Shown here: piece after piece, positions 1 to 64,000 of the stretch
Layout of the letters: each line of letters begins with the position of its first letter
Position numbering within the stretch: position 1 is the stretch's first letter
Origin: Halohasta litchfieldiae
GTDB taxonomy: Archaea > Halobacteriota > Halobacteria > Halobacteriales > Haloferacaceae
Reading direction: 5' to 3'
DNA: 64,000 bases
NCBI RefSeq assembly: GCF_002788215.1
Contig: NZ_CP024845.1
Span: forward strand, 1,550,001-1,614,000
Program-made: the position numbers and the translations under genes
The notes under the pieces: model-generated
Database searches by the model: none
What the model was told of the DNA's origin: nothing
Seen by the model: the letters and a program-made list of their open reading frames with translations, nothing else

Positions 1-348
1 TGCGAGCTCCCCACGGTTACGCTGTGTCGAGAGATACGTCTGGATTGCTTCGATAGTCTCGTCGCTTCTAACTCCCCAATCGTAGCCTGATTCCTCGTTG
101 TTCCCTCCTGGATTCTCGTCGTCAAGACCGACCTCGTCGACGAAGAACTCTTTGACCGTGAGATCGTGGTGCTCTCGGAGCGTGTAGGACAGTCCGGAGA
201 AGCCGTTGGCAGCTAGCCACTCGTAGCTCGGTCGACCGTGTTTTGGGTTGTAATCGTCTTCTTGCATCGCCGGTCGGATCTTGGTGTAGTAGAAGTCGAC
301 CAACTCACTGAGTGACTTACGCGCCCACTGATACTGAGATTCGGTCAC
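1..348 (-). CDS. Tyrosine recombinase/integrase-like protein, N-terminal part only (runs off left edge)
   Basis: Reading leftwards from a GTG at 348 gives 116 uninterrupted codons to the window edge, so the C-terminal catalytic domain is outside. The reading includes VTESQYQWARKSL, then an acidic and aromatic stretch (LVDFYYTKIRPAMQ, PSYEWLAANGFSGLSYTL, REHHDLTVKEFF). I recognise this as the N-terminal region of haloarchaeal phage-type integrases, from memory of the family and not from a search. The start is uncertain: the frame stays open upstream to a TAA (about 408-410) without an ATG, while the only nearby ATG (392) is in another frame and stops after 15 codons, just past the GTG. An A/T-rich box near 415-425 could be its promoter. 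Possible frameshift or non-ATG start. It fits the decayed accessory zone that follows. Confidence 0.55.
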   Translation of the reverse strand, partial: MTESQYQWARKSLSELVDFYYTKIRPAMQEDDYNPKHGRPSYEWLAANGFSGLSYTLREHHDLTVKEFFVDEVGLDDENPGGNNEESGYDWGVRSDETIEAIQTYLSTQRNRGELA

Positions 349-580
349 GGGAAGGCCCTCGCTGTGTTTCGGGGTGATTTGATATCGCTCATTTTCGTGG
401 AGTAGCGTTTATCTTACGATTATCTAATACTTCTGGTTAGCTACTTGTCTGGTAGAGACAACACGCTAAGTAACTAAATGGGTTGATATCTGGAAAAATT
501 GTATAAATCATATGCTGCTATAGAAATGTGAAATATTCTGCTGTATACGGAAGGTCGATTTTGAACTCCGAGCAAGCTAA

Positions 581-1087
581 TTACCGGTACTCAGAAATCG
601 TTCGATACGGGACGTAGTAGCCGATTTCATCGATCCACGTCGACAGCCACTCGTCAGCAGTCGCTTCGTCGATCTTTCCAGCATCGATTGCAGCCAACAT
701 AACGCCGACCGACCCGACAACGGTCACACCTTGGTCTTTCGCAAACGACCGGGCATCTCCGTCGTCTGTCAGTAGTCGACCGTCGTGCGCGTCGGCGAGG
801 GCGAAAGCCTGTGCTTCCCCAGGATCGAGATGCCCACCAACAATGGCTTCTCTGTTTGCGACAGTGTCCGAAATCGTCGCAACTGGAATCTCGTCGACGA
901 GTACATCGAGTGCCGACTGAAGATACGGATGATCGTCAACGCCATGTTCGAGTTCCTTGCGAACGACTGGAACTGCACAGATTCCAGAGAGTCCTGCAAC
1001 CACCCACAGCTGGTCTATGTACGCAAAATTTGAGAGGACAGTCGTGTTCAGAACGCTTGGATTCGCTGGAATATCGTCAGCTGTCAT
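581..1087 (-). CDS. PIN-domain toxin-like ribonuclease (DUF3368/VapC type)
   Basis: 168 aa, the size of PIN toxins. Acidic residues sit where PIN nucleases bind metal: an N-terminal strand with NTTVLSNFAYID, a middle LDPGEAQAFALAD (E and D), and LLTDDGDAR near residue 107. These are the hallmarks of the DUF3368 branch of PIN proteins, which are predicted Mg2+-dependent RNases. The start overlaps the stop of the upstream UPF0175 gene by four bases, so the two are translationally coupled with the antitoxin first, the usual toxin-antitoxin order. The RNA target cannot be read from the sequence. Complete, with no frameshift. Confidence 0.85.
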   Translation of the reverse strand: MTADDIPANPSVLNTTVLSNFAYIDQLWVVAGLSGICAVPVVRKELEHGVDDHPYLQSALDVLVDEIPVATISDTVANREAIVGGHLDPGEAQAFALADAHDGRLLTDDGDARSFAKDQGVTVVGSVGVMLAAIDAGKIDEATADEWLSTWIDEIGYYVPYRTISEYR

Positions 1088-1452
1088 TTCGCATCCGATT
1101 TCTCGTCGGCCGAGTCCTTATCATCGAATTCGAGTTCACTCGCCGCCTCTACCTCGTACGCTGCGTCGTCTTCGTCAACGAGTCCGAGGCGGAGTTCAAC
1201 GCCGTGCTCACGGAGGATATCACGCATCGTCCAGCGGTCGACATCAGCGAGTCTTGCTGCATCACCGAGCGTGATCTGCTCGCGTTTGTAGAGGGCGACC
1301 GCAGCTGCAATACGCTCGTTTTCGTGGTCTTCGAAATACGTACGGACGAACTCGCGTAATGCATCGCTCTTGCCACCAAACACCCCTGCCTCAACGGAAC
1401 CTTCGATTAGAAGGTCAAGGTCGTCTGGATAGGAGCCGGTGATCCGTGCCAT
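1084..1452 (-). CDS. UPF0175 family antitoxin
   Basis: 122 aa from the ATG at 1452; an in-frame upstream start at 1467 exists, but the TATA-like box at 1477-1487 is better placed for 1452. The N-terminus (ARITGSYPDDLDLLIEG, KSDALREFVRTYF) resembles a ribbon-helix-helix DNA-binding segment. The middle (AAVALYKREQITLGDAARLADVDRWTMRDIL) is the characteristic UPF0175 helix-turn-helix, and the C-terminus is an acidic tail. UPF0175 proteins pair with DUF3368 PIN toxins, and here the toxin gene follows with a 4-base overlap. Likely DNA-binding autoregulator and neutraliser of the toxin (inference from family). Confidence 0.85.
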   Translation of the reverse strand: MARITGSYPDDLDLLIEGSVEAGVFGGKSDALREFVRTYFEDHENERIAAAVALYKREQITLGDAARLADVDRWTMRDILREHGVELRLGLVDEDDAAYEVEAASELEFDDKDSADEKSDAK

Positions 1453-1476
1453 TGTTCTATCCCTCACTACGCCTTC

Positions 1477-1487
1477 ATACTATTTAT
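1477..1487 (-). promoter_or_regulatory. TATA-like box of the toxin-antitoxin operon
   Basis: On the minus strand this A/T stretch reads TAAATAGTATG, 25-35 bases upstream of the antitoxin ATG at 1452. That spacing fits a leaderless archaeal transcript. No other A/T-rich element lies nearer the gene. Confidence 0.5.
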
Positions 1488-1547
1488 GAACTACGTCAGA
1501 ATCCCGTATGCAATCATCACACCGAAGGCAATCTCCCGTGGAGCCAA

Positions 1548-1859
1548 GTTACGTTCCCCACCTCGGTTGATGAACCTGTATCTATCCTACTCCTCCATCA
1601 AACACTTGAACAACTCTCTGGCCCGAAGAAAGATAGCGTCGACCTCAAACAGATTCAACAGCGATTCGATGGCTCGTTTGACTTCGTTGCGTCAGGCCAT
1701 CACCACGATGGGGCTCGGAAAACCTGTTGTGGTGTCCCTGTTATGTACACGGGCGCAGTTGAGCGAATGAGTCCAAACAAGGACCCGACAGATCGTGTTG
1801 CATGGCTTCTGACCGTCAAGGGTGGATCAGTGTTTTGTGACCGGTACGATATTCCTTGA
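1548..1859 (+). pseudogene. Truncated Mre11/SbcD-like metallophosphoesterase (3' remnant)
   Basis: The frame carries about 100 residues that look like the C-terminal part of a DNA-repair phosphoesterase. LLLHQTLEQLSGPKKDS is followed by DFVASGHHHDGAR, in which SGHHH matches the conserved GHxH metal-binding motif of Mre11/SbcD nucleases, then PVMYTGAVERMS and a terminal strand ending in DIP. The earlier metallophosphoesterase motifs (DxH, GDxxD, GNHD) are absent. The preceding codons of the frame do not resemble the family, so the gene is missing its first half and is probably inactive. Its left boundary is my estimate from where similarity starts. Confidence 0.65.
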
Positions 1860-2004
1860 TTTGACCAATCTCTCGTAGCAAACGCCGTTTAAAACAAAAT
1901 ACTACTGATAGCGCCTAAATCGAGTGAAGTAGGAGTCTGTTGGGAACTGGACCACTACCACCTTAGACGTGTAATGAGATTTGCAAACCTCTCCAGCAAC
2001 AATT

Positions 2005-2799
2005 TTACTCAATCAACGGCATCTTGCTTCGGTACACCATCTGCATTGGAAGTCCCTTCGCATCCTCAGGTGGACTCTCCGGTAACCGACGATACTCCTC
2101 ATCAGATGCACACGCAGTCAGTGCCAACGCAAACGCATCCAACACGTCATCCATCCCAATTGTGAACCCGGTCCCATTGAGCTGTTGTACAACCTTCCGC
2201 CAATCACCGTCACTGTACTCAGGTACCGCTTCAAGCGCCGACAAGCGTTCATCAACACCCAGCGCCGTCTTCTTACTGTAACATAAGGATTCACCGTTGA
2301 ACGCACGGAAACACACCTCGGGATGCCCCTCAACGAACCGCTCCGAAGCCCCAGCACCCAACAATAAATCCTCAACGTCGACAATCCCTGCAGAAATATT
2401 CGCAGCCTGTTGAGTCAACCCCTTCCCAGTCACTGACCGATTCACATCACTCACCTCAGAGTGTTCGGCTCCATCAGCAGCAAGGCGTGCAGCCTCACGA
2501 CACGGAGCCGTAAACACCGACCGATACCGCTGTCCAATCACACTCCGACCGAGATTATCACACTCACGCGATAATTCCCCATCACCATCTGCCACACACG
2601 CACAACGGCCCGAATCAGAGGGTTCACACAACCCAATCGGGACATCAACCACAATCCGACTCGCCGACTCACCGAACTCTTCCCATACCTCCGAAATCTC
2701 CTCAGACACAAACCCTTCCGGATCATCTCTGCCATCACTGTATGCAACAGCCACCCACGCCCCCGACGACCAATCAACACCAACAAACTCAGAATTCAT
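2005..2799 (-). CDS. DUF429 domain protein
   Basis: 264 aa. The N-terminus (FVGVDWSSGAWVAVAY) and IVVDVPIGLCEP have the pattern of DUF429, a family predicted to have an RNase H-like fold with acidic residues on its first strands. GMDDVLDAFALALTA near the C-terminus supplies another conserved Asp pair. A cysteine-containing loop (GRCACVADGD, RECDNLG, TAPCREAAR) is present. No biochemical role is established for the family as far as I know. It lies alone between the truncated nuclease and the IS element. The start follows an A/T-rich promoter region (about 2800-2830). Confidence 0.8.
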   Translation of the reverse strand: MNSEFVGVDWSSGAWVAVAYSDGRDDPEGFVSEEISEVWEEFGESASRIVVDVPIGLCEPSDSGRCACVADGDGELSRECDNLGRSVIGQRYRSVFTAPCREAARLAADGAEHSEVSDVNRSVTGKGLTQQAANISAGIVDVEDLLLGAGASERFVEGHPEVCFRAFNGESLCYSKKTALGVDERLSALEAVPEYSDGDWRKVVQQLNGTGFTIGMDDVLDAFALALTACASDEEYRRLPESPPEDAKGLPMQMVYRSKMPLIE

Positions 2800-2850
2800 A
2801 CTATATTACTAATTACGCTCTATCGACTTGTAGTATTAGAGTACAGTATT

Positions 2851-2865
2851 GAGGGTGTCATAGAA
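2851..2865 (+). repeat. Left terminal inverted repeat of the IS
   Basis: GAGGGTGTCATAGAA, the exact reverse complement of 3905-3919. Identity stops after 15 bases on the inner side. Confidence 0.9.
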
Positions 2866-2899
2866 AGCGTCACACACGAAGACGCAGGATGTTGGAACT

Positions 2900-3898
2900 G
2901 TGTCTACGAGCGCCAGCATCCTGCAAGAGGAGACTTCTATCGACGAGTTCTTCAATGTAATGGCGACCGAGACGCTCGCGTTGTTCGAGCATCTTGAGTT
3001 CGACTTTCTCGAAGAATTCGATGTGTTCGCCCCCGCTCGCCGGGGGCGAACACGAGATCATCACCCACCAGCACTCTTCCGAGCGTTCCTGCACTGCTAC
3101 TACAAGAACGTCTACGGCATCCGTCCAGTCACGCGAGAACTCCAGAACACGGTCGTCTGGCTCAGCTGTGGCTTCGATCGACCGCCGTCGAGAGACGCGG
3201 TCGATCGCTTCCTCACCGACCTCGAACACGTCGTCGACGAGGTCTTCGACCGCCTCGTCGAGCAGGCCGCCTGCCGCGGCCTGCTCGACTTGACCTACTC
3301 CATCGATTCCACCGACGTGAGGACGATGCCCGCCGACCAAGACGCGTCGAAAGGCTACGATCCAACCGCCGAAGAGTACTACCACGGCTACGGCTGTACG
3401 ATCGTCTCGACCGGGCAAAAGATCCCGATTGCCGCGGAGTTCACCGAGAGCAAGCAAGCGCCAGAGGAGACGGCGATGCGCGTCACGTGTGACGCGCTCG
3501 CCGTCGAGAAACCGATCTGGATGCTTGGAGACAGCGCCTACGACACGCTCGGCTGGCACGACCACCTGCTGGCCGCAGGGGTCGTGCCAGTCGCTCCGTA
3601 CAACGCACGAAACACCGACGATCCGAAAGACATCGAGTACAGGGTCGAAGCCCGCATCGACGAACACAGCGAGGACGTTCAGCTGAAGCAATCGACGCTA
3701 GACGAGACGTACAACCGCCGGAGTGGAGTCGAACGAACCAACGACGCCGTCAAGGACTGCGGCCTCGGGCACGTTCGCGCCCGAGGCCGCGTCCACGCAC
3801 GAGCACAAGTGTTCCTCGCGCTGTGCCTTCGTCTCGTTATTGCGATCACCAACGACGAACGCGGAGACAATCCAGGAAGCACCGTCATCACGCTATGA
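2900..3898 (+). CDS. DDE transposase (IS4/IS5 superfamily)
   Basis: 332 aa from a GTG start. The catalytic triad is visible: D136 in SIDSTDV, D211 in WMLGDSAYD, and E278 in RRSGVERTND, with the Y/R-spaced signature after the last acidic residue. The N-terminal third (HPPALFRAFLHCYYKNVYGIRPVTREL) is the DNA-binding region of this haloarchaeal transposase group. No internal stops or frameshifts. It is the only gene between the terminal repeats. It catalyses cut-and-paste movement of the element. Confidence 0.92.
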   Translation: MSTSASILQEETSIDEFFNVMATETLALFEHLEFDFLEEFDVFAPARRGRTRDHHPPALFRAFLHCYYKNVYGIRPVTRELQNTVVWLSCGFDRPPSRDAVDRFLTDLEHVVDEVFDRLVEQAACRGLLDLTYSIDSTDVRTMPADQDASKGYDPTAEEYYHGYGCTIVSTGQKIPIAAEFTESKQAPEETAMRVTCDALAVEKPIWMLGDSAYDTLGWHDHLLAAGVVPVAPYNARNTDDPKDIEYRVEARIDEHSEDVQLKQSTLDETYNRRSGVERTNDAVKDCGLGHVRARGRVHARAQVFLALCLRLVIAITNDERGDNPGSTVITL

Positions 3899-3904
3899 GA
3901 ACTA

Positions 3905-3919
3905 TTCTATGACACCCTC
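3905..3919 (-). repeat. Right terminal inverted repeat of the IS
   Basis: TTCTATGACACCCTC, the exact reverse complement of 2851-2865. It lies seven bases after the transposase stop codon. Confidence 0.9.
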
Positions 3920-4060
3920 TTTAGTAGCGCAAATCGAACACTCAGACATGCTTCTCTATCAAATAGATAATACGAAAACAGTGTGATAAGTTTCGCGCTT
4001 ATATCTACCATAGATTATTTGACTATTAATAAATATTCTGCCTGTTTTAAGAATAGTCAC

Positions 4061-6400
4061 TTACTGACTCAGCGTTTCGAGCAGCCGAACTGCTGGAGCT
4101 TTCGTCAGCGGTTCGTTGCCGTTGCCACACTGCGGAGATTGGACGCAGGCCGGACAGCCACCCTCGCAGTCGCAGTCCCCAATAAGTCCGGCCGTCCGAC
4201 CCATGAGTTCGTCGACCAGATCGAATCCGGCCTCGGTGAGTCCGACGCCGCCGGGGTAGCCGTCGTAGATGAACACTGTCGACCGGTCAGTATGAGTGTG
4301 GTAGGGTGTCGAAATCCCGCCGATGTCCCCCCGGTCACAGAGGAGCAGGAGGGGAAATAGCGAGATCATCCCGTGTTCGGCGGCGTGAATGGCTCCATTG
4401 AACTCGTCGTCGGTGTGGTCGGCTCTGAGGTCGGCCTCGACTGCTGGCGGGACAGTGAAGTACAGCGCTTTGGTTCGGAGCGTCGACTCCGGAAGATCCA
4501 ACATTCCCTCGCCGATTACGTCACCCGTTTTCCGGTCCTTGCGCTGGAAGCCGGTGATCTGCTCGGTGACGGTGACATCGGCGTAGTGGACCGTCGCCGT
4601 CTCCTCGGATGTCTCGTCGTATGGCAACGGTTTCTCCATGAGATCCTCGTTGACGACAATCGACTTATCGGAGAGAACCTGCGTGTAGTAGTCGGCCCAC
4701 GTCGACTGGAGTTCGGCCACGTCGCGGTCCAGATCCAACTTGCTCACCTCATAGGTCTGGCCCTGCTGATGGTAGATCGCCCCACGGTGAGCATCTCGCA
4801 GAGCGTCATCGAAGCCGAGCGTGGCGATCACGTCGTTCGTACGACCATCGAGGAGGTCGACCTCCCGATCACCCACGGTCCGCAAACTCATCTCGTGTTG
4901 GGGGCTGCCATCACCGCTGTAGGTCCACCGAAGTCCGTCAGCGGTTTGTCGACGTTCGAGCAACCCCTCGGCCTCCAACTCGGTGACGATTTCCGGAAAC
5001 GCCTCGCCGAAGTGGGTTTCGTCCTTAACTGAGAGCCAGTTTTCGGCGGCCGCACTGGCGATATGCTGGGGGAGTAGCTCTCGGTTCTCGGGATCGGAGA
5101 CCGCCCGTTCGGGCTCGGTCTCGAAGAACTCGGTGGGATGACGCATGAAGTACTGGTCGAGTTGATCCTCGCCGCCGACGAAGGCGACTAAGGCGGGATC
5201 GGTCCCCCGACCTGCGCGTCCGGCCTGCTGGCTGGCCGACATTCGAGTGCCGGGGTAGCCATCGAGAATGACGGCATCGAGGCCGCCGACATCGACGCCC
5301 AATTCCAGCGCGTTGGTGCTCCAGATGCCACGCAGATCACCGGACTGCAGATCAGCCTCGATCTCTCGGCGCAGGTCGTGTTTCAGGGCGGCCTGATAAG
5401 CTCGGATCTTTCCAGCGAGGTCGTACTCGCCCCGATTCCGGAGTTCCTCGCTGCTCTCGGTGGCGTACTGTTCGGCCGCCTGCCGAGCGCGCGTAAAGGC
5501 GAGGGTTTGGTAGCCACGCGAGACGAGGTCGACAAACAGCTGTTTGGATTCCGTGTGGCTCGATTTGCGTCGACCCGAACCGCGGTCCTGCCAGCCGTCG
5601 CCGTACTCGGGTGGATTCCACAGCAGCCAGTGGCGGGGGCCGCGTCCACTGGTATCCTCGTCAATGAGCCGGTAGCTGTCGGCCTCGCGGCCGGTAATTC
5701 GGGCGGCGTGCTCTACGGGATTCCCAATCGTCGCCGAACAGCAGACGAACTGTGGGTCGGCATCGTAGCGTTCACAGATGCGATTGAGTCGACGGAGGAC
5801 GAGGCTGACTTGGGTGCCGAACACGCCGCGGTAGCTGTGGACCTCGTCGATAACGACGAGTTCCAGCGACGAGAAAAACCAGTCCCAGAGGCGATTGGCA
5901 TACGGCAACAGCGCGTAGTGGAGCATATCCGGGTTCGACAGCAGAACGGTGGGCATCCGGTCTCGGACGTCCCGTTTTTCTGTTTTTGAAAGGCGGCCAG
6001 TGTACTGGTCGACCGAGACACGACTGCCGAACCCGAGGCCATGAGCCAGATCCGAGAGCGATTCGTCCTGATCGGCAATAAGGGCATTCTGAGGACCTAT
6101 ATAAAGGGTGCGGCCGCCGTGGTCCATCGCCCGCTCGAAGGCCGGGACGGTGTAGGCGAGGCTCTTGCCGCTGGCGGTTTCGGTGGCGATGACGGTGTTG
6201 TCGCCGTCGCGGATGGCTTCGATGGCGTCGGCCTGATGTCGGTACAGTGAGTCGATGCCACGGTCGACGAGCGCGGATTCGAGTCGACCCTCAAGCGGGA
6301 TGTCGGTGGTGGTCGCTTCGCGAGCCGGAAGGGTGCGATGGGCGGCGATCTGGCCGTCGTAGAAGGGGCGCGTACGGAGCCAGTCGACCAATTCGTTCAC
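4061..6400 (-). CDS. DEAD/DEAH-box helicase with C-terminal DUF1998 zinc module (MrfA/YprA-like)
   Basis: 779 aa, a typical length. Walker A is ATETASGKS (72-80), motif II is DEVH (185-188), motif III is SATIGNP, and the second RecA domain carries STNALELGVDVGGLDAVI and QQAGRAGRG. The C-terminal DUF1998 module has four cysteines in DCDCEGGCPACVQSPQCGNGN. MrfA is a 3'-5' DNA helicase acting in repair of mitomycin-type lesions in Bacillus; transfer of that role here is inference. The gene is preceded by small genes reading the same way, but about 130 bases separate them. It begins the housekeeping section right after the accessory zone. Confidence 0.9.
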   Translation of the reverse strand: MNELVDWLRTRPFYDGQIAAHRTLPAREATTTDIPLEGRLESALVDRGIDSLYRHQADAIEAIRDGDNTVIATETASGKSLAYTVPAFERAMDHGGRTLYIGPQNALIADQDESLSDLAHGLGFGSRVSVDQYTGRLSKTEKRDVRDRMPTVLLSNPDMLHYALLPYANRLWDWFFSSLELVVIDEVHSYRGVFGTQVSLVLRRLNRICERYDADPQFVCCSATIGNPVEHAARITGREADSYRLIDEDTSGRGPRHWLLWNPPEYGDGWQDRGSGRRKSSHTESKQLFVDLVSRGYQTLAFTRARQAAEQYATESSEELRNRGEYDLAGKIRAYQAALKHDLRREIEADLQSGDLRGIWSTNALELGVDVGGLDAVILDGYPGTRMSASQQAGRAGRGTDPALVAFVGGEDQLDQYFMRHPTEFFETEPERAVSDPENRELLPQHIASAAAENWLSVKDETHFGEAFPEIVTELEAEGLLERRQTADGLRWTYSGDGSPQHEMSLRTVGDREVDLLDGRTNDVIATLGFDDALRDAHRGAIYHQQGQTYEVSKLDLDRDVAELQSTWADYYTQVLSDKSIVVNEDLMEKPLPYDETSEETATVHYADVTVTEQITGFQRKDRKTGDVIGEGMLDLPESTLRTKALYFTVPPAVEADLRADHTDDEFNGAIHAAEHGMISLFPLLLLCDRGDIGGISTPYHTHTDRSTVFIYDGYPGGVGLTEAGFDLVDELMGRTAGLIGDCDCEGGCPACVQSPQCGNGNEPLTKAPAVRLLETLSQ

Positions 6401-6530
6401 ACCGGTTTTGGGGAGTCAAGAGTCATACCGATTGTGGTGCGCTTGTGGGTGGACGTCGACACTCGAACCGAACGGACACCACGTACAGGAGCGACGAATC
6501 TCAGTTGACCACTGTCCTGCTGATCCGTTC

Positions 6531-6731
6531 CTACAGTCGCGTCTCGTCGGGATCATGCTCGGCCCGTGTCTCTCGCTGTGCATCTCGCTCAGTGCTCGTG
6601 TCGGCGCGTACTGCTTGCTCGGCGGACCGCCGATCCGTAACCGGGGTGTCGTTGGTCTCCGAACGAATTCCCCACCAGATCAGCAGGGGGCCACCGACGG
6701 CGATCAGGAGGATGATCGCGAGGTCAATCAC
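6531..6731 (-). CDS. Small single-span membrane protein
   Basis: 66 aa from a GTG start. The N-terminal 20 residues (IDLAIILLIAVGGPLLIWWG) form one membrane segment and the rest is a charged, cytoplasm-type tail rich in Arg, Glu and Thr. The start lies three bases after the stop of the zinc-ribbon gene upstream, so the two are probably co-transcribed. No family recognised. Confidence 0.6.
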   Translation of the reverse strand: MIDLAIILLIAVGGPLLIWWGIRSETNDTPVTDRRSAEQAVRADTSTERDAQRETRAEHDPDETRL

Positions 6732-6734
6732 GGG

Positions 6735-6950
6735 TTACCCAAAGAAGACGTCTATCAGGTTGCTCGACCCGGCGTCGGACTTGTAGAGCTCGGTATACCC
6801 GCAGTTGGTACACGACACCGTCTTGAAGCCGCGGTTCTGGATATCGAATAGTTTGCTCAGCCCGCTGCCGGTCGTCGAGATCTTGTCGACTTCCGCCTCG
6901 GTATGGTCACATTTCGGACACCCACTGTCGTCCATATCGTCGAAGGGCAT
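6735..6950 (-). CDS. Small zinc-ribbon protein
   Basis: 71 aa from the ATG at 6950. Two knuckles are visible: CPKCDH near the N-terminus and CTNCGYTELYK near the C-terminus. The spacing (about 36 residues) is typical of the haloarchaeal one-domain zinc-ribbon proteins annotated as nucleic-acid-binding. A longer in-frame start exists at 7016, but its extra residues do not look conserved and an A/T-rich promoter (about 6955-6985) lies inside that extension. It is probably in an operon with the small membrane protein. Function unknown. Confidence 0.75.
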   Translation of the reverse strand: MPFDDMDDSGCPKCDHTEAEVDKISTTGSGLSKLFDIQNRGFKTVSCTNCGYTELYKSDAGSSNLIDVFFG

Positions 6951-7049
6951 GTATCGATATATTGTGTCAATAAAGGTATTACTTTTGCCATGAACAGTCA
7001 CCGCAACAGGGAGCAACCGACGGTGGGTTTGTGACGAAACCGCGGAGCG

Positions 7050-8285
7050 TCACTCGTGCCGGAGTGCGTCGATTGGGTCGACGCGGGCGGCGCGCCACGC
7101 GGGGTAGAGTCCGGCGACGACGCCGACGACGATGCCAACGATGACCGCCAGCGCCATCCAAGACGGCGCAAGCGAGAAGCCCACATCGGCGTACCGAGTC
7201 GCCCCGAAGCCGACGACGAGTCCCAGCGGGACGCCCAACAGGGAGCCGAGCGTGCCGAGCAACGCGGCCTCGATGATGAACACGCCCATCACGTCACGGT
7301 TTCTGGCTCCGACGGCCTTCATGATCCCTATCTCTCGTGTGCGTTCGGTGACACTGACCAACATCACGTTGGCGATGCCGATGGCTCCGACGACGAGCGA
7401 GATGACGCCGATTCCGGTGACGAAACGGGTGATGCGCTCGATCACGTCGCTGATCTCGTCGACGAAATCGCTCCCCGACCGGGCGACCAACTCGGTGTCG
7501 GCAGCCGATAGCTGGCGAGCGTCGGAGTCCGTCGACAGATACCCTTCTATCGCCGCCTTCGTTGCCGGAATTTGCCGAGGATCACTCACAACGGTCACCT
7601 GTGGATAGGCTCGCTGTCGGACGCCAGCGCTCGGGCTCTCGACAACGGAGTTATAAAAGGGGTCGATAGGGGCATAGACCCGCGGCTGGCGGGCGAAGTC
7701 GCTGATCGGGAGTTCGCCGCGAGTCCCACTGACGACGCCGGTGACGGTGACTTCGCGTTCCTCGCCATTGGGCATGACCATCGTCAGCGTCGACCCCGCA
7801 GTCAGGTTCTCCGAGAAGGCCTCGGCCATGCGTTCGTTGACGACGACCTCCTCCTCGCCGGATGTGAACGTTCGACCTGAAACGATGGAGTCGGGGGTGA
7901 TACTGGCGGGGGTTGTTGCCGTTACCTGCTGTCTGGCGAGGGTCTGGTTGCCCTGTCTCACTGAGCCGACTTGGATGATCCCGCGTGGGAGCACCGCGTC
8001 GACGCCCTCGATTGCTCGGATTCGGTCGACGTCGGATTCGGTGAAGACGGGTTGGAAGGTTCGGTCGAAGCCCTCGTCGCCCTCCGGAGTACCGAAGATG
8101 TAAATATTTCCTGCGCTGCTGTCGCCGATGTCGCCGACGATCTCGGCCTGAACGCTGGCCCCGAAGGTGGCGAAGGTGATCACCGAGGCGATACCGATGA
8201 CGACCCCGAGCACCGTCAGCGCCGACCGGAGTTTGTGGGCTCGAATCGAGCGAATGGCGATGCGGAGTGATTCGCGACTGTCCAT
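7050..8285 (-). CDS. ABC transporter permease, MacB/FtsX type
   Basis: 411 aa. One N-terminal membrane segment (about 18-40) follows the basic SLRIAIRSIRAHKLRSALTVLG motif. A periplasmic-type (extracytoplasmic) MacB_PCD domain spans about 45-275. Three C-terminal membrane segments follow, with the FtsX signature around SVTERTREIGIMKAVGARNRDV. These permeases do not move substrate through the membrane; they transmit ATPase motion to an extracellular domain (known for MacB and LolCDE). The start overlaps the stop of the ATPase gene by one base, so they form one exporter. The divergent LolA-like gene at 9142 suggests a lipid, lipoprotein or peptide substrate, which is inference. Confidence 0.9.
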   Translation of the reverse strand: MDSRESLRIAIRSIRAHKLRSALTVLGVVIGIASVITFATFGASVQAEIVGDIGDSSAGNIYIFGTPEGDEGFDRTFQPVFTESDVDRIRAIEGVDAVLPRGIIQVGSVRQGNQTLARQQVTATTPASITPDSIVSGRTFTSGEEEVVVNERMAEAFSENLTAGSTLTMVMPNGEEREVTVTGVVSGTRGELPISDFARQPRVYAPIDPFYNSVVESPSAGVRQRAYPQVTVVSDPRQIPATKAAIEGYLSTDSDARQLSAADTELVARSGSDFVDEISDVIERITRFVTGIGVISLVVGAIGIANVMLVSVTERTREIGIMKAVGARNRDVMGVFIIEAALLGTLGSLLGVPLGLVVGFGATRYADVGFSLAPSWMALAVIVGIVVGVVAGLYPAWRAARVDPIDALRHE

Positions 8286-9016
8286 CAGTCGACCGCCTCC
8301 GTGAGTTCCTCAATAGATCGAATATGGCCGTCTTCGACGTGGACGATTCGGTCGGCGCGTTCGGCGACGTGGCGTTCGTGGGTCACAACGAGAATGGTGT
8401 TGCCCGCCTCGTGGAGCTCATCGAAGATGTCGAGAATGTTTGCTCCGGTATCGGTGTCGACGTTCCCTGTCGGTTCGTCGGCGAGAATGAGTGCCGGGTC
8501 GGGTGCGAGTGCACGGGCGATGGCGACGCGCTGGCGCTGGCCGCCGCTGAGTTCCGAGGGGACGTGGTCGAGGCGGTCGCCGAGGCCGACGTCCGAGAGG
8601 AGGTCGCGGGCTCGCTGGCGGCGCTCCTCGCGGCTCCAGCCATCGAAGACCAGTGGAAGGGCAACGTTTTCGACTGCCGTAAGGCGTGGCATGAGATTGA
8701 ACGTCTGGAAGACGAAGCCGATTTCGGTGCCTCGGATGGCGGCGCGTTCGGCCTCGCTTTCGGCCGACACCTCGTGGCCGTCGACCGTGACCCGACCGGC
8801 CGAGGGGGTGTCGAGGCCGCCAACGAGATTGAGCAAGGTGCTTTTGCCGGAGCCACTGGGTCCCATGATCGCGGTGTAGGAGCCGCGAGAGAGGCTGAGG
8901 CTCACGTTGTCCAGAGCGGTGACGGTGTTGCCGATTGTGTACTCCTTGGTGACGGTGTCGACGACGACGGTTGGATCGTCGGCTTCACTCCCCGGGACTC
9001 CTGAACTCTCACTCAC
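8285..9016 (-). CDS. ABC transporter ATP-binding protein, MacB/LolD type
   Basis: 243 aa. Walker A is GPSGSGKST, the signature is LSGGQRQRVAIARAL, Walker B is ALILADEPTGN, and the H-loop is in ILVVTHERHVAERAD. LolD/MacB-family ATPases keep the conserved TVLAAENVAL-like region, here RLTAVENVALPLVF. Translation is coupled to the permease, whose start overlaps this stop by one base. Transcribed away from the LolA-like gene at 9142 across a 125-bp promoter region. Confidence 0.92.
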   Translation of the reverse strand: MSESSGVPGSEADDPTVVVDTVTKEYTIGNTVTALDNVSLSLSRGSYTAIMGPSGSGKSTLLNLVGGLDTPSAGRVTVDGHEVSAESEAERAAIRGTEIGFVFQTFNLMPRLTAVENVALPLVFDGWSREERRQRARDLLSDVGLGDRLDHVPSELSGGQRQRVAIARALAPDPALILADEPTGNVDTDTGANILDIFDELHEAGNTILVVTHERHVAERADRIVHVEDGHIRSIEELTEAVD

Positions 9017-9091
9017 AGGGCCTGCTTCGGGGGCCCAGCGTATGAACGTTCGCCGCCCCGCTGTGGCTTGAATCGTCTGTCAACGACTGAT

Positions 9092-9103
9092 TCAGTATAC
9101 TGA
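9092..9103. promoter_or_regulatory. 12-bp perfect palindrome between divergent genes
   Basis: TCAGTATACTGA sits 39 bases before the ATG of the LolA-like gene and about 76 bases before the ABC ATPase start. The position suits an operator acting on one or both divergent promoters. No regulator gene is adjacent, so the assignment is inference. Confidence 0.35.
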
Positions 9104-9141
9104 GAGAAATGTACTTACGCGGCAAACCCATATGTGCGATA

Positions 9142-10203
9142 ATGAGACTATCCGGCTCAAATCGCGGCGCGGCAGTCCTCGCAGCAGTCGTTGCAATCGG
9201 GCTGGTGGTCGCTGGCGTGGCAGTCGGGGTTCCGGCAGCCGCGGAGCTCCAACAGCCCTCGGGCGATGAGATCATCGAGGATGTCGAACAGCGATACGAC
9301 GAGGCCGAAACGGTGACCGGAACCGCAGAGATCACCGTGACCAACGACAGCGAGACGAAAGCGGCGACCGTCGACTTCGCAACCAAGGAGCCTGACAAGT
9401 TCAGAATCGCAGGCGAGACCGACGACGGCGAGAGCTTCGAGGCCGGCTCTAACGGCTCGGTCGGCTGGTTCGTCGGTGAGGACAACTCCTACGCCAGAGA
9501 GATCCCAGCCGAGGGAGACCACCACGAGTATCACGAGAACGGGGACCACCACGGGATGATGACTGATCCGGTGGGCGAGACCGTTGACGCGGAACTCGTC
9601 GACACCACCGAGATCGACGGCGAAGAGGCCTACGTCGTCGAACTGACGCCGACCGAGGAGGCAACCGAGGACCACCACAACATGGAGACGACGCTCTGGG
9701 TGTCGACCGAGGACTCGCGGGTGCTGCAGGTGACCGCCAGCGACGACTCAAAGGAAGTGACCGCAGAGATCACCGAAACTGAGTTCGACGTCAGCGTCCA
9801 CGACAGCACCTTCGAGCCGCCCGAAGACCGGGTTTCGGTGACGTCCAGCGAAACCTACGAGAGCTTCGAGGATCTGGAGGCGTCGACCGACCTCCCAATC
9901 CCGAGTTACGATGACGGCGAGTTCGAGGAGGCCACCCACTTCACCAGCGCCGATGGTGAGGCCGTGATTCAGGAGTATGAGACCGACGACGGCGAGGTGC
10001 AGGTCATCACCGCGACCGGCGCGGAAGACCGTCTCAGCGAGGTTGACGACGGAGAGCGTGTGACCGTGGATGGCGAAGATGCGACCGCCGTCGACCGGGA
10101 TGATCGGACGGTCGTGTTCTGGACTGACGAGGATGTGACGACCGGCGTTGTTGTGGATGGCAGTGTCGACGATGCTGTGGCGGTGGCCGAAGCGATTCGG
10201 TAG
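9142..10203 (+). CDS. LolA-like, membrane-anchored extracytoplasmic protein
   Basis: 353 aa from the ATG at 9142. A hydrophobic N-terminal segment (about 9-35) is followed by EIIEDVEQRYDEAETVTGTAEITV, which has the look of the LolA/LppX fold. That fold is an open beta-barrel that binds acyl chains. A second beta-rich, acidic domain (from about 245) resembles DUF4367. A His-rich insert, with histidines at 127, 128, 131, 136 and 137, could bind metal. The divergent MacB/LolD-type transporter is its likely partner. Haloarchaea lack an outer membrane, so classical lipoprotein sorting to one cannot be the role. The next gene follows in the same direction but has its own promoter. Confidence 0.75.
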   Translation: MRLSGSNRGAAVLAAVVAIGLVVAGVAVGVPAAAELQQPSGDEIIEDVEQRYDEAETVTGTAEITVTNDSETKAATVDFATKEPDKFRIAGETDDGESFEAGSNGSVGWFVGEDNSYAREIPAEGDHHEYHENGDHHGMMTDPVGETVDAELVDTTEIDGEEAYVVELTPTEEATEDHHNMETTLWVSTEDSRVLQVTASDDSKEVTAEITETEFDVSVHDSTFEPPEDRVSVTSSETYESFEDLEASTDLPIPSYDDGEFEEATHFTSADGEAVIQEYETDDGEVQVITATGAEDRLSEVDDGERVTVDGEDATAVDRDDRTVVFWTDEDVTTGVVVDGSVDDAVAVAEAIR

Positions 10204-10307
10204 AGGCTTCCACCTCTGATTTCAACGTAGCTTAGAATCCAGTCGACACCACCCACACCGAGCCGCATCCAACAACACTTATGCCCGGGTATCGGTTTCC
10301 GCACTAT

Positions 10308-12239
<1,932 letters not shown>

Positions 12240-12310
12240 TCCGATCTGCTGACACTCTGGTTTTCAGACGGCTGTGAGCGATTTTGTACGGTGGTCCCAA
12301 ACAGCCGCGT

Positions 12311-12757
12311 ATGCAGGGGCTTCGCTGGATCCAACTGAGCGACGACGAGCGTGACGAGTTGCTCGGGGACGGCGGCACCGGAGTACTGTCGTTCGCCACC
12401 GAGGGCGACGAGCCACCGGTTTCGATCCCCGTCTCCTACGGCTACTTCGCCGACGCCGACAGCATCTACTTTCGGCTCTCGGTGCCCGAAAATAGTCGAA
12501 AAACCAGCCTCGTCGACAACCCCGTCTCGTTTGTCGTCCACCGCGAAACCGAGGCGGGCTGGCGGAGCGTCGTCGCGACTGGACAACTGGAACGGGTCAC
12601 CGATGCCCCCTACGAATCAACGGCCCTCCAGGGCCTGTGGGCCGTCGACATTCCGACCGTCGACGTCTTCGAGCGCCCGCCCTCGGAGATCCCCTTCCAG
12701 ACGTTTCGGCTGATTCCCGATGCCGTCTCGGGTCGGAAGGAAGTCGACACCGAGTAA
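12311..12757 (+). CDS. Pyridoxamine 5'-phosphate oxidase-like flavin protein
   Basis: 148 aa from the ATG at 12311. The split beta-barrel signature of the family is visible: an N-terminal helix (QLSDDERDELLGDGGTGVLSFA), PVSIPVSYGYFADADSIYFRL, and SFVVHRETEAGWRSVVATGQLERV. Members bind FMN, F420 or heme; which applies here cannot be told. Monocistronic between thrS and the HtpX-like protease, reading the same way. Confidence 0.85.
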   Translation: MQGLRWIQLSDDERDELLGDGGTGVLSFATEGDEPPVSIPVSYGYFADADSIYFRLSVPENSRKTSLVDNPVSFVVHRETEAGWRSVVATGQLERVTDAPYESTALQGLWAVDIPTVDVFERPPSEIPFQTFRLIPDAVSGRKEVDTE

Positions 12758-12799
12758 TCCATAGCAACGCCTATCTGTCAGCCACCCGAACGCTGAGCC

Positions 12800-13831
12800 A
12801 TGGTAGTCGGGACCCGCGCACGCGTCTCGTTGGGGCTCCGGATGGTGGCCGCACTCGGAGCTATCGCAGTCGTCTCGGTGTCGATCATCCTCGTGGCCGC
12901 CGGGGTCGCCGGCGGGATGATCGTCGGTGGTGTCATTGTGGCCGCCTATTTCGTCTCGCTGTCTGCCCTCCCCGTCAGCAACACCGCAGTCAGCGGGTTT
13001 GTGGGCCAGTTCTCGATGTCGACACTGCTGGGAGGGGCCGTCCTGATCGGGTTGGCACTGCTCCCGACGCTCTATCTCACGCCGGTTAGAGCCGAGATTC
13101 AGGAATTTAAGACCGAACTCGGCACGACCGGCCAACTGGCGGTCGACCGGCATCCCAAAATCGCCTCGATAGCCCGCAGGCTGGCCCAACAGGCCGGGAT
13201 TCCGGAACCGACAGTTCGGATCGTCACCCGCATGCGACCCGAATCCTACGCCCTCGGCGGCCGATCCGACGGCACAATCGTCATCACACGCGGGTTAGTC
13301 CGTGAGCTCACCGACGACGAGATCGAGGCCGTGTTGGCCCACGAGATCAGCCATCTGGCCAACGGCGACGGTCGACTAATGGGCCTCCTGCTCGTCCCAC
13401 TCCTGCTCGCCGAACACGTCGGCAGCGACGAGCGACCGAAGTTCCAGGCGATCCATACCTACGGGACGGTCATCTTAGTCTATCTCGGACAACTCCTCAC
13501 GTGGGTCGTCGTCACGGCCGTGACAACCGTTCAGTTGTGGTGTTGTCTCCTCGGAGTAGCCCTATTTTCCCGTGGCCGCGAACTCGCAGCCGACAGGGGA
13601 GCCGCCGAACTCACTGGCTCGCCGAGTAGCCTCGCCAGCGCACTCGAAACGCTCGATGGAGGGCGTGGTCGACCAACCGAAGACCTCCGAGAGTTCAAGC
13701 GCTCTGCGGGTGCGCTCGATATATTGCCACCGAGAGACGACTCGGAACTCAGCAGTCCGTTCAGAACCCATCCGACAACCGAAACTCGTGTCGACCGCCT
13801 CAGGTCGATGGCCTCACAAAACGAAACCTGA
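12800..13831 (+). CDS. M48 family zinc metalloprotease (HtpX-like), membrane-bound
   Basis: 343 aa. Two hydrophobic segments (about 14-58 and 72-95) precede the catalytic domain. The HExxH motif is HEISH at 181-185, and the third zinc ligand is E261 in SRGRELAADRGA. Further membrane segments lie between them (about 222-256). The family degrades misfolded membrane proteins in bacteria; the role here is inferred. The start is 42 bases after the preceding gene. Confidence 0.9.
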   Translation: MVVGTRARVSLGLRMVAALGAIAVVSVSIILVAAGVAGGMIVGGVIVAAYFVSLSALPVSNTAVSGFVGQFSMSTLLGGAVLIGLALLPTLYLTPVRAEIQEFKTELGTTGQLAVDRHPKIASIARRLAQQAGIPEPTVRIVTRMRPESYALGGRSDGTIVITRGLVRELTDDEIEAVLAHEISHLANGDGRLMGLLLVPLLLAEHVGSDERPKFQAIHTYGTVILVYLGQLLTWVVVTAVTTVQLWCCLLGVALFSRGRELAADRGAAELTGSPSSLASALETLDGGRGRPTEDLREFKRSAGALDILPPRDDSELSSPFRTHPTTETRVDRLRSMASQNET

Positions 13832-13879
13832 GAAACCACTGACACGGTGTTTTTTGCCCGTTGCCTCCCTCCTCCCGCT

Positions 13880-14860
13880 ATGCGCGCCGTTCGCTTTCAC
13901 GACCACGGTGGGACCGAAAAGCTCCAAGTAGACGAGATCGACCGCCACAAGCCGGGCGACGACGAGGTGCTGGTCGAAGTCCACGGCGCGGGTGTCAACC
14001 CCGTCGACACCTACTTCCGGGAAGGATCCTACGAACCGTTCACACTGCCGATGATCCCCGGCATTGACGTCGCGGGCGAAGTCGTCGGGGTCGGCGAGAA
14101 CGTCGAGGGGTTCAGCGAGGGCGACCCAGTCTACGGCACCGGCATTGGGAGCCAGCATTACGGCGGCTACGCCGAGTACGCCGCCGTGCCGACTGATCGA
14201 CTCGTCGCGCTGCCGGAGGGCGTCGACACGGTCGCCGCAGGTGGGGCAGGCGTCGCCGCACTGACTGCGTGGCGAGCGCTGGTCGACCACGCCGAGCTAC
14301 AGGTTGGCGACCGGTGTCTAATCCACGGCGGTTCCGGCGGCGTCGGCCACGCCGCAGTCCAGATCGCCGCGGCTGCCGGCGCACAGGTGATCACGACCGC
14401 CAGCCCACAGTACCACGACCAACTCCGTGAACTGGGCGCGGATGTTGTCCTCGACTACAGTCGGGATGATCTCGCGGAGGCGGTCGTCGAGGCCGCCGAT
14501 AACGTGTCCGGGCAGACCGAGGGTGTCGACGTGATCCTCGACCACCGGATGCACGAGTATCTCCAGTTCGACGCCACTGTTGGGGCCACTGGCTGTCGCG
14601 TGGTCGGAATCGGCGAAAAAGACCAAAACGTCGGCTTCAGCCAGTCGTCGGCCGCCCGTGGAAAAGATCTTAATCTGACGCTGATGAGCATGTTCAACAC
14701 GCCGGATTTCCGCCCCGGGCTCTCGAAACTGGCATCACTGATGGAGTCAGGCGAGCTTGAGATAACAGTAGCCGAGACCTACGATCTCGACGAGGCAGGC
14801 GAGGCCCAGCGGGCAGTACTCGAAGACAGCTTCCTCGGAAAACTCGTTATTACGCCCTAA
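13880..14860 (+). CDS. NADPH:quinone reductase-like zinc-free MDR oxidoreductase
   Basis: 326 aa from the ATG at 13880. The GroES-like N-terminal half (MRAVRFHDHGGTEKLQ, VHGAGVNPVDTYFREG, GIDVAGEVVGVG) is followed by a Rossmann domain with HGGSGGVGHAAVQIA. The cysteine and histidine ligands of zinc alcohol dehydrogenases are missing, which places it in the quinone oxidoreductase branch. Substrate unknown. The neighbouring SDR gene follows in the same direction about 60 bases later. Confidence 0.88.
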   Translation: MRAVRFHDHGGTEKLQVDEIDRHKPGDDEVLVEVHGAGVNPVDTYFREGSYEPFTLPMIPGIDVAGEVVGVGENVEGFSEGDPVYGTGIGSQHYGGYAEYAAVPTDRLVALPEGVDTVAAGGAGVAALTAWRALVDHAELQVGDRCLIHGGSGGVGHAAVQIAAAAGAQVITTASPQYHDQLRELGADVVLDYSRDDLAEAVVEAADNVSGQTEGVDVILDHRMHEYLQFDATVGATGCRVVGIGEKDQNVGFSQSSAARGKDLNLTLMSMFNTPDFRPGLSKLASLMESGELEITVAETYDLDEAGEAQRAVLEDSFLGKLVITP

Positions 14861-14920
14861 CTGGACGACTGCATCGGGTCGTCCCACTGATTTATGAACC
14901 GGGCCGTCGACTCCCTTCAT

Positions 14921-15625
14921 ATGACAGTCGACTTTGATTTCACAGACCACGTAGCCGTCGTCACTGGGAGCTGTGGTGCACTCGGAAGCGCCGTCGTCGA
15001 AGCGTTCGTCGACTCCGGAGCCACCGTCGCCGCCTGCGATATCGTCGACATCAACAGCGAGGATTCACTCCTCGAACCGCAGGAGGGCGTCAGCTTTTAT
15101 CAGGCCGACTTCACCGACGAAGACGCAGTCGAAGCGACGATGGAACAGGTCGTCGACGACCACGACCGGATCGACTTTCTCTTAAATATCGCGGGCACGT
15201 GGCGCGGCGGCGATCCAATCGAAGACACCGACGTGAGTCAGTTCGATATGCTGTTCGACGTCAACCTCAAAACGATGTTTCTGGCCTCCAAACACGCGCT
15301 GCCCGAACTACAGGAAACGGAGGGCTCGATTGTCAGCGTCTCGGCACGCTCCGGACTCGAAGGCGGCGAGGGTGACGGCATCTATCGGTCGACCAAGGCC
15401 AGCGTGAAAATCATGACCGAGACAATCGCCGAGGAGAATCTGGGCACAGTACGAGCCAACTGCGTCATGCCGAGCGTGCTGGATACACCGATGAATCGCG
15501 AGATGATGACGCCGAGCGAGGAGTGGGTCGACCCGTCGCAGGTCGCCCGCGTCATGCAGTTCCTCTGTTCGGATGCCGCCGAAGTTACAAGCGGCGCGGC
15601 GGTCCCCGTCTACGGCGAGGCGTGA
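14921..15625 (+). CDS. SDR family oxidoreductase
   Basis: 234 aa from the ATG at 14921. The cofactor motif is VVTGSCGALGSAVV (a variant of TGxxxGxG with Ala in the middle), NNAG is replaced by LNIAGTW, and the catalytic Ser and YxxxK are in VSVSARSG and GIYRSTKAS. The Asp after the second strand (CDIVDI) suggests NAD rather than NADP. Substrate not deducible. Confidence 0.9.
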   Translation: MTVDFDFTDHVAVVTGSCGALGSAVVEAFVDSGATVAACDIVDINSEDSLLEPQEGVSFYQADFTDEDAVEATMEQVVDDHDRIDFLLNIAGTWRGGDPIEDTDVSQFDMLFDVNLKTMFLASKHALPELQETEGSIVSVSARSGLEGGEGDGIYRSTKASVKIMTETIAEENLGTVRANCVMPSVLDTPMNREMMTPSEEWVDPSQVARVMQFLCSDAAEVTSGAAVPVYGEA

Positions 15626-15647
15626 AAATCGGCTCCGAACGACGGCG

Positions 15648-16973
15648 TTAGAAGAACGTCGACTGGATGAACTCGTAGTACTCAACGACCGCAAGCCCGA
15701 GCGTCACGAGCAGGACCGGCGGCACGACGAACCGAACCGTGTTCAGCCACACCGACCCGAAGCGACCGGAACTCCGGCCCTTGTCGAGTTCCTCGCGGGA
15801 CTCGGCCGCGTAGACCCAGCCGACGAACAGCGAGAGCAACAGCCCACCGAGGATCAGGAGGATATTGTTGGCGAACTTGTCGTAAGTGTCGAGATACGTT
15901 AGGTCGAGCGCGGTCGGGATTCCGAGCGCGAAAATGATCACGGCGAGCCCGATGGATGCGGGCACGCGGTCGACATCGAACGTATCGATAATAAAGGAGA
16001 CGACGACCTCGAAGATGCTGAACGCACTCGAAAGCGCTGCCAGCAGCAACATGAAGAAGAACACACCGCCGATTAGCTCACCGGCAGGGAGTTGGCTGAA
16101 CGCGCCCGCGAGGCTGATAAAGATCGCCCCGGCCCCACCTTCGCCCGGCGTCACACCCTGCGTGAAGAGGAACGGGAAGACGACCAGCCCAGCGAGGATC
16201 GCAATTCCCGTATCGATAACGACAATGAATCCAGTATCACGCAGCAAGTTGCGGTCCTCGTCGAGATAGGAGGAGTAGGTGATCATCACACCCATCCCGA
16301 GCGAGAGGGTGAAAAACGCCTGTCCGGCCGCTGCCGGAAGCACCGAGAGAGCGTCACCAAGCAGCGTCGACATATCCGGATACAGGTAGTACTGGTAGGC
16401 CGCACTTGCCCCACTAAGCGTCGAACCGTAGATCGCCAGTCCAACGAGGAGGACGATAACGCTCGGAACCATCACCGTGGCGGCTTTTTCGATCCCGTTG
16501 CGGACGCCGAGGGCGACGATCCCAGCGACGACAGTCATAAACACCGCATGGAACAGCACGGTTGTCGGCCCCGAGGCGGTACTCAGGAAGAACGCCTCGG
16601 CCTCAGCACCGTAGCCGCCGGTGAAACTCGCAAGCAGATACTGGATAACCCAGCCACCAACGACGCTGTAGTACGACAGAATGATGAAGCCGGCAAGCGC
16701 GCCGACCGCACCGGCGAACTTCCAGTTGGCGTGACCCAGCTGGTCGAAGGCCCCAATCGGATTCCGTTTCGACCGTCGACCGATAACAAACTCGACAAGT
16801 AGTATCGGGATCCCCACAGCCACGACAAGCAACAGATAGACGACGAGGAACGCTGCCCCGCCGGATTCACCTGTCAGAAACGGGAAACGCCAAATGTTCC
16901 CAAGCCCGACTGCGCTGCCGGTTGCCGCGAGAATGAACCCGATGCGTGTAGCCCACGTTTCACGGACACTCAT
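15648..16973 (-). CDS. Sodium-dependent transporter, SNF/NSS family
   Basis: 441 aa with about eleven membrane segments. The family signature near the N-terminus reads ATGSAVGLGNIWRFPFLTGESGGAAFLVVY, matching the unwound first helix that binds Na+ and substrate in LeuT. GGWVIQYLL and FFTLSLGMGVMITYSSYL are further family motifs. It most likely imports an amino acid or another small organic amine with Na+; the substrate is not readable. A good TATA element lies 21-30 bases before its start. Confidence 0.93.
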   Translation of the reverse strand: MSVRETWATRIGFILAATGSAVGLGNIWRFPFLTGESGGAAFLVVYLLLVVAVGIPILLVEFVIGRRSKRNPIGAFDQLGHANWKFAGAVGALAGFIILSYYSVVGGWVIQYLLASFTGGYGAEAEAFFLSTASGPTTVLFHAVFMTVVAGIVALGVRNGIEKAATVMVPSVIVLLVGLAIYGSTLSGASAAYQYYLYPDMSTLLGDALSVLPAAAGQAFFTLSLGMGVMITYSSYLDEDRNLLRDTGFIVVIDTGIAILAGLVVFPFLFTQGVTPGEGGAGAIFISLAGAFSQLPAGELIGGVFFFMLLLAALSSAFSIFEVVVSFIIDTFDVDRVPASIGLAVIIFALGIPTALDLTYLDTYDKFANNILLILGGLLLSLFVGWVYAAESREELDKGRSSGRFGSVWLNTVRFVVPPVLLVTLGLAVVEYYEFIQSTFF

Positions 16974-16993
16974 ACAAACAGGCAGTTTTACCG

Positions 16994-17003
16994 TTATATA
17001 AAC
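16994..17003 (-). promoter_or_regulatory. TATA box of the SNF transporter
   Basis: The minus strand reads GTTTATATAA, 21-30 bases before the ATG at 16973, the spacing of a leaderless haloarchaeal transcript. Confidence 0.6.
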
Positions 17004-17122
17004 GTGTTTAATACCGGAGATACATTTCTTAAATGCGTAATTATCACTATTACAAATTGTCTCCGATCTCGGGTATTGTATCTATTATATCACGAAAATC
17101 AGTAACGTTTACATATATCACA

Positions 17123-17141
17123 GCTTATCATACTGATAAGC
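17123..17141. promoter_or_regulatory. Perfect 8-bp inverted repeat at the start of the histidine kinase gene
   Basis: GCTTATCA and TGATAAGC are separated by three bases and end one base before the ATG at 17143. A TATA-like ACATATAT lies just upstream (17111-17118). A dimeric regulator bound here would overlap the transcription start, and as RNA the repeat would place a stem next to the start codon. Confidence 0.5.
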
Positions 17142-17142
17142 A

Positions 17143-18948
17143 ATGGGTCGTTCTCTTGATGAGTTTTTGGTCTTACACGTCGACGACGACCCGCAGTTAT
17201 TATCGCTTTCCGAACAGTTCCTCACGCAGGAAGACGAGCGATTAGTTGTCGAGACGGTGACCGATCCGGCGGCTGCCGCCGAGCGGATCGAGACCACTAG
17301 GTACGACGCAGTTATTTCGGACTATCAGATGCCGGGGATGACGGGGTTGGAACTCCTCGAACGGATCCGCGATGAGCAGGGTCGAGAGCTCCCATTTATC
17401 ATATTTACCGGGGAAGGCAGAGAGGAGGTCGCAAGCGAGGCGCTGAATCTGGGTGCAGATCGCTATCTCCAGAAAGGAGGCGATCCCACCGCCCAGTATA
17501 CCGTGTTGGCCGACGCAATCGTCCAAGAGATCGAACACGCCAACGCCAAAACCAGCCTTCAGGAGAACAGAGAGAAGTATGCCGGCGTCTACGAGAACGC
17601 GCCGCTGGCGTTCGTGATCTGGAATCAGGACGGACAGGTCGTCGACTGGAACGAGCGGGCCGAAGGGCTGTTCGGCTGGTCGGGCCGAGAGGCACGCGGC
17701 ACACAGCTCGAAGAACTCGTGATCCCACCCAGAGAGGCCGAAACCCTCGACTCGCTGTCCCGACCGCTGTTTTCGGACGGCGTGTCGACCGAGCAGGTCG
17801 TCGAAAACGTCACCAAAGGCGGCCAGCGGGTCGTCTGTCACTGGTACAATACGCCGCTCCAGAACACCGACAGCGGCGTCACCGAAGTGATGTCGATGAT
17901 CCTCGATATCACCGCCTCCCGCGACCGGAAGGCCAAACTCCAGGAGTACGCCACCGCAGTCGAGGCTTCCGACGACTCGATTTACATGCTCAACACTGAC
18001 GGCGAGTACGTGTTCGCCAACACGGAACATCTCACCAGACTGGCTGCCGATGGGAAGATCGACCGCGCCGCCGAGGCCGAAATCGCTGGCCGAAAGTACG
18101 TCGACGTGCACGCCGAACCCGACGCCGGTCGCATCATCAGTATTCTGCAGGAAGTCTCCAACAGTGGCGACCCGAAAACCGAGGAGTACGCCTTCGAGAC
18201 CGAAGACAGGTGGTCCTATCGAACCTACAGCCCAGTCACCGATCCCGAAACCGGCGACAGCATCGGTGTGGTCGTCATCTCGAAGGATATCACCCGACGC
18301 AAGCGGATGGAAGAACGCGAAACGTTCCTCCACTCGCTGTTGCGCCACGACGTCAAAAACAAGATCCACACCGCCGATGGCTACCTCCAGTTGATCACCG
18401 ACGAGGACTGTTCGGCGGAGGCATTCGGCTACCTCTCGACGGCGACACGGGTGTTGGCAGATGGAATGGTGTTGATCGAAGAACTCAGCATGCTGAGCAA
18501 ACTGACCACCGAAGAACCCGAGCCGTGGGATCTCGATGACGTGCTCTCGACGGTCGTTGACAGCTACGGGCCACAGGCCGACACGGAGGGCGTCGACCTC
18601 ACCTACGAGAGCTATGAGGGGTCGGTCCTCGGTGGCCCACTGCTCGAAGCGCTGTTCGGCAACCTCGTCGACAACGCACTCACACATTCGAATGCCGACC
18701 GGATCGAGATCAGCTGTCGACAGGAGGCCGATGCCTACGTCGTCACGGTTGTCGACAACGGTGACGGCGTTCCGACTGAGACGGTCGACACGCTGCTCGA
18801 ACAGGGAGTTTCAAAAGGCGACTCCGCCGGGACCGGACTCGGGCTGTATCTCGTCAGCGAGATCGCCGAAAGCTACGGTGGGCAGATCTCGCTGGCCGAA
18901 TCCGATACCGGCGGGCTGTGTGTGACGGTGCGTCTGACGGCGGCCTGA
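17143..18948 (+). CDS. Receiver-PAS-PAS histidine kinase (soluble)
   Basis: 601 aa, no membrane segment. The receiver domain (about 8-130) has the acidic pair DDD at 14-16, the phospho-acceptor D60 in ISDYQMPGM and K111 in LQKGG. Two PAS domains follow (about 143-265 and 270-390). The kinase H-box is LLRHDVKNKIHTADGY with H402, and the ATPase part has NLVDNALTHS, DNGDGVP and TGLGLYLV. This layout (receiver first, then PAS and kinase) is common among haloarchaeal soluble sensors, which probably pass phosphate to separate response regulators. No partner regulator is adjacent. Confidence 0.92.
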   Translation: MGRSLDEFLVLHVDDDPQLLSLSEQFLTQEDERLVVETVTDPAAAAERIETTRYDAVISDYQMPGMTGLELLERIRDEQGRELPFIIFTGEGREEVASEALNLGADRYLQKGGDPTAQYTVLADAIVQEIEHANAKTSLQENREKYAGVYENAPLAFVIWNQDGQVVDWNERAEGLFGWSGREARGTQLEELVIPPREAETLDSLSRPLFSDGVSTEQVVENVTKGGQRVVCHWYNTPLQNTDSGVTEVMSMILDITASRDRKAKLQEYATAVEASDDSIYMLNTDGEYVFANTEHLTRLAADGKIDRAAEAEIAGRKYVDVHAEPDAGRIISILQEVSNSGDPKTEEYAFETEDRWSYRTYSPVTDPETGDSIGVVVISKDITRRKRMEERETFLHSLLRHDVKNKIHTADGYLQLITDEDCSAEAFGYLSTATRVLADGMVLIEELSMLSKLTTEEPEPWDLDDVLSTVVDSYGPQADTEGVDLTYESYEGSVLGGPLLEALFGNLVDNALTHSNADRIEISCRQEADAYVVTVVDNGDGVPTETVDTLLEQGVSKGDSAGTGLGLYLVSEIAESYGGQISLAESDTGGLCVTVRLTAA

Positions 18949-19089
18949 GATGGCTCATTCCTGACTTGTTGACGGGTCAACAATCACCGAACCGAATCAG
19001 TAGGCGTCCCAACCGGTCAGTCTGTCGTTGCGGAACCCTTTTGATGCCGCTGGTAGTCGTTTAGAACCAATGATTGGTGGTGGTCCGCA

Positions 19090-20640
19090 ATGACGATGGA
19101 CGACCGGATCGAAGAGCTTCGCGCAAAGCGAGAGGCTGCCGCAAAAGGTGGCGGCGAAGACCGTATCGCCAAACAACACGACAAGGGGAAGATGACCGCC
19201 CGCGAGCGGATCGACTACTTCCTCGACGAGGGCACCTTCCACGAGTTCGACCAGTTCCGGACCCACCGGAACCATACGTTCGGGATGGAAGAACAACAGA
19301 TCGCGACCGATGGCGTCGTTACCGGCTACGGCGAAGTCAACGGGCGCACTGTGTTCGTGTTTGCCCACGATTTTACCGTCTTCGGCGGCTCGCTGGGCGA
19401 GGTCTTTGCAGAAAAGATCTGTAAGGTCATGGATCGGGCTATGGAGGTCGGCGCACCGCTTATCGGGCTCAACGATTCGGCTGGTGCACGCATTCAGGAG
19501 GGCGTTGGCTCGCTGGCTGGCTTCGGCGAAATCTTCCAGCGAAACACCGACGCCAGCGGCGTCATCCCACAGATCTCGGGGATTATGGGCCCCTGTGCAG
19601 GCGGTGCCGTTTACTCGCCGGCGATCACTGACTTCGTGTTCATGGTCAAAGACACGAGCCACATGTTCATCACCGGGCCGGACGTCGTCGAGACCGTCAC
19701 CGGCGAACAGGTGAGTTTCGACGAACTCGGCGGGGCAGTAACCCACGCCTCCACGTCGGGGGCGGCCCATTTCGCGGTCGACGACGAGAAGGAAGCCCTC
19801 GATGAGATCGCTCTCCTCCTTTCGTATCTCCCACAGAACAACGTCGAGGACCCACCGCGAGTCGACCCATGGGACGACCCCGACCGCCGAACCGACGAAC
19901 TGGCGAACATCGTTCCCAAGGCCCCCAGAAAGCCCTACGACGCGATCAAGGTAATCGACGAACTCGTCGACGAAGGCTCGTTTTTCGAGGTCCACGAGAG
20001 CTTTGCGAAAAATATCGTCGTCGGATTTGGGCGGCTTGACGGCCACTCGGTCGGCATCGTCGCCAACCAACCCCGCGTGAATGCTGGCACGCTCGATATC
20101 GAAGCCTCGGAGAAAGGTGCACGGTTCGTCCGGTTCTGTGATGCCTTTAATATTCCAATCCTCACCCTCGAAGACGTCCCCGGCTTCATGCCCGGCACCG
20201 ATCAGGAACACGGCGGGATCATTCGCCACGGCGCGAAACTGCTGTATGCCTACTCCGAGGCAACGGTTCCACTGCTGACCGTTATCACGCGCAAAGCCTA
20301 CGGTGGGGCCTACTGTGTGATGGCCTCGAAACACATCGGCGGCGACGTGAACTATGCGTGGCCGACCGCCGAAATCGCAGTGATGGGGCCAAAAGGTGCG
20401 GTCAACATTCTCTACCGGCGGGAGTTGGAGGAGGCCGACGATCCCGAGGCTCGCAGACAGGAGCTGATCGACGAGTACCGCGAGGAGTTCGCCAATCCGT
20501 ACACCGCGGCCGACCGAGGATTTATTGACGATGTCATCGAACCCGGAGAGACACGCCAGCGGCTGATCGACGACCTCGATATGCTGCTGTCGAAGCGCGA
20601 GGAGAAACCCTCGAAGAAACACGGCAACATCCCGATCTAA
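19090..20640 (+). CDS. pccB: Propionyl/acyl-CoA carboxylase carboxyltransferase (beta) subunit
   Basis: 516 aa, the family length. Both halves of the crotonase-like carboxyltransferase are visible: [22 protein letters not shown] and [18 protein letters not shown] in the N half, VGIVANQP and [33 protein letters not shown] in the C half. It transfers carboxylate from biotin to propionyl- or acetyl-CoA. pccX follows two bases after the stop, and the biotin carboxylase/carrier subunit lies 2.4 kb downstream. An ATG six bases further in (19096) is an alternative start. Confidence 0.93.
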
Positions 20641-20642
20641 CG

Positions 20643-20981
20643 ATGGCCACCGATTCCGCGTTCGTCGACGAGCCAGCCGATGCCGACAGCGAGGCGGCCG
20701 TCGAGGAGACCGTGAGAGTCTCACCGGCCGACATTGAGGGGCTGGCCAACGCCGACGACAGCGAGGCTGCGGCCATCGCGGTCGCCATTGCGGCCCACCT
20801 GCGAGATCAACAGGTAGCCGCCGCGGCCGCGGCAGCAACCGCCGAAGACGACGACGGCGAGAGTCGACGGAGTTGGGCGTTTGCCGGTCGACTCGAAGCC
20901 ATCGGCGAGTCGGCCAACCGACCGCCGAGCAACACGCCGAAAGACGGCTGGACCGCGGCGAGTCGCGCCGACCGCTTTTAA
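20643..20981 (+). CDS. pccX: PccX-type small subunit / acc operon protein
   Basis: 112 aa, very acidic. A central helix (DSEAAAIAVAIAAHLRDQQVAAAAAAA) and a basic-aromatic C-terminus (RRSWAFAGRLEAIG, WTAASRADRF) match what I recall of the haloarchaeal PccX. PccX was shown in Haloferax mediterranei to be required for propionyl-CoA carboxylase activity. The gene starts two bases after pccB, so the two are coupled. Assignment rests on context plus the C-terminal motif. Confidence 0.8.
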   Translation: MATDSAFVDEPADADSEAAVEETVRVSPADIEGLANADDSEAAAIAVAIAAHLRDQQVAAAAAAATAEDDDGESRRSWAFAGRLEAIGESANRPPSNTPKDGWTAASRADRF

Positions 20982-20988
20982 ATACTGT

Positions 20989-21348
20989 TTACGGTAGTTT
21001 CAGGTAGTGGTGACCCTGTTGCTGGGCGCGGACGACTTCGGCGATGCCGGATTGGACCACCGTCGCTCCCTCGGCAATCTCCTCGGGGTCGTAATCGAAC
21101 CGGGTCAGCGAGTTCGAACAGACGCTGATTGTGACGCCTGCCTCCGCCATTTTCGTGATCTTGAACGCATCCGGCGAGCCAGCCAACAGGAACCGAACGG
21201 CGGGGCCGTTGACGACAACCGACATCTCCTCGGGCGGCGTCGACACCGAGCGATCCCTGACGAGGTTCTGGAGGTTTCGGAGGGCCATCTCCCAGCCGCT
21301 GGCCTCGTCGGTCGTGATATGGACGACGGTCTCCTGTCGGCCGGTCAT
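20989..21348 (-). CDS. DsrE family sulfur-relay-like protein
   Basis: 119 aa. The DsrE/DsrF-like pattern is seen in VVHITTDEASGWEMALRNLQNLV, VVVNGPAVRFLLAG and VTISVCSNSLTRFD, where the last cysteine (C97 region) is at the position that carries sulfur in DsrE-type proteins. The start overlaps the stop of the glutaredoxin-like gene by four bases. This suggests a thiol or sulfur-transfer pair. It converges on pccX with only seven bases between stops. Confidence 0.85.
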   Translation of the reverse strand: MTGRQETVVHITTDEASGWEMALRNLQNLVRDRSVSTPPEEMSVVVNGPAVRFLLAGSPDAFKITKMAEAGVTISVCSNSLTRFDYDPEEIAEGATVVQSGIAEVVRAQQQGHHYLKLP

Positions 21349-21611
21349 TGCTGGGTGGCTGCGGTCGTGTCGTAGTTGTTCTTGAGATACGACGAGATGT
21401 CGCCGCTGTCTGCGACCCAGCCGTTGGGATGATCGTTGTCAACCAACACCGGAACACCACGCTGGCCGGTCAGTGAGTCGAGTTCCTCGCGGTCGGCTCT
21501 CGCCTCGGGAACGATGACCTCCTCATACTCGATTGACAACACGTCAAGCACGCGGCGGACACGTTTCGAGTACGGACAATCCGGGCGGTCGTACAGTGTG
21601 AGGGTTGGCAT
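21345..21611 (-). CDS. Glutaredoxin/GST N-terminal domain protein
   Basis: 88 aa from the ATG at 21611. A thioredoxin fold of glutaredoxin type: LTLYDRPDCPYSKRVRRVLD contains a single active-site cysteine (CPYS, monothiol-like), and GVPVLVD is the cis-proline loop. It probably reduces protein or low-molecular thiols (haloarchaea use gamma-glutamylcysteine). Coupled to the DsrE gene by a 4-base overlap. An upstream in-frame start at 21725 adds residues unlike the family. A TATA-like AATATATT lies about 25 bases upstream of 21611. Confidence 0.88.
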   Translation of the reverse strand: MPTLTLYDRPDCPYSKRVRRVLDVLSIEYEEVIVPEARADREELDSLTGQRGVPVLVDNDHPNGWVADSGDISSYLKNNYDTTAATQQ

Positions 21612-21789
21612 ACACGAGTGGGTTATTGTCCTCCAATATATTCTGTTTTCAATATGTGTCCGAATAGAATGGGAATTCGTTCTAGATTTCGCCCCATCGC
21701 TTTCGAACAGTCGACGAAGAACCACCGTAGAGTATCAGGGCTGATAATCCACCCGGACGTTATATGATGCTCCCTCCCCGAGGAAGCGT

Positions 21790-22647
21790 ATGTCACTGAA
21801 CGACGGGGCGACTGAGGATTCGAGTGAGGTAGCCGACTCACTCGATTCGCTGTACGAGACCTCGGCGCAGATCGCCGACGGGATCGATACGATTGCCGAC
21901 CGGGCACACGAGCAGTCAAACGGGATGCGCGAGGTGTCGGCGGAGGTCGCCGATCTCAGCGCCGCCGTCGAGGAGATCGCCTCCTCCTCCGAGGAGGTCG
22001 CTATCGCCGCCGAGCAGGCCGACGACCGCGCCCGCGAGGGCGAAGACGCCACCGAAGCCGTGGTCGAGGCGATGGAGGAGATCCAGTCCTCAACCGAGGA
22101 AGCCATGCAGGAACTCCGAACCATCCGCCAAGGCGTCGAGGAGATCACCGAACTGGCCGACATGATCGACGAAATCGCCGACCAGACCAACCTGCTGGCG
22201 CTCAACGCCTCAATCGAGGCCGCCAGAGTCGGCGAGGCGGGCGCCGGGTTCGCGGTCGTCGCCGACGAGATCAAATCGCTGGCCCAAGAGTCCCGCGATC
22301 AGGCGACCGATATCGACAGCACGGTCGAACGCATCACCAGCGACGCCGAACAGGCTGTCGAGAGCCTCGAAACCAGCGTCGACGAGGTCGAAACCGGGAT
22401 GGAGCGGGCCAACACCGCCAAATCGAGTCTCGACGAGATCACCGACGCCGTGGGTGAGGTCACCGCAGGCGTCGACGAGGTCGCTGCCGCCACCGACGAG
22501 CAGGCCAAAAGCGCGACGACGGTCGCCTCGATGGTCGACCAGACCGCAACCAATGCCGACGAGATCGACACCGCGGCCAGCGAAATCACGGATTCGGTGA
22601 GTTCGCAGGTCCAACGAATCGAAGCACTCCGCAATCAGGTCGACTGA
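21790..22647 (+). CDS. Soluble methyl-accepting chemotaxis-type signalling protein without sensor domain
   Basis: 285 aa, almost entirely a long antiparallel coiled coil. The highly conserved hairpin tip lies at about 128-160 (EIADQTNLLALNASIEAAR, GEAGAGFAVVADEIKSLA), the part that binds CheA and CheW. There is no membrane segment, HAMP or recognisable ligand-binding domain; only about 20 acidic residues precede the first helix. In haloarchaea such soluble transducers (Htr type) exist, but most have an extra sensor domain. A TATA-like TTATATGA is found about 25 bases upstream. What signal it could sense is not evident. Confidence 0.9.
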   Translation: MSLNDGATEDSSEVADSLDSLYETSAQIADGIDTIADRAHEQSNGMREVSAEVADLSAAVEEIASSSEEVAIAAEQADDRAREGEDATEAVVEAMEEIQSSTEEAMQELRTIRQGVEEITELADMIDEIADQTNLLALNASIEAARVGEAGAGFAVVADEIKSLAQESRDQATDIDSTVERITSDAEQAVESLETSVDEVETGMERANTAKSSLDEITDAVGEVTAGVDEVAAATDEQAKSATTVASMVDQTATNADEIDTAASEITDSVSSQVQRIEALRNQVD

Positions 22648-22649
22648 TT

Positions 22650-22862
22650 TTAAAACCGGTACTCGTCGTCAGCCCCATCGTCGACCGGTGGCTGTTGGAG
22701 TGATACCGACCGCGTCACGATTGCCGGGGCGATGACGGCGACGCCGACGAACGCGCCGAACTGGATCGGCAGCGCGATTTCTGTGAGCGCGCCCAAAAAG
22801 AAATAGAGCGTCGCTCCGGCGACGATTGCGGTCCACTGTATCTGCTTGCCTGTGAGGTTCAT
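22650..22862 (-). CDS. Small two-span membrane protein
   Basis: 70 aa. Two hydrophobic helices (IQWTAIVAGATLYFFLGAL and FGAFVGVAVIAPAIVT) are followed by an acidic tail ending DDEYRF. Family not recognised. It converges with the MCP gene, two bases between stops. Confidence 0.7.
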   Translation of the reverse strand: MNLTGKQIQWTAIVAGATLYFFLGALTEIALPIQFGAFVGVAVIAPAIVTRSVSLQQPPVDDGADDEYRF

Positions 22863-23018
22863 ATCAGGGACATTGAGTCGGTGTATCTGACTGTTCCGAT
22901 TTGCGGGACGGTTGACAGCAGTCGGGCCAGTAGCTATCAGTATCCGTGACTAACTGGCCGGTTTCCGACAGGGTCGACCGATAGAATGAGGTGGCCGATG
23001 AGCAAATAGACGGACAAG

Positions 23019-24821
23019 ATGTTCAGCAAGGTTCTGGTCGCCAACCGCGGTGAGATCGCGGTTCGCGTGATGCGCGCCTGCGAGGAACTCGGAGTACGGA
23101 CGGTGGCCGTCTACAGCGAGGCCGACAAGCACGGTGGCCACGTCCGGTATGCCGACGAGGCCTACAACATCGGTCCCGCACGCGCCGCCGACTCCTATCT
23201 CGATCACGAGGCCGTACTCGACGCCGCCGAAAAGGCCGGGGCAGACGCCATTCACCCCGGCTACGGCTTTCTGGCCGAAAACGCCGAGTTCGCGGCCAAA
23301 GTCGACGACCGCGGCTTCACGTGGATCGGCCCGGATGCCCAAGCGATGGAATCGCTCGGCGAGAAAACCAAGGCTCGCTCGCTCATGCAAGAGGCAGATG
23401 TGCCGGTGGTCCCCGGCACGACCGAGCCAGTCACCTCCGTCGACGAAATCACCGATGTCGCCGAAGAGTACGGCTACCCCGTTGCGATCAAAGCGGAGGG
23501 TGGCGGCGGCGGCCGCGGCCTGAAGGTCGTCCACAGCGAGGATGAGGTCGAAGAACAGTTCGAAACCGCCCAACGCGAGGGCGAGGCCTACTTCGATAAC
23601 GATTCGGTCTACGTCGAGAAGTATCTCGAAGCCCCCCACCACATCGAGGTCCAAATTATCGCCGACCACCACGGCAACGTCCGGCATCTCGGCGAGCGGG
23701 ACTGCTCGCTCCAGCGCCGCCACCAGAAAGTGATCGAAGAGGCACCCTCATCGATCCTCACCGACGACCTCCGCGAGCAGATCGGCGAGGCCGCCAAACG
23801 GGGCGTCGACGCCGCCAACTACACCAACGCCGGTACGGTGGAGTTCCTCGTCGAAGACGGCGAGTTCTTTTTCATGGAGGTCAACACCCGGATTCAGGTC
23901 GAACACACCGTCACCGAACAGATCACGGGAATCGACATCGTCAAATGGCAGCTCCGGATCGCCGCCGACGAGGAGTTGGCGTTTGAACAGGCGGATGTCG
24001 ACATCGAGGGCCACGCTATGGAGTTCCGGATCAACGCCGAAAACCCAGCCAAGAACTTCGAGCCCGCATCCGGCACGCTCGAAACCTACGATCCGGCAGG
24101 CGGCATCGGGGTCCGGATCGATGACGCGATTCGGCAGGGCGACGAGATCGGCGGCGACTACGATTCGATGATCGCCAAACTCATCATTTCGGCGGGTGAC
24201 CGAGAGGAGTGTCTCACCCGCTCCGAGCGGGCCCTCTCGGAGTTCGAGATCGAGGGGTTCCACACGATCATCCCGTTCCACCGACTCATGCTGACCGACG
24301 AGGCCTTTTCGAACGGCGAGCACACCACGAACTATCTCGACGAGGTCCTCGACCACAGCCGAATCGAGGAGGCGGTCTCCCAGTGGGGGCCGATGAACGA
24401 TGGGAGCGAAACCGGCGAGGAAGACGAGGAGCCGACCGAGCGCGACTTCACCGTCGAGGTCAACGGCAAGCGATTCGAAGTCTCGCTCGAAGAGCAGGGC
24501 GCGCCACCGATCACTGTCGAGTCGGGCAACCCCGGCGGGAACAGTGGGATGGCCCGACCGCCGCAGGCCCAAACCGAGGACGAAGAGGAGAGTGTCAGTG
24601 TCGAGGGTGGCGACACAGTCACCGCCGAGATGCAGGGAACGATCCTCTCGGTCGACGTCGAAGAGGGCGACGAGGTCTCCCCTGACGACGTGGTCTGCGT
24701 TTTGGAGGCGATGAAGATGGAAAACGACGTGGTCACCGAACGTGGCGGCACTGTGACTCAGATTATGGTTGGCGAAGGAGATAGTGTCGACATGGGCGAC
24801 GTACTCGTCGTCCTCGAATAG
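23019..24821 (+). CDS. pccA: Propionyl/acetyl-CoA carboxylase biotin carboxylase + biotin carrier (alpha) subunit
   Basis: 600 aa. Biotin carboxylase domain: [22 protein letters not shown]-grasp with [54 protein letters not shown] charged linker (about 460-530) leads to the carrier domain with [10 protein letters not shown], biotinyl lysine K566. It carboxylates biotin with bicarbonate and ATP and works with PccB and PccX encoded 2.4 kb upstream. Haloarchaeal enzymes of this type act on propionyl-CoA and sometimes acetyl-CoA. Confidence 0.94.
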
Positions 24822-24873
24822 TCAGTTCCGACTCGCAGCAACTGTTTTTCAGGCTGGCCGCAAAATCTCTGCT

Positions 24874-26097
24874 ATGGCCACGATCAAGGACAGCGTCCAC
24901 GACCACATCGAGATCGAGGGCGTCGCCGAGGCCCTCTTGGACACCCCGACGGTCCAGCGGCTCCGCCACATCAAACAGTTAGGGACCGTCCAACTCGTCT
25001 ATCCCTCGGCCAACCACACGCGGTTCGAACACAGTCTCGGCGTCTACCATCTCGCCAACCGCGCACTGGGCGAGATCGGCATCGAAGGTCGACAGGCCGA
25101 GCGCGTCCGGGCGGCGGCGCTGCTCCACGACGTCGGCCACGGTCCGTTCAGCCACAACATTGAGGAACTCACCCACCGATACACGGGCAAATACCACGAC
25201 GACGTCGACGAACTCCTCGCAGAGGGGGAGGTCGGTGGCATCCTCCGAGACCACGATCTCGACCCCGCGCATATCGCGGGCCTCGTGGCCGGAGATGGGC
25301 AGTTCGGCCAGCTCGTTTCGGGCGAACTCGATGTCGACCGCATGGACTACCTCGTGCGGGACGCCCACCACACCGGCGTCCCCTACGGGACTATCGACAC
25401 CGAGCGACTGATTCGAGCGTTGACGTTCGTCGACGGCGAACTCGTCTTGGACGAAGGGAACGTCCAAACTGCCGAGAGTCTGCTGCTGGCTCGCGCCCTG
25501 ATGAATCCGACCGTCTACATGCACCCGGTCGCCCGGATCAGCAAGGCCATGCTGCGGCGGGCGAGCGAACGGCTCCTCAACGAAACCGCAATTGACGCCC
25601 ACCAACTCCGACGGATGGACGACCACGATCTGCTGGTTGCGCTGCGAAACACGCCCGAAACCCAAAGCTTCGCCGACCGATACAGTAGCCGACGCCTACT
25701 TAAAAAGGCCATCTGGGCCGAGCTACAGCATGTGCCGGACTCGCTGCTGGAGGCCGACCACGAGGAGATTCGGGACCTAGAGTCGACCATCGCCAACCGG
25801 GCGGATATTCCAGCCACCGACGTAATTGTCGAAGTGCCGGACGAGCCGACGATGCGGGAGTCGACGAGTCGCGTGATCGTCGGCGGCGAGATCAGAAATC
25901 TCGGCGATCAGTCGCCGTTAGTCAGTGCCTTACGGACCGCCCAGCAGGGACAGTGGCGGCTCGGCGTCTACACCCGACGGGAGGCAACTGATCGGGTGGG
26001 TCGACTGGCGGCCGAAGAACTCGGCCTCGAACTCCCGGATGGACTCATTCGGGAGACGCGTCGCGGACTGCACGCAACACTTGATGACTTTGAGTAG
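24874..26097 (+). CDS. HD-domain phosphohydrolase (dNTPase/YdhJ-like)
   Basis: 407 aa from the ATG at 24874. The HD core is near the N-terminus: RLRHIKQLG, NHTRFEHSLGVYHLA, AALLHDVGHGPFSHNIE and ELDVDRMDYLVRDAHHTGVPYG. These give the H..HD..D metal set, and SxR/H patterns typical of the deoxynucleotide triphosphohydrolase-like group. The C-terminal half resembles archaeal HD proteins of similar length. Substrate not proven. It starts 52 bases after pccA, same direction, possibly co-transcribed. Confidence 0.9.
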   Translation: MATIKDSVHDHIEIEGVAEALLDTPTVQRLRHIKQLGTVQLVYPSANHTRFEHSLGVYHLANRALGEIGIEGRQAERVRAAALLHDVGHGPFSHNIEELTHRYTGKYHDDVDELLAEGEVGGILRDHDLDPAHIAGLVAGDGQFGQLVSGELDVDRMDYLVRDAHHTGVPYGTIDTERLIRALTFVDGELVLDEGNVQTAESLLLARALMNPTVYMHPVARISKAMLRRASERLLNETAIDAHQLRRMDDHDLLVALRNTPETQSFADRYSSRRLLKKAIWAELQHVPDSLLEADHEEIRDLESTIANRADIPATDVIVEVPDEPTMRESTSRVIVGGEIRNLGDQSPLVSALRTAQQGQWRLGVYTRREATDRVGRLAAEELGLELPDGLIRETRRGLHATLDDFE

Positions 26098-26148
26098 AGA
26101 CTCGTGACGGTTCGGGGCTTTCAAGCCGCCCCACTCGAAGCCACCAGT

Positions 26149-27162
26149 ATGAACGTGGAAGGGACCATTCTTGTGGGTCCGGAGTTCGAGCCACGCGAGG
26201 GGCGCGTGGTGGTCGACGACGGCGAGATTCAGGCCATCGAGGAGACAGACACCGACTCGACCGACATTATCGTGCCGGCGTTCGTCAACGCCCACACCCA
26301 TATCGGCGACTCGATTGCCAAGGAGGCTGGCGGCGGGCTCTCGTTGGACGACTTGGTCGCGCCGCCGGACGGACTCAAACACCAACTGCTCCGAGAGACC
26401 GACCGCGAGACGACGGTCGACGCGATGGCGCGGTCACTGAAACTGATGGAGGAGACGGGGACAGCCGCCTTCATCGAGTTCCGCGAGGGCGGCGTCGACG
26501 GTGTCGCTATGCTCCGCGACGCACTGGCGGGTCGACGGATCGACCCCGTGATTCTCGGTCGGGAAACAGCGGCTGCAATGGAGGCAGGCGACGGCTTTGG
26601 AGCCTCCGGCCCACGGGACAACGACTTTGATCAGCTCCGCGACGCGACCCGACAGGCCGGGAAACTGTTTGGAATTCACGCGGGCGAGCGAGACCCCGAT
26701 GACATTCATCCCGCCTTAGATCTCGATCCCGATTTTCTGGTGCACTTGGTCCATGCCGAGGAGCCCCATCTCGACCGGATCGAGGACGGCGAGATTCCGG
26801 CGGTCGTCTGTCCACGGTCGAACCTCGTGACGAACGTCGGTGTGCCGCCGGTTCGCCAACTGACCGAGCGGACCACCGTCGCACTCGGCACCGACAACGT
26901 CATGATGAACAGCCCGTCGATGTTCCGCGAGATGGAGTTCCTCTCGAAACTCACGGATCTCTCAACAGAAACGATTTTGCGGATGGCAACCCTAAACGGC
27001 GCGAAAATCGCCGGGCTGAACTGCGGAGTCATTGAGGAGGGCCGGGACGCCAAACTGCTCGTTCTCGATGGCGACTCCGACAACCTCTGTTATGCCAAAG
27101 ACATCGTCCGGGCAGTCGTCCGACGCGCGGGGCAGGCTGATATCAAGCGCGTTCACCTCTGA
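26149..27162 (+). CDS. Amidohydrolase family protein
   Basis: 337 aa from the ATG at 26149. Metal-binding motifs of the superfamily: NAHTHIGD (HxH), GIHAGERD, LVHLVHAEEPHLDRI, and ALGTDNVMMNSP (final Asp). EEGRDAKLLVLDGD is the typical C-terminal beta-sandwich. It is shorter than SsnA/TrzN deaminases. Substrate unknown; an aminohydrolase on a small cyclic amide or imine is the usual role. The gene follows the HD gene by 51 bases. Confidence 0.88.
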   Translation: MNVEGTILVGPEFEPREGRVVVDDGEIQAIEETDTDSTDIIVPAFVNAHTHIGDSIAKEAGGGLSLDDLVAPPDGLKHQLLRETDRETTVDAMARSLKLMEETGTAAFIEFREGGVDGVAMLRDALAGRRIDPVILGRETAAAMEAGDGFGASGPRDNDFDQLRDATRQAGKLFGIHAGERDPDDIHPALDLDPDFLVHLVHAEEPHLDRIEDGEIPAVVCPRSNLVTNVGVPPVRQLTERTTVALGTDNVMMNSPSMFREMEFLSKLTDLSTETILRMATLNGAKIAGLNCGVIEEGRDAKLLVLDGDSDNLCYAKDIVRAVVRRAGQADIKRVHL

Positions 27163-27251
27163 AAAACCGACAGCACACAGATAGTCGACGAACGCAGACT
27201 GTCACCAAAAATGTCAGAATTGTTTTATGAGTTGGTTCTTTACCATATAGT

Positions 27252-27494
27252 ATGGCTCAGCGGACAACAGCCGACGAGCAACGCTCCCGAGAAGAGGTCG
27301 AAGACTACCTGCAAACGCTTGCAGACGCCTTCGGCAACGGCGAGGAGTCGATCAGTATTCCGGTCGGCAACAAGACCGTCGACCTCTCACCGCCGGAGGA
27401 TGCGGTTGGGCTGTCGGTCGACGTCGTCGAGCGATCATCGCGACTACGCGGGGACTACGAGAAGATCGAACTCGAACTGGCCTGGAAGCGGTAG
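27252..27494 (+). CDS. Amphi-Trp domain protein
   Basis: 80 aa, acidic. SREEVEDYLQTLADAFG, IPVGNKTVDLSPP and the ending YEKIELELAWKR match the amphi-Trp domain found in short haloarchaeal proteins, named for an amphipathic strand with a near-terminal Trp. Function unknown. An A/T-rich box (about 27222-27232) lies 20-30 bases upstream, consistent with a leaderless transcript. Confidence 0.85.
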   Translation: MAQRTTADEQRSREEVEDYLQTLADAFGNGEESISIPVGNKTVDLSPPEDAVGLSVDVVERSSRLRGDYEKIELELAWKR

Positions 27495-27617
27495 CTCCCG
27501 ATTCGGGCGAAAAAGACCGTTTCGAGGCTCCAGACGGGCAGTTGCGTATGGCTGATAATGAATGATGAAGTCGTTTACGGTGGCTTTAAGAATATCGGGC
27601 GCGACGGTTCAGTTGCA

Positions 27618-27812
27618 ATGGCGCAAGGAACCGTTGATTTCTTCAACGACACAGGCGGCTACGGATTTATCGAAACTGACGATGCTGACGACGACGTCTT
27701 CTTCCACATGGAAGACGTTGGCGGCCCGGACCTCGAGGAAGGTCAGGACGTCGAGTTCGACATTGAGCAGTCCCCGAAGGGTCCACGAGCGGCCAACGTC
27801 ACCCGCCTTTAA
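27618..27812 (+). CDS. cspA: Cold-shock domain protein
   Basis: 64 aa from the ATG at 27618. RNP1-like GGYGFIET and RNP2-like DVFFHMEDV motifs lie on the five-strand cold-shock barrel. It binds single-stranded RNA or DNA, and haloarchaea usually have several copies. A TATA-like CTTTAAGAATAT is about 20-30 bases upstream. A hairpin-plus-T terminator candidate follows at 27860. Confidence 0.95.
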   Translation: MAQGTVDFFNDTGGYGFIETDDADDDVFFHMEDVGGPDLEEGQDVEFDIEQSPKGPRAANVTRL

Positions 27813-27859
27813 GGCTGGGTCGACCACTGTGCGATAACGACGCGTCGCGGTATCGACGC

Positions 27860-27879
27860 AATCCGTTCTGCGGATTTTT
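27860..27879 (+). terminator. Hairpin plus T-run after cspA
   Basis: AATCCG (27860-27865) pairs with CGGATT (27871-27876) across a 5-base loop, followed at once by TTT. It lies 48 bases after the cold-shock stop codon. Confidence 0.45.
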
Positions 27880-27922
27880 CCGATTGTGAGCGGTGCTACT
27901 GCATCGACCACGATCTCCCCGT

Positions 27923-27972
27923 CGACAGCGATGCTACTGCATCGACAGCGATGCCGCCGCATCGACAGAGCA
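27923..27972. repeat. Short 20-bp tandem repeat in a non-coding stretch
   Basis: CGACAGCGATG plus CTACTGCAT at 27923-27942 is followed by a near copy at 27943-27962 (CGACAGCGATG, CCGCCGCAT) and a degenerate third unit. TGCTACTGCATCGAC also occurs at 27894-27908 and 27932-27946. The stretch between cspA and the CAP gene (27813-28140) otherwise holds the terminator and the hairpin described separately; I see no gene in it. Confidence 0.6.
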
Positions 27973-28066
27973 GCAACAGTACCGACGAAACCGACTGTCG
28001 CTGTCGACGACGGCTCATATCAGCTGAATTAGAATAATAGGGCCAGCCGACCAACAAGTGGTATCA

Positions 28067-28092
28067 TGCTCTCAGTGATGGAACTGGGAGCA
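28067..28092 (+). other. Strong hairpin in the leader of the CAP-domain gene
   Basis: TGCTCTCAGT (28067-28076) pairs over all ten positions (one G-U) with ACTGGGAGCA (28083-28092) around a GATGGA loop. An A/T-rich TTAGAATAAT lies about 30 bases upstream and could be its TATA box. The hairpin would then begin the 5' leader of the gene starting at 28141, or a small RNA of its own. Confidence 0.4.
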
Positions 28093-28140
28093 CTGCCCTC
28101 CAATGATTGAGACACTGCTGCAAAATCGGGTATCTGACCA

Positions 28141-28833
28141 ATGATCCGCGTGTTCGACGTCCTGCTTCGCATCGTCGCTCGGATGATGCTGTTCTACCTC
28201 GTCATCATCGGCCTCGTTGCGACCGGCGGCTTTGCCGGGTACGGGCCGTTAGCAGAGGATTTATCGGACGAAGAGGTACCGTTTCTGACGCCCTCTATCG
28301 AGGCGATCAGTAATCTCGGCTCGGAGAGCCCGGTCGACCTCGACAACCAAACGGTCACACAGAACGCGACAGTAGCCGACGAGCAGGCGGTCGAACGACT
28401 GATACACCAGAAAGTCAACGACGAACGCACTGCCGAGGGGCTTGACCCCCTAGAGGCTGACGCCGACCTCCGGCGCGTTGCTCGCAACCACAGCGCAGAT
28501 ATGATCGCCGACGGCTACGTGGGCCACGAGAGTCCCGACGGCATAACCCCCAAAGATCGACTCTCGGCGGCGGGTTGTTCGGCTGGCGGCGAAAACGTTG
28601 CTCAGTCGTGGATCGATAGACCGGTCTCAGTCGACGGCCAGCGGATCGTCGCCGAAAACGAATCGGAGCTGGCAACCCATTTAGTCAACCAGTGGATGGC
28701 GTCGCCGGGCCACCGCGAGAACATCCTCCGAGAGTCGTTTGCCGAAGGCGGTGTCGGCGTGCTGATCACTGACGACAACAAAGTATATGCGACCCACAAC
28801 TTCTGTGCAGGATCGGGGGGCGGCCTCTTTTAA
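28141..28833 (+). CDS. CAP-domain (SCP/PR-1 type) extracellular protein
   Basis: 230 aa. One N-terminal membrane segment (about 8-36) then an acidic linker. The CAP domain starts near residue 80: HQKVNDERTAEGLDPL, NHSADMIADGYVGHESPDG (His and Glu of the CAP cavity), GENVAQSW and SPGHRENILRESFAEGGVGV. Two cysteines (in AAGCSAGG and HNFCAGSG) could form a disulfide. The family's molecular role in prokaryotes is unsettled. A strong RNA hairpin candidate lies in its leader. Confidence 0.9.
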   Translation: MIRVFDVLLRIVARMMLFYLVIIGLVATGGFAGYGPLAEDLSDEEVPFLTPSIEAISNLGSESPVDLDNQTVTQNATVADEQAVERLIHQKVNDERTAEGLDPLEADADLRRVARNHSADMIADGYVGHESPDGITPKDRLSAAGCSAGGENVAQSWIDRPVSVDGQRIVAENESELATHLVNQWMASPGHRENILRESFAEGGVGVLITDDNKVYATHNFCAGSGGGLF

Positions 28834-28879
28834 GTATGTTGTCCGGTACAATGAAATCCACCACGCACAAAGGACGTTT

Positions 28880-29299
28880 ATGAGCGCGGATCAGACACAG
28901 CGGTCGACCCGGTGTCTCGTCGCAAAGGTCGGGCTCGATGGCCACGACCGGGGGGCACATGTCATCGCCCGTGCGTTCCGGGATGCCGGCTTCGAGGTCA
29001 TCTACTCGGGACTCCACCGAGCACCCGAGGAGATCGTTCAGGCCGCCGTCCAAGAGGACGTCGACGTCCTCGGCATCTCGATCCTCTCGGGGGCCCACAA
29101 CACGCTGGTCCCGAAAGTCATCGAGGGGCTGAAATCCTACGACGCCTTCGAGGATACCCTGATTTTGGTCGGCGGCATCATCCCCGAGGACGACAAGACC
29201 GAGCTCAAGGAACTCGGCGTCGCCGAAATCTTTGGGCCGGGCACCTCGACGGCCGAAACCGTCGAATTCGTCCGTAAACACGCGGCTCCGGCGGAGTGA
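28880..29299 (+). CDS. Methylmalonyl-CoA mutase, cobalamin-binding small subunit
   Basis: 139 aa from the ATG at 28880. The B12 motif is KVGLDGHDRGAHVIARAF (DxHxxG, the His that ligates cobalt), with SILSGAHNTL and LVGGIIPEDD as the SxL and GG signatures. It is the stand-alone B12 domain; the catalytic large subunit is not in this window. meaB follows three bases after the stop, so both serve the conversion of methylmalonyl-CoA to succinyl-CoA. An upstream in-frame start is contradicted by the preceding gene's end. Confidence 0.94.
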   Translation: MSADQTQRSTRCLVAKVGLDGHDRGAHVIARAFRDAGFEVIYSGLHRAPEEIVQAAVQEDVDVLGISILSGAHNTLVPKVIEGLKSYDAFEDTLILVGGIIPEDDKTELKELGVAEIFGPGTSTAETVEFVRKHAAPAE

Positions 29300-29301
29300 C
29301 A

Positions 29302-30387
29302 ATGCACGACCTCAGCGACGAGGACGCCCAACTGTACGAGGCACTCCTCAACGGCGACCACAGCGCCCTCGCACGAGTCATCACCAAGATCGAAAACCGG
29401 ACGCCGGGCTATCGCAACCTCCTCGCAGCAATCCACGACGAAACCGGCACTGCCTCCGTGGTCGGCATCACCGGGAGCCCCGGCACCGGCAAGTCGACGC
29501 TGGTCGACACGCTCACCAAACAGTACCGCGACCGGGGCAAGACGGTCGGCATCATCGCGGTCGACCCCTCCTCGCCGTACACTGGGGGCTCAGTACTCGG
29601 CGACCGGATTCGGATGAGTTCGACCGCGGGCGATATGGACGTCTTCATCCGCTCGATGAGCGCCCGCGGTCGACTCGGTGGGCTCTCGATGGCGACCGCC
29701 GACGCGGTCAAAGCACTCGACGCCTTCGGCAAGGATCGAATCATCGTCGAAACCGTCGGCGCGGGCCAAAACGAGGTCGACATCGTCGAAACCGCCGAGA
29801 CGGTCGTCGTCGTCGTCCAACCCGGCTCCGGCGACGACGTTCAGCTTTTGAAGGCGGGCATCCTCGAAATCGGAGACCTATTCGTCGTCAATAAGGCCGA
29901 CAAGGACGAGGCTGCCGGAACAGTGGCGGATCTCGAAACGATGATTCATATGGATAGCTCGCCGACCGCGGGGCTCTCTACTGGTCACCATGCTGATCCG
30001 GAGCCGAGCGAGGAGGCCGAACCGGCGTCTACTGACGACGAAAGCTGGACCCCGCCAGTAATCGAAACAGTCGCCACCACCGGCGAGGGTGTCGACGAAC
30101 TCCGAACAACGCTCGCTGACCACCGACAGTATCTTGCCGACTCCGGCGAGGGCGGGAGTCGACGCCAACAGCGGGCTGAAACCGAGATCAAACGCCTCCT
30201 CCGAGCCGATCTCGGTGAGATTACTGAACAAATTCTCGACTCACAGGGCGGGGTCGAACCGCTGGCGGCATCGGTTGTCCGGCGGGAAACCGATCCATAC
30301 AGTGTCGTCGCACAACTCGTCGACCCCGTTGAAACAGCTGTCGAGGAAGCGGTGAACGAGGAGACTGTGACTGAGACTGAAAAGTAG
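29302..30387 (+). CDS. meaB: Methylmalonyl-CoA mutase-associated GTPase MeaB (ArgK family)
   Basis: 361 aa from the ATG at 29302; a GTG at 29296 overlapping the previous stop is an alternative. P-loop GSPGTGKSTLVD, base and switch residues DPSSPYTGGSVLGDRIRM, VETVGAGQNEVDI, and NKADKDEA for guanine recognition. A Ser/Glu-rich insert of about 25 residues follows NKAD and is not typical of MeaB from bacteria. MeaB protects and reloads the mutase; co-transcription with the B12 subunit supports that. The gene ends converging on the hydrolase at 30424. Confidence 0.94.
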   Translation: MHDLSDEDAQLYEALLNGDHSALARVITKIENRTPGYRNLLAAIHDETGTASVVGITGSPGTGKSTLVDTLTKQYRDRGKTVGIIAVDPSSPYTGGSVLGDRIRMSSTAGDMDVFIRSMSARGRLGGLSMATADAVKALDAFGKDRIIVETVGAGQNEVDIVETAETVVVVVQPGSGDDVQLLKAGILEIGDLFVVNKADKDEAAGTVADLETMIHMDSSPTAGLSTGHHADPEPSEEAEPASTDDESWTPPVIETVATTGEGVDELRTTLADHRQYLADSGEGGSRRQQRAETEIKRLLRADLGEITEQILDSQGGVEPLAASVVRRETDPYSVVAQLVDPVETAVEEAVNEETVTETEK

Positions 30388-30423
30388 GCGGTGACTACGG
30401 GTTTCAGGATGAACCTAACTCGG

Positions 30424-30915
30424 TTAGGGGATAATTGCAGCAACTTGGGTACTGTACTCCGTCGCGGCTGGCCAGACATAGTACAAAATCCCGGCGAACG
30501 CCCCGATTTCTAATCCAGTAACGAGCACCGTCACGAGATCGGATCTGCTACTGGAGACCGGAATACCGACCGGGAGGTTGTACTCTTGGCTCAGAAGTGG
30601 ATACCACAGCGCGATTCCACGGGTGCTCCCGACGACATCAAGGATGTAGTGGGTCGCAACGCCGATCCAGACGTACTGGAGATTGCCGAAGTAGATCGGC
30701 CACGCGAGGAAGATCGCCAACATCGGCAGGTTGTGGAACGTTTTTCGGTGTTTACCGAAGGCAGTGTCGACGTCAGGCATTAGCGCCCCGAGTGTGACTG
30801 GCACCGATAGCTTCAGGATCATCTCGGCGGTCGCGATATCCCACGTCGGCTGGAGTACCGCACCCAGCCCGATACTCAACAACACCGCGTTCAGCACGTG
30901 CCCTCGTTTGTTCAT
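30424..30915 (-). CDS. Membrane-bound DUF457/YdjM-like metal-dependent hydrolase
   Basis: 163 aa with about four membrane segments. The family motif is visible near the start: MNKRGHVLNAVLLS, GALMPDVDTAFGKHRKTFHN and THYILDVVGSTRG. The His and Asp residues form a probable metal site at the membrane face. The family was named from E. coli YdjM; substrate is unknown. Confidence 0.88.
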   Translation of the reverse strand: MNKRGHVLNAVLLSIGLGAVLQPTWDIATAEMILKLSVPVTLGALMPDVDTAFGKHRKTFHNLPMLAIFLAWPIYFGNLQYVWIGVATHYILDVVGSTRGIALWYPLLSQEYNLPVGIPVSSSRSDLVTVLVTGLEIGAFAGILYYVWPAATEYSTQVAAIIP

Positions 30916-31025
30916 TCTCTATTCGGTGAGTATCTGCCGAGCTACCTGTATGTTTCCGATGACGCTCTGCTACGACGTCACAACAATGGCGAAAGAAAGA
31001 GGGTTTCGGCCTCAAAGGGGAGAGT

Positions 31026-32129
31026 ATGAACTACGAGACGCCGCAGTTCTTCCACGTGATGCAGTATGCGGCGGCCGCCGACCGGGACGTGATCGATATG
31101 GTGAGTGGCAACCCCGACTGGGAGCCACCCGAAGCGATCCGTGATGGGCTCAGTGAGTACGCCGAAAGCGACGCCAGCGAGTTCCAGTATCCACCGAGTG
31201 ACGGTCTCAAACCCTTGCGCGAGGAGATCGCCGCCCGGCGCAACGTCGACCCGGCCCGCGTGATCGTCACCAACGGCACCGGCGAGGCCAACTATCTCGG
31301 AATGGCCCGCGCACTCGAACGAGACGCAGGCGAGGACTGCGTCCTCATCGACCCCGTCTACCCCTACTATCCGGGCAAAGTTTCGATGCTCGGCGGCGAA
31401 ACTCAACTGGTCGACGCGGCCCGCAATGGAACCCTCGATGTCGAGTCGACGTGTGAGGCAATCGGTCCAGAAACAGGGTTGATCGTGCTCAACACGCCCA
31501 ACAATCCCACCGGTGCAGTGTACGACATCGACTCGATCAGAGCAGTCGTCGAGACCGCCGCCGATCACGATGCGCTGGTGGTCGTCGACGAGGTGTACGA
31601 TCATTTCGACTTTGCTGGCTCCTTCAAGAGCGCACTCACATTGGATGCCGACAACGTGATCGTCACCAGCGGCGTCTCGAAATCGATGGCGATCACTGGC
31701 TTCCGTGTGGGATACGCCATCTTCCCACAGGATCTCATCGAGCCAGCCAAAACCCGCCACATGTTAGTCAATGTGACGACCAGCAGACCCGCCCAGCAGG
31801 CGGTATACAACGCCTACCGCGAGACAGGCCCCGACTACTACGCGGCGGCCCGCGACCGACTGACTGATCGCGTCGACTCGTTTACCGAGGCCCTCGATAG
31901 GGCGGGCGCGGAGTATACGACCCCGGATGGTGCATTCTACGTGTTGGCGCGGTTCGACGGCTTCCCCGGGACGATGGAGAACGTAAAGACGCTGATCGAT
32001 GAGGCGGGCGTGGCGGGAATGCCGGGCTCTACGTTCGGAACCGCCCGAAACGACTGGCTCAGATTCGCGCTCGTAACACCCCGTGCGACCGAGGCCGCCG
32101 AGCGGTTGGCAGAGTACTTCGCCGAGTGA
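31026..32129 (+). CDS. PLP-dependent aminotransferase, class I/II
   Basis: 367 aa. MVSGNPDWEPPEAIRDGL, YPPSDGLKPLREEIA, GTGEANYLGMARAL, NTPNNPTGAVY, VVVDEVYDHFDF and TSGVSKSMAITGFRVGYAI give the fold type I core with the Schiff-base lysine in SGVSKSM. The specific amino acid is not evident. The ArsA-type gene follows in the same direction 64 bases later. Confidence 0.9.
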   Translation: MNYETPQFFHVMQYAAAADRDVIDMVSGNPDWEPPEAIRDGLSEYAESDASEFQYPPSDGLKPLREEIAARRNVDPARVIVTNGTGEANYLGMARALERDAGEDCVLIDPVYPYYPGKVSMLGGETQLVDAARNGTLDVESTCEAIGPETGLIVLNTPNNPTGAVYDIDSIRAVVETAADHDALVVVDEVYDHFDFAGSFKSALTLDADNVIVTSGVSKSMAITGFRVGYAIFPQDLIEPAKTRHMLVNVTTSRPAQQAVYNAYRETGPDYYAAARDRLTDRVDSFTEALDRAGAEYTTPDGAFYVLARFDGFPGTMENVKTLIDEAGVAGMPGSTFGTARNDWLRFALVTPRATEAAERLAEYFAE

Positions 32130-32193
32130 GTGGTGTGGTAGTTGGTCGCAGTCGACCGACGGCTACACAAGTCCCGGTGGTCTCTCCCCGCGT

Positions 32194-33363
32194 ATGAGTG
32201 ATATCGATGTCGAGCCTGTCGACAAAGTGGCGGAAGACGAGAGCGTCGACACCGGGCCAATGGAGGCGGACGAGGGACCACAGCCAGTCGAGGTGACCGC
32301 GACGGAGACTGATCTCCCGGCTGGCATTGAGGCTCCCGAGTACGTTCTGTACGGCGGCAAAGGTGGCGTCGGCAAAACGACGATGGCCGCCGCGACAGCG
32401 CTGTCGAGCGCCGCCGGTGGCGCGTCGACGCTTGTCGTGTCGACTGATCCGGCCCACTCGCTGTCGGACACCCTCGAAACGCGGATTCCGCCGACACCAA
32501 CCCGAATTAGGGAAGACCTACCGCTGTGGGCTGCCGAAATCGATCCCGACGACGCGATGGGCGAGGGGATGTTCGGCACCGAAGAAGACCCACTCGGCGG
32601 GATGGGCGAGATGGGCGACCAGCTCGGCCCGATGGGCGATATGCTTGGCGGGGGCGAAGACGGTGACGAGGGAATGGGCGGCATGGCCGGAATGATGGGA
32701 ATGGGTGGCTCGATGCCCGGTGCGGACGAGGCGGTGGCGATGCGTCAACTCCTCGAATATCTCGACGACCCACGGTTCGACCGCGTGATCGTCGACACCG
32801 CGCCGACGGGCCACACCTTGCGGCTGCTCGAACTACCAGAGATTATGGATTCGATGGTGGGGAAGGTCATGAAGATGCGCCAGCGAATGCAGGGGATGTT
32901 CGACGGACTCAAAGGCATGTTCGGCGGCGGCAGCGACGACCCTGACCCCTCGGCTGATCTCGAACAGCTGCAAGACCGGATTGAACGACTCCGGGGCGTG
33001 CTTCGTGATCCAAACCAAACCGATTTCCGAGTGGTGATGATTCCCGAAGAGATGAGCGTCGTCGAATCCGAGCGACTGGTCGACCAACTCGCATCCTTCG
33101 AGATACCGGTCCAGACGCTCGTCGTCAACCGGGTGATGGAGAACCTCGCCGACATCACTGACCGCGAGGTCGACCCCGAGTGGATCGTGACTCCGAATCT
33201 TGACGACTGTGAGTTCTGCCAGCGACGGTGGCAAGTCCAGCAAAACGCCCTCCAGCAGTCGACTGATCTGTTCCGCAACCGCGATGTCAAGCGTGTCCCA
33301 CTGCTGGCCGACGAGGTTCGCGGCGAGGCCGCACTCCGTGTCGTGGCAGCCTGTTTGGCGTAA
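32194..33363 (+). CDS. ArsA/Get3-like ATPase with Met/Gly-rich insert
   Basis: 389 aa from the ATG at 32194. Deviant Walker A GGKGGVGKTTMAAAT, switch I STDPAHSLSDTL, switch II DTAPTGHTLRLLELP and VVNRVMENLA. About 50 residues between switch I and II (about 130-180) are rich in Gly and Met (MGEMGDQLGPMGD, GMAGMMGMGG). In Get3/TRC40, the corresponding region is a methionine-rich groove that binds tail-anchored proteins, so a membrane-protein targeting role is more likely than arsenite export; this is inference. Two Cys (CEFCQRRW) near 331 could bind zinc, as in Get3. Confidence 0.88.
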   Translation: MSDIDVEPVDKVAEDESVDTGPMEADEGPQPVEVTATETDLPAGIEAPEYVLYGGKGGVGKTTMAAATALSSAAGGASTLVVSTDPAHSLSDTLETRIPPTPTRIREDLPLWAAEIDPDDAMGEGMFGTEEDPLGGMGEMGDQLGPMGDMLGGGEDGDEGMGGMAGMMGMGGSMPGADEAVAMRQLLEYLDDPRFDRVIVDTAPTGHTLRLLELPEIMDSMVGKVMKMRQRMQGMFDGLKGMFGGGSDDPDPSADLEQLQDRIERLRGVLRDPNQTDFRVVMIPEEMSVVESERLVDQLASFEIPVQTLVVNRVMENLADITDREVDPEWIVTPNLDDCEFCQRRWQVQQNALQQSTDLFRNRDVKRVPLLADEVRGEAALRVVAACLA

Positions 33364-33374
33364 GTAGGTGGCGG

Positions 33375-34199
33375 CTACGTTACTTTGCGGACGAGCGACC
33401 AGAGTTTGTCACGGACTGTGTCCGGAATGAATCGCGCGAGGACACTGACACGGGCGACAGTGCCAACCGGAACGCGAGGAACGGGTTTGGTCGCGCTTGC
33501 GGCGTTGACGATGTCTTCGGCCACTCGTTGCGGTGAGACCGCACCGGGACCGTCGCCGCCGATGGCTTCGGTGTCATCGAACATGCCGTAGAAGTCGTCG
33601 TAGGCTTCGCTGCGCTCGGCGGCGTCGACTTCATCTCCGGCCCGGTCCGAAAAGTTGGTCTGGACCGGTCCCGGTTCGATCAGGACGACATCGATCCCGA
33701 ACTGCTCTACTTCTGCGCGGAGCGCATCGGACATCGCTTCGAGGGCGAACTTCGAGCCACAGTAGGTGCCGCCGCCGGGGAACGAGACGCGGCCCGCGAC
33801 AGAGGAGATGTTGATGATCGTCCCCGACTCCTCGCGGCGCATATGGGGTAACACGGCACGAATGAGTCGATGCGGACCGTAGACGTTGACTTCGTACTGT
33901 TTTTCGACCTGTTCGACTGGGATATCTTCGACCGGGCCGAACTGGCCGAAGCCAGCGTTGTTGACCAGACAGGTGATGACGCCCTCCTCGTCGAGGATGC
34001 GGTCGACCACGCGGTCGACGTCGTCTTGGCTGGTGACATCCAGTCGGTCAGTTTTACAGCCAGTGTCTTCGAGCGCCTCGATATCGGCCGGGTCACGCGC
34101 GGTCGCATACACCGTCCACCCCTCCTCGTTGAAGGCGAGAGCGGTGGCCCGCCCGATACCGGACGAACAGCCAGTAATGAGTACCGTCTTCGGTTGCAC
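33375..34199 (-). CDS. SDR family oxidoreductase
   Basis: 274 aa, classical SDR. TGCSSGIGRATALAF (NADP loop), NNAGFGQFGPVED, INISSVAGRV and TYCGSKFALEAMSDAL (YxxxK). The Arg-containing ATARDP after strand 2 suggests NADPH preference. Substrate not deducible. It converges with the ArsA-like gene, 11 bases between stops. Confidence 0.92.
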   Translation of the reverse strand: MQPKTVLITGCSSGIGRATALAFNEEGWTVYATARDPADIEALEDTGCKTDRLDVTSQDDVDRVVDRILDEEGVITCLVNNAGFGQFGPVEDIPVEQVEKQYEVNVYGPHRLIRAVLPHMRREESGTIINISSVAGRVSFPGGGTYCGSKFALEAMSDALRAEVEQFGIDVVLIEPGPVQTNFSDRAGDEVDAAERSEAYDDFYGMFDDTEAIGGDGPGAVSPQRVAEDIVNAASATKPVPRVPVGTVARVSVLARFIPDTVRDKLWSLVRKVT

Positions 34200-34263
34200 A
34201 TGCGTGCTTCTGCCCCGTGGATGTTAATTATACGCCTTTTGTCGACTGAACAGTGACCCGATA

Positions 34264-35085
34264 CTAACGATCCGATTTGACCTCGTCAGCGTAGCTGTCG
34301 GCCAACCGCGTCGGCTCGGGGAGTTTGTAGCCGCCGCCGAGGGCGGCCACGAGGTCGACCGTTGTCTCGGCGCTCACTCGGTGGCCGGGACTGACGTAGA
34401 GGGGATTGATATGGCGACTCCCTGATTCGTACTGTCTCGACTGGTAGGCGTAGCCGATGATTGTGCCGGCTGGGCAGTCGACGCGACCCGTCGCTTCGAT
34501 TGGGGTGCGCCACCCCTCCGGTCTGTTCTCTACTGACTCCCACGGCTCACCACACAGCAGGCTCTTTGCGATGCCAATAGCCGGAATGTCGAAGACGACA
34601 CCCATGTGGGTTGCCAGCCCAGCCTGTCGGTAGTGAATCCGCCCGCTGCCGTCGAAACAGGCGAGATCCGGCTCACAGTCGAGCGTGGCGAAGGCCTCAA
34701 CAATCGCTTCGCCCTCCCGAAACGAGAGTAAGCCGGGTATATACGGGACCGAAAGCTCGGTGACCGCGTGAGTCCGTTCGATTATGTCGCCGTCTCGGAG
34801 TGCAACGATAGCGCTGATCGCGGTATCGTCGACAAATGCTTGGTCGACGCCAGCGATGATGGGTGACTCTTGATTGGCGGTCGGTGCCGGGTTCTCAGCC
34901 GAGGTCAGCGTCGACTGCGTAGAGTCTGTCGACGTGAGGGACTCTGTCGACTGGGTAACCGTGGCCGGATCAAACGACAATCGATCAGTAAACTCGGCTT
35001 CGGCCGCGATCTCCCGCTGGAGCTCCTCCATCGTAGACCGGGAAAGCGTCGGATCGGGGACGAGATCGGGTCGAACCGGGTGCAT
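34264..35085 (-). CDS. nfi: Endonuclease V (deoxyinosine 3' endonuclease)
   Basis: 273 aa. Catalytic residues: D81 in IIAGVDQAFVDD, E124 in SFREGEAIVEA, D145 in CFDGSGRIHYRQAG and K174 in GIAKSLLCGE. Between the N-terminal helix and the first catalytic strand lies a Ser/Thr-rich stretch of about 30 residues (43-73) that other Nfi proteins lack or have shorter. It cuts one phosphodiester 3' of deoxyinosine. It is followed by the rhomboid gene upstream in the same direction, 3 bases apart, so the two may share a transcript. Confidence 0.94.
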   Translation of the reverse strand: MHPVRPDLVPDPTLSRSTMEELQREIAAEAEFTDRLSFDPATVTQSTESLTSTDSTQSTLTSAENPAPTANQESPIIAGVDQAFVDDTAISAIVALRDGDIIERTHAVTELSVPYIPGLLSFREGEAIVEAFATLDCEPDLACFDGSGRIHYRQAGLATHMGVVFDIPAIGIAKSLLCGEPWESVENRPEGWRTPIEATGRVDCPAGTIIGYAYQSRQYESGSRHINPLYVSPGHRVSAETTVDLVAALGGGYKLPEPTRLADSYADEVKSDR

Positions 35086-35088
35086 CGA

Positions 35089-35988
35089 TTAGAACCGTCG
35101 ACGGCCGCCACCGCCGCGGCCGCCGAACTGGAGTTGGTTCGGAACGCGAACCTCTCCCTTGAGCTTTCGGCCGTACCAGAGGCCGATCACGAGGCCGACG
35201 AGATGGGCGAAGTGGGCGACGTCCCCCATGCCGACGGTCCCGGCGGCCGACGGGTCGATGAGGAACAGCACCGAAATGGCCGCAAACCCGAATGTCAATA
35301 TATAGAGCGGGATCGGGAGGACGAAAAACAGCAGTACCTTCATATCGGGGTTGAGGATCGTCAGCACGCCCAGAATGGCAAAGACGGCACCACTGGCTCC
35401 GAGAACTGGCGTGTAGTCTCCGGTGAGGAGTGCGACACCGACATGGCCGAGTCCAGCGGCCATCCCTGCACCGAGAAACAGCAAGAGGAATTTCTTCGAG
35501 CCGGTGTAGCGCTCGACAATCGGCCCGAAGAAAAACAGGGCAATACTGTTTGCTGCAAGGTGGTAGAGCCCACCGTGGGAGAAAATCGAGGTGATCCACG
35601 TCCAGAGATACTCGGGGTGGGCTGGCGACAGCGTGAACACCGCTGTGAAGACAGCGGGACCGAACAGTACGTTGACGATCAACTGCAGGAGGAATGTGAT
35701 CCACATCAGCCCCAACAGCGTATAGGCCATGTTGCCACGGAAGTAGCTCAGTGGCCCTCCGGTGCCGGTTAGCTTGTCGACCATTCCTCGTGCTTTCGAC
35801 GTTCGGCCGCCGGATTCGACGGAATCGTCGAACCCACTGTCGAAGACGCCGCTGGGATCGTCCCAGTCGTCGAGCCCCGGACAGTCGTGGTTCTCGGGGA
35901 GCCGATGGGCCGCACAGAACGTCTGGCCACAGCGCCGACACTGATAGGGCATGTTCTCATCCGCGCCACACGCATCGCATTTCGCCAT
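35089..35988 (-). CDS. Rhomboid intramembrane serine protease with N-terminal AN1 zinc finger
   Basis: 299 aa. The N-terminus is an AN1-type finger: Cys 4, 7, 17, 20, 25, His 28 and 34, Cys 36, the spacing of the family. Six membrane segments follow (about 85-275). The nucleophile is S199 in GASGAVFA, and the catalytic His is probably H262 in AHLVGLVIG; HGGLYHLAANSIALFFFG is the second-segment signature. Haloarchaeal AN1-rhomboids are known, but their substrates are mostly not. The gene ends three bases before nfi. The C-terminus is a Gly/Arg tail. Confidence 0.93.
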   Translation of the reverse strand: MAKCDACGADENMPYQCRRCGQTFCAAHRLPENHDCPGLDDWDDPSGVFDSGFDDSVESGGRTSKARGMVDKLTGTGGPLSYFRGNMAYTLLGLMWITFLLQLIVNVLFGPAVFTAVFTLSPAHPEYLWTWITSIFSHGGLYHLAANSIALFFFGPIVERYTGSKKFLLLFLGAGMAAGLGHVGVALLTGDYTPVLGASGAVFAILGVLTILNPDMKVLLFFVLPIPLYILTFGFAAISVLFLIDPSAAGTVGMGDVAHFAHLVGLVIGLWYGRKLKGEVRVPNQLQFGGRGGGGRRRF

Positions 35989-36046
35989 TAGCAGTACCTA
36001 ACGGCGGCGGGATCAAAGGAGTTTGGCTCTCGTGTGCCTAGGCGAC

Positions 36047-36154
36047 TCACTCGCTGTCGGCTGTGGCAGTCTCGCTCTCGTCGTCCTCGGGGTCGAAGTT
36101 CGTCGGGACAACAGTGAGATGCTGTATTCCGAAACTCGGTTGGGATGCTGCCAT
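36047..36154 (-). CDS. Very short acidic protein (35 aa)
   Basis: ATG at 36154, TGA at 36047-36049. The product begins MAASQPSFGIQHLTVVPTNF and ends with a strongly acidic tail (DPEDDESETATADSE), the composition of haloarchaeal proteins. A TATA-like AATTATTTGG lies about 30 bases upstream on the minus strand with a perfect palindrome in between. It fills an otherwise empty 305-base gap between the rhomboid and pyrophosphatase genes. No known function. Confidence 0.55.
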   Translation of the reverse strand: MAASQPSFGIQHLTVVPTNFDPEDDESETATADSE

Positions 36155-36169
36155 CACACTCACCGTTTC

Positions 36170-36182
36170 GGGCTGTCAGCCC
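36170..36182. promoter_or_regulatory. Palindrome GGGCTGTCAGCCC before the short acidic gene
   Basis: Six-base arms GGGCTG and CAGCCC separated by one base, located between a TATA-like element (36183-36190) and the ATG at 36154. Placement suits an operator; not otherwise supported. Confidence 0.35.
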
Positions 36183-36293
36183 AAATAATTACCCATGCGC
36201 ATACCGTATTCCGCGTGGTGTCAGTATGCGTGAGACACATCCGTGGCTGTAGATGAGGAGAACAACAACGAAAACAGCAGGTTGTGTCGACTG

Positions 36294-36824
36294 TTAGAAC
36301 TTCTCGTCGTAGAGCTCTTGGCTGTGCTCGATGGCGTCAACTGCGGCCTGTTTGTCTTCCCAGCCAAGGATTTCGGCCTCTTTGCCGTCTTCGAGGTTCT
36401 TGTAGGTGCTGAAGAACTCGGTGATCTCGTCTTGCTTCTGCTGGGGGAGATCGGCGAGATCTTCGATGTGGTCGTAGCGTGGGTCCTCAGTCGGGACGGC
36501 GATGACTTTGTCGTCCTGCTCGCCGCTGTCGTCCATCTTCATCAGCGCGACAGGGCGGGCTTCGACCACACAGCCGGGGAACGTCTGGTCTTTGACCAAC
36601 ACGAGCACGTCGAGTGGGTCGTCGTCGTCGTACCACGTTCGCGGGATGAAGCCGTAGTCAGAGGGGTAGTGAACGTTCGAGTGGAGCACGCGATCCAGCA
36701 CGACTGCTGGAATATCCTTGTCGTACTCGTATTTGTTCCGGTCGCCTTTCAGACATTCGACGACAGCGTGAATCGTCTCGGGCGCATCAGGTCCCGTTTC
36801 GAGCGTTTTCCAAAGGTTCGTCAT
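36294..36824 (-). CDS. ppa: Inorganic pyrophosphatase, family I
   Basis: 176 aa. Family I signature DDDDPLDVLVLV follows SDYGFIPRTWY, and substrate-binding Lys and Glu residues are in NKYEYDKDIPAVVLDRVL. It hydrolyses pyrophosphate to drive biosynthesis. Monocistronic, with a 326-base upstream region that holds two copies of CAGTCGACTG. Confidence 0.97.
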   Translation of the reverse strand: MTNLWKTLETGPDAPETIHAVVECLKGDRNKYEYDKDIPAVVLDRVLHSNVHYPSDYGFIPRTWYDDDDPLDVLVLVKDQTFPGCVVEARPVALMKMDDSGEQDDKVIAVPTEDPRYDHIEDLADLPQQKQDEITEFFSTYKNLEDGKEAEILGWEDKQAAVDAIEHSQELYDEKF

Positions 36825-37150
36825 TACGTATACCGGTTCCGAGACCCAGCAAAAAGTCCTTTCGGGACCCAGTCGACTGTCGTGTCATCCTCACACATAC
36901 TTCAGTCGACTGGGAGACCGACCACCTCTAAACAGTCAACATATCGTTTGTTTATTTGATAATTAAGCAATTTAGTCGGAAAATAGTTAATAAGTTTATC
37001 ATTTATTGGAGCGCTCAAACCGTGCAACTGCGCTCAGTCGCCATGATAATAGGGTGTTTAAGCCGGTAATACGCCGATCTCTGATGACAAATGCAGAAAT
37101 CGAGGTCTGAGTACCGAAGTTTTAAATAGCATGATGACATTTAGCCAACT
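36825..37150. other. Intergenic region between ppa and the PadR gene (no gene seen)
   Basis: No open frame resembling a protein. Two 10-bp palindromes CAGTCGACTG at 36870-36879 and 36903-36912, 33 bases apart centre to centre, face the ppa promoter. The rest is A/T-rich up to the PadR TATA box. Confidence 0.5.
37121..37128 (+). promoter_or_regulatory. TATA box of the PadR regulator
   Basis: TTTAAATA, 23-30 bases before the ATG at 37151, with no room for a 5' leader. Confidence 0.6.
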
Positions 37151-37510
37151 ATGTCAGAGGCACAATCAGTTAGCGACGAATTAGATCTGGCACGCGACCT
37201 GACCGCGTTCCAGCAGAACATCCTCGTGATCCTCTCGGAGGAGCCACGATACGGACTCGCCATCAAGCGCGAGCTCGAAGACTACTACGGGACGGAAGTC
37301 AACCACGGTCGGCTTTACCCCAACCTCGATGACCTCGTCGAGATGGATCTCGTCGAGAAAAGCGAACTCGACAAGCGGACCAACCAGTACGAACTCACCG
37401 AACTGGGGTACAAAGCCATCCTCGGCCAGTTCGAATGGAAGCTTTCGAAGTTCGTCACCGACCACGACCGCGCACAGGACATCTACGACCTGGTCGACGC
37501 CCTCAAATAA
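37151..37510 (+). CDS. PadR family winged-helix regulator
   Basis: 119 aa. The PadR wing and recognition helix are clear: QQNILVILSEEPRYGLAIKRELEDYYG, VNHGRLYPNLDDLVEMDLVEKSELDKRTNQYELTELG. It lacks the C-terminal Vir_act_alpha domain, as short PadR proteins do. Ligand and targets unknown. It is leaderless and converges with the rnhA operon. Confidence 0.92.
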   Translation: MSEAQSVSDELDLARDLTAFQQNILVILSEEPRYGLAIKRELEDYYGTEVNHGRLYPNLDDLVEMDLVEKSELDKRTNQYELTELGYKAILGQFEWKLSKFVTDHDRAQDIYDLVDALK

Positions 37511-37514
37511 CCGG

Positions 37515-38072
37515 TCACTCTGACGCCGGACTTGGGCAGTCGGCTTCGGAGACAGCAAAGACATGTTCGAGGGAGGTCTCGACGACCTCCTGCTGCTTTT
37601 TATCGGGCCACGCGTTACGCTCGTAGTACTCAGTAGTGAACTCTTCAATTTGTTCGTCGGTCGCGCTGTCGACACGGGCCAGATAGTGGTTTCCCATGAA
37701 ATCCGCAAACGCTCGCACGTTTTCGGCATGCTCCGGGTCGTACTCCTCGGCGACCGCCTCGACGAGGGCGTCGTTGTGGGCTTCGATCTCCTCGAACGTT
37801 CCCTCGTCGTGGGCGTCCCCGAGTGGGATTTCGACCGCACGGTCGGTGTCCTCGATGCGGTCGAGGACGACTGTGCCGTCGTCGAGCCACTCGTCGGGAT
37901 ACAACACGAGCGTTTCGTCTTCCTCACGGACACGCGCCGTATAGGCGTGGGCAGCGAGGGCCTCCTCGCGCCGCTGGCGGTAGGCATCGGCTTCATCGCT
38001 GTTGCCCACCTGCCGGGCTAGTTTGGTCAGTCGCTCTGCGTCCTCGACAGTGTCGGCTGGTAACTCACTCAT
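37515..38072 (-). CDS. RnhA operon protein (haloarchaeal conserved, unknown function)
   Basis: 185 aa, acidic, no membrane segment. It begins with DTVEDAERLTKLARQVGN, and the central part has LVLYPDEWLDDGTV and FADFMGNHYLARVDSATDEQIEEF. The product is conserved next to rnhA in haloarchaea, hence its usual name; I recognise it mainly by this context. Its start overlaps the end of rnhA by eight bases, so translation is coupled. Molecular role unknown. Confidence 0.8.
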   Translation of the reverse strand: MSELPADTVEDAERLTKLARQVGNSDEADAYRQRREEALAAHAYTARVREEDETLVLYPDEWLDDGTVVLDRIEDTDRAVEIPLGDAHDEGTFEEIEAHNDALVEAVAEEYDPEHAENVRAFADFMGNHYLARVDSATDEQIEEFTTEYYERNAWPDKKQQEVVETSLEHVFAVSEADCPSPASE

Positions 38073-38655
38073 CTAGTGCCTCGTTTGCCAGTTCGTCGGC
38101 GTGGCTGTTTATTTCTCTCGGGACGTGCTCCAACGACCAGCGGTCGAACCCGGTCAGTAGTTCCCGAACCCGAACTCGGCGCTCCCGAAGCGTCGGCTCG
38201 TTGGCATCCCACTCGCCGCGAACCTGTTTGACGGTTAGCTGTGAGTCGCCCCGAAGGTCGACCTCGCTGATCCCGTAGTCGCGGGCGGCTTCGAGTGCGC
38301 GAATCAGCGCCTGGTACTCGGCGTCGTTGTTCGTGGTTTCACCGATTCGTGCGTTGCCTTCGGCGGCGATCCCGTCGCTGGTGACGATCACCCAGCCGAC
38401 CGACGCCGGACCGGGATTTCCGCGGCAGGCCCCATCGAAGTAGACGTGTGCGCGGCCGCCGCCCTCTTCGAGCAGCATGGTAATCGAACTCGGGTCGGAA
38501 CCCTGAACGACGACTTTGTCGTCGTAGGCGACCGCAACCGCGCCGTCGCGTTCGGCACGCCACTCCTCATGAGGGGTGTTTCCCGACCCGATGTCGACGC
38601 CTGCCTCCTGGAGGCGGTCGGCGGCGAGATCGGGATCACAGTCGACTGTTGGCAT
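38065..38655 (-). CDS. rnhA: Ribonuclease HI with N-terminal extension
   Basis: 196 aa. The RNase H core starts at about residue 70: VYFDGACRGNPGPASVGWVI (catalytic D74), NNDAEYQALIRALEAA (Glu), LRGDSQL (Asp) and a last Asp in NSHADELANEAL. The first 65 residues form a small separate domain seen in haloarchaeal RNase HI that is not part of the nuclease. It degrades RNA in RNA-DNA hybrids. First gene of the operon with the 37515 gene. Confidence 0.94.
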   Translation of the reverse strand: MPTVDCDPDLAADRLQEAGVDIGSGNTPHEEWRAERDGAVAVAYDDKVVVQGSDPSSITMLLEEGGGRAHVYFDGACRGNPGPASVGWVIVTSDGIAAEGNARIGETTNNDAEYQALIRALEAARDYGISEVDLRGDSQLTVKQVRGEWDANEPTLRERRVRVRELLTGFDRWSLEHVPREINSHADELANEALDE

Positions 38656-38723
38656 ACAGTCGCTCGGTCAGCAACGATGAAAGGTGGTTCGTTCCTCCGG
38701 CGTCGACTGCTGGTACCCTGTAA

Positions 38724-38756
38724 CTTTACAATGAGGACACAGATTACTATGTAAAG
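38724..38756. promoter_or_regulatory. Inverted repeat CTTTACA ... TGTAAAG before tfb
   Basis: Seven-base perfect arms at 38724-38730 and 38750-38756, spaced 19 bases, ending two bases before the ATG at 38759. The left arm coincides with where the TATA box of a leaderless gene should be, so a bound regulator, or TFB itself, could block initiation. Confidence 0.4.
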
Positions 38757-38758
38757 GG

Positions 38759-39715
38759 ATGACACGGTCAACCCGCCAGCGTGCAGACAGTCAGACACAG
38801 CACAACAAGGGCGACACATCCGAGGAAATCGATCTGGATGACGTCGACCCCGAAGACGTCGTCCGAACGTCGGATGGCGAACTCATTCACGAAGAGACAG
38901 GGCTCATACTCGAAGACGATCAGATCGACCGCGGTCCCGAGTGGCGGGCGTTCACCCATTCGGAACGACAGGACAAATCCCGGGTCGGTGCCCCCACGAC
39001 CAAAACGATGCACGACAAGGGGTTGACGACCACCATCGACTGGAAAAATCAAGATGCCTACGGACGGTCGCTGTCCTCGGAAAAGCGGAGTCAGATGCAC
39101 CGACTCCGGAAATGGCAGGAGCGCATCCGGACCAAGGACGCCGGCGAGCGCAACCTCCAGTTCGCGCTCAGCGAGACCGACCGGATGGCCAGCGCACTGG
39201 GTGTCCCGCGGTCGGTACGAGAGGTCTCGTCGGTCATCTACCGGCAGGCACTCAACGAGGACCTGATTCGCGGGCGCTCCATCGAGGGCGTGTCGACGGC
39301 CGCGCTGTATGCGGCCTGTCGGAAGGAAGGCATCCCGCGAAGCCTCGAAGAGATCGCGGAGGTCTCCCGTGTCGAGCGCAAGGAGATCGGCCGGACCTAC
39401 CGCTACATTTCCCAGGAACTCGGCCTCGAAATGCGGCCGGTCGACCCCAAACGGTACGTCCCCCGATTTAGCTCACAGTTGGATCTCAGCGAGGAAGTCC
39501 AAGCGAAAGCCAAAGAGATCATCGACACGACCGCCGAGCAGGGCCTGCTCTCGGGGAAGTCGCCGACCGGCTTTGCAGCGGCCGCGATCTACGCAGCCTC
39601 GCTGCTCTGCAACCAGAAGAAGACCCAACGCGAGGTTGCCGACGTTGCCCAAGTGACCGAAGTGACGATTCGGAACCGGTATCAAGAACAGATCGAAGCG
39701 ATGGGTCTCTCCTGA
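38759..39715 (+). CDS. tfb: Transcription initiation factor TFB lacking the zinc-ribbon cysteines
   Basis: 318 aa. The B-reader/linker ([36 protein letters not shown]) and both cyclin-like repeats ([38 protein letters not shown]-like [38 protein letters not shown]) are normal for TFB, which binds TBP and BRE. The N-terminal part aligned to the zinc ribbon (residues 28-53) reads [25 protein letters not shown]. It keeps the ribbon's strand pattern but has no cysteine at any of the four ligand positions (a His and Thr stand in the second knuckle). The ribbon recruits RNA polymerase, so this copy may be altered in that step. Confidence 0.93.
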
Positions 39716-39757
39716 CGAGCCAAGGTTGAAGCCCTCTGGATTCCTCCCTGCTACTGA

Positions 39758-41017
39758 ATGCGGCTCTCGGAGTTCATCGAGTACGAGGCTAACGACCGCG
39801 CCGAGCGTCGACGCCTCGCCAGCGAGAAATCCTACGAGATCCTCGACCGACTCGTAGTCGACGATCAGTTCGCCGAAATCGCCGACAACAACGAGTTCGG
39901 CAGCGTTTCACCGTCGATCTTCGTCGGTCGCGCAGGCTACCCAGAGGTCTCGACCGGCCTGCTGTCGCCGGTCGGTCAGGAGGCCGACGCCGACCAGTTC
40001 GCCACCAGTGGCGACTGGTACGATGAGGGCGTCTCGATCAGCGACGTGTTCGAGCGGCGAACCTCTCTTCTAAATGCCAGCCAGTCGACGCCGGTCGAGA
40101 CGAACGTTCACGACGCATGGGACGGCTTTCTCGGCGTCCAGCGCGAAGTTGCGATTGCCGACCGGCCGGTTGGTATCGAAGTCGGCCTCAACGGTGGGCC
40201 GGAACTCGATCTGGGATTGTCGCCGGGCGACGTGTCGACGCCGACCGGTCCACGCGCCCCTGCGAAAGATGCCACGCTGACCGAGAACCCCCACGTCCCG
40301 CGCCCAGTGAAAAAGACGCTCGAAGACGACGACTGGGCGGCGACCGGCGCGATGAACTACCTCTACAATCGGGGGTTCGATGTCTACGAGATCAACACCA
40401 TTCTTTCGGCGGGCGCACTCGGCCAGCAGGCAAACCGTCGACTCGTCCCCACGCGGTGGTCGATCACCGCAGTCGACGACACCATCGGCCAGTATCTCCA
40501 CGGAAAACAGTCGACTGCGACCAGCGTCGACAGCGTTCAGGTCTGGCATAACGAATATTTGGGCAACAGTTTCTGGATCATTCTCGCCCCCGGCCAGTGG
40601 GAGTTTGAACTGGTCGAACTCAAAGCGCCCGGGAGTGTTTGGAATCCCGATCCAGAGGGTGGGATGTGGTTAGCCAGCGACTACGAAGGAGCCTCAGGGC
40701 GAACACAGTACGTCGACCAGACAGCGGGAGCCTACTACGCCGCTCGGCTGGCGGTGCTCGAACATCTGGATCAGGTGGGTCGACAGGCCAAAGTACTCGT
40801 CTTGCGGCACGTCTCCGACGACTACTGGGGACCAGTTGGTGTCTGGCAGGTCCGGGAGGCGATTCGCCACGCCTTCGACGGCGAACACGGCGACAGCGAG
40901 ACGTTCGACGAAGCGGTAGCCGAAATCGTCTCACTGCTCCCGGTGTCGATGGCCGACCTTCGGCGGCAGTCGACGCTGGTGGCGGGTCGACAGTCCGGGC
41001 TGGACGCGTTCTTATAA
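39758..41017 (+). CDS. nreA: DNA repair protein NreA
   Basis: 419 aa, the family length. RLSEFIEYEANDRAERRR, SPSIFVGRAGYPEVSTGLLSPV and NTILSAGALGQQANRRLVPTRWSITAVDDTIG are family hallmarks. The C-terminus ends QSGLDAFL, a PIP-box (Q-x-x-L-x-x-F-L/F) for PCNA binding, as reported for archaeal NreA. NreA takes part in repair of mitomycin-type DNA damage in Haloferax. It follows tfb by 42 bases, same strand. Confidence 0.93.
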   Translation: MRLSEFIEYEANDRAERRRLASEKSYEILDRLVVDDQFAEIADNNEFGSVSPSIFVGRAGYPEVSTGLLSPVGQEADADQFATSGDWYDEGVSISDVFERRTSLLNASQSTPVETNVHDAWDGFLGVQREVAIADRPVGIEVGLNGGPELDLGLSPGDVSTPTGPRAPAKDATLTENPHVPRPVKKTLEDDDWAATGAMNYLYNRGFDVYEINTILSAGALGQQANRRLVPTRWSITAVDDTIGQYLHGKQSTATSVDSVQVWHNEYLGNSFWIILAPGQWEFELVELKAPGSVWNPDPEGGMWLASDYEGASGRTQYVDQTAGAYYAARLAVLEHLDQVGRQAKVLVLRHVSDDYWGPVGVWQVREAIRHAFDGEHGDSETFDEAVAEIVSLLPVSMADLRRQSTLVAGRQSGLDAFL

Positions 41018-41019
41018 AA

Positions 41020-41325
41020 TCAGTCCCATGTAACCCACAGCAGGAACCCGAGGGCGACCGTCTGAAAGACGTGGAGCACGATGTTCGCGGTCCACGCCTG
41101 AGGTGGCATATCGGTCGCAAACCACGAGGCGAGCACCGGATGAAGCACGTAAAAGTACAGCGTCAGGCCGTTCTGGGCGAGCAGCACGGCTCCGAAGACC
41201 GCCAGTCCGATGGCGTGTTTCGATCTGAACGTCCGGTAGTTCCGGAACCAGATAGCTGTCAGTACGAACAGCATGAGCACGTTCAACAAGACGCTGACGC
41301 GTGCGATAGCTATCCAGTCGATCAT
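41020..41325 (-). CDS. Small three-span membrane protein
   Basis: 101 aa from the ATG at 41325. Three hydrophobic helices (about 8-24, 37-58, 76-98) with short charged loops; the start MIDWIAIARVSVLLNVLMLF is typical of haloarchaeal membrane proteins encoded beside winged-helix regulators. The regulator gene upstream ends 31 bases before this ATG. Possibly controlled by, or signalling to, it. Confidence 0.75.
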   Translation of the reverse strand: MIDWIAIARVSVLLNVLMLFVLTAIWFRNYRTFRSKHAIGLAVFGAVLLAQNGLTLYFYVLHPVLASWFATDMPPQAWTANIVLHVFQTVALGFLLWVTWD

Positions 41326-41356
41326 CCGCCTCGGCCCCCCGTGTGCATCGTCCCTG

Positions 41357-41635
41357 TCATAGTGGTAGTTCCTCCGCGATCTCCTCGATGAGGTCCCAGT
41401 TCCGTTCGGCCCCCTCTGTCGGAGAGTAGACCGCGCCGTAGTTGTCGCCCGTTTTCTTGAGTATCCCGTGTTTCTGGAGGACATCCAAGTGATGACGGAT
41501 CGTCGAGTAATCGAGCTCCAGTGTCTCGGCAAGTTGGTTCGCGTTCCGCGGCCGTTCGTCGACCGCCCGCAGGATGCGGACGCGGTTCGGACCTCCCCGG
41601 GTACCGGTCAACACGTACCACAGGACGGCCTCCAT
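41357..41635 (-). CDS. Winged-helix (ArsR-like) regulator
   Basis: 92 aa. GGPNRVRILRAVDERPRNANQLAETLELDYSTIRHHLDVLQKHGILKK gives a complete winged helix with an HxH in the recognition helix, and NYGAVYSPT is the wing. No metal-binding cysteines. Likely a transcription regulator for itself and the membrane protein downstream (inference). Confidence 0.88.
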   Translation of the reverse strand: MEAVLWYVLTGTRGGPNRVRILRAVDERPRNANQLAETLELDYSTIRHHLDVLQKHGILKKTGDNYGAVYSPTEGAERNWDLIEEIAEELPL

Positions 41636-41694
41636 GCAAGCACGGTGGTGTGGGACGCGCCTAAATATGTCGTTACGCTGTACTCCTCGATTGA

Positions 41695-42417
41695 TTACTC
41701 GGCGTCGACGACGAGATCGAGGTCGAATGGCTCGTCGGCCGGGGCGTCGTCCGGAGCAAGATAGCCGACTGCGAAGCCGGAGTAGACCACGCCGGCCTCA
41801 GGTGCGACATCGAAGGTGGCGACGACATCGCCATCGTTGTTCTCGGTCGCAGGCCGGACTTCGAGTTCGTACTCGCCCGGGGGTACCTCGACGGCTCCGG
41901 CCGCCCCGAATGGAACATCGGTGAAGAGGGCATCGCCACCCGCAGTCACGTCGACGTTCGGCGCGTCGGGCGCGGCGTGGACCAACCTGATCCGGGCGTT
42001 GTCACCCGGGTCCGAGACGTCGTCCTCGTAGACCTCGACCGCGAACGGCTGATTCTCGTCGGTGAGTTCGCCGACTGCCGCCACGGTAAACTCACCGGCT
42101 GGGACTTCGAGTGCCTCGTCGAAGACGACCGTCTCAATGTCGCCTGCGGCGGTGATCATGACATCGTACGTGCCTGCGGTGAGTTCGAGATAGTCGCTGA
42201 CCGTCCGGTAGGGGACGTCTTCGAGCACCGCATCGCCGTCGAGATAGACGTCGACGTTCGGCGCGTCGGGCGAAAGATGGGCGACCCGGAGACTGGCGTC
42301 CATTTCCCCTTCGGAGCCGTCCATCTCGTCCTCGGATTCGTTCATCTCGTCATCCGATCCATCCATCTCCTCGTCGCTGGAATCGTCGGTCGACCCCGAA
42401 TCGGCTCCGCCACCCAT
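41695..42417 (-). CDS. DUF4397 domain protein (probable lipoprotein missing its signal peptide)
   Basis: 240 aa as the only intact frame from an ATG. An acidic linker (DGSDDEMNESEDEMDGSEGEMD) leads to two DUF4397 repeats: LRVAHLSPDAPNVDVYLDG and IRLVHAAPDAPNVDVTAGG. The family is mostly extracytoplasmic, and the natural start appears to lie upstream: codons 42418-42492 read like a Tat lipoprotein signal with LAGC just before this ATG, but an in-frame TGA interrupts it. So either the protein is now made without a signal or the gene is a recent pseudogene. Confidence 0.85.
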   Translation of the reverse strand: MGGGADSGSTDDSSDEEMDGSDDEMNESEDEMDGSEGEMDASLRVAHLSPDAPNVDVYLDGDAVLEDVPYRTVSDYLELTAGTYDVMITAAGDIETVVFDEALEVPAGEFTVAAVGELTDENQPFAVEVYEDDVSDPGDNARIRLVHAAPDAPNVDVTAGGDALFTDVPFGAAGAVEVPPGEYELEVRPATENNDGDVVATFDVAPEAGVVYSGFAVGYLAPDDAPADEPFDLDLVVDAE

Positions 42418-42492
42418 ACACCCAGCAAGGGAACCAACTACAGCTACGCCACCAACCGACTTCAGTACCGTTCGTCACTTTTGGTTTGACAT
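42418..42492 (-). other. Tat lipoprotein signal interrupted by TGA
   Basis: From the ATG at 42492 the frame reads MSNQK, then TGA at 42475-42477, then RTVLKSVGGVAVVGSLAGC, immediately followed by the DUF4397 ORF. With CGA in place of TGA this would be KRRTVLK plus a lipobox LAGC, a textbook haloarchaeal Tat signal. No other start codon is available between the TGA and the ATG at 42417. Confidence 0.7.
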
Positions 42493-42675
42493 GTGCGTCT
42501 CTACCGACGGTGAGCGGCCTCATGAACTATTTCCGGAGTCTCTCGGGGGTCGCGCCCGGATCAGGCCCCTGTTCGACCGAACTCTCTCCCAAATTCGACC
42601 CGAAACCGACAGCATGATTCCAATTGAGAAGTAGCTACGCGCCGTCGTATTCGAAAAGAAAGCGATCAGACTGGG

Positions 42676-43131
42676 TTAGGCTGGTTTGTTTTCCAGCTGT
42701 TCGAAGACGGTTTCGACCATCTTTCCGGTCTCGTCAATAATATCATCGAGTTCCTCGTCATCGGTCGACATCCCGAGCAATCGCGCAATTTTCATGATAC
42801 TGACGTGGTAGACACGCTGGACGCCCGGTTCAGCCTGCCAGATCACCATATTACAGGGAAACAGCGCGCCGATCTTGCCGCCGGTAGCGTCGAGGGCTCG
42901 GTCGGCCATCTTCGGGTTGCAGGCCCCCAACACGTAGTAGGGCTCGCGGTCGGCGTCGACCTTCTCGTTGAGCATCTTCGAGGGCGAAAACTCCGCGGGG
43001 AAGCCGAAGCCAGCCTCCTCGCAGACCGCCCGCACGTACTGGATGGCCTCCTCGTGATCCATTTCGAGGGTTGCCTGTTGCTCGCCGAAATCCTCGGGGT
43101 CGACCGTTGCGGGATCAAATGGCAGTGACAT
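42676..43131 (-). CDS. DUF302 family protein
   Basis: 151 aa from the ATG at 43131. DUF302 hallmarks: EEAIQYVRAVCEEAGFGFPAEF, YYVLGACNPKMADRALDATGGKIGALFPCNMVIWQ. Two cysteines (GACN and FPCN) are conserved in the family. The C-terminal tail (DDEELDDIIDETGKMVETVFEQLE) is an amphipathic helix. Role not established. Confidence 0.9.
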   Translation of the reverse strand: MSLPFDPATVDPEDFGEQQATLEMDHEEAIQYVRAVCEEAGFGFPAEFSPSKMLNEKVDADREPYYVLGACNPKMADRALDATGGKIGALFPCNMVIWQAEPGVQRVYHVSIMKIARLLGMSTDDEELDDIIDETGKMVETVFEQLENKPA

Positions 43132-43171
43132 ACCACTCCCTACGGGGCGGGAGTCAAAAAGGAACGTGGGA

Positions 43172-43456
43172 CTACTCGGTGGCGACCGGTTCGCGACCGA
43201 TGACGTCGAAGACGGCATTGACGAACGTCTGTCGACGGTCGAAGTAGGTGGTTTCGACCGATTCGAGGACCGCCTCAACGGTCTCCGGGCCATCTGGCGT
43301 TCGAATTTCGGTGTCGCCGACCTTCTCGACGATATCGCTGTGTGTCTGGGGCCACGTGAGTCGGGCGGCGACGCGAGCGATTGGCGCACCCTCGACGGCC
43401 CGATCGTCGCCGAGCGGGACCGTGGGTTCCGAGTCGGCTTCCTCGTCGTCTGACAT
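43172..43456 (-). CDS. DUF5789 family protein
   Basis: 94 aa, acidic N-terminus followed by RVAARLTWPQTHSDIVEKVGDTEIRTPDGPETVEAVLESV. It matches a haloarchaeal family (DUF5789) of short proteins that I recognise only by this pattern. It is 40 bases upstream of the DUF302 gene, same direction. Confidence 0.75.
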   Translation of the reverse strand: MSDDEEADSEPTVPLGDDRAVEGAPIARVAARLTWPQTHSDIVEKVGDTEIRTPDGPETVEAVLESVETTYFDRRQTFVNAVFDVIGREPVATE

Positions 43457-43600
43457 GGCTCATAGTTCGTTGCGGTCTGCCTAATGCTTTCGATATCTGC
43501 GACCCGCCCAGAGGACCGATTATACAGACGAGATACAAGACAGATAGTCCGATATATCAAGCAAATACATCTCGTACGGCGACTGTCTGACATACTGTTT

Positions 43601-43615
43601 TGTATCCGCGATACA
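43601..43615. promoter_or_regulatory. Inverted repeat TGTATC CGC GATACA
   Basis: Six-base perfect arms around three bases, ending 11 bases before the ATG at 43627. The flanking T residues extend the A/T-rich setting. Position suits an operator overlapping the transcription start. Confidence 0.35.
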
Positions 43616-43626
43616 TAGCCGGCAAC

Positions 43627-44550
43627 ATGACCGATCTATCGGAGGCCTACGAAGGGAGTGTCGCCTCGCAGCAGGGGCGGCACCGGCTCTATCTGGGCGT
43701 TGGCCTCTTTCTCGCGGGCGCGGTACTGCTGCTGGCGGGAATCGTTATCGCGGGCTCCGGGCTGTTGACGTCGCAGGGCTACTCGCTCGGTGAAACGCGG
43801 TGGCTCGGCGGCATCCTCGGCGGGATCGGCCTCCCGGCAGTCATCCTCGGTGTGTTTACCATCCTCCCGGCCAGTCGACGAACCCGGTCGGCCGCGCTCA
43901 TCGGGGCCTCGCTGTCGCTGTTCGGCGTCGCCATCTTTTCACATGCCTACCCCTGCCAGTGGATCGGGACGACCTGTGCGAACCCCGGCATCGATCTCAC
44001 GCTCCCGACCGCCGGCATCTACACCATCGGCACGCTGACGACAATCGGCTGTCTGCTTGTCGGCATTGCTAACTTCAAAATCCGCAACAACCCCGGCGGC
44101 ACCGTCACGATGGAGGTCACCCGACAAGGCGAGACCAAGACTGTCGAGGTCCAAGAGGCAAACGGTGGTGGCCTCGGCGGCATCGGCTTCTTCGGTTCGA
44201 CACCCGACGGCGAGGTCGACACCCAGACCAATTCGGGCCCACAACACCAAGCAGTCGACACGCCGACCAGCGACGGTGGTGCGACAGCCAATTCGATCAG
44301 TTCGCCGCTCGACAGCAGTCAGACAGCCAGCGGTACCCAACCCGATGCCACCGGCGTCGACCATATCGGTCCGGGCTCGCCAAGCCAGTCAGCCGGCGAG
44401 ACGCCGACCGAATCCTCGGTCGACCGCTACTGTGGGAGCTGTGTCCAATTTAAATACGTCCGCACCGATTCCGGAATCCGCCCCTACTGCGCCCATCACG
44501 ACGAACTGATGGACGATATGGATGCCTGCGACGATTGGCAGTCGCGCTGA
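43627..44550 (+). CDS. Membrane protein with four N-terminal spans and a C-terminal metal-binding motif
   Basis: 307 aa from the ATG at 43627. Four hydrophobic segments (about 23-45, 62-82, 92-110, 130-152). A Gly/Thr/Asn-rich soluble region follows, and the end reads YCGSCVQFKYV and PYCAHHDELMDDMDACDDW, whose Cys and His could bind iron or zinc. The shape resembles DUF7139-type haloarchaeal permease-like proteins; I cannot say more. Confidence 0.75.
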   Translation: MTDLSEAYEGSVASQQGRHRLYLGVGLFLAGAVLLLAGIVIAGSGLLTSQGYSLGETRWLGGILGGIGLPAVILGVFTILPASRRTRSAALIGASLSLFGVAIFSHAYPCQWIGTTCANPGIDLTLPTAGIYTIGTLTTIGCLLVGIANFKIRNNPGGTVTMEVTRQGETKTVEVQEANGGGLGGIGFFGSTPDGEVDTQTNSGPQHQAVDTPTSDGGATANSISSPLDSSQTASGTQPDATGVDHIGPGSPSQSAGETPTESSVDRYCGSCVQFKYVRTDSGIRPYCAHHDELMDDMDACDDWQSR

Positions 44551-44627
44551 CCGGGATCGCCTACTTATAAACAATCACCGGTTACCGTCGGATTAGGAAC
44601 TAGCTACTTATAAAATAGTGTTGTTGG

Positions 44628-44650
44628 GTGAGCGATGAGCGATCACTCAC
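44628..44650. terminator. Hairpin shared by convergent genes
   Basis: GTGAGCGAT pairs with ATCACTCAC with one mismatch across a 5-base loop. It overlaps the polX stop and lies 78 bases after the 43627 gene. ACTTATAAA occurs three times nearby (44563, 44605, 44649). Could act on both transcripts. Confidence 0.3.
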
Positions 44651-46412
44651 TTATAAATGACCGCAGTCGGTCGCTGTCCCACGTATTGATCACGTCGTCT
44701 GCTTCTGCCCAGCCGCGTCTGGCGGTCTGGACTCCATATCTGACGTTGTCGAAGGCTCCCGGCCCGTGGGCATCAGTGTTGATCGCAATCGTTCCACCGG
44801 CTTCGACGACTGCGCGGACGGCCTCGCCGTGGAAATCCAAGCGCAACGGGTTGGCGTTGACCTCCAGTGCGGTTCCGTGTTCGGCTGCACACTCCGCGAC
44901 GGTGGTGACATCAAGCGGCAGCCCTTCGCGGCTGTTGATCATCCGGCCGGTGGGGTGGCCGATGATGTCGACCGTCGGCTCCCGAATCGCCTTGCAGATC
45001 CGCTCGGTCGCGGTCTCGGTGTCCTGATCCAGCGCGCTGTGCGGTGAGGCGACCACGACATCGAGATCGGCCAGTAGATCGGTCGACGTACTGAGCGAGC
45101 CATCGGCTTCGATGTTCGTCTCGACGCCATGGAGCAGATCGATGTCGACCTCGTCTCGTACCACCGCGATTTCGTCGGCCTGCTCGCGGAGGTCCTCGTC
45201 AGTGAGGCCGATTGATTCGATGATGCCCGCGCCCGCGGCGTGGTCGGTGACTGCATGGAACGCGTAGCCACGGTTGGCGGCGGCTTCGGCCATCTCCCGG
45301 ATCGTGTAGCGACCGTCGGACCACTCCGAGTGGGTGTGGAGGTCGCCACGAATCGCTGCCTGTTCGAGGAGGTCGGGGAGTTCTCCCTCGGTGGCCGCTT
45401 GAATCTCGCCGGTATCCTCCCGGAGCTCCGGCGGAATCCACGGCAAGCCGAGTGCCTCGTACATTTCGGCTTCGGTTTCGCCACCCAGTCGGATCCCCTC
45501 GCGGCGGGCATCCTCGTCGGTCGACTCTTCGGGATTGCTATCGAGGCCCGAGACGTCGAACACGCCGTACTCGTTGAGTTTACGCTCCTGATCGATGGCG
45601 ACGTTCCGGAGCCGAACGTTGTGGTCCTTGCTGCCGGTGAAATACTGCAGGGCCGCGCCGAACTCCTCTGGGACGACCACCCGGAGGTCGACGCGCACGT
45701 CGTCGGCCCGCAAGCTGGATTTGTGCGAGCCGGCCTCGATGATGTCGTCGGCTGCCTCCCACTCGGTGAACGCGTCGACGACCGCCTGACTGTCCTCGCT
45801 GGCGGTGAGCACATCTACATCGCCAATGGTGTCCTTCCAGCGCCGGATGGATCCCGCGACTTCGACACGCTCGATTGCGTCGACAGAGTCTAGGTAGTCA
45901 AGCAGTCGGTCGGCAATCGGTCGCGCGTCGCCGAGGCGTTCGCGCTGTTGGCTCTGGCGGGCAAACGGAATGTTGTCGAGAATGTTTTGTTCGGTTTTCG
46001 CGCCAAATCCCTTGATTTCCTGAATCTCGCCTGCCTCGGCGGCGGTCTCCAGTTCGTCGAGATCGGTGATATCGAGGGCCTCATAGAGGGTACCGACCGT
46101 TTTCGGGCCGACCCCTTCGACGCTCGTGAGCGCGGCCATGTCGACGGGCATCGACTCTCGTAGCTCACTGAGTTCGGCGATCTCGCCGGTTTCGAAATAT
46201 TCGACGACTTTCGAGGCGATGGCATCGCCCACGCGGTCGATCTTCTCGACTTCCGCTTGGCCACTCATGGCCAATTGGTCGATTGGCTCGGGGTGGTCGG
46301 CGATGTTTTCGGCCGCTCGCCGGTAGGCGTTGGGCTTGTACTCGACGCCGTCGGCTTCGAGTCTGTCGGCGAACTCGTAGAGCAACCGGGCGATCTCGTC
46401 GTTGTAGCTCAT
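44643..46412 (-). CDS. polX: DNA polymerase X family protein with PHP exonuclease
   Basis: 589 aa, as expected. N-terminal helix-hairpin-helix region ([32 protein letters not shown]), nucleotidyltransferase core with [20 protein letters not shown] (catalytic Asps), then a PHP domain with [22 protein letters not shown] and GHPTGR. PolX fills short gaps in repair and its PHP domain removes 3' ends. No missing catalytic residue seen. Confidence 0.96.
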
Positions 46413-46510
46413 CTGTTGTCCGTTCGTTTGCGAGCCGGCTACTTAGCTCCGGGTCGTGTCGACTGACCAAAATTTGAATACTCGTCACCGACACTTGCTA
46501 GTCGACTTCC

Positions 46511-47500
46511 ATGACCACACCCCCGGGACCACAGGACTGCCACGACTGTGGGGCGACCGTCGACCCGACAGCGAACTTCTGTCCACAGTGTGGGACGGCG
46601 ACCGGGGCCTCGCTGGCGGCGTTCTGCCCGGACTGTGGTGAGGCCTTCGACAGCGACGACGAGTTCTGTTCGCACTGCGGTCACCCACGAGGCGAGGACA
46701 GTGGCCAGTCGACCGAAAGCAAGAGCCACTCGGCCGAAACCACCGAAACGAAGGCCGCCTTCCGGCAACGCGTCACTGCCCATCTGGAAGCCGGCTGGGA
46801 ACTCAAAGACGATGGCGGCGACCACGTCACGCTCGTCGACCGGGACATCGGTTCAATTCCGCTTCACGTCCTCCTGCTGTTTACGACCAGTGGCGTCGGT
46901 AACCTCCTGTACGGCTGGTACCATTACGCCAAACGTGCCGAGCGACGGTATCTCTCGGTCGGTGACGGTCGACAGCCGCGACCGCCCGGAGCCGGCTCGG
47001 CAAGCGACACCACGGCCACCGGTAGCGACACCGCGAACGCAGTGCTGTCGTATCTCGCGGGCGGGCTCGTCGGGTTCTTCGCCGTCTGGTTCCTGTTCGT
47101 CGGTGCTGTCGGCACACCGGCTCCCATGCTTGGTGTGCTCGGGGTCCTGTTTGCTCTCGGTGGGCTCAGTATCTTGCCGCCGGTCAGACGCCGACTCGGC
47201 CGTCGACACGGCCTTACAAAGTTCGGCCGCCTCAAGAGCGTCGACCACCGTGTCGTCCATCCAACTGAGGGATATGACGACCCCTGTATCATCTGTGGCA
47301 AACGAGGCCGAAGCGGGTTGCTCCGTCGACGGCGCGACGAGACCGTGCTTGCGGGCGTCCCGCTCGTGACCCACGGGCTGGATCACAACTACTACTGTGA
47401 GCAGTGTGCAACGCAGGATCTCTTCGGCGGGAACGCGGGAGGCGAGATGCCGCCTAATGATGCGGAAGCCGAAACGGTGTCGACGGCTGAAATGGAGTGA
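46511..47500 (+). CDS. Zinc-ribbon membrane protein, first of two tandem paralogues
   Basis: 329 aa. Two N-terminal zinc ribbons (CHDCGATVDPTANFCPQCG; FCPDCGEAFDSDDEFCSHCG), then a charged linker and a conserved module (AFRQRVTAHLEAGWEL, HVTLVDRDIGS) that ends in the first hydrophobic segment. A second hydrophobic region is at about 175-225, and a C-terminal treble-clef (CIICGKRGRSG to YYCEQC) closes the protein. The next gene at 47657 has the same order of modules. Found in haloarchaea; no function known to me. Confidence 0.85.
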   Translation: MTTPPGPQDCHDCGATVDPTANFCPQCGTATGASLAAFCPDCGEAFDSDDEFCSHCGHPRGEDSGQSTESKSHSAETTETKAAFRQRVTAHLEAGWELKDDGGDHVTLVDRDIGSIPLHVLLLFTTSGVGNLLYGWYHYAKRAERRYLSVGDGRQPRPPGAGSASDTTATGSDTANAVLSYLAGGLVGFFAVWFLFVGAVGTPAPMLGVLGVLFALGGLSILPPVRRRLGRRHGLTKFGRLKSVDHRVVHPTEGYDDPCIICGKRGRSGLLRRRRDETVLAGVPLVTHGLDHNYYCEQCATQDLFGGNAGGEMPPNDAEAETVSTAEME

Positions 47501-47656
47501 CGGTAGAGAATACTGGCGCTATCGCTGGTTCCGACTGTTCGAATCCTCGTGGCCCAATCCTTTTGAAGTAGTTGCTGTCGGCTGACTCACGATCAACAAT
47601 ACCAATCAACCCGTGGGACCGAAGTTTTGAATATTCGACAGCTACAATCACATATA

Positions 47657-48664
47657 GTGCCCGAGACGACGACCACCTCCGAGTCGGAGTCACCCTACTG
47701 TCACAGCTGTGGGGCGACCGTCGACCCTGCGGCCAACTTCTGCCCACAGTGTGGAGTGACTGTCAGCCATCCCTCGCGGGCGGCCTTCTGTCCGGGCTGT
47801 GGCGAAGCCTTCGATTCCGACGACGAGTTCTGTTCGCAGTGTGGTCACCCACGGTCAGATTCAGGTGGCGAGACCGATCAGTCCGGCAGTGCTCACAGCC
47901 AAAAAACACATGAAGAGTTCCGTCAGCGCGTCAGAAATCACGTCAAAGCTGGCTGGGAACTCGACGCCGACTACGGCGACCGTGTCACGCTCGTCGACCG
48001 GAACATCGGCTCGCTTCTGCTCCATGCCCTGTTGCTGTTGACAACGTACGGTGTTGGCAACATCCTCTACGGCTGGTACCACTACATGATGTGCGCCGAA
48101 ACGCGGTACCTCTCGGTCGACAACCAGTGGCCGTCCGACTCGTCGGAAACGGACCGATCCGAGGGCCGTGAGCCGGTGGTCGACTCGGGCTTCTCAAAGG
48201 CATTCTCGTATCTGATTGGGAGTAGCCTGCTGTTCACCGGGCTATTTCTGTCCGTGCTCGCACTCAGTGCCGGGAGCCTTCTGGGTGGAGTCACCGCTCT
48301 GTGGTTGATCCTCGGTGGAATCGTGTTCTTTCCGCCGGCAAAACGCCGGCTCCGCAACCGCCATCGCCTCACGAAGTTCGGTCGACTCAAAACGGTCGAT
48401 CAACGCATCATCGACCCCTACGAGGAGTGCGAGGAGTCCTGTGTCGTCTGCGGCGACGACATCACCGGTGGTCTCCACCGGCGTCGACGCGACGAAACCG
48501 TCGTCGCGGGGATTCCGGTGGTTCCTCACGAGATCAACCACAACTACTACTGTGTCGACTGTGCGAGAGCCGAAGTCGGGATCAGCGAATCGTCGACTGC
48601 CAATGGGGAGACTGAGCGACTGTCGACTGCTGAGATGGCTGAGATGGCTGGCGAAACCAGCTAG
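47657..48664 (+). CDS. Zinc-ribbon membrane protein, second tandem paralogue
   Basis: 335 aa from a GTG at 47657, matched to where the paralogue starts. The ribbons are CHSCGATVDPAANFCPQCG and FCPGCGEAFDSDDEFCSQCG, the module is EFRQRVRNHVKAGWEL then LVDRNIGSLLLHALLLLTTYGVGNILYGWYHY, and the C-terminal finger is CVVCGDDITGGL to YYCVDCAR. Both copies end in a short tail with STAEM. The middle (DSSETDRSEGREPVVDSG) has diverged. An A/T-rich CATATA lies directly before the GTG; transcription from its own promoter or readthrough are both possible. Confidence 0.82.
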   Translation: MPETTTTSESESPYCHSCGATVDPAANFCPQCGVTVSHPSRAAFCPGCGEAFDSDDEFCSQCGHPRSDSGGETDQSGSAHSQKTHEEFRQRVRNHVKAGWELDADYGDRVTLVDRNIGSLLLHALLLLTTYGVGNILYGWYHYMMCAETRYLSVDNQWPSDSSETDRSEGREPVVDSGFSKAFSYLIGSSLLFTGLFLSVLALSAGSLLGGVTALWLILGGIVFFPPAKRRLRNRHRLTKFGRLKTVDQRIIDPYEECEESCVVCGDDITGGLHRRRRDETVVAGIPVVPHEINHNYYCVDCARAEVGISESSTANGETERLSTAEMAEMAGETS

Positions 48665-48675
48665 CGTCGATATGA

Positions 48676-49113
48676 CTACCGCCCACCCCGACGGCTCGAA
48701 TCCGTATGACCGAGTGCCTTTTTGAGAAACATCGTCCAGCGTTTCTGATCCGCCGCATCTTGGCGCTGGGCTTCGGCTTCGAGGTCGACCGGCTCCAACT
48801 GTTCGAGGGCGTTGAGCGCGCGGTCGATGCCGATAATCGATTCGGCCAGTTCCTCGCCCTCCTCGTAGCTCACTTCGTTGTCTTCGATTTGCCCGAGGCG
48901 TTCGGTTCGCTCCCGGCGAAGGTTGCGTTTGGCTTGGTCGACGCGCTCGCGTTCGCCCGGCGGCACCGTCTCTCGGCGTTTGATCTCGAACACGAAGCTC
49001 TGGAGGTCCAACACCTCGCCCTGAATATCGATGGCCTCGGGGAGCTGCACACCCACCGTCGAGCCGTCCCGGCCCACGCGTTCGAGCAGTTGTTTGCGTT
49101 GATACTCCTTCAC
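48676..49113 (-). CDS. DUF5788 family protein
   Basis: 145 aa, mostly helical and charged. MKEYQRKQLLERVGRDGSTVG, LPEAIDIQGEVLDLQSFVFEIKRRETVPPGERERVDQAKRNLRRERTERLGQIEDNEVSYEEGE is the family pattern as I recognise it. Unknown function. It converges with the second zinc-ribbon gene, 11 bases between stops. Confidence 0.8.
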   Translation of the reverse strand: MKEYQRKQLLERVGRDGSTVGVQLPEAIDIQGEVLDLQSFVFEIKRRETVPPGERERVDQAKRNLRRERTERLGQIEDNEVSYEEGEELAESIIGIDRALNALEQLEPVDLEAEAQRQDAADQKRWTMFLKKALGHTDSSRRGGR

Positions 49114-49349
49114 AGGCAGTCGGAGGGGCGGGTTCTACTTCGGTGTGTCGACTGTGCAGTCATCGGGAGAGATGTAATCCGGGATTGCTTATAAACTGGT
49201 GAGCGAATCGGTCGATTGCGACCGGATCGAGTTCGTGAAGGCAGATATGTGGTCGACCGGTTGTGGGGTCGCTGGGGCGTCCGTCATAGATACTGTCGTG
49301 AATCGCCCCGAAACTGAACCTTCTTAAGGTAATCACCAGTATCAGAACT

Positions 49350-50696
49350 ATGGGTCTGTTTGATCGGTTGCGCGGCGACGACGCACCTCGCGTCGCCTTT
49401 ATCGGTATTGATGGCGTTCCGTTTACCCTCCTGTCGGAACACAAAGATCGGTTCCCGAACTTCGCGGCCCTCGCCAGCGAGGGCTCTGCGGGGGCAATCG
49501 ACAGCATCGTGCCGCCGGAGTCGAGCGCCTGTTGGCCGGCCCTCACCACGGGTGTCAACCCCGGCGAAACCGGCGTCTACGGCTTCCAAGACCGGGATAT
49601 CGGCTCCTACGATACCTACGTGCCGATGGGCCAGGACGTCCAGGCGACCCGGATCTGGGACCGTGTCACCGAGGAGGGCCGCAACGCCAGCGTTTTCAAC
49701 GTCCCCGTGACGTTCCCCCCACAGCGTAACGTCCAGCGAATGGTCTCGGGCTTTCTCTCGCCCGGCGTCGACAAAGCCAGCCAGCCTGACGAACTCCGAG
49801 AGTACCTCGAATCCAACGGCTACCTGATCGACGTGAACGCCAAACTCGGACACAAGGAGGACAAATCCGAGTTCATGGACCACGCCCACAAGACGATGGA
49901 CAAACGGTACGAGACGTTCGAAAAGTATCTCAAGGCCGACGACTGGGATCTGTTCTTCGGCGTCTTCATGACCACCGACCGGGTCAACCACTTCCTGTTC
50001 AAGGATTACGAACGCGACGGCGAGAACCAAGAGGCCTTCTTCGAGTTCTACGAACAGCTCGACGACTACATCGGACAGATTCGCGACCAGCTGGCCGACG
50101 ATGTAACGCTCGTCGTCGCCTCGGATCACGGCTTTACCAGCCTCGACCACGAAGTACACTGCAACACGTGGCTCCAAGAGAACGGCTGGCTCTCCTACGC
50201 CGCCGACGACCACAGCGAACTCGGCGACATCTCCGACGACACCAAAGCCTACTCGCTGATCCCCGGTCGGTTCTATATCAACCTCGAAGACCGCGAGCCA
50301 CGCGGAAGCGTCCCACAGGACGAGTACGACGAGGTTCGCTCGGAGCTCAAAGCCGAACTCGAAGCCCTCGAAGGGCCTGACGGCAAGAAAGTCTGTGAAC
50401 GTGTCGTCGAAAAGGAGGTTGCCTTCCGTGGCGATCACGACGATATCGCCCCCGACCTCGTGGCAATCCCGAACCACGGCTTCGATCTCAAATCCGGGTT
50501 TAAAGGCTACGAGGACGTCTTCGGACTCGGCCCACGAAACGGGATGCACAGCTTCGACAACGCGACACTGCTGGTCGACGATCCGGACGTCTCCATCGAG
50601 GACGCCGATCTGTTCGACATCGCACCGACGATCCTCGATCTGATGGACGTCGAGTACGGCCGCACCGAGTTCGACGGTGCGAGCCTCCTGAAATAA
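49350..50696 (+). CDS. Alkaline phosphatase superfamily phosphodiesterase
   Basis: 448 aa. Metal sites: VAFIGIDGVPF (Asp), PPESSACWPALTTGVNPGETGVYGF (nucleophile Ser/Thr), VVASDHGFTSLDHEVH (Asp, His) and the later ALVAIPNHGFDLK region. It falls in the type I phosphodiesterase/nucleotide pyrophosphatase group widespread in haloarchaea. Substrate unknown; cytoplasmic, as there is no signal peptide. Converges with cetZ. Confidence 0.9.
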   Translation: MGLFDRLRGDDAPRVAFIGIDGVPFTLLSEHKDRFPNFAALASEGSAGAIDSIVPPESSACWPALTTGVNPGETGVYGFQDRDIGSYDTYVPMGQDVQATRIWDRVTEEGRNASVFNVPVTFPPQRNVQRMVSGFLSPGVDKASQPDELREYLESNGYLIDVNAKLGHKEDKSEFMDHAHKTMDKRYETFEKYLKADDWDLFFGVFMTTDRVNHFLFKDYERDGENQEAFFEFYEQLDDYIGQIRDQLADDVTLVVASDHGFTSLDHEVHCNTWLQENGWLSYAADDHSELGDISDDTKAYSLIPGRFYINLEDREPRGSVPQDEYDEVRSELKAELEALEGPDGKKVCERVVEKEVAFRGDHDDIAPDLVAIPNHGFDLKSGFKGYEDVFGLGPRNGMHSFDNATLLVDDPDVSIEDADLFDIAPTILDLMDVEYGRTEFDGASLLK

Positions 50697-50707
50697 CCGC
50701 CAGCAGC

Positions 50708-51799
50708 CTAAAAGAGACCGTCGAGGTCGTCGTTCTGGAACGTTTCTTTCGGGTCGTCGGGGGCCTCTTTTTCGACCTCCGCGGCCTCCGTGGCAGCCTG
50801 CTCGGCGCGAGTCATGAACCGCTGGATACGTTCGGAGCGTTCGACACCACCCAACAGAATCAGCGAGGCCAACCGGTTGCTCTCGATGGGGAAATCCCCA
50901 CCGCGAACCTGCATGCTCTCGGTTTCGGTTTCGACCCATTTGCGGGCCTTCTCGACGCCCTTTCGGGAGATTCGCTCGGATTCGCCAGCGATGATCACGA
51001 GCGCCGAATCGGCTTTCGTCGCTCCCGGCAGACTCCCGCCAGTCAGCATCGCGTTGCGGGTCGTGCTCGTGATGACGTTGATGTTTTCAGCGGCGTCTTC
51101 GGCGGCCGGCGTGCTAGCATAGCCCAGCGAGGCGATACCGCCCGACCGGAGCGTGTTGATGATCTCGCTGGAGTCGACCACACTCTCTGCGACGCACTCG
51201 GGCGATTCACCGGCACCTAACAGGATGCCAACCCGTCTAGCGATGTTTTTGTTAATCGCAGCATACCCTTCAGACATGCTCTCGCCGGAGTCCTTCCAGG
51301 CATCATTGTCGATCAACAGGAGCGCGTCGGCCTCACGGGCGAGCGTTTTGAGCGACCGCCCGGCGTTGATCTGGTAGAGCGACCCTTCGTTCGAGCCAGG
51401 GAGGACGCCGAGACCGTACACCGGAATGTCGTACACCTCGGTGAGTCGACTGGCCAACACGGGTGCGCCACCGGAGCCGGTGCCGCCGCCAAGCCCGCTT
51501 ACGACGAAAATCGCCTCCGTCTCGGCTGAGATCCGGCTGCTGAGTGCGGACATGACCTGGTGGAGGTCGTCCTGCATGATCTTCGCACCGAGTTCGTTGT
51601 CGCCGCCGACACCGTGGCCGTTGACCTGATCTTGGCCGATCAGCAGCGTCTCAAGGGGGATCGACTGGAAGTCTGCGGAGGCCGTGTTGACTGCGAGGGC
51701 ATCCCGAACTGCGTTGAACCCCATCTGTTCGTCGAAGGAGGCCAACGCTGTGGTGAGCTTTCCACCGGCTTGCCCAACACCAACGAGGACAGTTTTCAT
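50708..51799 (-). CDS. cetZ: CetZ-family tubulin-like GTPase
   Basis: 363 aa from the ATG at 51799. KTVLVGVGQAGGKL is the N-terminal phosphate loop; the tubulin signature is VSGLGGGTGSGGAPVLASRL; LLIDNDAWKDSG and SEGYAAINKNIARRVG follow the CetZ rather than FtsZ pattern. The C-terminus ends DDLDGLF. In Haloferax CetZ1 controls cell shape and motility; which CetZ this is, I cannot decide. An in-frame upstream start (51871) overextends the N-terminus. Confidence 0.93.
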   Translation of the reverse strand: MKTVLVGVGQAGGKLTTALASFDEQMGFNAVRDALAVNTASADFQSIPLETLLIGQDQVNGHGVGGDNELGAKIMQDDLHQVMSALSSRISAETEAIFVVSGLGGGTGSGGAPVLASRLTEVYDIPVYGLGVLPGSNEGSLYQINAGRSLKTLAREADALLLIDNDAWKDSGESMSEGYAAINKNIARRVGILLGAGESPECVAESVVDSSEIINTLRSGGIASLGYASTPAAEDAAENINVITSTTRNAMLTGGSLPGATKADSALVIIAGESERISRKGVEKARKWVETETESMQVRGGDFPIESNRLASLILLGGVERSERIQRFMTRAEQAATEAAEVEKEAPDDPKETFQNDDLDGLF

Positions 51800-51902
51800 A
51801 TCCAAAAATGATTGATCAGCCCGCTTCAATGTTGCCCCCACGTCATCGACTTGCCAGCATGGAAGTGACAATCGTTTTCCTGCAGGCTCAGTAACTACCG
51901 GT

Positions 51903-52331
51903 ATGTTACATACCGTCGCCGATGAGCTATCGAATCCATCGGCATCCGCGCTGCAAACCGCCTATGAGGACAGACTCCGATCAGTGATCACGACAGTTGG
52001 AACCGAGACGGTTGTCGACGAAAGCGAGATCGAGACCGACCGCATCGCGGCCCTCGCCGAGGGCAGCTCACCGACACTCACAGCGACAGAGGCCGCCGCG
52101 ATTCTCGCGGTCGACGACGAAACGCCGGACGCAGAGGCCATCGTCCTCGAACTCCGGGATCACTTGCTGCTGGGGATGACGACCTCAGTACTGGATGTCG
52201 ACACGATTGCGGCGAACATCGACGTGGATCTCACCGCCCAAGAGGTCCAGCAGGCAATCGAGGGGCGGACCGAGATGACGCTTTCACAGCTGGCCGCGAT
52301 CCAGTCAGTGATCGACGGCTGGGAGCGCTAG
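51903..52331 (+). CDS. DUF5791 family protein
   Basis: 142 aa, acidic and helical. MLHTVADELSNPSASALQTAYEDRLRSVI and the C-terminal MTLSQLAAIQSVIDGW are recognised as the haloarchaeal DUF5791 pattern. Its stop directly abuts the start of the epimerase gene (52332), so they are co-translated. Function unknown. Confidence 0.8.
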   Translation: MLHTVADELSNPSASALQTAYEDRLRSVITTVGTETVVDESEIETDRIAALAEGSSPTLTATEAAAILAVDDETPDAEAIVLELRDHLLLGMTTSVLDVDTIAANIDVDLTAQEVQQAIEGRTEMTLSQLAAIQSVIDGWER

Positions 52332-53237
52332 ATGGTCGACCGCGTCGCCATTCTGGGCTGTGGCTACATCGGGATCGAACTCGGCCGCCAACTCACCGCG
52401 GCGGGCTACGACGTCGTCGGCGTTCGGCGCTCTGAGTCGGGCTGTGCGGCTATCGAAGACGCCGGTTTCGAGGCCCATCAGGCCGATCTCACCGATCCAG
52501 AGGCTGTCTCAAACCTCCCCGACGCCGAGTGGGTCGTGTTCGCGGCCTCCTCCGGTGGCCGGGATGCCGAGGCCGCCCAGCGAATCTACGTTGAGGCACT
52601 CGACAGCGTCATCGAGAGCTACGGCGAGCGCGAATCACCGCCGGATCGACTCGTCTACACGTCGAGCACCGGCGTCTACGGCGACCACGACGGCGAGTTC
52701 GTCGACGAGTCGACGCCCCTCGATCCGACAACCGAGAAGACCCGAGTGCTCGTCGAAGCCGAACGGATCGCCCGCGAGCGAAGCGCGGAGTACGGGATCG
52801 ACGGCACCGTCGCCCGGTTTTCCGGACTCTATGGACCAAACCGCTACCGACTCGAACGCTATCTTGAGGGTCCAGTCACAGAAGGATACTTAAATATGGT
52901 CCACCGCGAGGATGCTGCCGGGGCGGTTGGCTATCTACTGATTGCCGACCGCGCGCGAGATGGGGTCGTGCTGGTGACCGACGACGAGCCAGCCGACAAA
53001 TGGACGTTTGCCGACTGGCTGGCGAACGAGTGTGGCGTCGGCAATCCCCCAAAAGAGACCAAACAACAGCGACTTACCGACGACGAGCTCTCCGAAGCCG
53101 CACGTCGACGAATTCTCACAAGCAAGCGTTGTTCAAACGGGTATCTCCGTGAACTCGGGTATGATCTCCGTTACCCGACGTTCCGCGAGGGGTACCGCGC
53201 GGCAGTCGACGCCTACCGAAGCGAGAACATTGAGTAG
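52332..53237 (+). CDS. NAD-dependent epimerase/dehydratase-like SDR (YeeZ-like)
   Basis: 301 aa. VAILGCGYIGIELGRQLTAAGYDVVGVRR is the cofactor-binding start (GxGxxG), with VVFAASSGGRDAEAAQ, VYTSSTGVYGDHDGEFVDE and GLYGPNRYRLERYLEG. The Tyr of the catalytic YxxxK is changed to a Tyr in STGVYGD with no obvious lysine four residues later, typical of the YeeZ type of atypical SDR. Substrate unknown. Starts at the first base after the DUF5791 stop. Confidence 0.88.
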   Translation: MVDRVAILGCGYIGIELGRQLTAAGYDVVGVRRSESGCAAIEDAGFEAHQADLTDPEAVSNLPDAEWVVFAASSGGRDAEAAQRIYVEALDSVIESYGERESPPDRLVYTSSTGVYGDHDGEFVDESTPLDPTTEKTRVLVEAERIARERSAEYGIDGTVARFSGLYGPNRYRLERYLEGPVTEGYLNMVHREDAAGAVGYLLIADRARDGVVLVTDDEPADKWTFADWLANECGVGNPPKETKQQRLTDDELSEAARRRILTSKRCSNGYLRELGYDLRYPTFREGYRAAVDAYRSENIE

Positions 53238-53387
53238 GAACAGCTTACCGACAGAAGGCGGTCGTCGATGCAGTCCTGCTGTAGGCGCTGTCTACCAGTA
53301 CTCGAAACACTAGGTGTTGATTATGTCCTTGCTTAGCGGTCGGAAACGCTGCCAACCTTCATATTGAATGATGCAGACAGTGGACAT

Positions 53388-54569
53388 ATGGGGCAGGTAG
53401 CTGTCGGCGGGATCTTCACGGTGATCGAGGATCTCGTGGGGACACAAACCGAGCTGTTCGTTGCAATCGTTGCCATCGCCGGAGCGGTGGGACTGGCTGC
53501 AATCGTCTACCGATGGCTCCGCCAGTCGAACGGTGAACGGTTTAAGCAGCTCCTTGCGGATCAGGATGCAGTCACAGTGTTGATGCATCCGAACCCCGAC
53601 CCCGATGCGATGGCCTCGGCAACGGCTGTCGCCGCTCTCGCCGACCAGCTCGACACCGAGGTAACGATTCAGTACTCCGGACAGATTAGACATCAGGAGA
53701 ATCGGGCGTTTCGGACCGTACTCGAACTGGAATTAGAGCGTATCGATCACGTCACCGACCTCGCCGCGGAGGCCGTGATCTTGGTCGACCACAACACGCC
53801 ACGCGGGTTCAGCGGGGCCGAGGGAATCCTGCCGCTGGCAGTGGTCGACCACCACCCCGGCGAGGGAACCGGTGAACTGTTTACCGACGTGCGAACCGAC
53901 TACGGCTCCTGTTCGAGCATCGTCGCGGAGTATTTCGAAGAAATCGGTGCTGTGCCGGTGCCCGCTGAGCAACACGCCAGCGAAACCGGCAGCAAGTACG
54001 TCCTGCCGTCGACCGCCGCAACCGGACTCTTGTATGGCATTCTCTCGGATACCAAGAACCTGACCGTTGGGGCGGCGGCCGTGGATTTCGAGGCCGCCTC
54101 CTATCTGTATCCGGGCGTCGACCAGAACCAACTCGACCGAATTGCGAATCCGGAGGTCGACGCCGAAGTACTCGAAATCAAAGCCCGCGCCATCGCGGGT
54201 CGACGCATCAAGGGTTCGTTTGCGGTCTGTGATGTCGGCCCGGTCTCGAACGCGGATGCGATCCCGCAGGCCGCCGACGAGATCATTCGACTGGAAGGGG
54301 TAACCGCGGTCGTTATTGCCGGTGAAAAGGACGGCACGATCCACCTCTCGGGTCGCTCGCGGGACGACCGGGTCCACATGGGCCGGGTGCTCGAAAGCGT
54401 GACCGAGGGAATCTCGAACGCCAGTGCGGGCGGCCACGCACGCATGGGTGGCGGACAGATCGCTCCCCAACCGCAGTTGTCCGACGGCGGCGAGCCCATC
54501 GGCTCCGAGACCGTCCCGCGTGAGGCGCTGGTCGAGCGACTGTTTTCCTCGATGTCCGGCGACGTCTAA
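53388..54569 (+). CDS. Membrane-anchored DHH-family phosphoesterase
   Basis: 393 aa from the ATG at 53388. A single N-terminal hydrophobic segment (about 15-35) is followed by TVLMHPNPDPDAMASATAVAALA (modified DHH N-motif), VILVDHNTPRG, VVDHHPGEG (DHH) and a DHHA1 region with VAVIAGEKDGTIHLSGRSRDDRVHMGRVL and SAGGHARMGGG. Family members cleave nanoRNA or cyclic dinucleotides; here the membrane anchor is reminiscent of GdpP, but there is no sensor domain. It uses ATG rather than the TTG 24 bases earlier. Confidence 0.88.
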   Translation: MGQVAVGGIFTVIEDLVGTQTELFVAIVAIAGAVGLAAIVYRWLRQSNGERFKQLLADQDAVTVLMHPNPDPDAMASATAVAALADQLDTEVTIQYSGQIRHQENRAFRTVLELELERIDHVTDLAAEAVILVDHNTPRGFSGAEGILPLAVVDHHPGEGTGELFTDVRTDYGSCSSIVAEYFEEIGAVPVPAEQHASETGSKYVLPSTAATGLLYGILSDTKNLTVGAAAVDFEAASYLYPGVDQNQLDRIANPEVDAEVLEIKARAIAGRRIKGSFAVCDVGPVSNADAIPQAADEIIRLEGVTAVVIAGEKDGTIHLSGRSRDDRVHMGRVLESVTEGISNASAGGHARMGGGQIAPQPQLSDGGEPIGSETVPREALVERLFSSMSGDV

Positions 54570-54611
54570 GGCGAACCCTGCGTTTATTTCGACAGACGGG
54601 CTACCACTGGT

Positions 54612-55700
54612 ATGGCAACCGCAGACGGAACGTGGGGCTACCGTGACCGGTTCGGCGACAGCTTTGGCCGCACCTTCTTCCGCCGGTTTCCGCCCGGCGT
54701 CTGTTCCTCGGTCGGCATTGGTACCTATCTGGGAGAGCCGACCGACACCGTCGACGACCAGTACCGTGCGGCCATCGAAACCGCACTCGAAAACGGCATC
54801 AACCATATCGATACCGCGGTCAACTACCGCTGTCAGCGCAGCGAGCGCGTCGTTGGCGAGGTTCTGGAGTCGACCGATATCGACCGCGATGCGATTGTCG
54901 TCGCAACGAAAGGTGGCTTCCTCCCGTTCGATGGCGAGCGACCCAGCGATCCCGGCCAGTATATCCGCGAGCAGTTCGTCGAGCCGGGGATCGTCGACTC
55001 CGACACGCTGGTTCGGGGCAGCCACTCGCTGGACCCGAACTTCATCGATGCGATGGTCGACCAGTCGCTGTCGAATCTGGGTGTCGAAACCATTGATTGT
55101 TATTACCTCCATAATCCGGAGACACAGCTGTTGGATGTCGACCCCGAAACCGTCTACGATCAACTCGACGAAGCGTTCGAACTGTTGGAACGCCGCCGTG
55201 CGGCGGGTGATATCGGCGTCTACGGGCTGGCGACGTGGCAGGCGTTTCGGGTGCCCCAATCCCACCAGCAGTATCTCTCACTGCCGGAGGTACTCGACCG
55301 CGCTGCAGCCGCCGCCGACCGCGTTGGCGCTGCGGAGCATGGGCTGCAGGCGATCCAACTGCCGTTCAACGTCGACATGGCCGACGCTTTCACGGTCGAC
55401 GCACAGCCAACCGACGAGGGGCTGGTCAGTACGCTCGAATACGCCCACGACGCCGGGCTCTCCGTGGTCACCAGCGCGAGCATTGGTCAGGGCGATCTGT
55501 CGGTCGCGCTGCCACCGGCGGTTGAGGCCGAACTGTCGGGCGATACGGTCGCCCAGCGAGCGATCAACTTCGCCCGGAGCGCCCCCGGCGTCACCACCTC
55601 GCTGGTCGGCATGCGCTCTGTCGACCACGTCGCCGAAAACGTCGCCGCCGGAACGTTCGACCCGCTGGGAGCCGCGGCGTTCGATGCCGTCTTCGAATAG
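54612..55700 (+). CDS. Aldo/keto reductase
   Basis: 362 aa. HIDTAVNYRCQRSERVVGEVL (Asp and Tyr of the tetrad), VVATKGGFLPF (Lys), DPNFIDAMVDQSLSNLGVETIDCYYLHNPETQLL (His), and a later VVTSASIGQGDL region. The C-terminus (NFARSAPGVTTSLVGMRSVDHVAENVA) is typical of AKRs. Substrate not deducible. It follows the DHH gene by 42 bases, same direction. Confidence 0.93.
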   Translation: MATADGTWGYRDRFGDSFGRTFFRRFPPGVCSSVGIGTYLGEPTDTVDDQYRAAIETALENGINHIDTAVNYRCQRSERVVGEVLESTDIDRDAIVVATKGGFLPFDGERPSDPGQYIREQFVEPGIVDSDTLVRGSHSLDPNFIDAMVDQSLSNLGVETIDCYYLHNPETQLLDVDPETVYDQLDEAFELLERRRAAGDIGVYGLATWQAFRVPQSHQQYLSLPEVLDRAAAAADRVGAAEHGLQAIQLPFNVDMADAFTVDAQPTDEGLVSTLEYAHDAGLSVVTSASIGQGDLSVALPPAVEAELSGDTVAQRAINFARSAPGVTTSLVGMRSVDHVAENVAAGTFDPLGAAAFDAVFE

Positions 55701-55762
55701 TCGAGGGTAGAGACTGTCGGCAACGGGAGAATTAAGCGCCCCCAGTCTCGATGGGATGACGA

Positions 55763-56128
55763 ATGCGACTTGCACTGATTGCTCACGACAAGAAGAAAGA
55801 CGAGCTCATGGCGTTTGCGAGCGACCACGAATCGGCGCTGTCGGAGGCTGATCTGATGGCGACCGGGACGACCGGGAAGCGACTGATGGAAGTAACCGAT
55901 CTCGATATCGAGCGCAAGGAGTCCGGGCCGCTGGGTGGCGATATGCAGATCGGCAGCGAGATCGCCGAAGACGACTGCGATGGCGTGATTTTTCTTCGGG
56001 ACCCGCTGACCGCACAGCCACACGAGCCGGATATTTCGGCACTGCTTCGGCTCTGTGACGTCCACGACATTCCGCTGGCGACGAATTTGGCCTCGGCGGA
56101 GCTACTCGTGAGCCAGATCTTCAACTAA
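55763..56128 (+). CDS. mgsA: Methylglyoxal synthase
   Basis: 121 aa, shorter than E. coli MgsA (152). [49 protein letters not shown] (catalytic Asp in GGDMQ) and [39 protein letters not shown]. It converts dihydroxyacetone phosphate to methylglyoxal. It starts 63 bases after the aldo/keto reductase gene; that enzyme class can detoxify methylglyoxal, so a link is possible but unproven. Confidence 0.93.
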
Positions 56129-56180
56129 CGACCAGTCAGTTCACCGTGGTGTTTATGCGGTGTGGCGTGAATATACGGGT

Positions 56181-56660
56181 ATGTTCCCGCGGTCAGCAGT
56201 CGTTGCGGTCGTCTGCTGTTTTCTCCTCTTGACGATGCCGCTCACCGCGGCTGTCGGCGCACAGGAGACCACTACAGGCTCGTCGACCACTGGGACCGAT
56301 TCGGGCACCGTCGACCGCTGTTTCGTGGATGATGGCTACGAGTTCACAATCGGCACGCAGGGGCCCGAAATTCGGATGGTGATTCATCTCTCGCTGTTGA
56401 CGAACCTCGGCGGCCCGGGCGCACTGGGGGTCGAACTCTCGGGGTCGACTGGTGGCCCGCCGATCATCGAACTCAAAACCGGCGTCATCTTCGACGGCTT
56501 CGAGAGCCTCAGCGGGTTCCTCAACGACCCCTTCGGGCCGTTTTCGATAGCCTACGATTACCAGTTCGAGCTGCCAATGTTCGGTAGTGACGTCAGCTAC
56601 GACGATACCGAGACGCCAATCGATGGCCCCGTCGGAAACGCCTCCTGTGAGTTCGCTTAA
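56181..56660 (+). CDS. Secreted protein, DUF7332-like
   Basis: 159 aa from the ATG at 56181. A Sec-type signal (FPRSAVVAVVCCFLLLTMPLTAAVGAQ, cleavage probably after AVGA) is followed by a Thr/Ser-rich linker, and the mature part has two cysteines (DRCFVDDG and NASCEFA at the end) that may form a disulfide. No membrane segment after the signal. Family unsure, function unknown. It overlaps the nth stop by four bases. Confidence 0.75.
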   Translation: MFPRSAVVAVVCCFLLLTMPLTAAVGAQETTTGSSTTGTDSGTVDRCFVDDGYEFTIGTQGPEIRMVIHLSLLTNLGGPGALGVELSGSTGGPPIIELKTGVIFDGFESLSGFLNDPFGPFSIAYDYQFELPMFGSDVSYDDTETPIDGPVGNASCEFA

Positions 56661-57460
56661 CTGGTGTCGACAGGGTCGACTGCGGTTTCGTTGATTTCAT
56701 CAATACCTACTTGATCACACTGGTCGACCAGCGGACAGGCCTCCGGCCCGTCGAGACAGGCGGGCTTGCGGGCCGTACAGTACTCCCGGCCGAACTGGAT
56801 CATCGCCGTATGGCCGAAGCCGCATTTTTCCGCCGGGACGTTTGCTTCGAGAGCCGCCCGGACGGCCTCGTGGTCGGCATTAGGGGGATCCAGCCCCATC
56901 CGGCGGGCGATCCGGTGGACGTGGGTGTCGACCGGAAACACACCCCCACGACCCCCAGCGAACAACAACACGCAGTCGGCGGTTTTCGGACCCACGCCAC
57001 GAATATCGAGCAGTCGCGTCCGGACGACCGACGGTGACTCGTCTTTGACGAACGAATCGAACTCGGCCGCGCTCCCGAACTCGGCTTGGATTTCTATCGC
57101 CGCATCGATCATGACTTCGGATTTCTGGTTGTAGAGTCCGGCTCCACTGATCGTCTCGGCAAGCGTCGACTGCTCGGCGTCGGCCAGCGCGTCGACCAGA
57201 TCCACCGACTCGCCCCCATACCGTGCCATCAGTTCGTCGTGGGCGGGTTGGCTCGCTGTGTCGCTGGTATTTTGGCTCAAGATCGTCCGGACCAGACACT
57301 CGAAGGCGGCTTGGCCGCCGTAGGCTTTCTGCCAGTAGCGTTCGCCCAGCCTGTCGACCACTGCTTCGGCCCGCGTCCCAGCAGTTGCGGGATCGAACTG
57401 CGTCGACTGGCCGCCGCCACTGGCGCCGCCGCTGATGTTGTCGACCGGTTCCTCAGGCAT
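56657..57460 (-). CDS. nth: Endonuclease III
   Basis: 267 aa from the ATG at 57460. HhH-GPD core with LVRTILSQNTSD, LLDIRGVGPKTADCVLLF (catalytic Lys) and PVDTHVHRIARRMGL (catalytic Asp). The 4Fe-4S loop has four Cys in REYCTARKPACLDGPEACPLVDQCDQ, with six residues between the second and third Cys where E. coli has two. It removes oxidised pyrimidines. The N-terminal 40 residues are a Gly/Ser linker not present in bacterial Nth. Confidence 0.94.
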   Translation of the reverse strand: MPEEPVDNISGGASGGGQSTQFDPATAGTRAEAVVDRLGERYWQKAYGGQAAFECLVRTILSQNTSDTASQPAHDELMARYGGESVDLVDALADAEQSTLAETISGAGLYNQKSEVMIDAAIEIQAEFGSAAEFDSFVKDESPSVVRTRLLDIRGVGPKTADCVLLFAGGRGGVFPVDTHVHRIARRMGLDPPNADHEAVRAALEANVPAEKCGFGHTAMIQFGREYCTARKPACLDGPEACPLVDQCDQVGIDEINETAVDPVDTS

Positions 57461-57581
57461 ATCTCTGCTCACGGCGACAGAAGCTAAAACGGTTGTGCGG
57501 CATCCCCAGCCATCAATTCTGCATCGTCCCGCGGGATGTCGGACCAAAGAGCCATGATTGAGCGTCGACTATACCCATCTC

Positions 57582-59039
57582 ATGTTGGAGCTGCTCGTAT
57601 ACTGGTATCAGTCGACACAGCGTCGACTCCGTCGGTTTGAGCGGCGAGAGATACGAGCGTTCCGCCACTGGTTAGAGGACCCCGAAAACCTCCTTCATCT
57701 CTCGGCGCTCGTGATCGTCCCGCTGCTCGTCGGCGGCGTGACGTGGCTGGCGAACGCCTCTCCGGTCGTGTCGTTTTTAGTGTATCCACCGCTGGCTGCG
57801 GGGGCTTACACGCTATTTTCGAATCCGGGCGGCCGGTACGCCTCGCCACGACGATTCGTCGGCGGCATCTCAGCGGGGGCGATCTGCGGCTGGCTCGTCC
57901 TCAATTTCACCGGCGAGTACTGGACTGCCGTGCCGCTCGGCGACCTCCGAGTCAACGCCGGGGCCGCCGCCCTCGGCATCTTTCTGACCGGGGTCGTGAC
58001 GTGGGCGTTCTCGCTCGAAGAGCCCTCGGCGTACTCCTCGGCACTGCTCGTCCTCGTCACCGGCTCGAACCAACTGGCCTATGTCGGTGGAATCGTCGTT
58101 TCGAGTCTCATCGTCGCCGGCGTGTTCCTCGTGTGGCGTCGACAGTTCTACGAGGAGCGTGCGCAGTATCTGTTTCAGTCGACCCACGGCGACGACCAGA
58201 TCCTCGTGCCGATACGGAGCGACGCCTCCGAGTCGTTAGTGCTTTTCGCCGCGCGACTCGCCGCGGCCCACGAGGCCGGCAAGATTGTGTTGATGCAGAC
58301 GGTGAGCACCGAAACGATTGCCGAAACCGAACAGAAGGTCGAAGCTGAAGTTGAGGCTACGACGACCGAACCCGTCTCCGAGGAGGACGTCACTCGCACG
58401 GCGGAAGTCCAAATCACCGAGACAGCTCGCCAGCGACTCGAAGCGCTCCAAGAACTGGTCGAATCTACCGTCGACGTCCCCTGTGAGTTCGTGGTCGTCG
58501 CCGAAGACGGCTCGGCTGGGGATACAATTCTCGAAACCTCCGCGGCCGAAAACTGTGATCTGATCGTCAGCCCCTACGAGGCCGACGAGGGAACACCCAG
58601 CCGGTTTGTCAGAACGCTTCTCAACGGGCCGACCGACACCGTCGTCTTCCGGCCCGCAAGTGGACGAACCACGTGGCACCGCATCCTCGTGATGGTTCGC
58701 GGACCGGGCGAGCAGGCAAACACGATGTTGAATTTCGCCCATCGCCTCGTGTCGACCGGACGCATCGCGGCCTGTAGCTGTATCTCGAACGCCACCGAAC
58801 GCCGGAACGCCGAAACGATGCTCGACAACCTCGTCGAATCGTTTGCCAAACCCATCGAAACCCGGATCGGCTACGGGCCGGTCGAAGAGTTCCTCCAAGC
58901 CAACGCCTCACATTACGATCTGGTGATTGTCGGCGCAAGCAACAGGCGGAGTGTCGCCTCACGGTTCTTTTCGACGCCCACCTTCGAGAAAATTCACACC
59001 GTCGACTGCGATCTCGCTATCGTCCACCGCGGACGTTAG
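57582..59039 (+). CDS. HPP membrane domain fused to tandem UspA-like domains
   Basis: 485 aa from the ATG at 57582. About four or five membrane segments (42-195, with VSFLVYPPLAAGAYTLFSNP and LVTGSNQLAYVGG, the HPP motif region) are followed by two universal stress protein-like domains: DDQILVPIRSDASESLVLFAARLA to DLIVSPYEADEGTPS, and ILVMVRGPGEQANTMLNFAHRLV to YDLVIVGASNRRS. The second UspA copy has the SNRRS end of the ATP loop. HPP proteins are implicated in nitrite transport in cyanobacteria; the substrate here is unknown. It overlaps the corA end by four bases. Confidence 0.87.
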   Translation: MLELLVYWYQSTQRRLRRFERREIRAFRHWLEDPENLLHLSALVIVPLLVGGVTWLANASPVVSFLVYPPLAAGAYTLFSNPGGRYASPRRFVGGISAGAICGWLVLNFTGEYWTAVPLGDLRVNAGAAALGIFLTGVVTWAFSLEEPSAYSSALLVLVTGSNQLAYVGGIVVSSLIVAGVFLVWRRQFYEERAQYLFQSTHGDDQILVPIRSDASESLVLFAARLAAAHEAGKIVLMQTVSTETIAETEQKVEAEVEATTTEPVSEEDVTRTAEVQITETARQRLEALQELVESTVDVPCEFVVVAEDGSAGDTILETSAAENCDLIVSPYEADEGTPSRFVRTLLNGPTDTVVFRPASGRTTWHRILVMVRGPGEQANTMLNFAHRLVSTGRIAACSCISNATERRNAETMLDNLVESFAKPIETRIGYGPVEEFLQANASHYDLVIVGASNRRSVASRFFSTPTFEKIHTVDCDLAIVHRGR

Positions 59040-60022
59040 ATCCAGTCTTGGCCGCGGAAATGAGCCAACATTAGCACGGCGAGAATCCCCATTCCGAGCA
59101 TGACCGCAGGATAGCTGTAGGTCCAAGACAGTTCGGGCATCGCCAACGGCGTGCCGGCGAAGTTCATGCCGTAGACGCCGACGACGAACGTCAGCGGGAT
59201 GAAGATCGTCGCTACGACAGTCAGTGTCTTCATCACGTCGTTGGTCGATTGGGAGACTGCATTCAGATAGATATCCCGGGAGCCGCCCGACAGATCCCGG
59301 TAGGTCTCGATGAGGTCGACGACCTGCACGAGGTGATCGTACACATCCCGGAAATATTTCTCGTTGTCGTCGGCGACCTGCGGGATATCCCCACGAGAGA
59401 GATAGGAGATCGACTCGCGGGCGGGCCAGGCGACCTTGCGGAATGCCAGTAGATCCCGTCGGACGTCGTTTAAATCTTCGAGAATCTGGGGATCTGGTTC
59501 ATCAAGGACGCGTTCTTCGACCGCCTCGATGTCGTCTTCGATCTCATCGAGGATGGCGAAGTAGTCGTCGACGATGGTATCCAGAATTCGGTAGGCCAGG
59601 AAATCGGTCCCGCGGTCGGCGATCCGGCGGCCGTTTTTGAGCCACTGATCGGCTGCAGGATCGACGTCATCGATGTCGGTGGCTGCCATCGTCACCAGCC
59701 AGTCCTCGCCGATAAAGAAGCCGACCGACTGGGTCTGGACCTCCTTGTGGAAGTCGACCTCGTCGCGTTGACTCAGCCGGACGGTCTTCATGAGGACGAA
59801 CGTGTGGGTTTCGTACTCCTCGGTCTTCGGGCGAGTGCTGTCTACGAGCACGTCCTCGATAGCCAGTTTGTGAATGTCGAACCGCTCGCTCAACAGGTCC
59901 AGTTCGGTCGACTCGGTGCCCTCGGCGTGGACCCACGTTTCGCCGGGTGCCGAGAGCGCCGCCTCGAGATCGTCGTACTGCTCGGCGCCACTATCCGTGT
60001 ACACCATCGCTTGGAGGTTCAT
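59036..60022 (-). CDS. corA: CorA-type divalent cation transporter
   Basis: 328 aa from the ATG at 60022. A long cytoplasmic funnel (about 1-265) and two C-terminal membrane segments; the selectivity loop GMN is in FVVGVYGMNFAG. The pore helix starts TLTVVATIFIPLTFVVG. It conducts Mg2+ (or Co2+/Ni2+) as a pentamer. The upstream 53-codon gene ends inside its start codon (ATGA overlap), so they are co-translated. Confidence 0.95.
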   Translation of the reverse strand: MNLQAMVYTDSGAEQYDDLEAALSAPGETWVHAEGTESTELDLLSERFDIHKLAIEDVLVDSTRPKTEEYETHTFVLMKTVRLSQRDEVDFHKEVQTQSVGFFIGEDWLVTMAATDIDDVDPAADQWLKNGRRIADRGTDFLAYRILDTIVDDYFAILDEIEDDIEAVEERVLDEPDPQILEDLNDVRRDLLAFRKVAWPARESISYLSRGDIPQVADDNEKYFRDVYDHLVQVVDLIETYRDLSGGSRDIYLNAVSQSTNDVMKTLTVVATIFIPLTFVVGVYGMNFAGTPLAMPELSWTYSYPAVMLGMGILAVLMLAHFRGQDWI

Positions 60023-60180
60023 ATGGTCTCCCCGGACTGTGCAATCGCTGCGATAGCGATACCGACCATGACCGCCGTCAGCGAAAACTCTCGGCCGGGA
60101 TACGGAAGAGATACACCGGCGGTATACCCCACAATTCCGACGACAAACAGGCCAACGCCGGTCGCTGTACGCCACTCCAT
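60019..60180 (-). CDS. Short two-span membrane protein upstream of corA (53 aa)
   Basis: ATG at 60178-60180, TGA at 60019-60021. The product begins MEWRTATGVGLFVVGIVGYT and has a second hydrophobic segment, LTAVMVGIAIAAIAQSG. Its stop overlaps the corA ATG by four bases, a sign of translational coupling, so it is likely expressed with corA. It might modulate the channel; there is no evidence beyond position. Composition and coupling argue for a real gene despite its length. Confidence 0.65.
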   Translation of the reverse strand: MEWRTATGVGLFVVGIVGYTAGVSLPYPGREFSLTAVMVGIAIAAIAQSGETI

Positions 60181-60337
60181 ACCTGTACGTTCAGCGCGAT
60201 TTAGAAGAAGATACGGGTCGACAGTGGAGGACGGAATCGTATCTCAAACCATTCGATTCTGTATAGCACTATCTCATTTATTGACGCGAGGTTAGTCGAC
60301 TCGTCGGGCTTTTAGGCCGTGATAGCCTCCCCTAGGT

Positions 60338-61252
60338 ATGGTTCAGAACGTCGCGTCGTTCTTTCGGGAGCTCGAACCCGCGGATTTCTATCTCTTGTCG
60401 GGGATCGAGCAGGGGATGCGCTTTTCGGAGTGGGTCCAACGTGAGCAACTGCCGAAGTATTCGAGCCTGACGAGCGAGGAAGTCGACTACCGGCTCGACC
60501 GCTGTATGAAACACGAGTTGATCCAGCGGAAAACGATCCAATACGAGGGCTACCAGCTCACCTTTGAGGGGTACGACGTGCTTGCCCTCCGGAGTTTTTC
60601 GGAGCGCGATACCATCGAAGGCGTCGGCTCACCCTTGGGTGTCGGTAAGGAAAGCGACGTCTACGAGGCGATGTCATTCCAGCCGCTGGCGCTGAAATAT
60701 CACCGTGAGGGGTATACGAACTTCCGGGCGGTCGACCGCGAACGGGAGTACACTTCGGACCGCAACCACGTCTCATGGCTCTACACCGCCCGAAAAGCTG
60801 CCGAAAAGGAGTATGAAGCCCTCGAAAGCCTGTATCCCGATGTGTCGGTCCCCCGGCCAGTCGACCAGAACCGCCACGCCATCGTGATGGAGAAACTCGA
60901 CGGCGCAGAGCTCTCGCGTGCGCGACTCGAATCCCAACAGGTCGTCGGCGTGCTGGATTTGGTTCTCGAAGAGATGACTGGAGCCTACCATGAGGGCTAC
61001 GTACATGCCGATATGAGCGAGTACAACGTCTTTGTCGACGAAGACGGGATTACGATTTTCGACTGGCCGCAAGCAGTCCCAACCGACCACGAGAACAGTG
61101 ACGAGCTGCTGGCCCGAGACTTGAAAAACATCTACGGCTACTTCCGACGAAAATATCCCTCGGAAACCCCCGAATCAGTCGATTTGGGCGTGCTCGCGGA
61201 TGATATTGTCGACGACGAACTAGAATCGATCCGGTCGTATGCAGAGCCATAA
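60338..61252 (+). CDS. RIO2-family serine protein kinase
   Basis: 304 aa. A winged helix at the N-terminus (about 1-90, LPKYSSLTSEEVDYRLDRCMKHEL), then a kinase with flexible P-loop GVGKESDVYEAM, metal/catalytic loop VHADMSEYNVFVDE (Asp, Asn) and IFDWPQAV (DFG-like Asp). This order is RIO2, which takes part in 40S/30S ribosome maturation. Length is normal. Right after it the DNA becomes A/T-richer. Confidence 0.95.
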   Translation: MVQNVASFFRELEPADFYLLSGIEQGMRFSEWVQREQLPKYSSLTSEEVDYRLDRCMKHELIQRKTIQYEGYQLTFEGYDVLALRSFSERDTIEGVGSPLGVGKESDVYEAMSFQPLALKYHREGYTNFRAVDREREYTSDRNHVSWLYTARKAAEKEYEALESLYPDVSVPRPVDQNRHAIVMEKLDGAELSRARLESQQVVGVLDLVLEEMTGAYHEGYVHADMSEYNVFVDEDGITIFDWPQAVPTDHENSDELLARDLKNIYGYFRRKYPSETPESVDLGVLADDIVDDELESIRSYAEP

Positions 61253-61396
61253 ACTACAGAGCGCGATATCAAACAGCATCTAGTACTGTTCCACAGAAGT
61301 TCGGGAGATGGATTTCTACTAACCACCAGATTTCTTATGATATAGAATCTGGACTGTCGGTACAATTTTATTTTAGCTCAATATTTTATCCGATAA

Positions 61397-62131
61397 ATGG
61401 AGGTATTCATCTCCTCTGGAACGCATATTGACGAGGTTAGCGGGCGTGTTGACGCTATCAACCAACATCTTGAATCACCAGATGTTGTCTTCGGTGAAGC
61501 TGGCGAAGCAACACGAACTGGACAAATACGGGTAATCACTCACCTGTTTCCACGAGCGCCATTGATCTCACTTGGAGCCGCGTTTCTGGTGCTTGTAGCT
61601 TACCCTATTGGTGGGTTAATTCTCTCAATAGTCAGTGGAGGATCGAAAGGGCGTGATAAGGACATCATGCAACGGATTAAAAACGAACATGGGGCAGAGA
61701 TTCAAGAGATCGACCTAGTACATCCTGCACTCCCTATCTACGAGAACCCGTTGCGGTGGGCATTCCTCAACTGGGGTCCACTCGTTGCAGTCCCACTATT
61801 CGCGTCAAGATACTATTCGCTTTTAGGCACGATCTATATTTCCACTCTGGTACTCCTCATGACTACCCTCGTGTTGTTCATAATAATGCTGTATTTTGTG
61901 AACTCTCGGCGAGAGGACGCAATGGCGGGTACAATACAATCTCATACCGATGATGTGGACTCCGCTTGTATTGTATTAGGAGAAGGTCATCACTGGGGCG
62001 TGGGTGAGCGGTTGGTATCTCATGAAGGAATAGATGTAATCAATCCTACCCCGCTGAATCCAGATTGGTCAACCAAACTTGGTAGATATATTTGGAAGCT
62101 GTTTGATCAGATTCGAGCGGTCCAGAAATAA
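61397..62131 (+). CDS. Membrane protein with a possible TraB-like motif (unknown)
   Basis: 244 aa. At least three hydrophobic regions (about 52-80, 120-140, 143-168). The N-terminus FISSGTHIDEVSGRVDAINQHLESPDVVFGEAGE resembles the start of TraB/PrgY proteins (a histidine after strand 1, then a Glu), and SACIVLGEGHHWGVGERLVSHEGIDVI near the end resembles their second motif (GxxH...G). The sequence is A/T-richer than its neighbours to the left. The relation to TraB is tentative. Confidence 0.45.
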   Translation: MEVFISSGTHIDEVSGRVDAINQHLESPDVVFGEAGEATRTGQIRVITHLFPRAPLISLGAAFLVLVAYPIGGLILSIVSGGSKGRDKDIMQRIKNEHGAEIQEIDLVHPALPIYENPLRWAFLNWGPLVAVPLFASRYYSLLGTIYISTLVLLMTTLVLFIIMLYFVNSRREDAMAGTIQSHTDDVDSACIVLGEGHHWGVGERLVSHEGIDVINPTPLNPDWSTKLGRYIWKLFDQIRAVQK

Positions 62132-62317
62132 TCGTTCTAATCCGAATTAGGGAATAATTCTCGCATTTCGGGTCGACACCGTATCCTACAGACAGCCGAG
62201 TCGACCAGCGTAACCACTCACGTACTATGATTTTTCACGGTCTGTGTTAGGTCTATCCAAGAACTTATCAGCAAACGCGGGTTTCCGTAGAGTAGTTACC
62301 GAACACTCACCACATAT

Positions 62318-64000
62318 ATGCCCCCTCAATCAGCCACCTCAGCCACCGAATTTGTCGAGCAGGCATTCGAGACGACTGTCGACGTCCAATCGCGGGCGGA
62401 TCTTCTACAGGCCGTCGACGCGACGATATCTAACCTCCGCGAACAGATAGATGACGAGACGCTAGAACGGATGCTACGGAGCGGTGGTGGCGGCTCTTAC
62501 GTTCTGAAAGGTAGCATGACCCGTGACGGCCTACAGCCTGAACCGTTTACTCAGAACGCCGTCATCGAGCCGTTGTTGGACGAACTTGGGTATCGCTACG
62601 ATACCGAGGCCGGTGGCCTTTCCGGGGGTAGGACGGAAGTGGCCGACTACACGATCTCACTACGAGACTACGACGATATTGATTCTACTCGGCTGTTGAT
62701 TGAGGCCGAGCCGATCAACAAAGATCTCAAATCCCGAGAACATGGCGAAGGGCAGGTTCGCAGCTGGTTGAGCCAACGAGAGTTTGAATCCGATTTCGGC
62801 TTCGCCACGGACGGGCTTCGGTGGACGTTCATTCGCTACGATCCCGATTCCTACACCCACAACGTCATCGAGGAGGTGGATCTACAGCCGGTGTTTGTCG
62901 CCCTGTTCGAGAATCAAGTCGGACCACGCGAACCACTGGAAGAGGCTGTCTTTGAGGCGGATCTTGAACGAGTCGACACGCTAGTTCGGACTTTCGAGTT
63001 TACCAACTTCCGGTCGATCGCGGGCGAGGCCCGCCAGGTAATCAAGCAGAAGCAAGAGGAGATCACCGACGAGTTTTACGACGACTACATTCGGTACGTC
63101 TTCGGGATTGTCAACGAGTCCGAGGAGACACCCCGCTCACTCACCCACGACGGCGTGATCGCACCGGAGGGGGCGACCGCCGACGACACGCGGCTGTTCT
63201 CAGTGGAGATGATGAACCGGCTTATCTTCATCAAATTCCTGGAAGACAAGGGTATCGTTCGCCCGGACCTCTTACAGAGCATCCTTGATACCTACGAGGA
63301 CGGCCTTTACACGGATTCGCTCTACGAGTCGTTCATCCAGTCATTGTTCTACGATGTGCTGAACGAGCGTCCGGATAAACGCTCACCGCAAATACAGGAT
63401 ATTGACCTGTTCGCTGATATTCCGTACCTGAATGGTGGACTGTTCCGGCCGTCGATCCAGCACGACGGGAGCGGCGACCGCGAGGCGTTCGAAGAGTCGG
63501 ATTTCGACGTTCGGGACAGCGTTCTCAAATCCATTCTTGAGTTGCTTGAGAGCTACAGTTTCTCTACGGACGGCTCACTTACCGACCTCGATCCGAGCGT
63601 GCTGGGCAACGTCTTCGAGAAGACTATCAACTACATTACGGCCGACAACGCCGACCAAAACAAGGAACTCGGAGCATACTATACGCCCAAGGAGATTACT
63701 CGGTTCAGTGCAGAGCGAACGGTTCGGCCAGCTCTATTCGACCGGCTCAAACGAGTGTTAATCGAGGAACGCGGGTGGCCCGAAGCCGAGTTAGAGAACT
63801 ACGATACCGTCTACGAGTTGATTGAGTCGGTTCCGGCATCGTTAGACCTGATCGGCCAGCTACTCGATGAGGTCAACGACTTCCGGGTAGTCGACCCGGC
63901 GTGTGGGAGTGGGCACTTCTTGACCTCAGTGTTAGAGGAGATCGTCGGCGTTCGACGGGCGTTGTGGGCACAGAACGACACCTACCCACACGAACAGAAG
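62318..64000 (+). CDS. Large nuclease-methyltransferase of type IIG/PglX kind, N-terminal 561 codons (runs off right edge)
   Basis: An open frame from the ATG at 62318 to the window end. The N-terminal region has a predicted nuclease-like piece (RTEVADYTISLRDYDD then LLIEAEPINKDL; D110, E129, E131), similar to the HsdR-type PD-(D/E)xK layout but with ExE. The middle is helical. Adenine-specific DNA methyltransferase motifs follow: ELGAYYTPKEITRF (452-457 plus) and motif I VVDPACGSGHFL (D526 to F534). The catalytic motif IV (N/DPPY) must lie beyond the edge. Genes of this kind are bacteriophage defence systems. No partner is visible upstream except the unknown membrane gene. Confidence 0.85.
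   Translation, partial: MPPQSATSATEFVEQAFETTVDVQSRADLLQAVDATISNLREQIDDETLERMLRSGGGGSYVLKGSMTRDGLQPEPFTQNAVIEPLLDELGYRYDTEAGGLSGGRTEVADYTISLRDYDDIDSTRLLIEAEPINKDLKSREHGEGQVRSWLSQREFESDFGFATDGLRWTFIRYDPDSYTHNVIEEVDLQPVFVALFENQVGPREPLEEAVFEADLERVDTLVRTFEFTNFRSIAGEARQVIKQKQEEITDEFYDDYIRYVFGIVNESEETPRSLTHDGVIAPEGATADDTRLFSVEMMNRLIFIKFLEDKGIVRPDLLQSILDTYEDGLYTDSLYESFIQSLFYDVLNERPDKRSPQIQDIDLFADIPYLNGGLFRPSIQHDGSGDREAFEESDFDVRDSVLKSILELLESYSFSTDGSLTDLDPSVLGNVFEKTINYITADNADQNKELGAYYTPKEITRFSAERTVRPALFDRLKRVLIEERGWPEAELENYDTVYELIESVPASLDLIGQLLDEVNDFRVVDPACGSGHFLTSVLEEIVGVRRALWAQNDTYPHEQK

Follow-up and report, generated by a model that had tools for sequence, protein, structure and literature searches.

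Why does a gene that would otherwise begin as an ordinary haloarchaeal Tat lipoprotein carry an in-frame TGA exactly where the first arginine of its twin-arginine motif belongs? The question arises in Halohasta litchfieldiae, in a window of 64,000 nucleotides (positions 1,550,001 to 1,614,000 of contig NZ_CP024845.1). An initial annotation of this window raised three possible answers: a phase-like switch for export, a recent pseudogene, or a sequencing error. The interruption is probably a nonsense mutation of recent date, CGA to TGA, in a Tat lipoprotein gene that is not essential, and would represent gene loss. The ancestral gene would have encoded a Tat-exported, lipid-anchored surface protein with two DUF4397 beta-sandwich units, and a single C-to-T transition would have changed its first twin-arginine codon from CGA to TGA. 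A ribosome that starts at the native ATG would then stop after five residues, and a product restarted at the ATG at 42417, lacking both the signal peptide and the lipobox cysteine, would remain in the cytoplasm without an anchor. In this genome the gene would be functionally lost while further damage has not yet gathered.

The interrupted reading frame

Read directly, the minus strand runs ATG (42492-42490), TCA AAC CAA AAG, TGA (42477-42475), CGA ACG GTA CTG AAG and onward to the lipobox codons CTT GCT GGG TGT (42429-42418), which adjoin an ATG at 42417-42415. The frame from this second ATG is open up to the stop at 41695. Translated through the interruption, the sequence gives MSNQK, the stop, RTVLKSVGGVAVVGSLAGC and then MGGG, and the initial description of the frame (MSNQK-TGA-RTVLK...LAGC followed by an intact ORF of 240 codons), which named no strand, is accurate. 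A functional haloarchaeal Tat lipoprotein needs a twin arginine continuous with its start codon, and here TGA, at codon 6, takes the place of the first arginine. The hydrophobic stretch and the [L][A][G]C lipobox that should follow are both present (VGGVAVVGSLAGC) and align to those of intact orthologues. The parts of the gene and its surroundings are collected in Table 1.

Three candidate starts were considered and rejected. Between the TGA and the lipobox there is no in-frame ATG, GTG or TTG; a GTG that overlaps the TGA is in the wrong frame; and an upstream ATG at 42523 belongs to another frame. Relatives keep the TTCAT block that holds this last ATG without keeping the ATG itself (TTCATAG in L010, TTCATCA in L027), so the block at 42523 is probably a promoter element and not a start.

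The 240-residue ORF is the in-frame remainder of the interrupted gene and no gene of its own. The ORF that a gene finder would report at this place belongs to a headless lipoprotein and should not be taken for a cytoplasmic protein; annotators should flag it as a pseudogene or look for a sequence error.

Table 1. Features of the interrupted lipoprotein gene and its neighbourhood (positions in the window)
Feature	Position	Strand	Evidence
Original start codon (ATG) of the DUF4397 lipoprotein gene	42490..42492	-	Homologous start in L009/L021, L022, L023, L025, L027 and L010
Premature TGA, codon 6, replacing the first Arg of the twin-arginine motif	42475..42477	-	Direct reading; CGA/CGG in 6/6 aligned orthologues
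Remaining Tat signal peptide: second Arg (CGA), hydrophobic stretch, lipobox LAGC	42418..42474	-	Direct reading; gap-free alignment to orthologues
In-frame remainder, 240 codons: acidic linker and two beta-sandwich DUF4397 units	41695..42417	-	Pfam, AlphaFold2, dN/dS
Conserved upstream element CGAATTTGGGAGAGA	42583..42597	-	Orthologue alignment; only copy in genome
Second conserved upstream element GGAAATAGTTCAT, ~30 bases before start, probable promoter part	42522..42534	-	Orthologue alignment
ArsR-type winged-helix protein, downstream conserved neighbour	41357..41635	-	PF01022, E 9.4e-12; synteny in H. salina, Halonotius, Halorubrum and G003
Small predicted membrane protein, conserved neighbour	41020..41325	-	ORF and synteny
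DUF302 gene, upstream, conserved neighbour in H. salina	42676..43131	-	PF03625, E 1.2e-15

Orthologues, flanking DNA and the age of the stop

The nearest named relative at the locus is Halohasta salina, whose syntenic gene is the orthologue. It reads MSNHKRRTILKSVGGVAVVGTLAGC from the homologous ATG, so the alignment is no chance resemblance. We aligned six orthologues in all: those of H. salina (L009/L021), the Halohasta-like genome G003 (L010), two Halonotius species (L022, L023) and Halorubrum (L025, L027). The homologous ATG is the start in every one, and both arginines are present, encoded by CGACGG in H. salina, CGACGA in both Halonotius species and G003, and CGGCGG and CGGCGA in Halorubrum. 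The first arginine is accordingly CGA in four orthologues and CGG in the two from Halorubrum, and TGA is found at this codon in none of the orthologues examined. The initial annotation had proposed this comparison, and its view that a Tat lipoprotein signal is cut at the first arginine is borne out; with Arg-Arg at this position in the orthologues, one C-to-T change is the simplest account. It had also named two observations that would speak against this, orthologues that start at the ATG at 42417 and a different upstream frame bearing the signal. Neither was found: the internal ATG is absent from all six (ACG in H. salina), and no other upstream frame carries the signal.

The missing ATG also bears on the idea that a short cytoplasmic DUF4397 form is made purposely from 42417, by reinitiation after the five-residue peptide. 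This ATG is in frame, 57 bases past the stop, and the remainder behind it carries no further damage. Termination-reinitiation is moreover known in Haloferax volcanii, where it occurs at overlapping stop/start pairs (PMC6728339). However, it was overlapping pairs that were tested in that work, which expects reinitiation to drop as the distance grows; upstream of the ATG at 42417 no Shine-Dalgarno match at a suitable spacing can be seen, and the domain architecture, with an acidic linker after the lipobox, is of the surface-protein type. Purposeful reinitiation is therefore improbable.

The DNA around the gene is conserved as well. In H. salina the gene is preceded by DUF5789 and DUF302 genes and followed by those for the ArsR-type winged-helix protein and the small membrane protein, and at least the downstream neighbourhood is kept in Halonotius, Halorubrum and G003. 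Two upstream blocks, CGAATTTGGGARAGA and GGAAATNGTTCAT, are kept across Halohasta, Halonotius and Halorubrum (upstream of L009, L022, L023, L025 and L027) and are intact in the window. A genome scan allowing one mismatch found a single copy of CGAATTTGGGARAGA, which may therefore serve a regulator of its own; the adjoining ArsR-type protein is one candidate.

Compared with H. salina, the remainder of the gene shows a dN of 0.10 and a dS of 0.60; the resulting ratio of 0.17 was shaped mainly before the stop arose, so that it supports recency but cannot prove present function or its loss. Amino-acid changes are not in excess on the window branch (40 N to 45 S, versus 21 N to 19 S on the H. salina branch), and the 240 open codons contain no further stop or frameshift. 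The combination of intact conserved upstream DNA and a constrained downstream frame indicates that the break would be recent, in keeping with the initial impression that decay had barely begun. The gene can evidently be lost: in G001, another member of the genus (99% complete), the best match is 61% and belongs to another orthologue group, leaving that genome without a close orthologue.

In these respects the locus resembles other recent single-nonsense pseudogenes, with one point change to a stop, the rest of the frame and the promoter intact, intact orthologues, and absence of the gene from another species of the genus. The sole difference is the location of the stop inside the Tat motif, a location that is likely given the codons the gene contains (see below). 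With six intact orthologues, visible constraint, and synteny and upstream elements retained, the recent pseudogene is the reading that we favour among those first put forward. If the allele varies in the natural population, it would offer a small and clean example of surface-protein loss through one base.

A single substitution in an otherwise fully constrained gene and promoter is also what a consensus error would look like, the organism truly having an arginine codon and an intact gene. This is the main rival, and we regard it as unlikely. Among the conserved genes of the window that can be compared with H. salina, we saw no other with a true internal stop, which favours an error at this one; other apparent stops relative to H. 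salina, at 23-24 kb and 29.3 kb, proved to be shadow frames or to lie before the real start. On the other side, the genome is one closed contig of 3,332,022 bases, 99% complete, and finished genomes contain few substitution errors and fewer still that create stops.

A stop at the twin-arginine motif

The exact placement of the TGA might seem to call for a special explanation. Counting the TGA as CGA, only four codons lie one transition away from a stop (two CGA, one CAA, one CAG and no TGG). Both CGA codons are the twin arginines, and the CAA is codon 4. Of nonsense mutations by transition, about half would be expected to strike one or other of the twin arginines and a quarter the first arginine, so the position is unremarkable.

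We also surveyed 392 genomes of the order for the pattern TGACGNNNNNTNNTN...LAGC, that is, TGA-Arg-x-phi-phi...LAGC. The pattern hit 35 of the 392 genomes, and nearly all of the 35 matches were discarded because they are out of frame, have no start, or have a separate start beyond the TGA (L111, L112, L122, L123). After the frame and start filter, in which the in-frame matches in G125 and G331 were judged from the match sequence alone, three cases of start-TGA-Arg-lipobox were left: the window, L118 and L161. The CGA version of the pattern gave 317 matches in 40 genomes, or about 3,100 expected in 392. A TGA at the first-arginine position is thus rare and sporadic, as for random nonsense mutations, and nothing suggests that the stop is recoded or under selection.

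The two other cases differ in their state. L118, near position 1500 on the reverse strand in G108, is a Tat lipoprotein remnant (MTDQSSTN-TGA-RQFLAASTTAGLALLAGC) with its stop at the first arginine and a frame otherwise wrecked, one instance elsewhere of the same event with decay advanced. L161 (G022:C21:83821) reads MR-TGA-RAFLGTAGATVAGLAGC in a 96-codon frame from a 63%-complete genome; here the choice lies between a further broken Tat lipoprotein and an error of assembly.

The survey likewise weighs on the suggestion that suppression or recoding of the TGA still allows some protein to be exported. On either side of the TGA the frame is clean, and a TGA followed by C is a leaky context in other organisms. 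Against this, the TGA is not conserved in orthologues, as a recoded stop would be, and at this motif position it is about as rare as sporadic damage. Among the 46 tRNA genes found there is none with a TCA anticodon (an opal suppressor), in a search that may miss intron-bearing tRNAs such as that for Trp, and there is no Rfam match near the site. Moreover, insertion of any residue except arginine would break the RR pair. Twin-lysine mutants served to test Tat dependence in Hfx. volcanii (PMC2945643). Suppression or recoding is accordingly very improbable. It is slightly harder still to credit that the TGA is a true maintained allele acting as an export dial, with mostly unanchored or cytoplasmic protein and a rare read-through or reinitiation product.

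Least credible of all is a reversible off-switch, or phase variation, of surface display, as the initial annotation had entertained. The location of the stop within the export signal is its only support. There is no repeat tract and no pair of short invertible arms at the site, and no donor or second copy exists in the genome within 3 mismatches of 28 bases; reversion would require the exact point mutation, and none of the orthologues examined carries the TGA.

The DUF4397 protein

The remainder matches DUF4397 (Pfam PF14344) over two stretches, with an E value of 5.8e-45 and a score of 153.1 bits against a gathering cut-off of 30.6. An AlphaFold2 model of residues encoded by 41695-42417 (md32b23e1ef61, built from 29 relatives) has a mean pLDDT of 86.8 and a pTM of 0.75; the acidic linker is not to be trusted in it, and from residue 40 onward it predicts an all-beta structure. 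The two tandem units are as in the DUF4397 family, and the domain itself shows no difference, only the signal peptide being interrupted.

With the haloarchaeal Tat lipoproteins (PMC2945643) the gene has in common a short n-region, an arginine at +1 of the motif, a hydrophobic stretch and the LAGC lipobox, followed by an acidic low-complexity linker and a folded surface domain. These features are intact in all close orthologues, and the difference here is that the first arginine codon is TGA.

In the H. salina orthologue (about L021:4947-6353) the entire two-unit DUF4397 region is duplicated in tandem within the gene. Unlike the window gene, this orthologue therefore carries two fused copies, read as a single frame of about 470 codons; the identity of each to the window protein is 84-88%.

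A search of solved structures by sequence returned no match to the DUF4397 pair. By fold, the pair resembles the extracellular domains of the mammalian peptide transporters PepT1 and PepT2 (Foldseek best E 4e-9), whose entries mostly have TM-scores of 0.5-0.6 to the query at low sequence identity.
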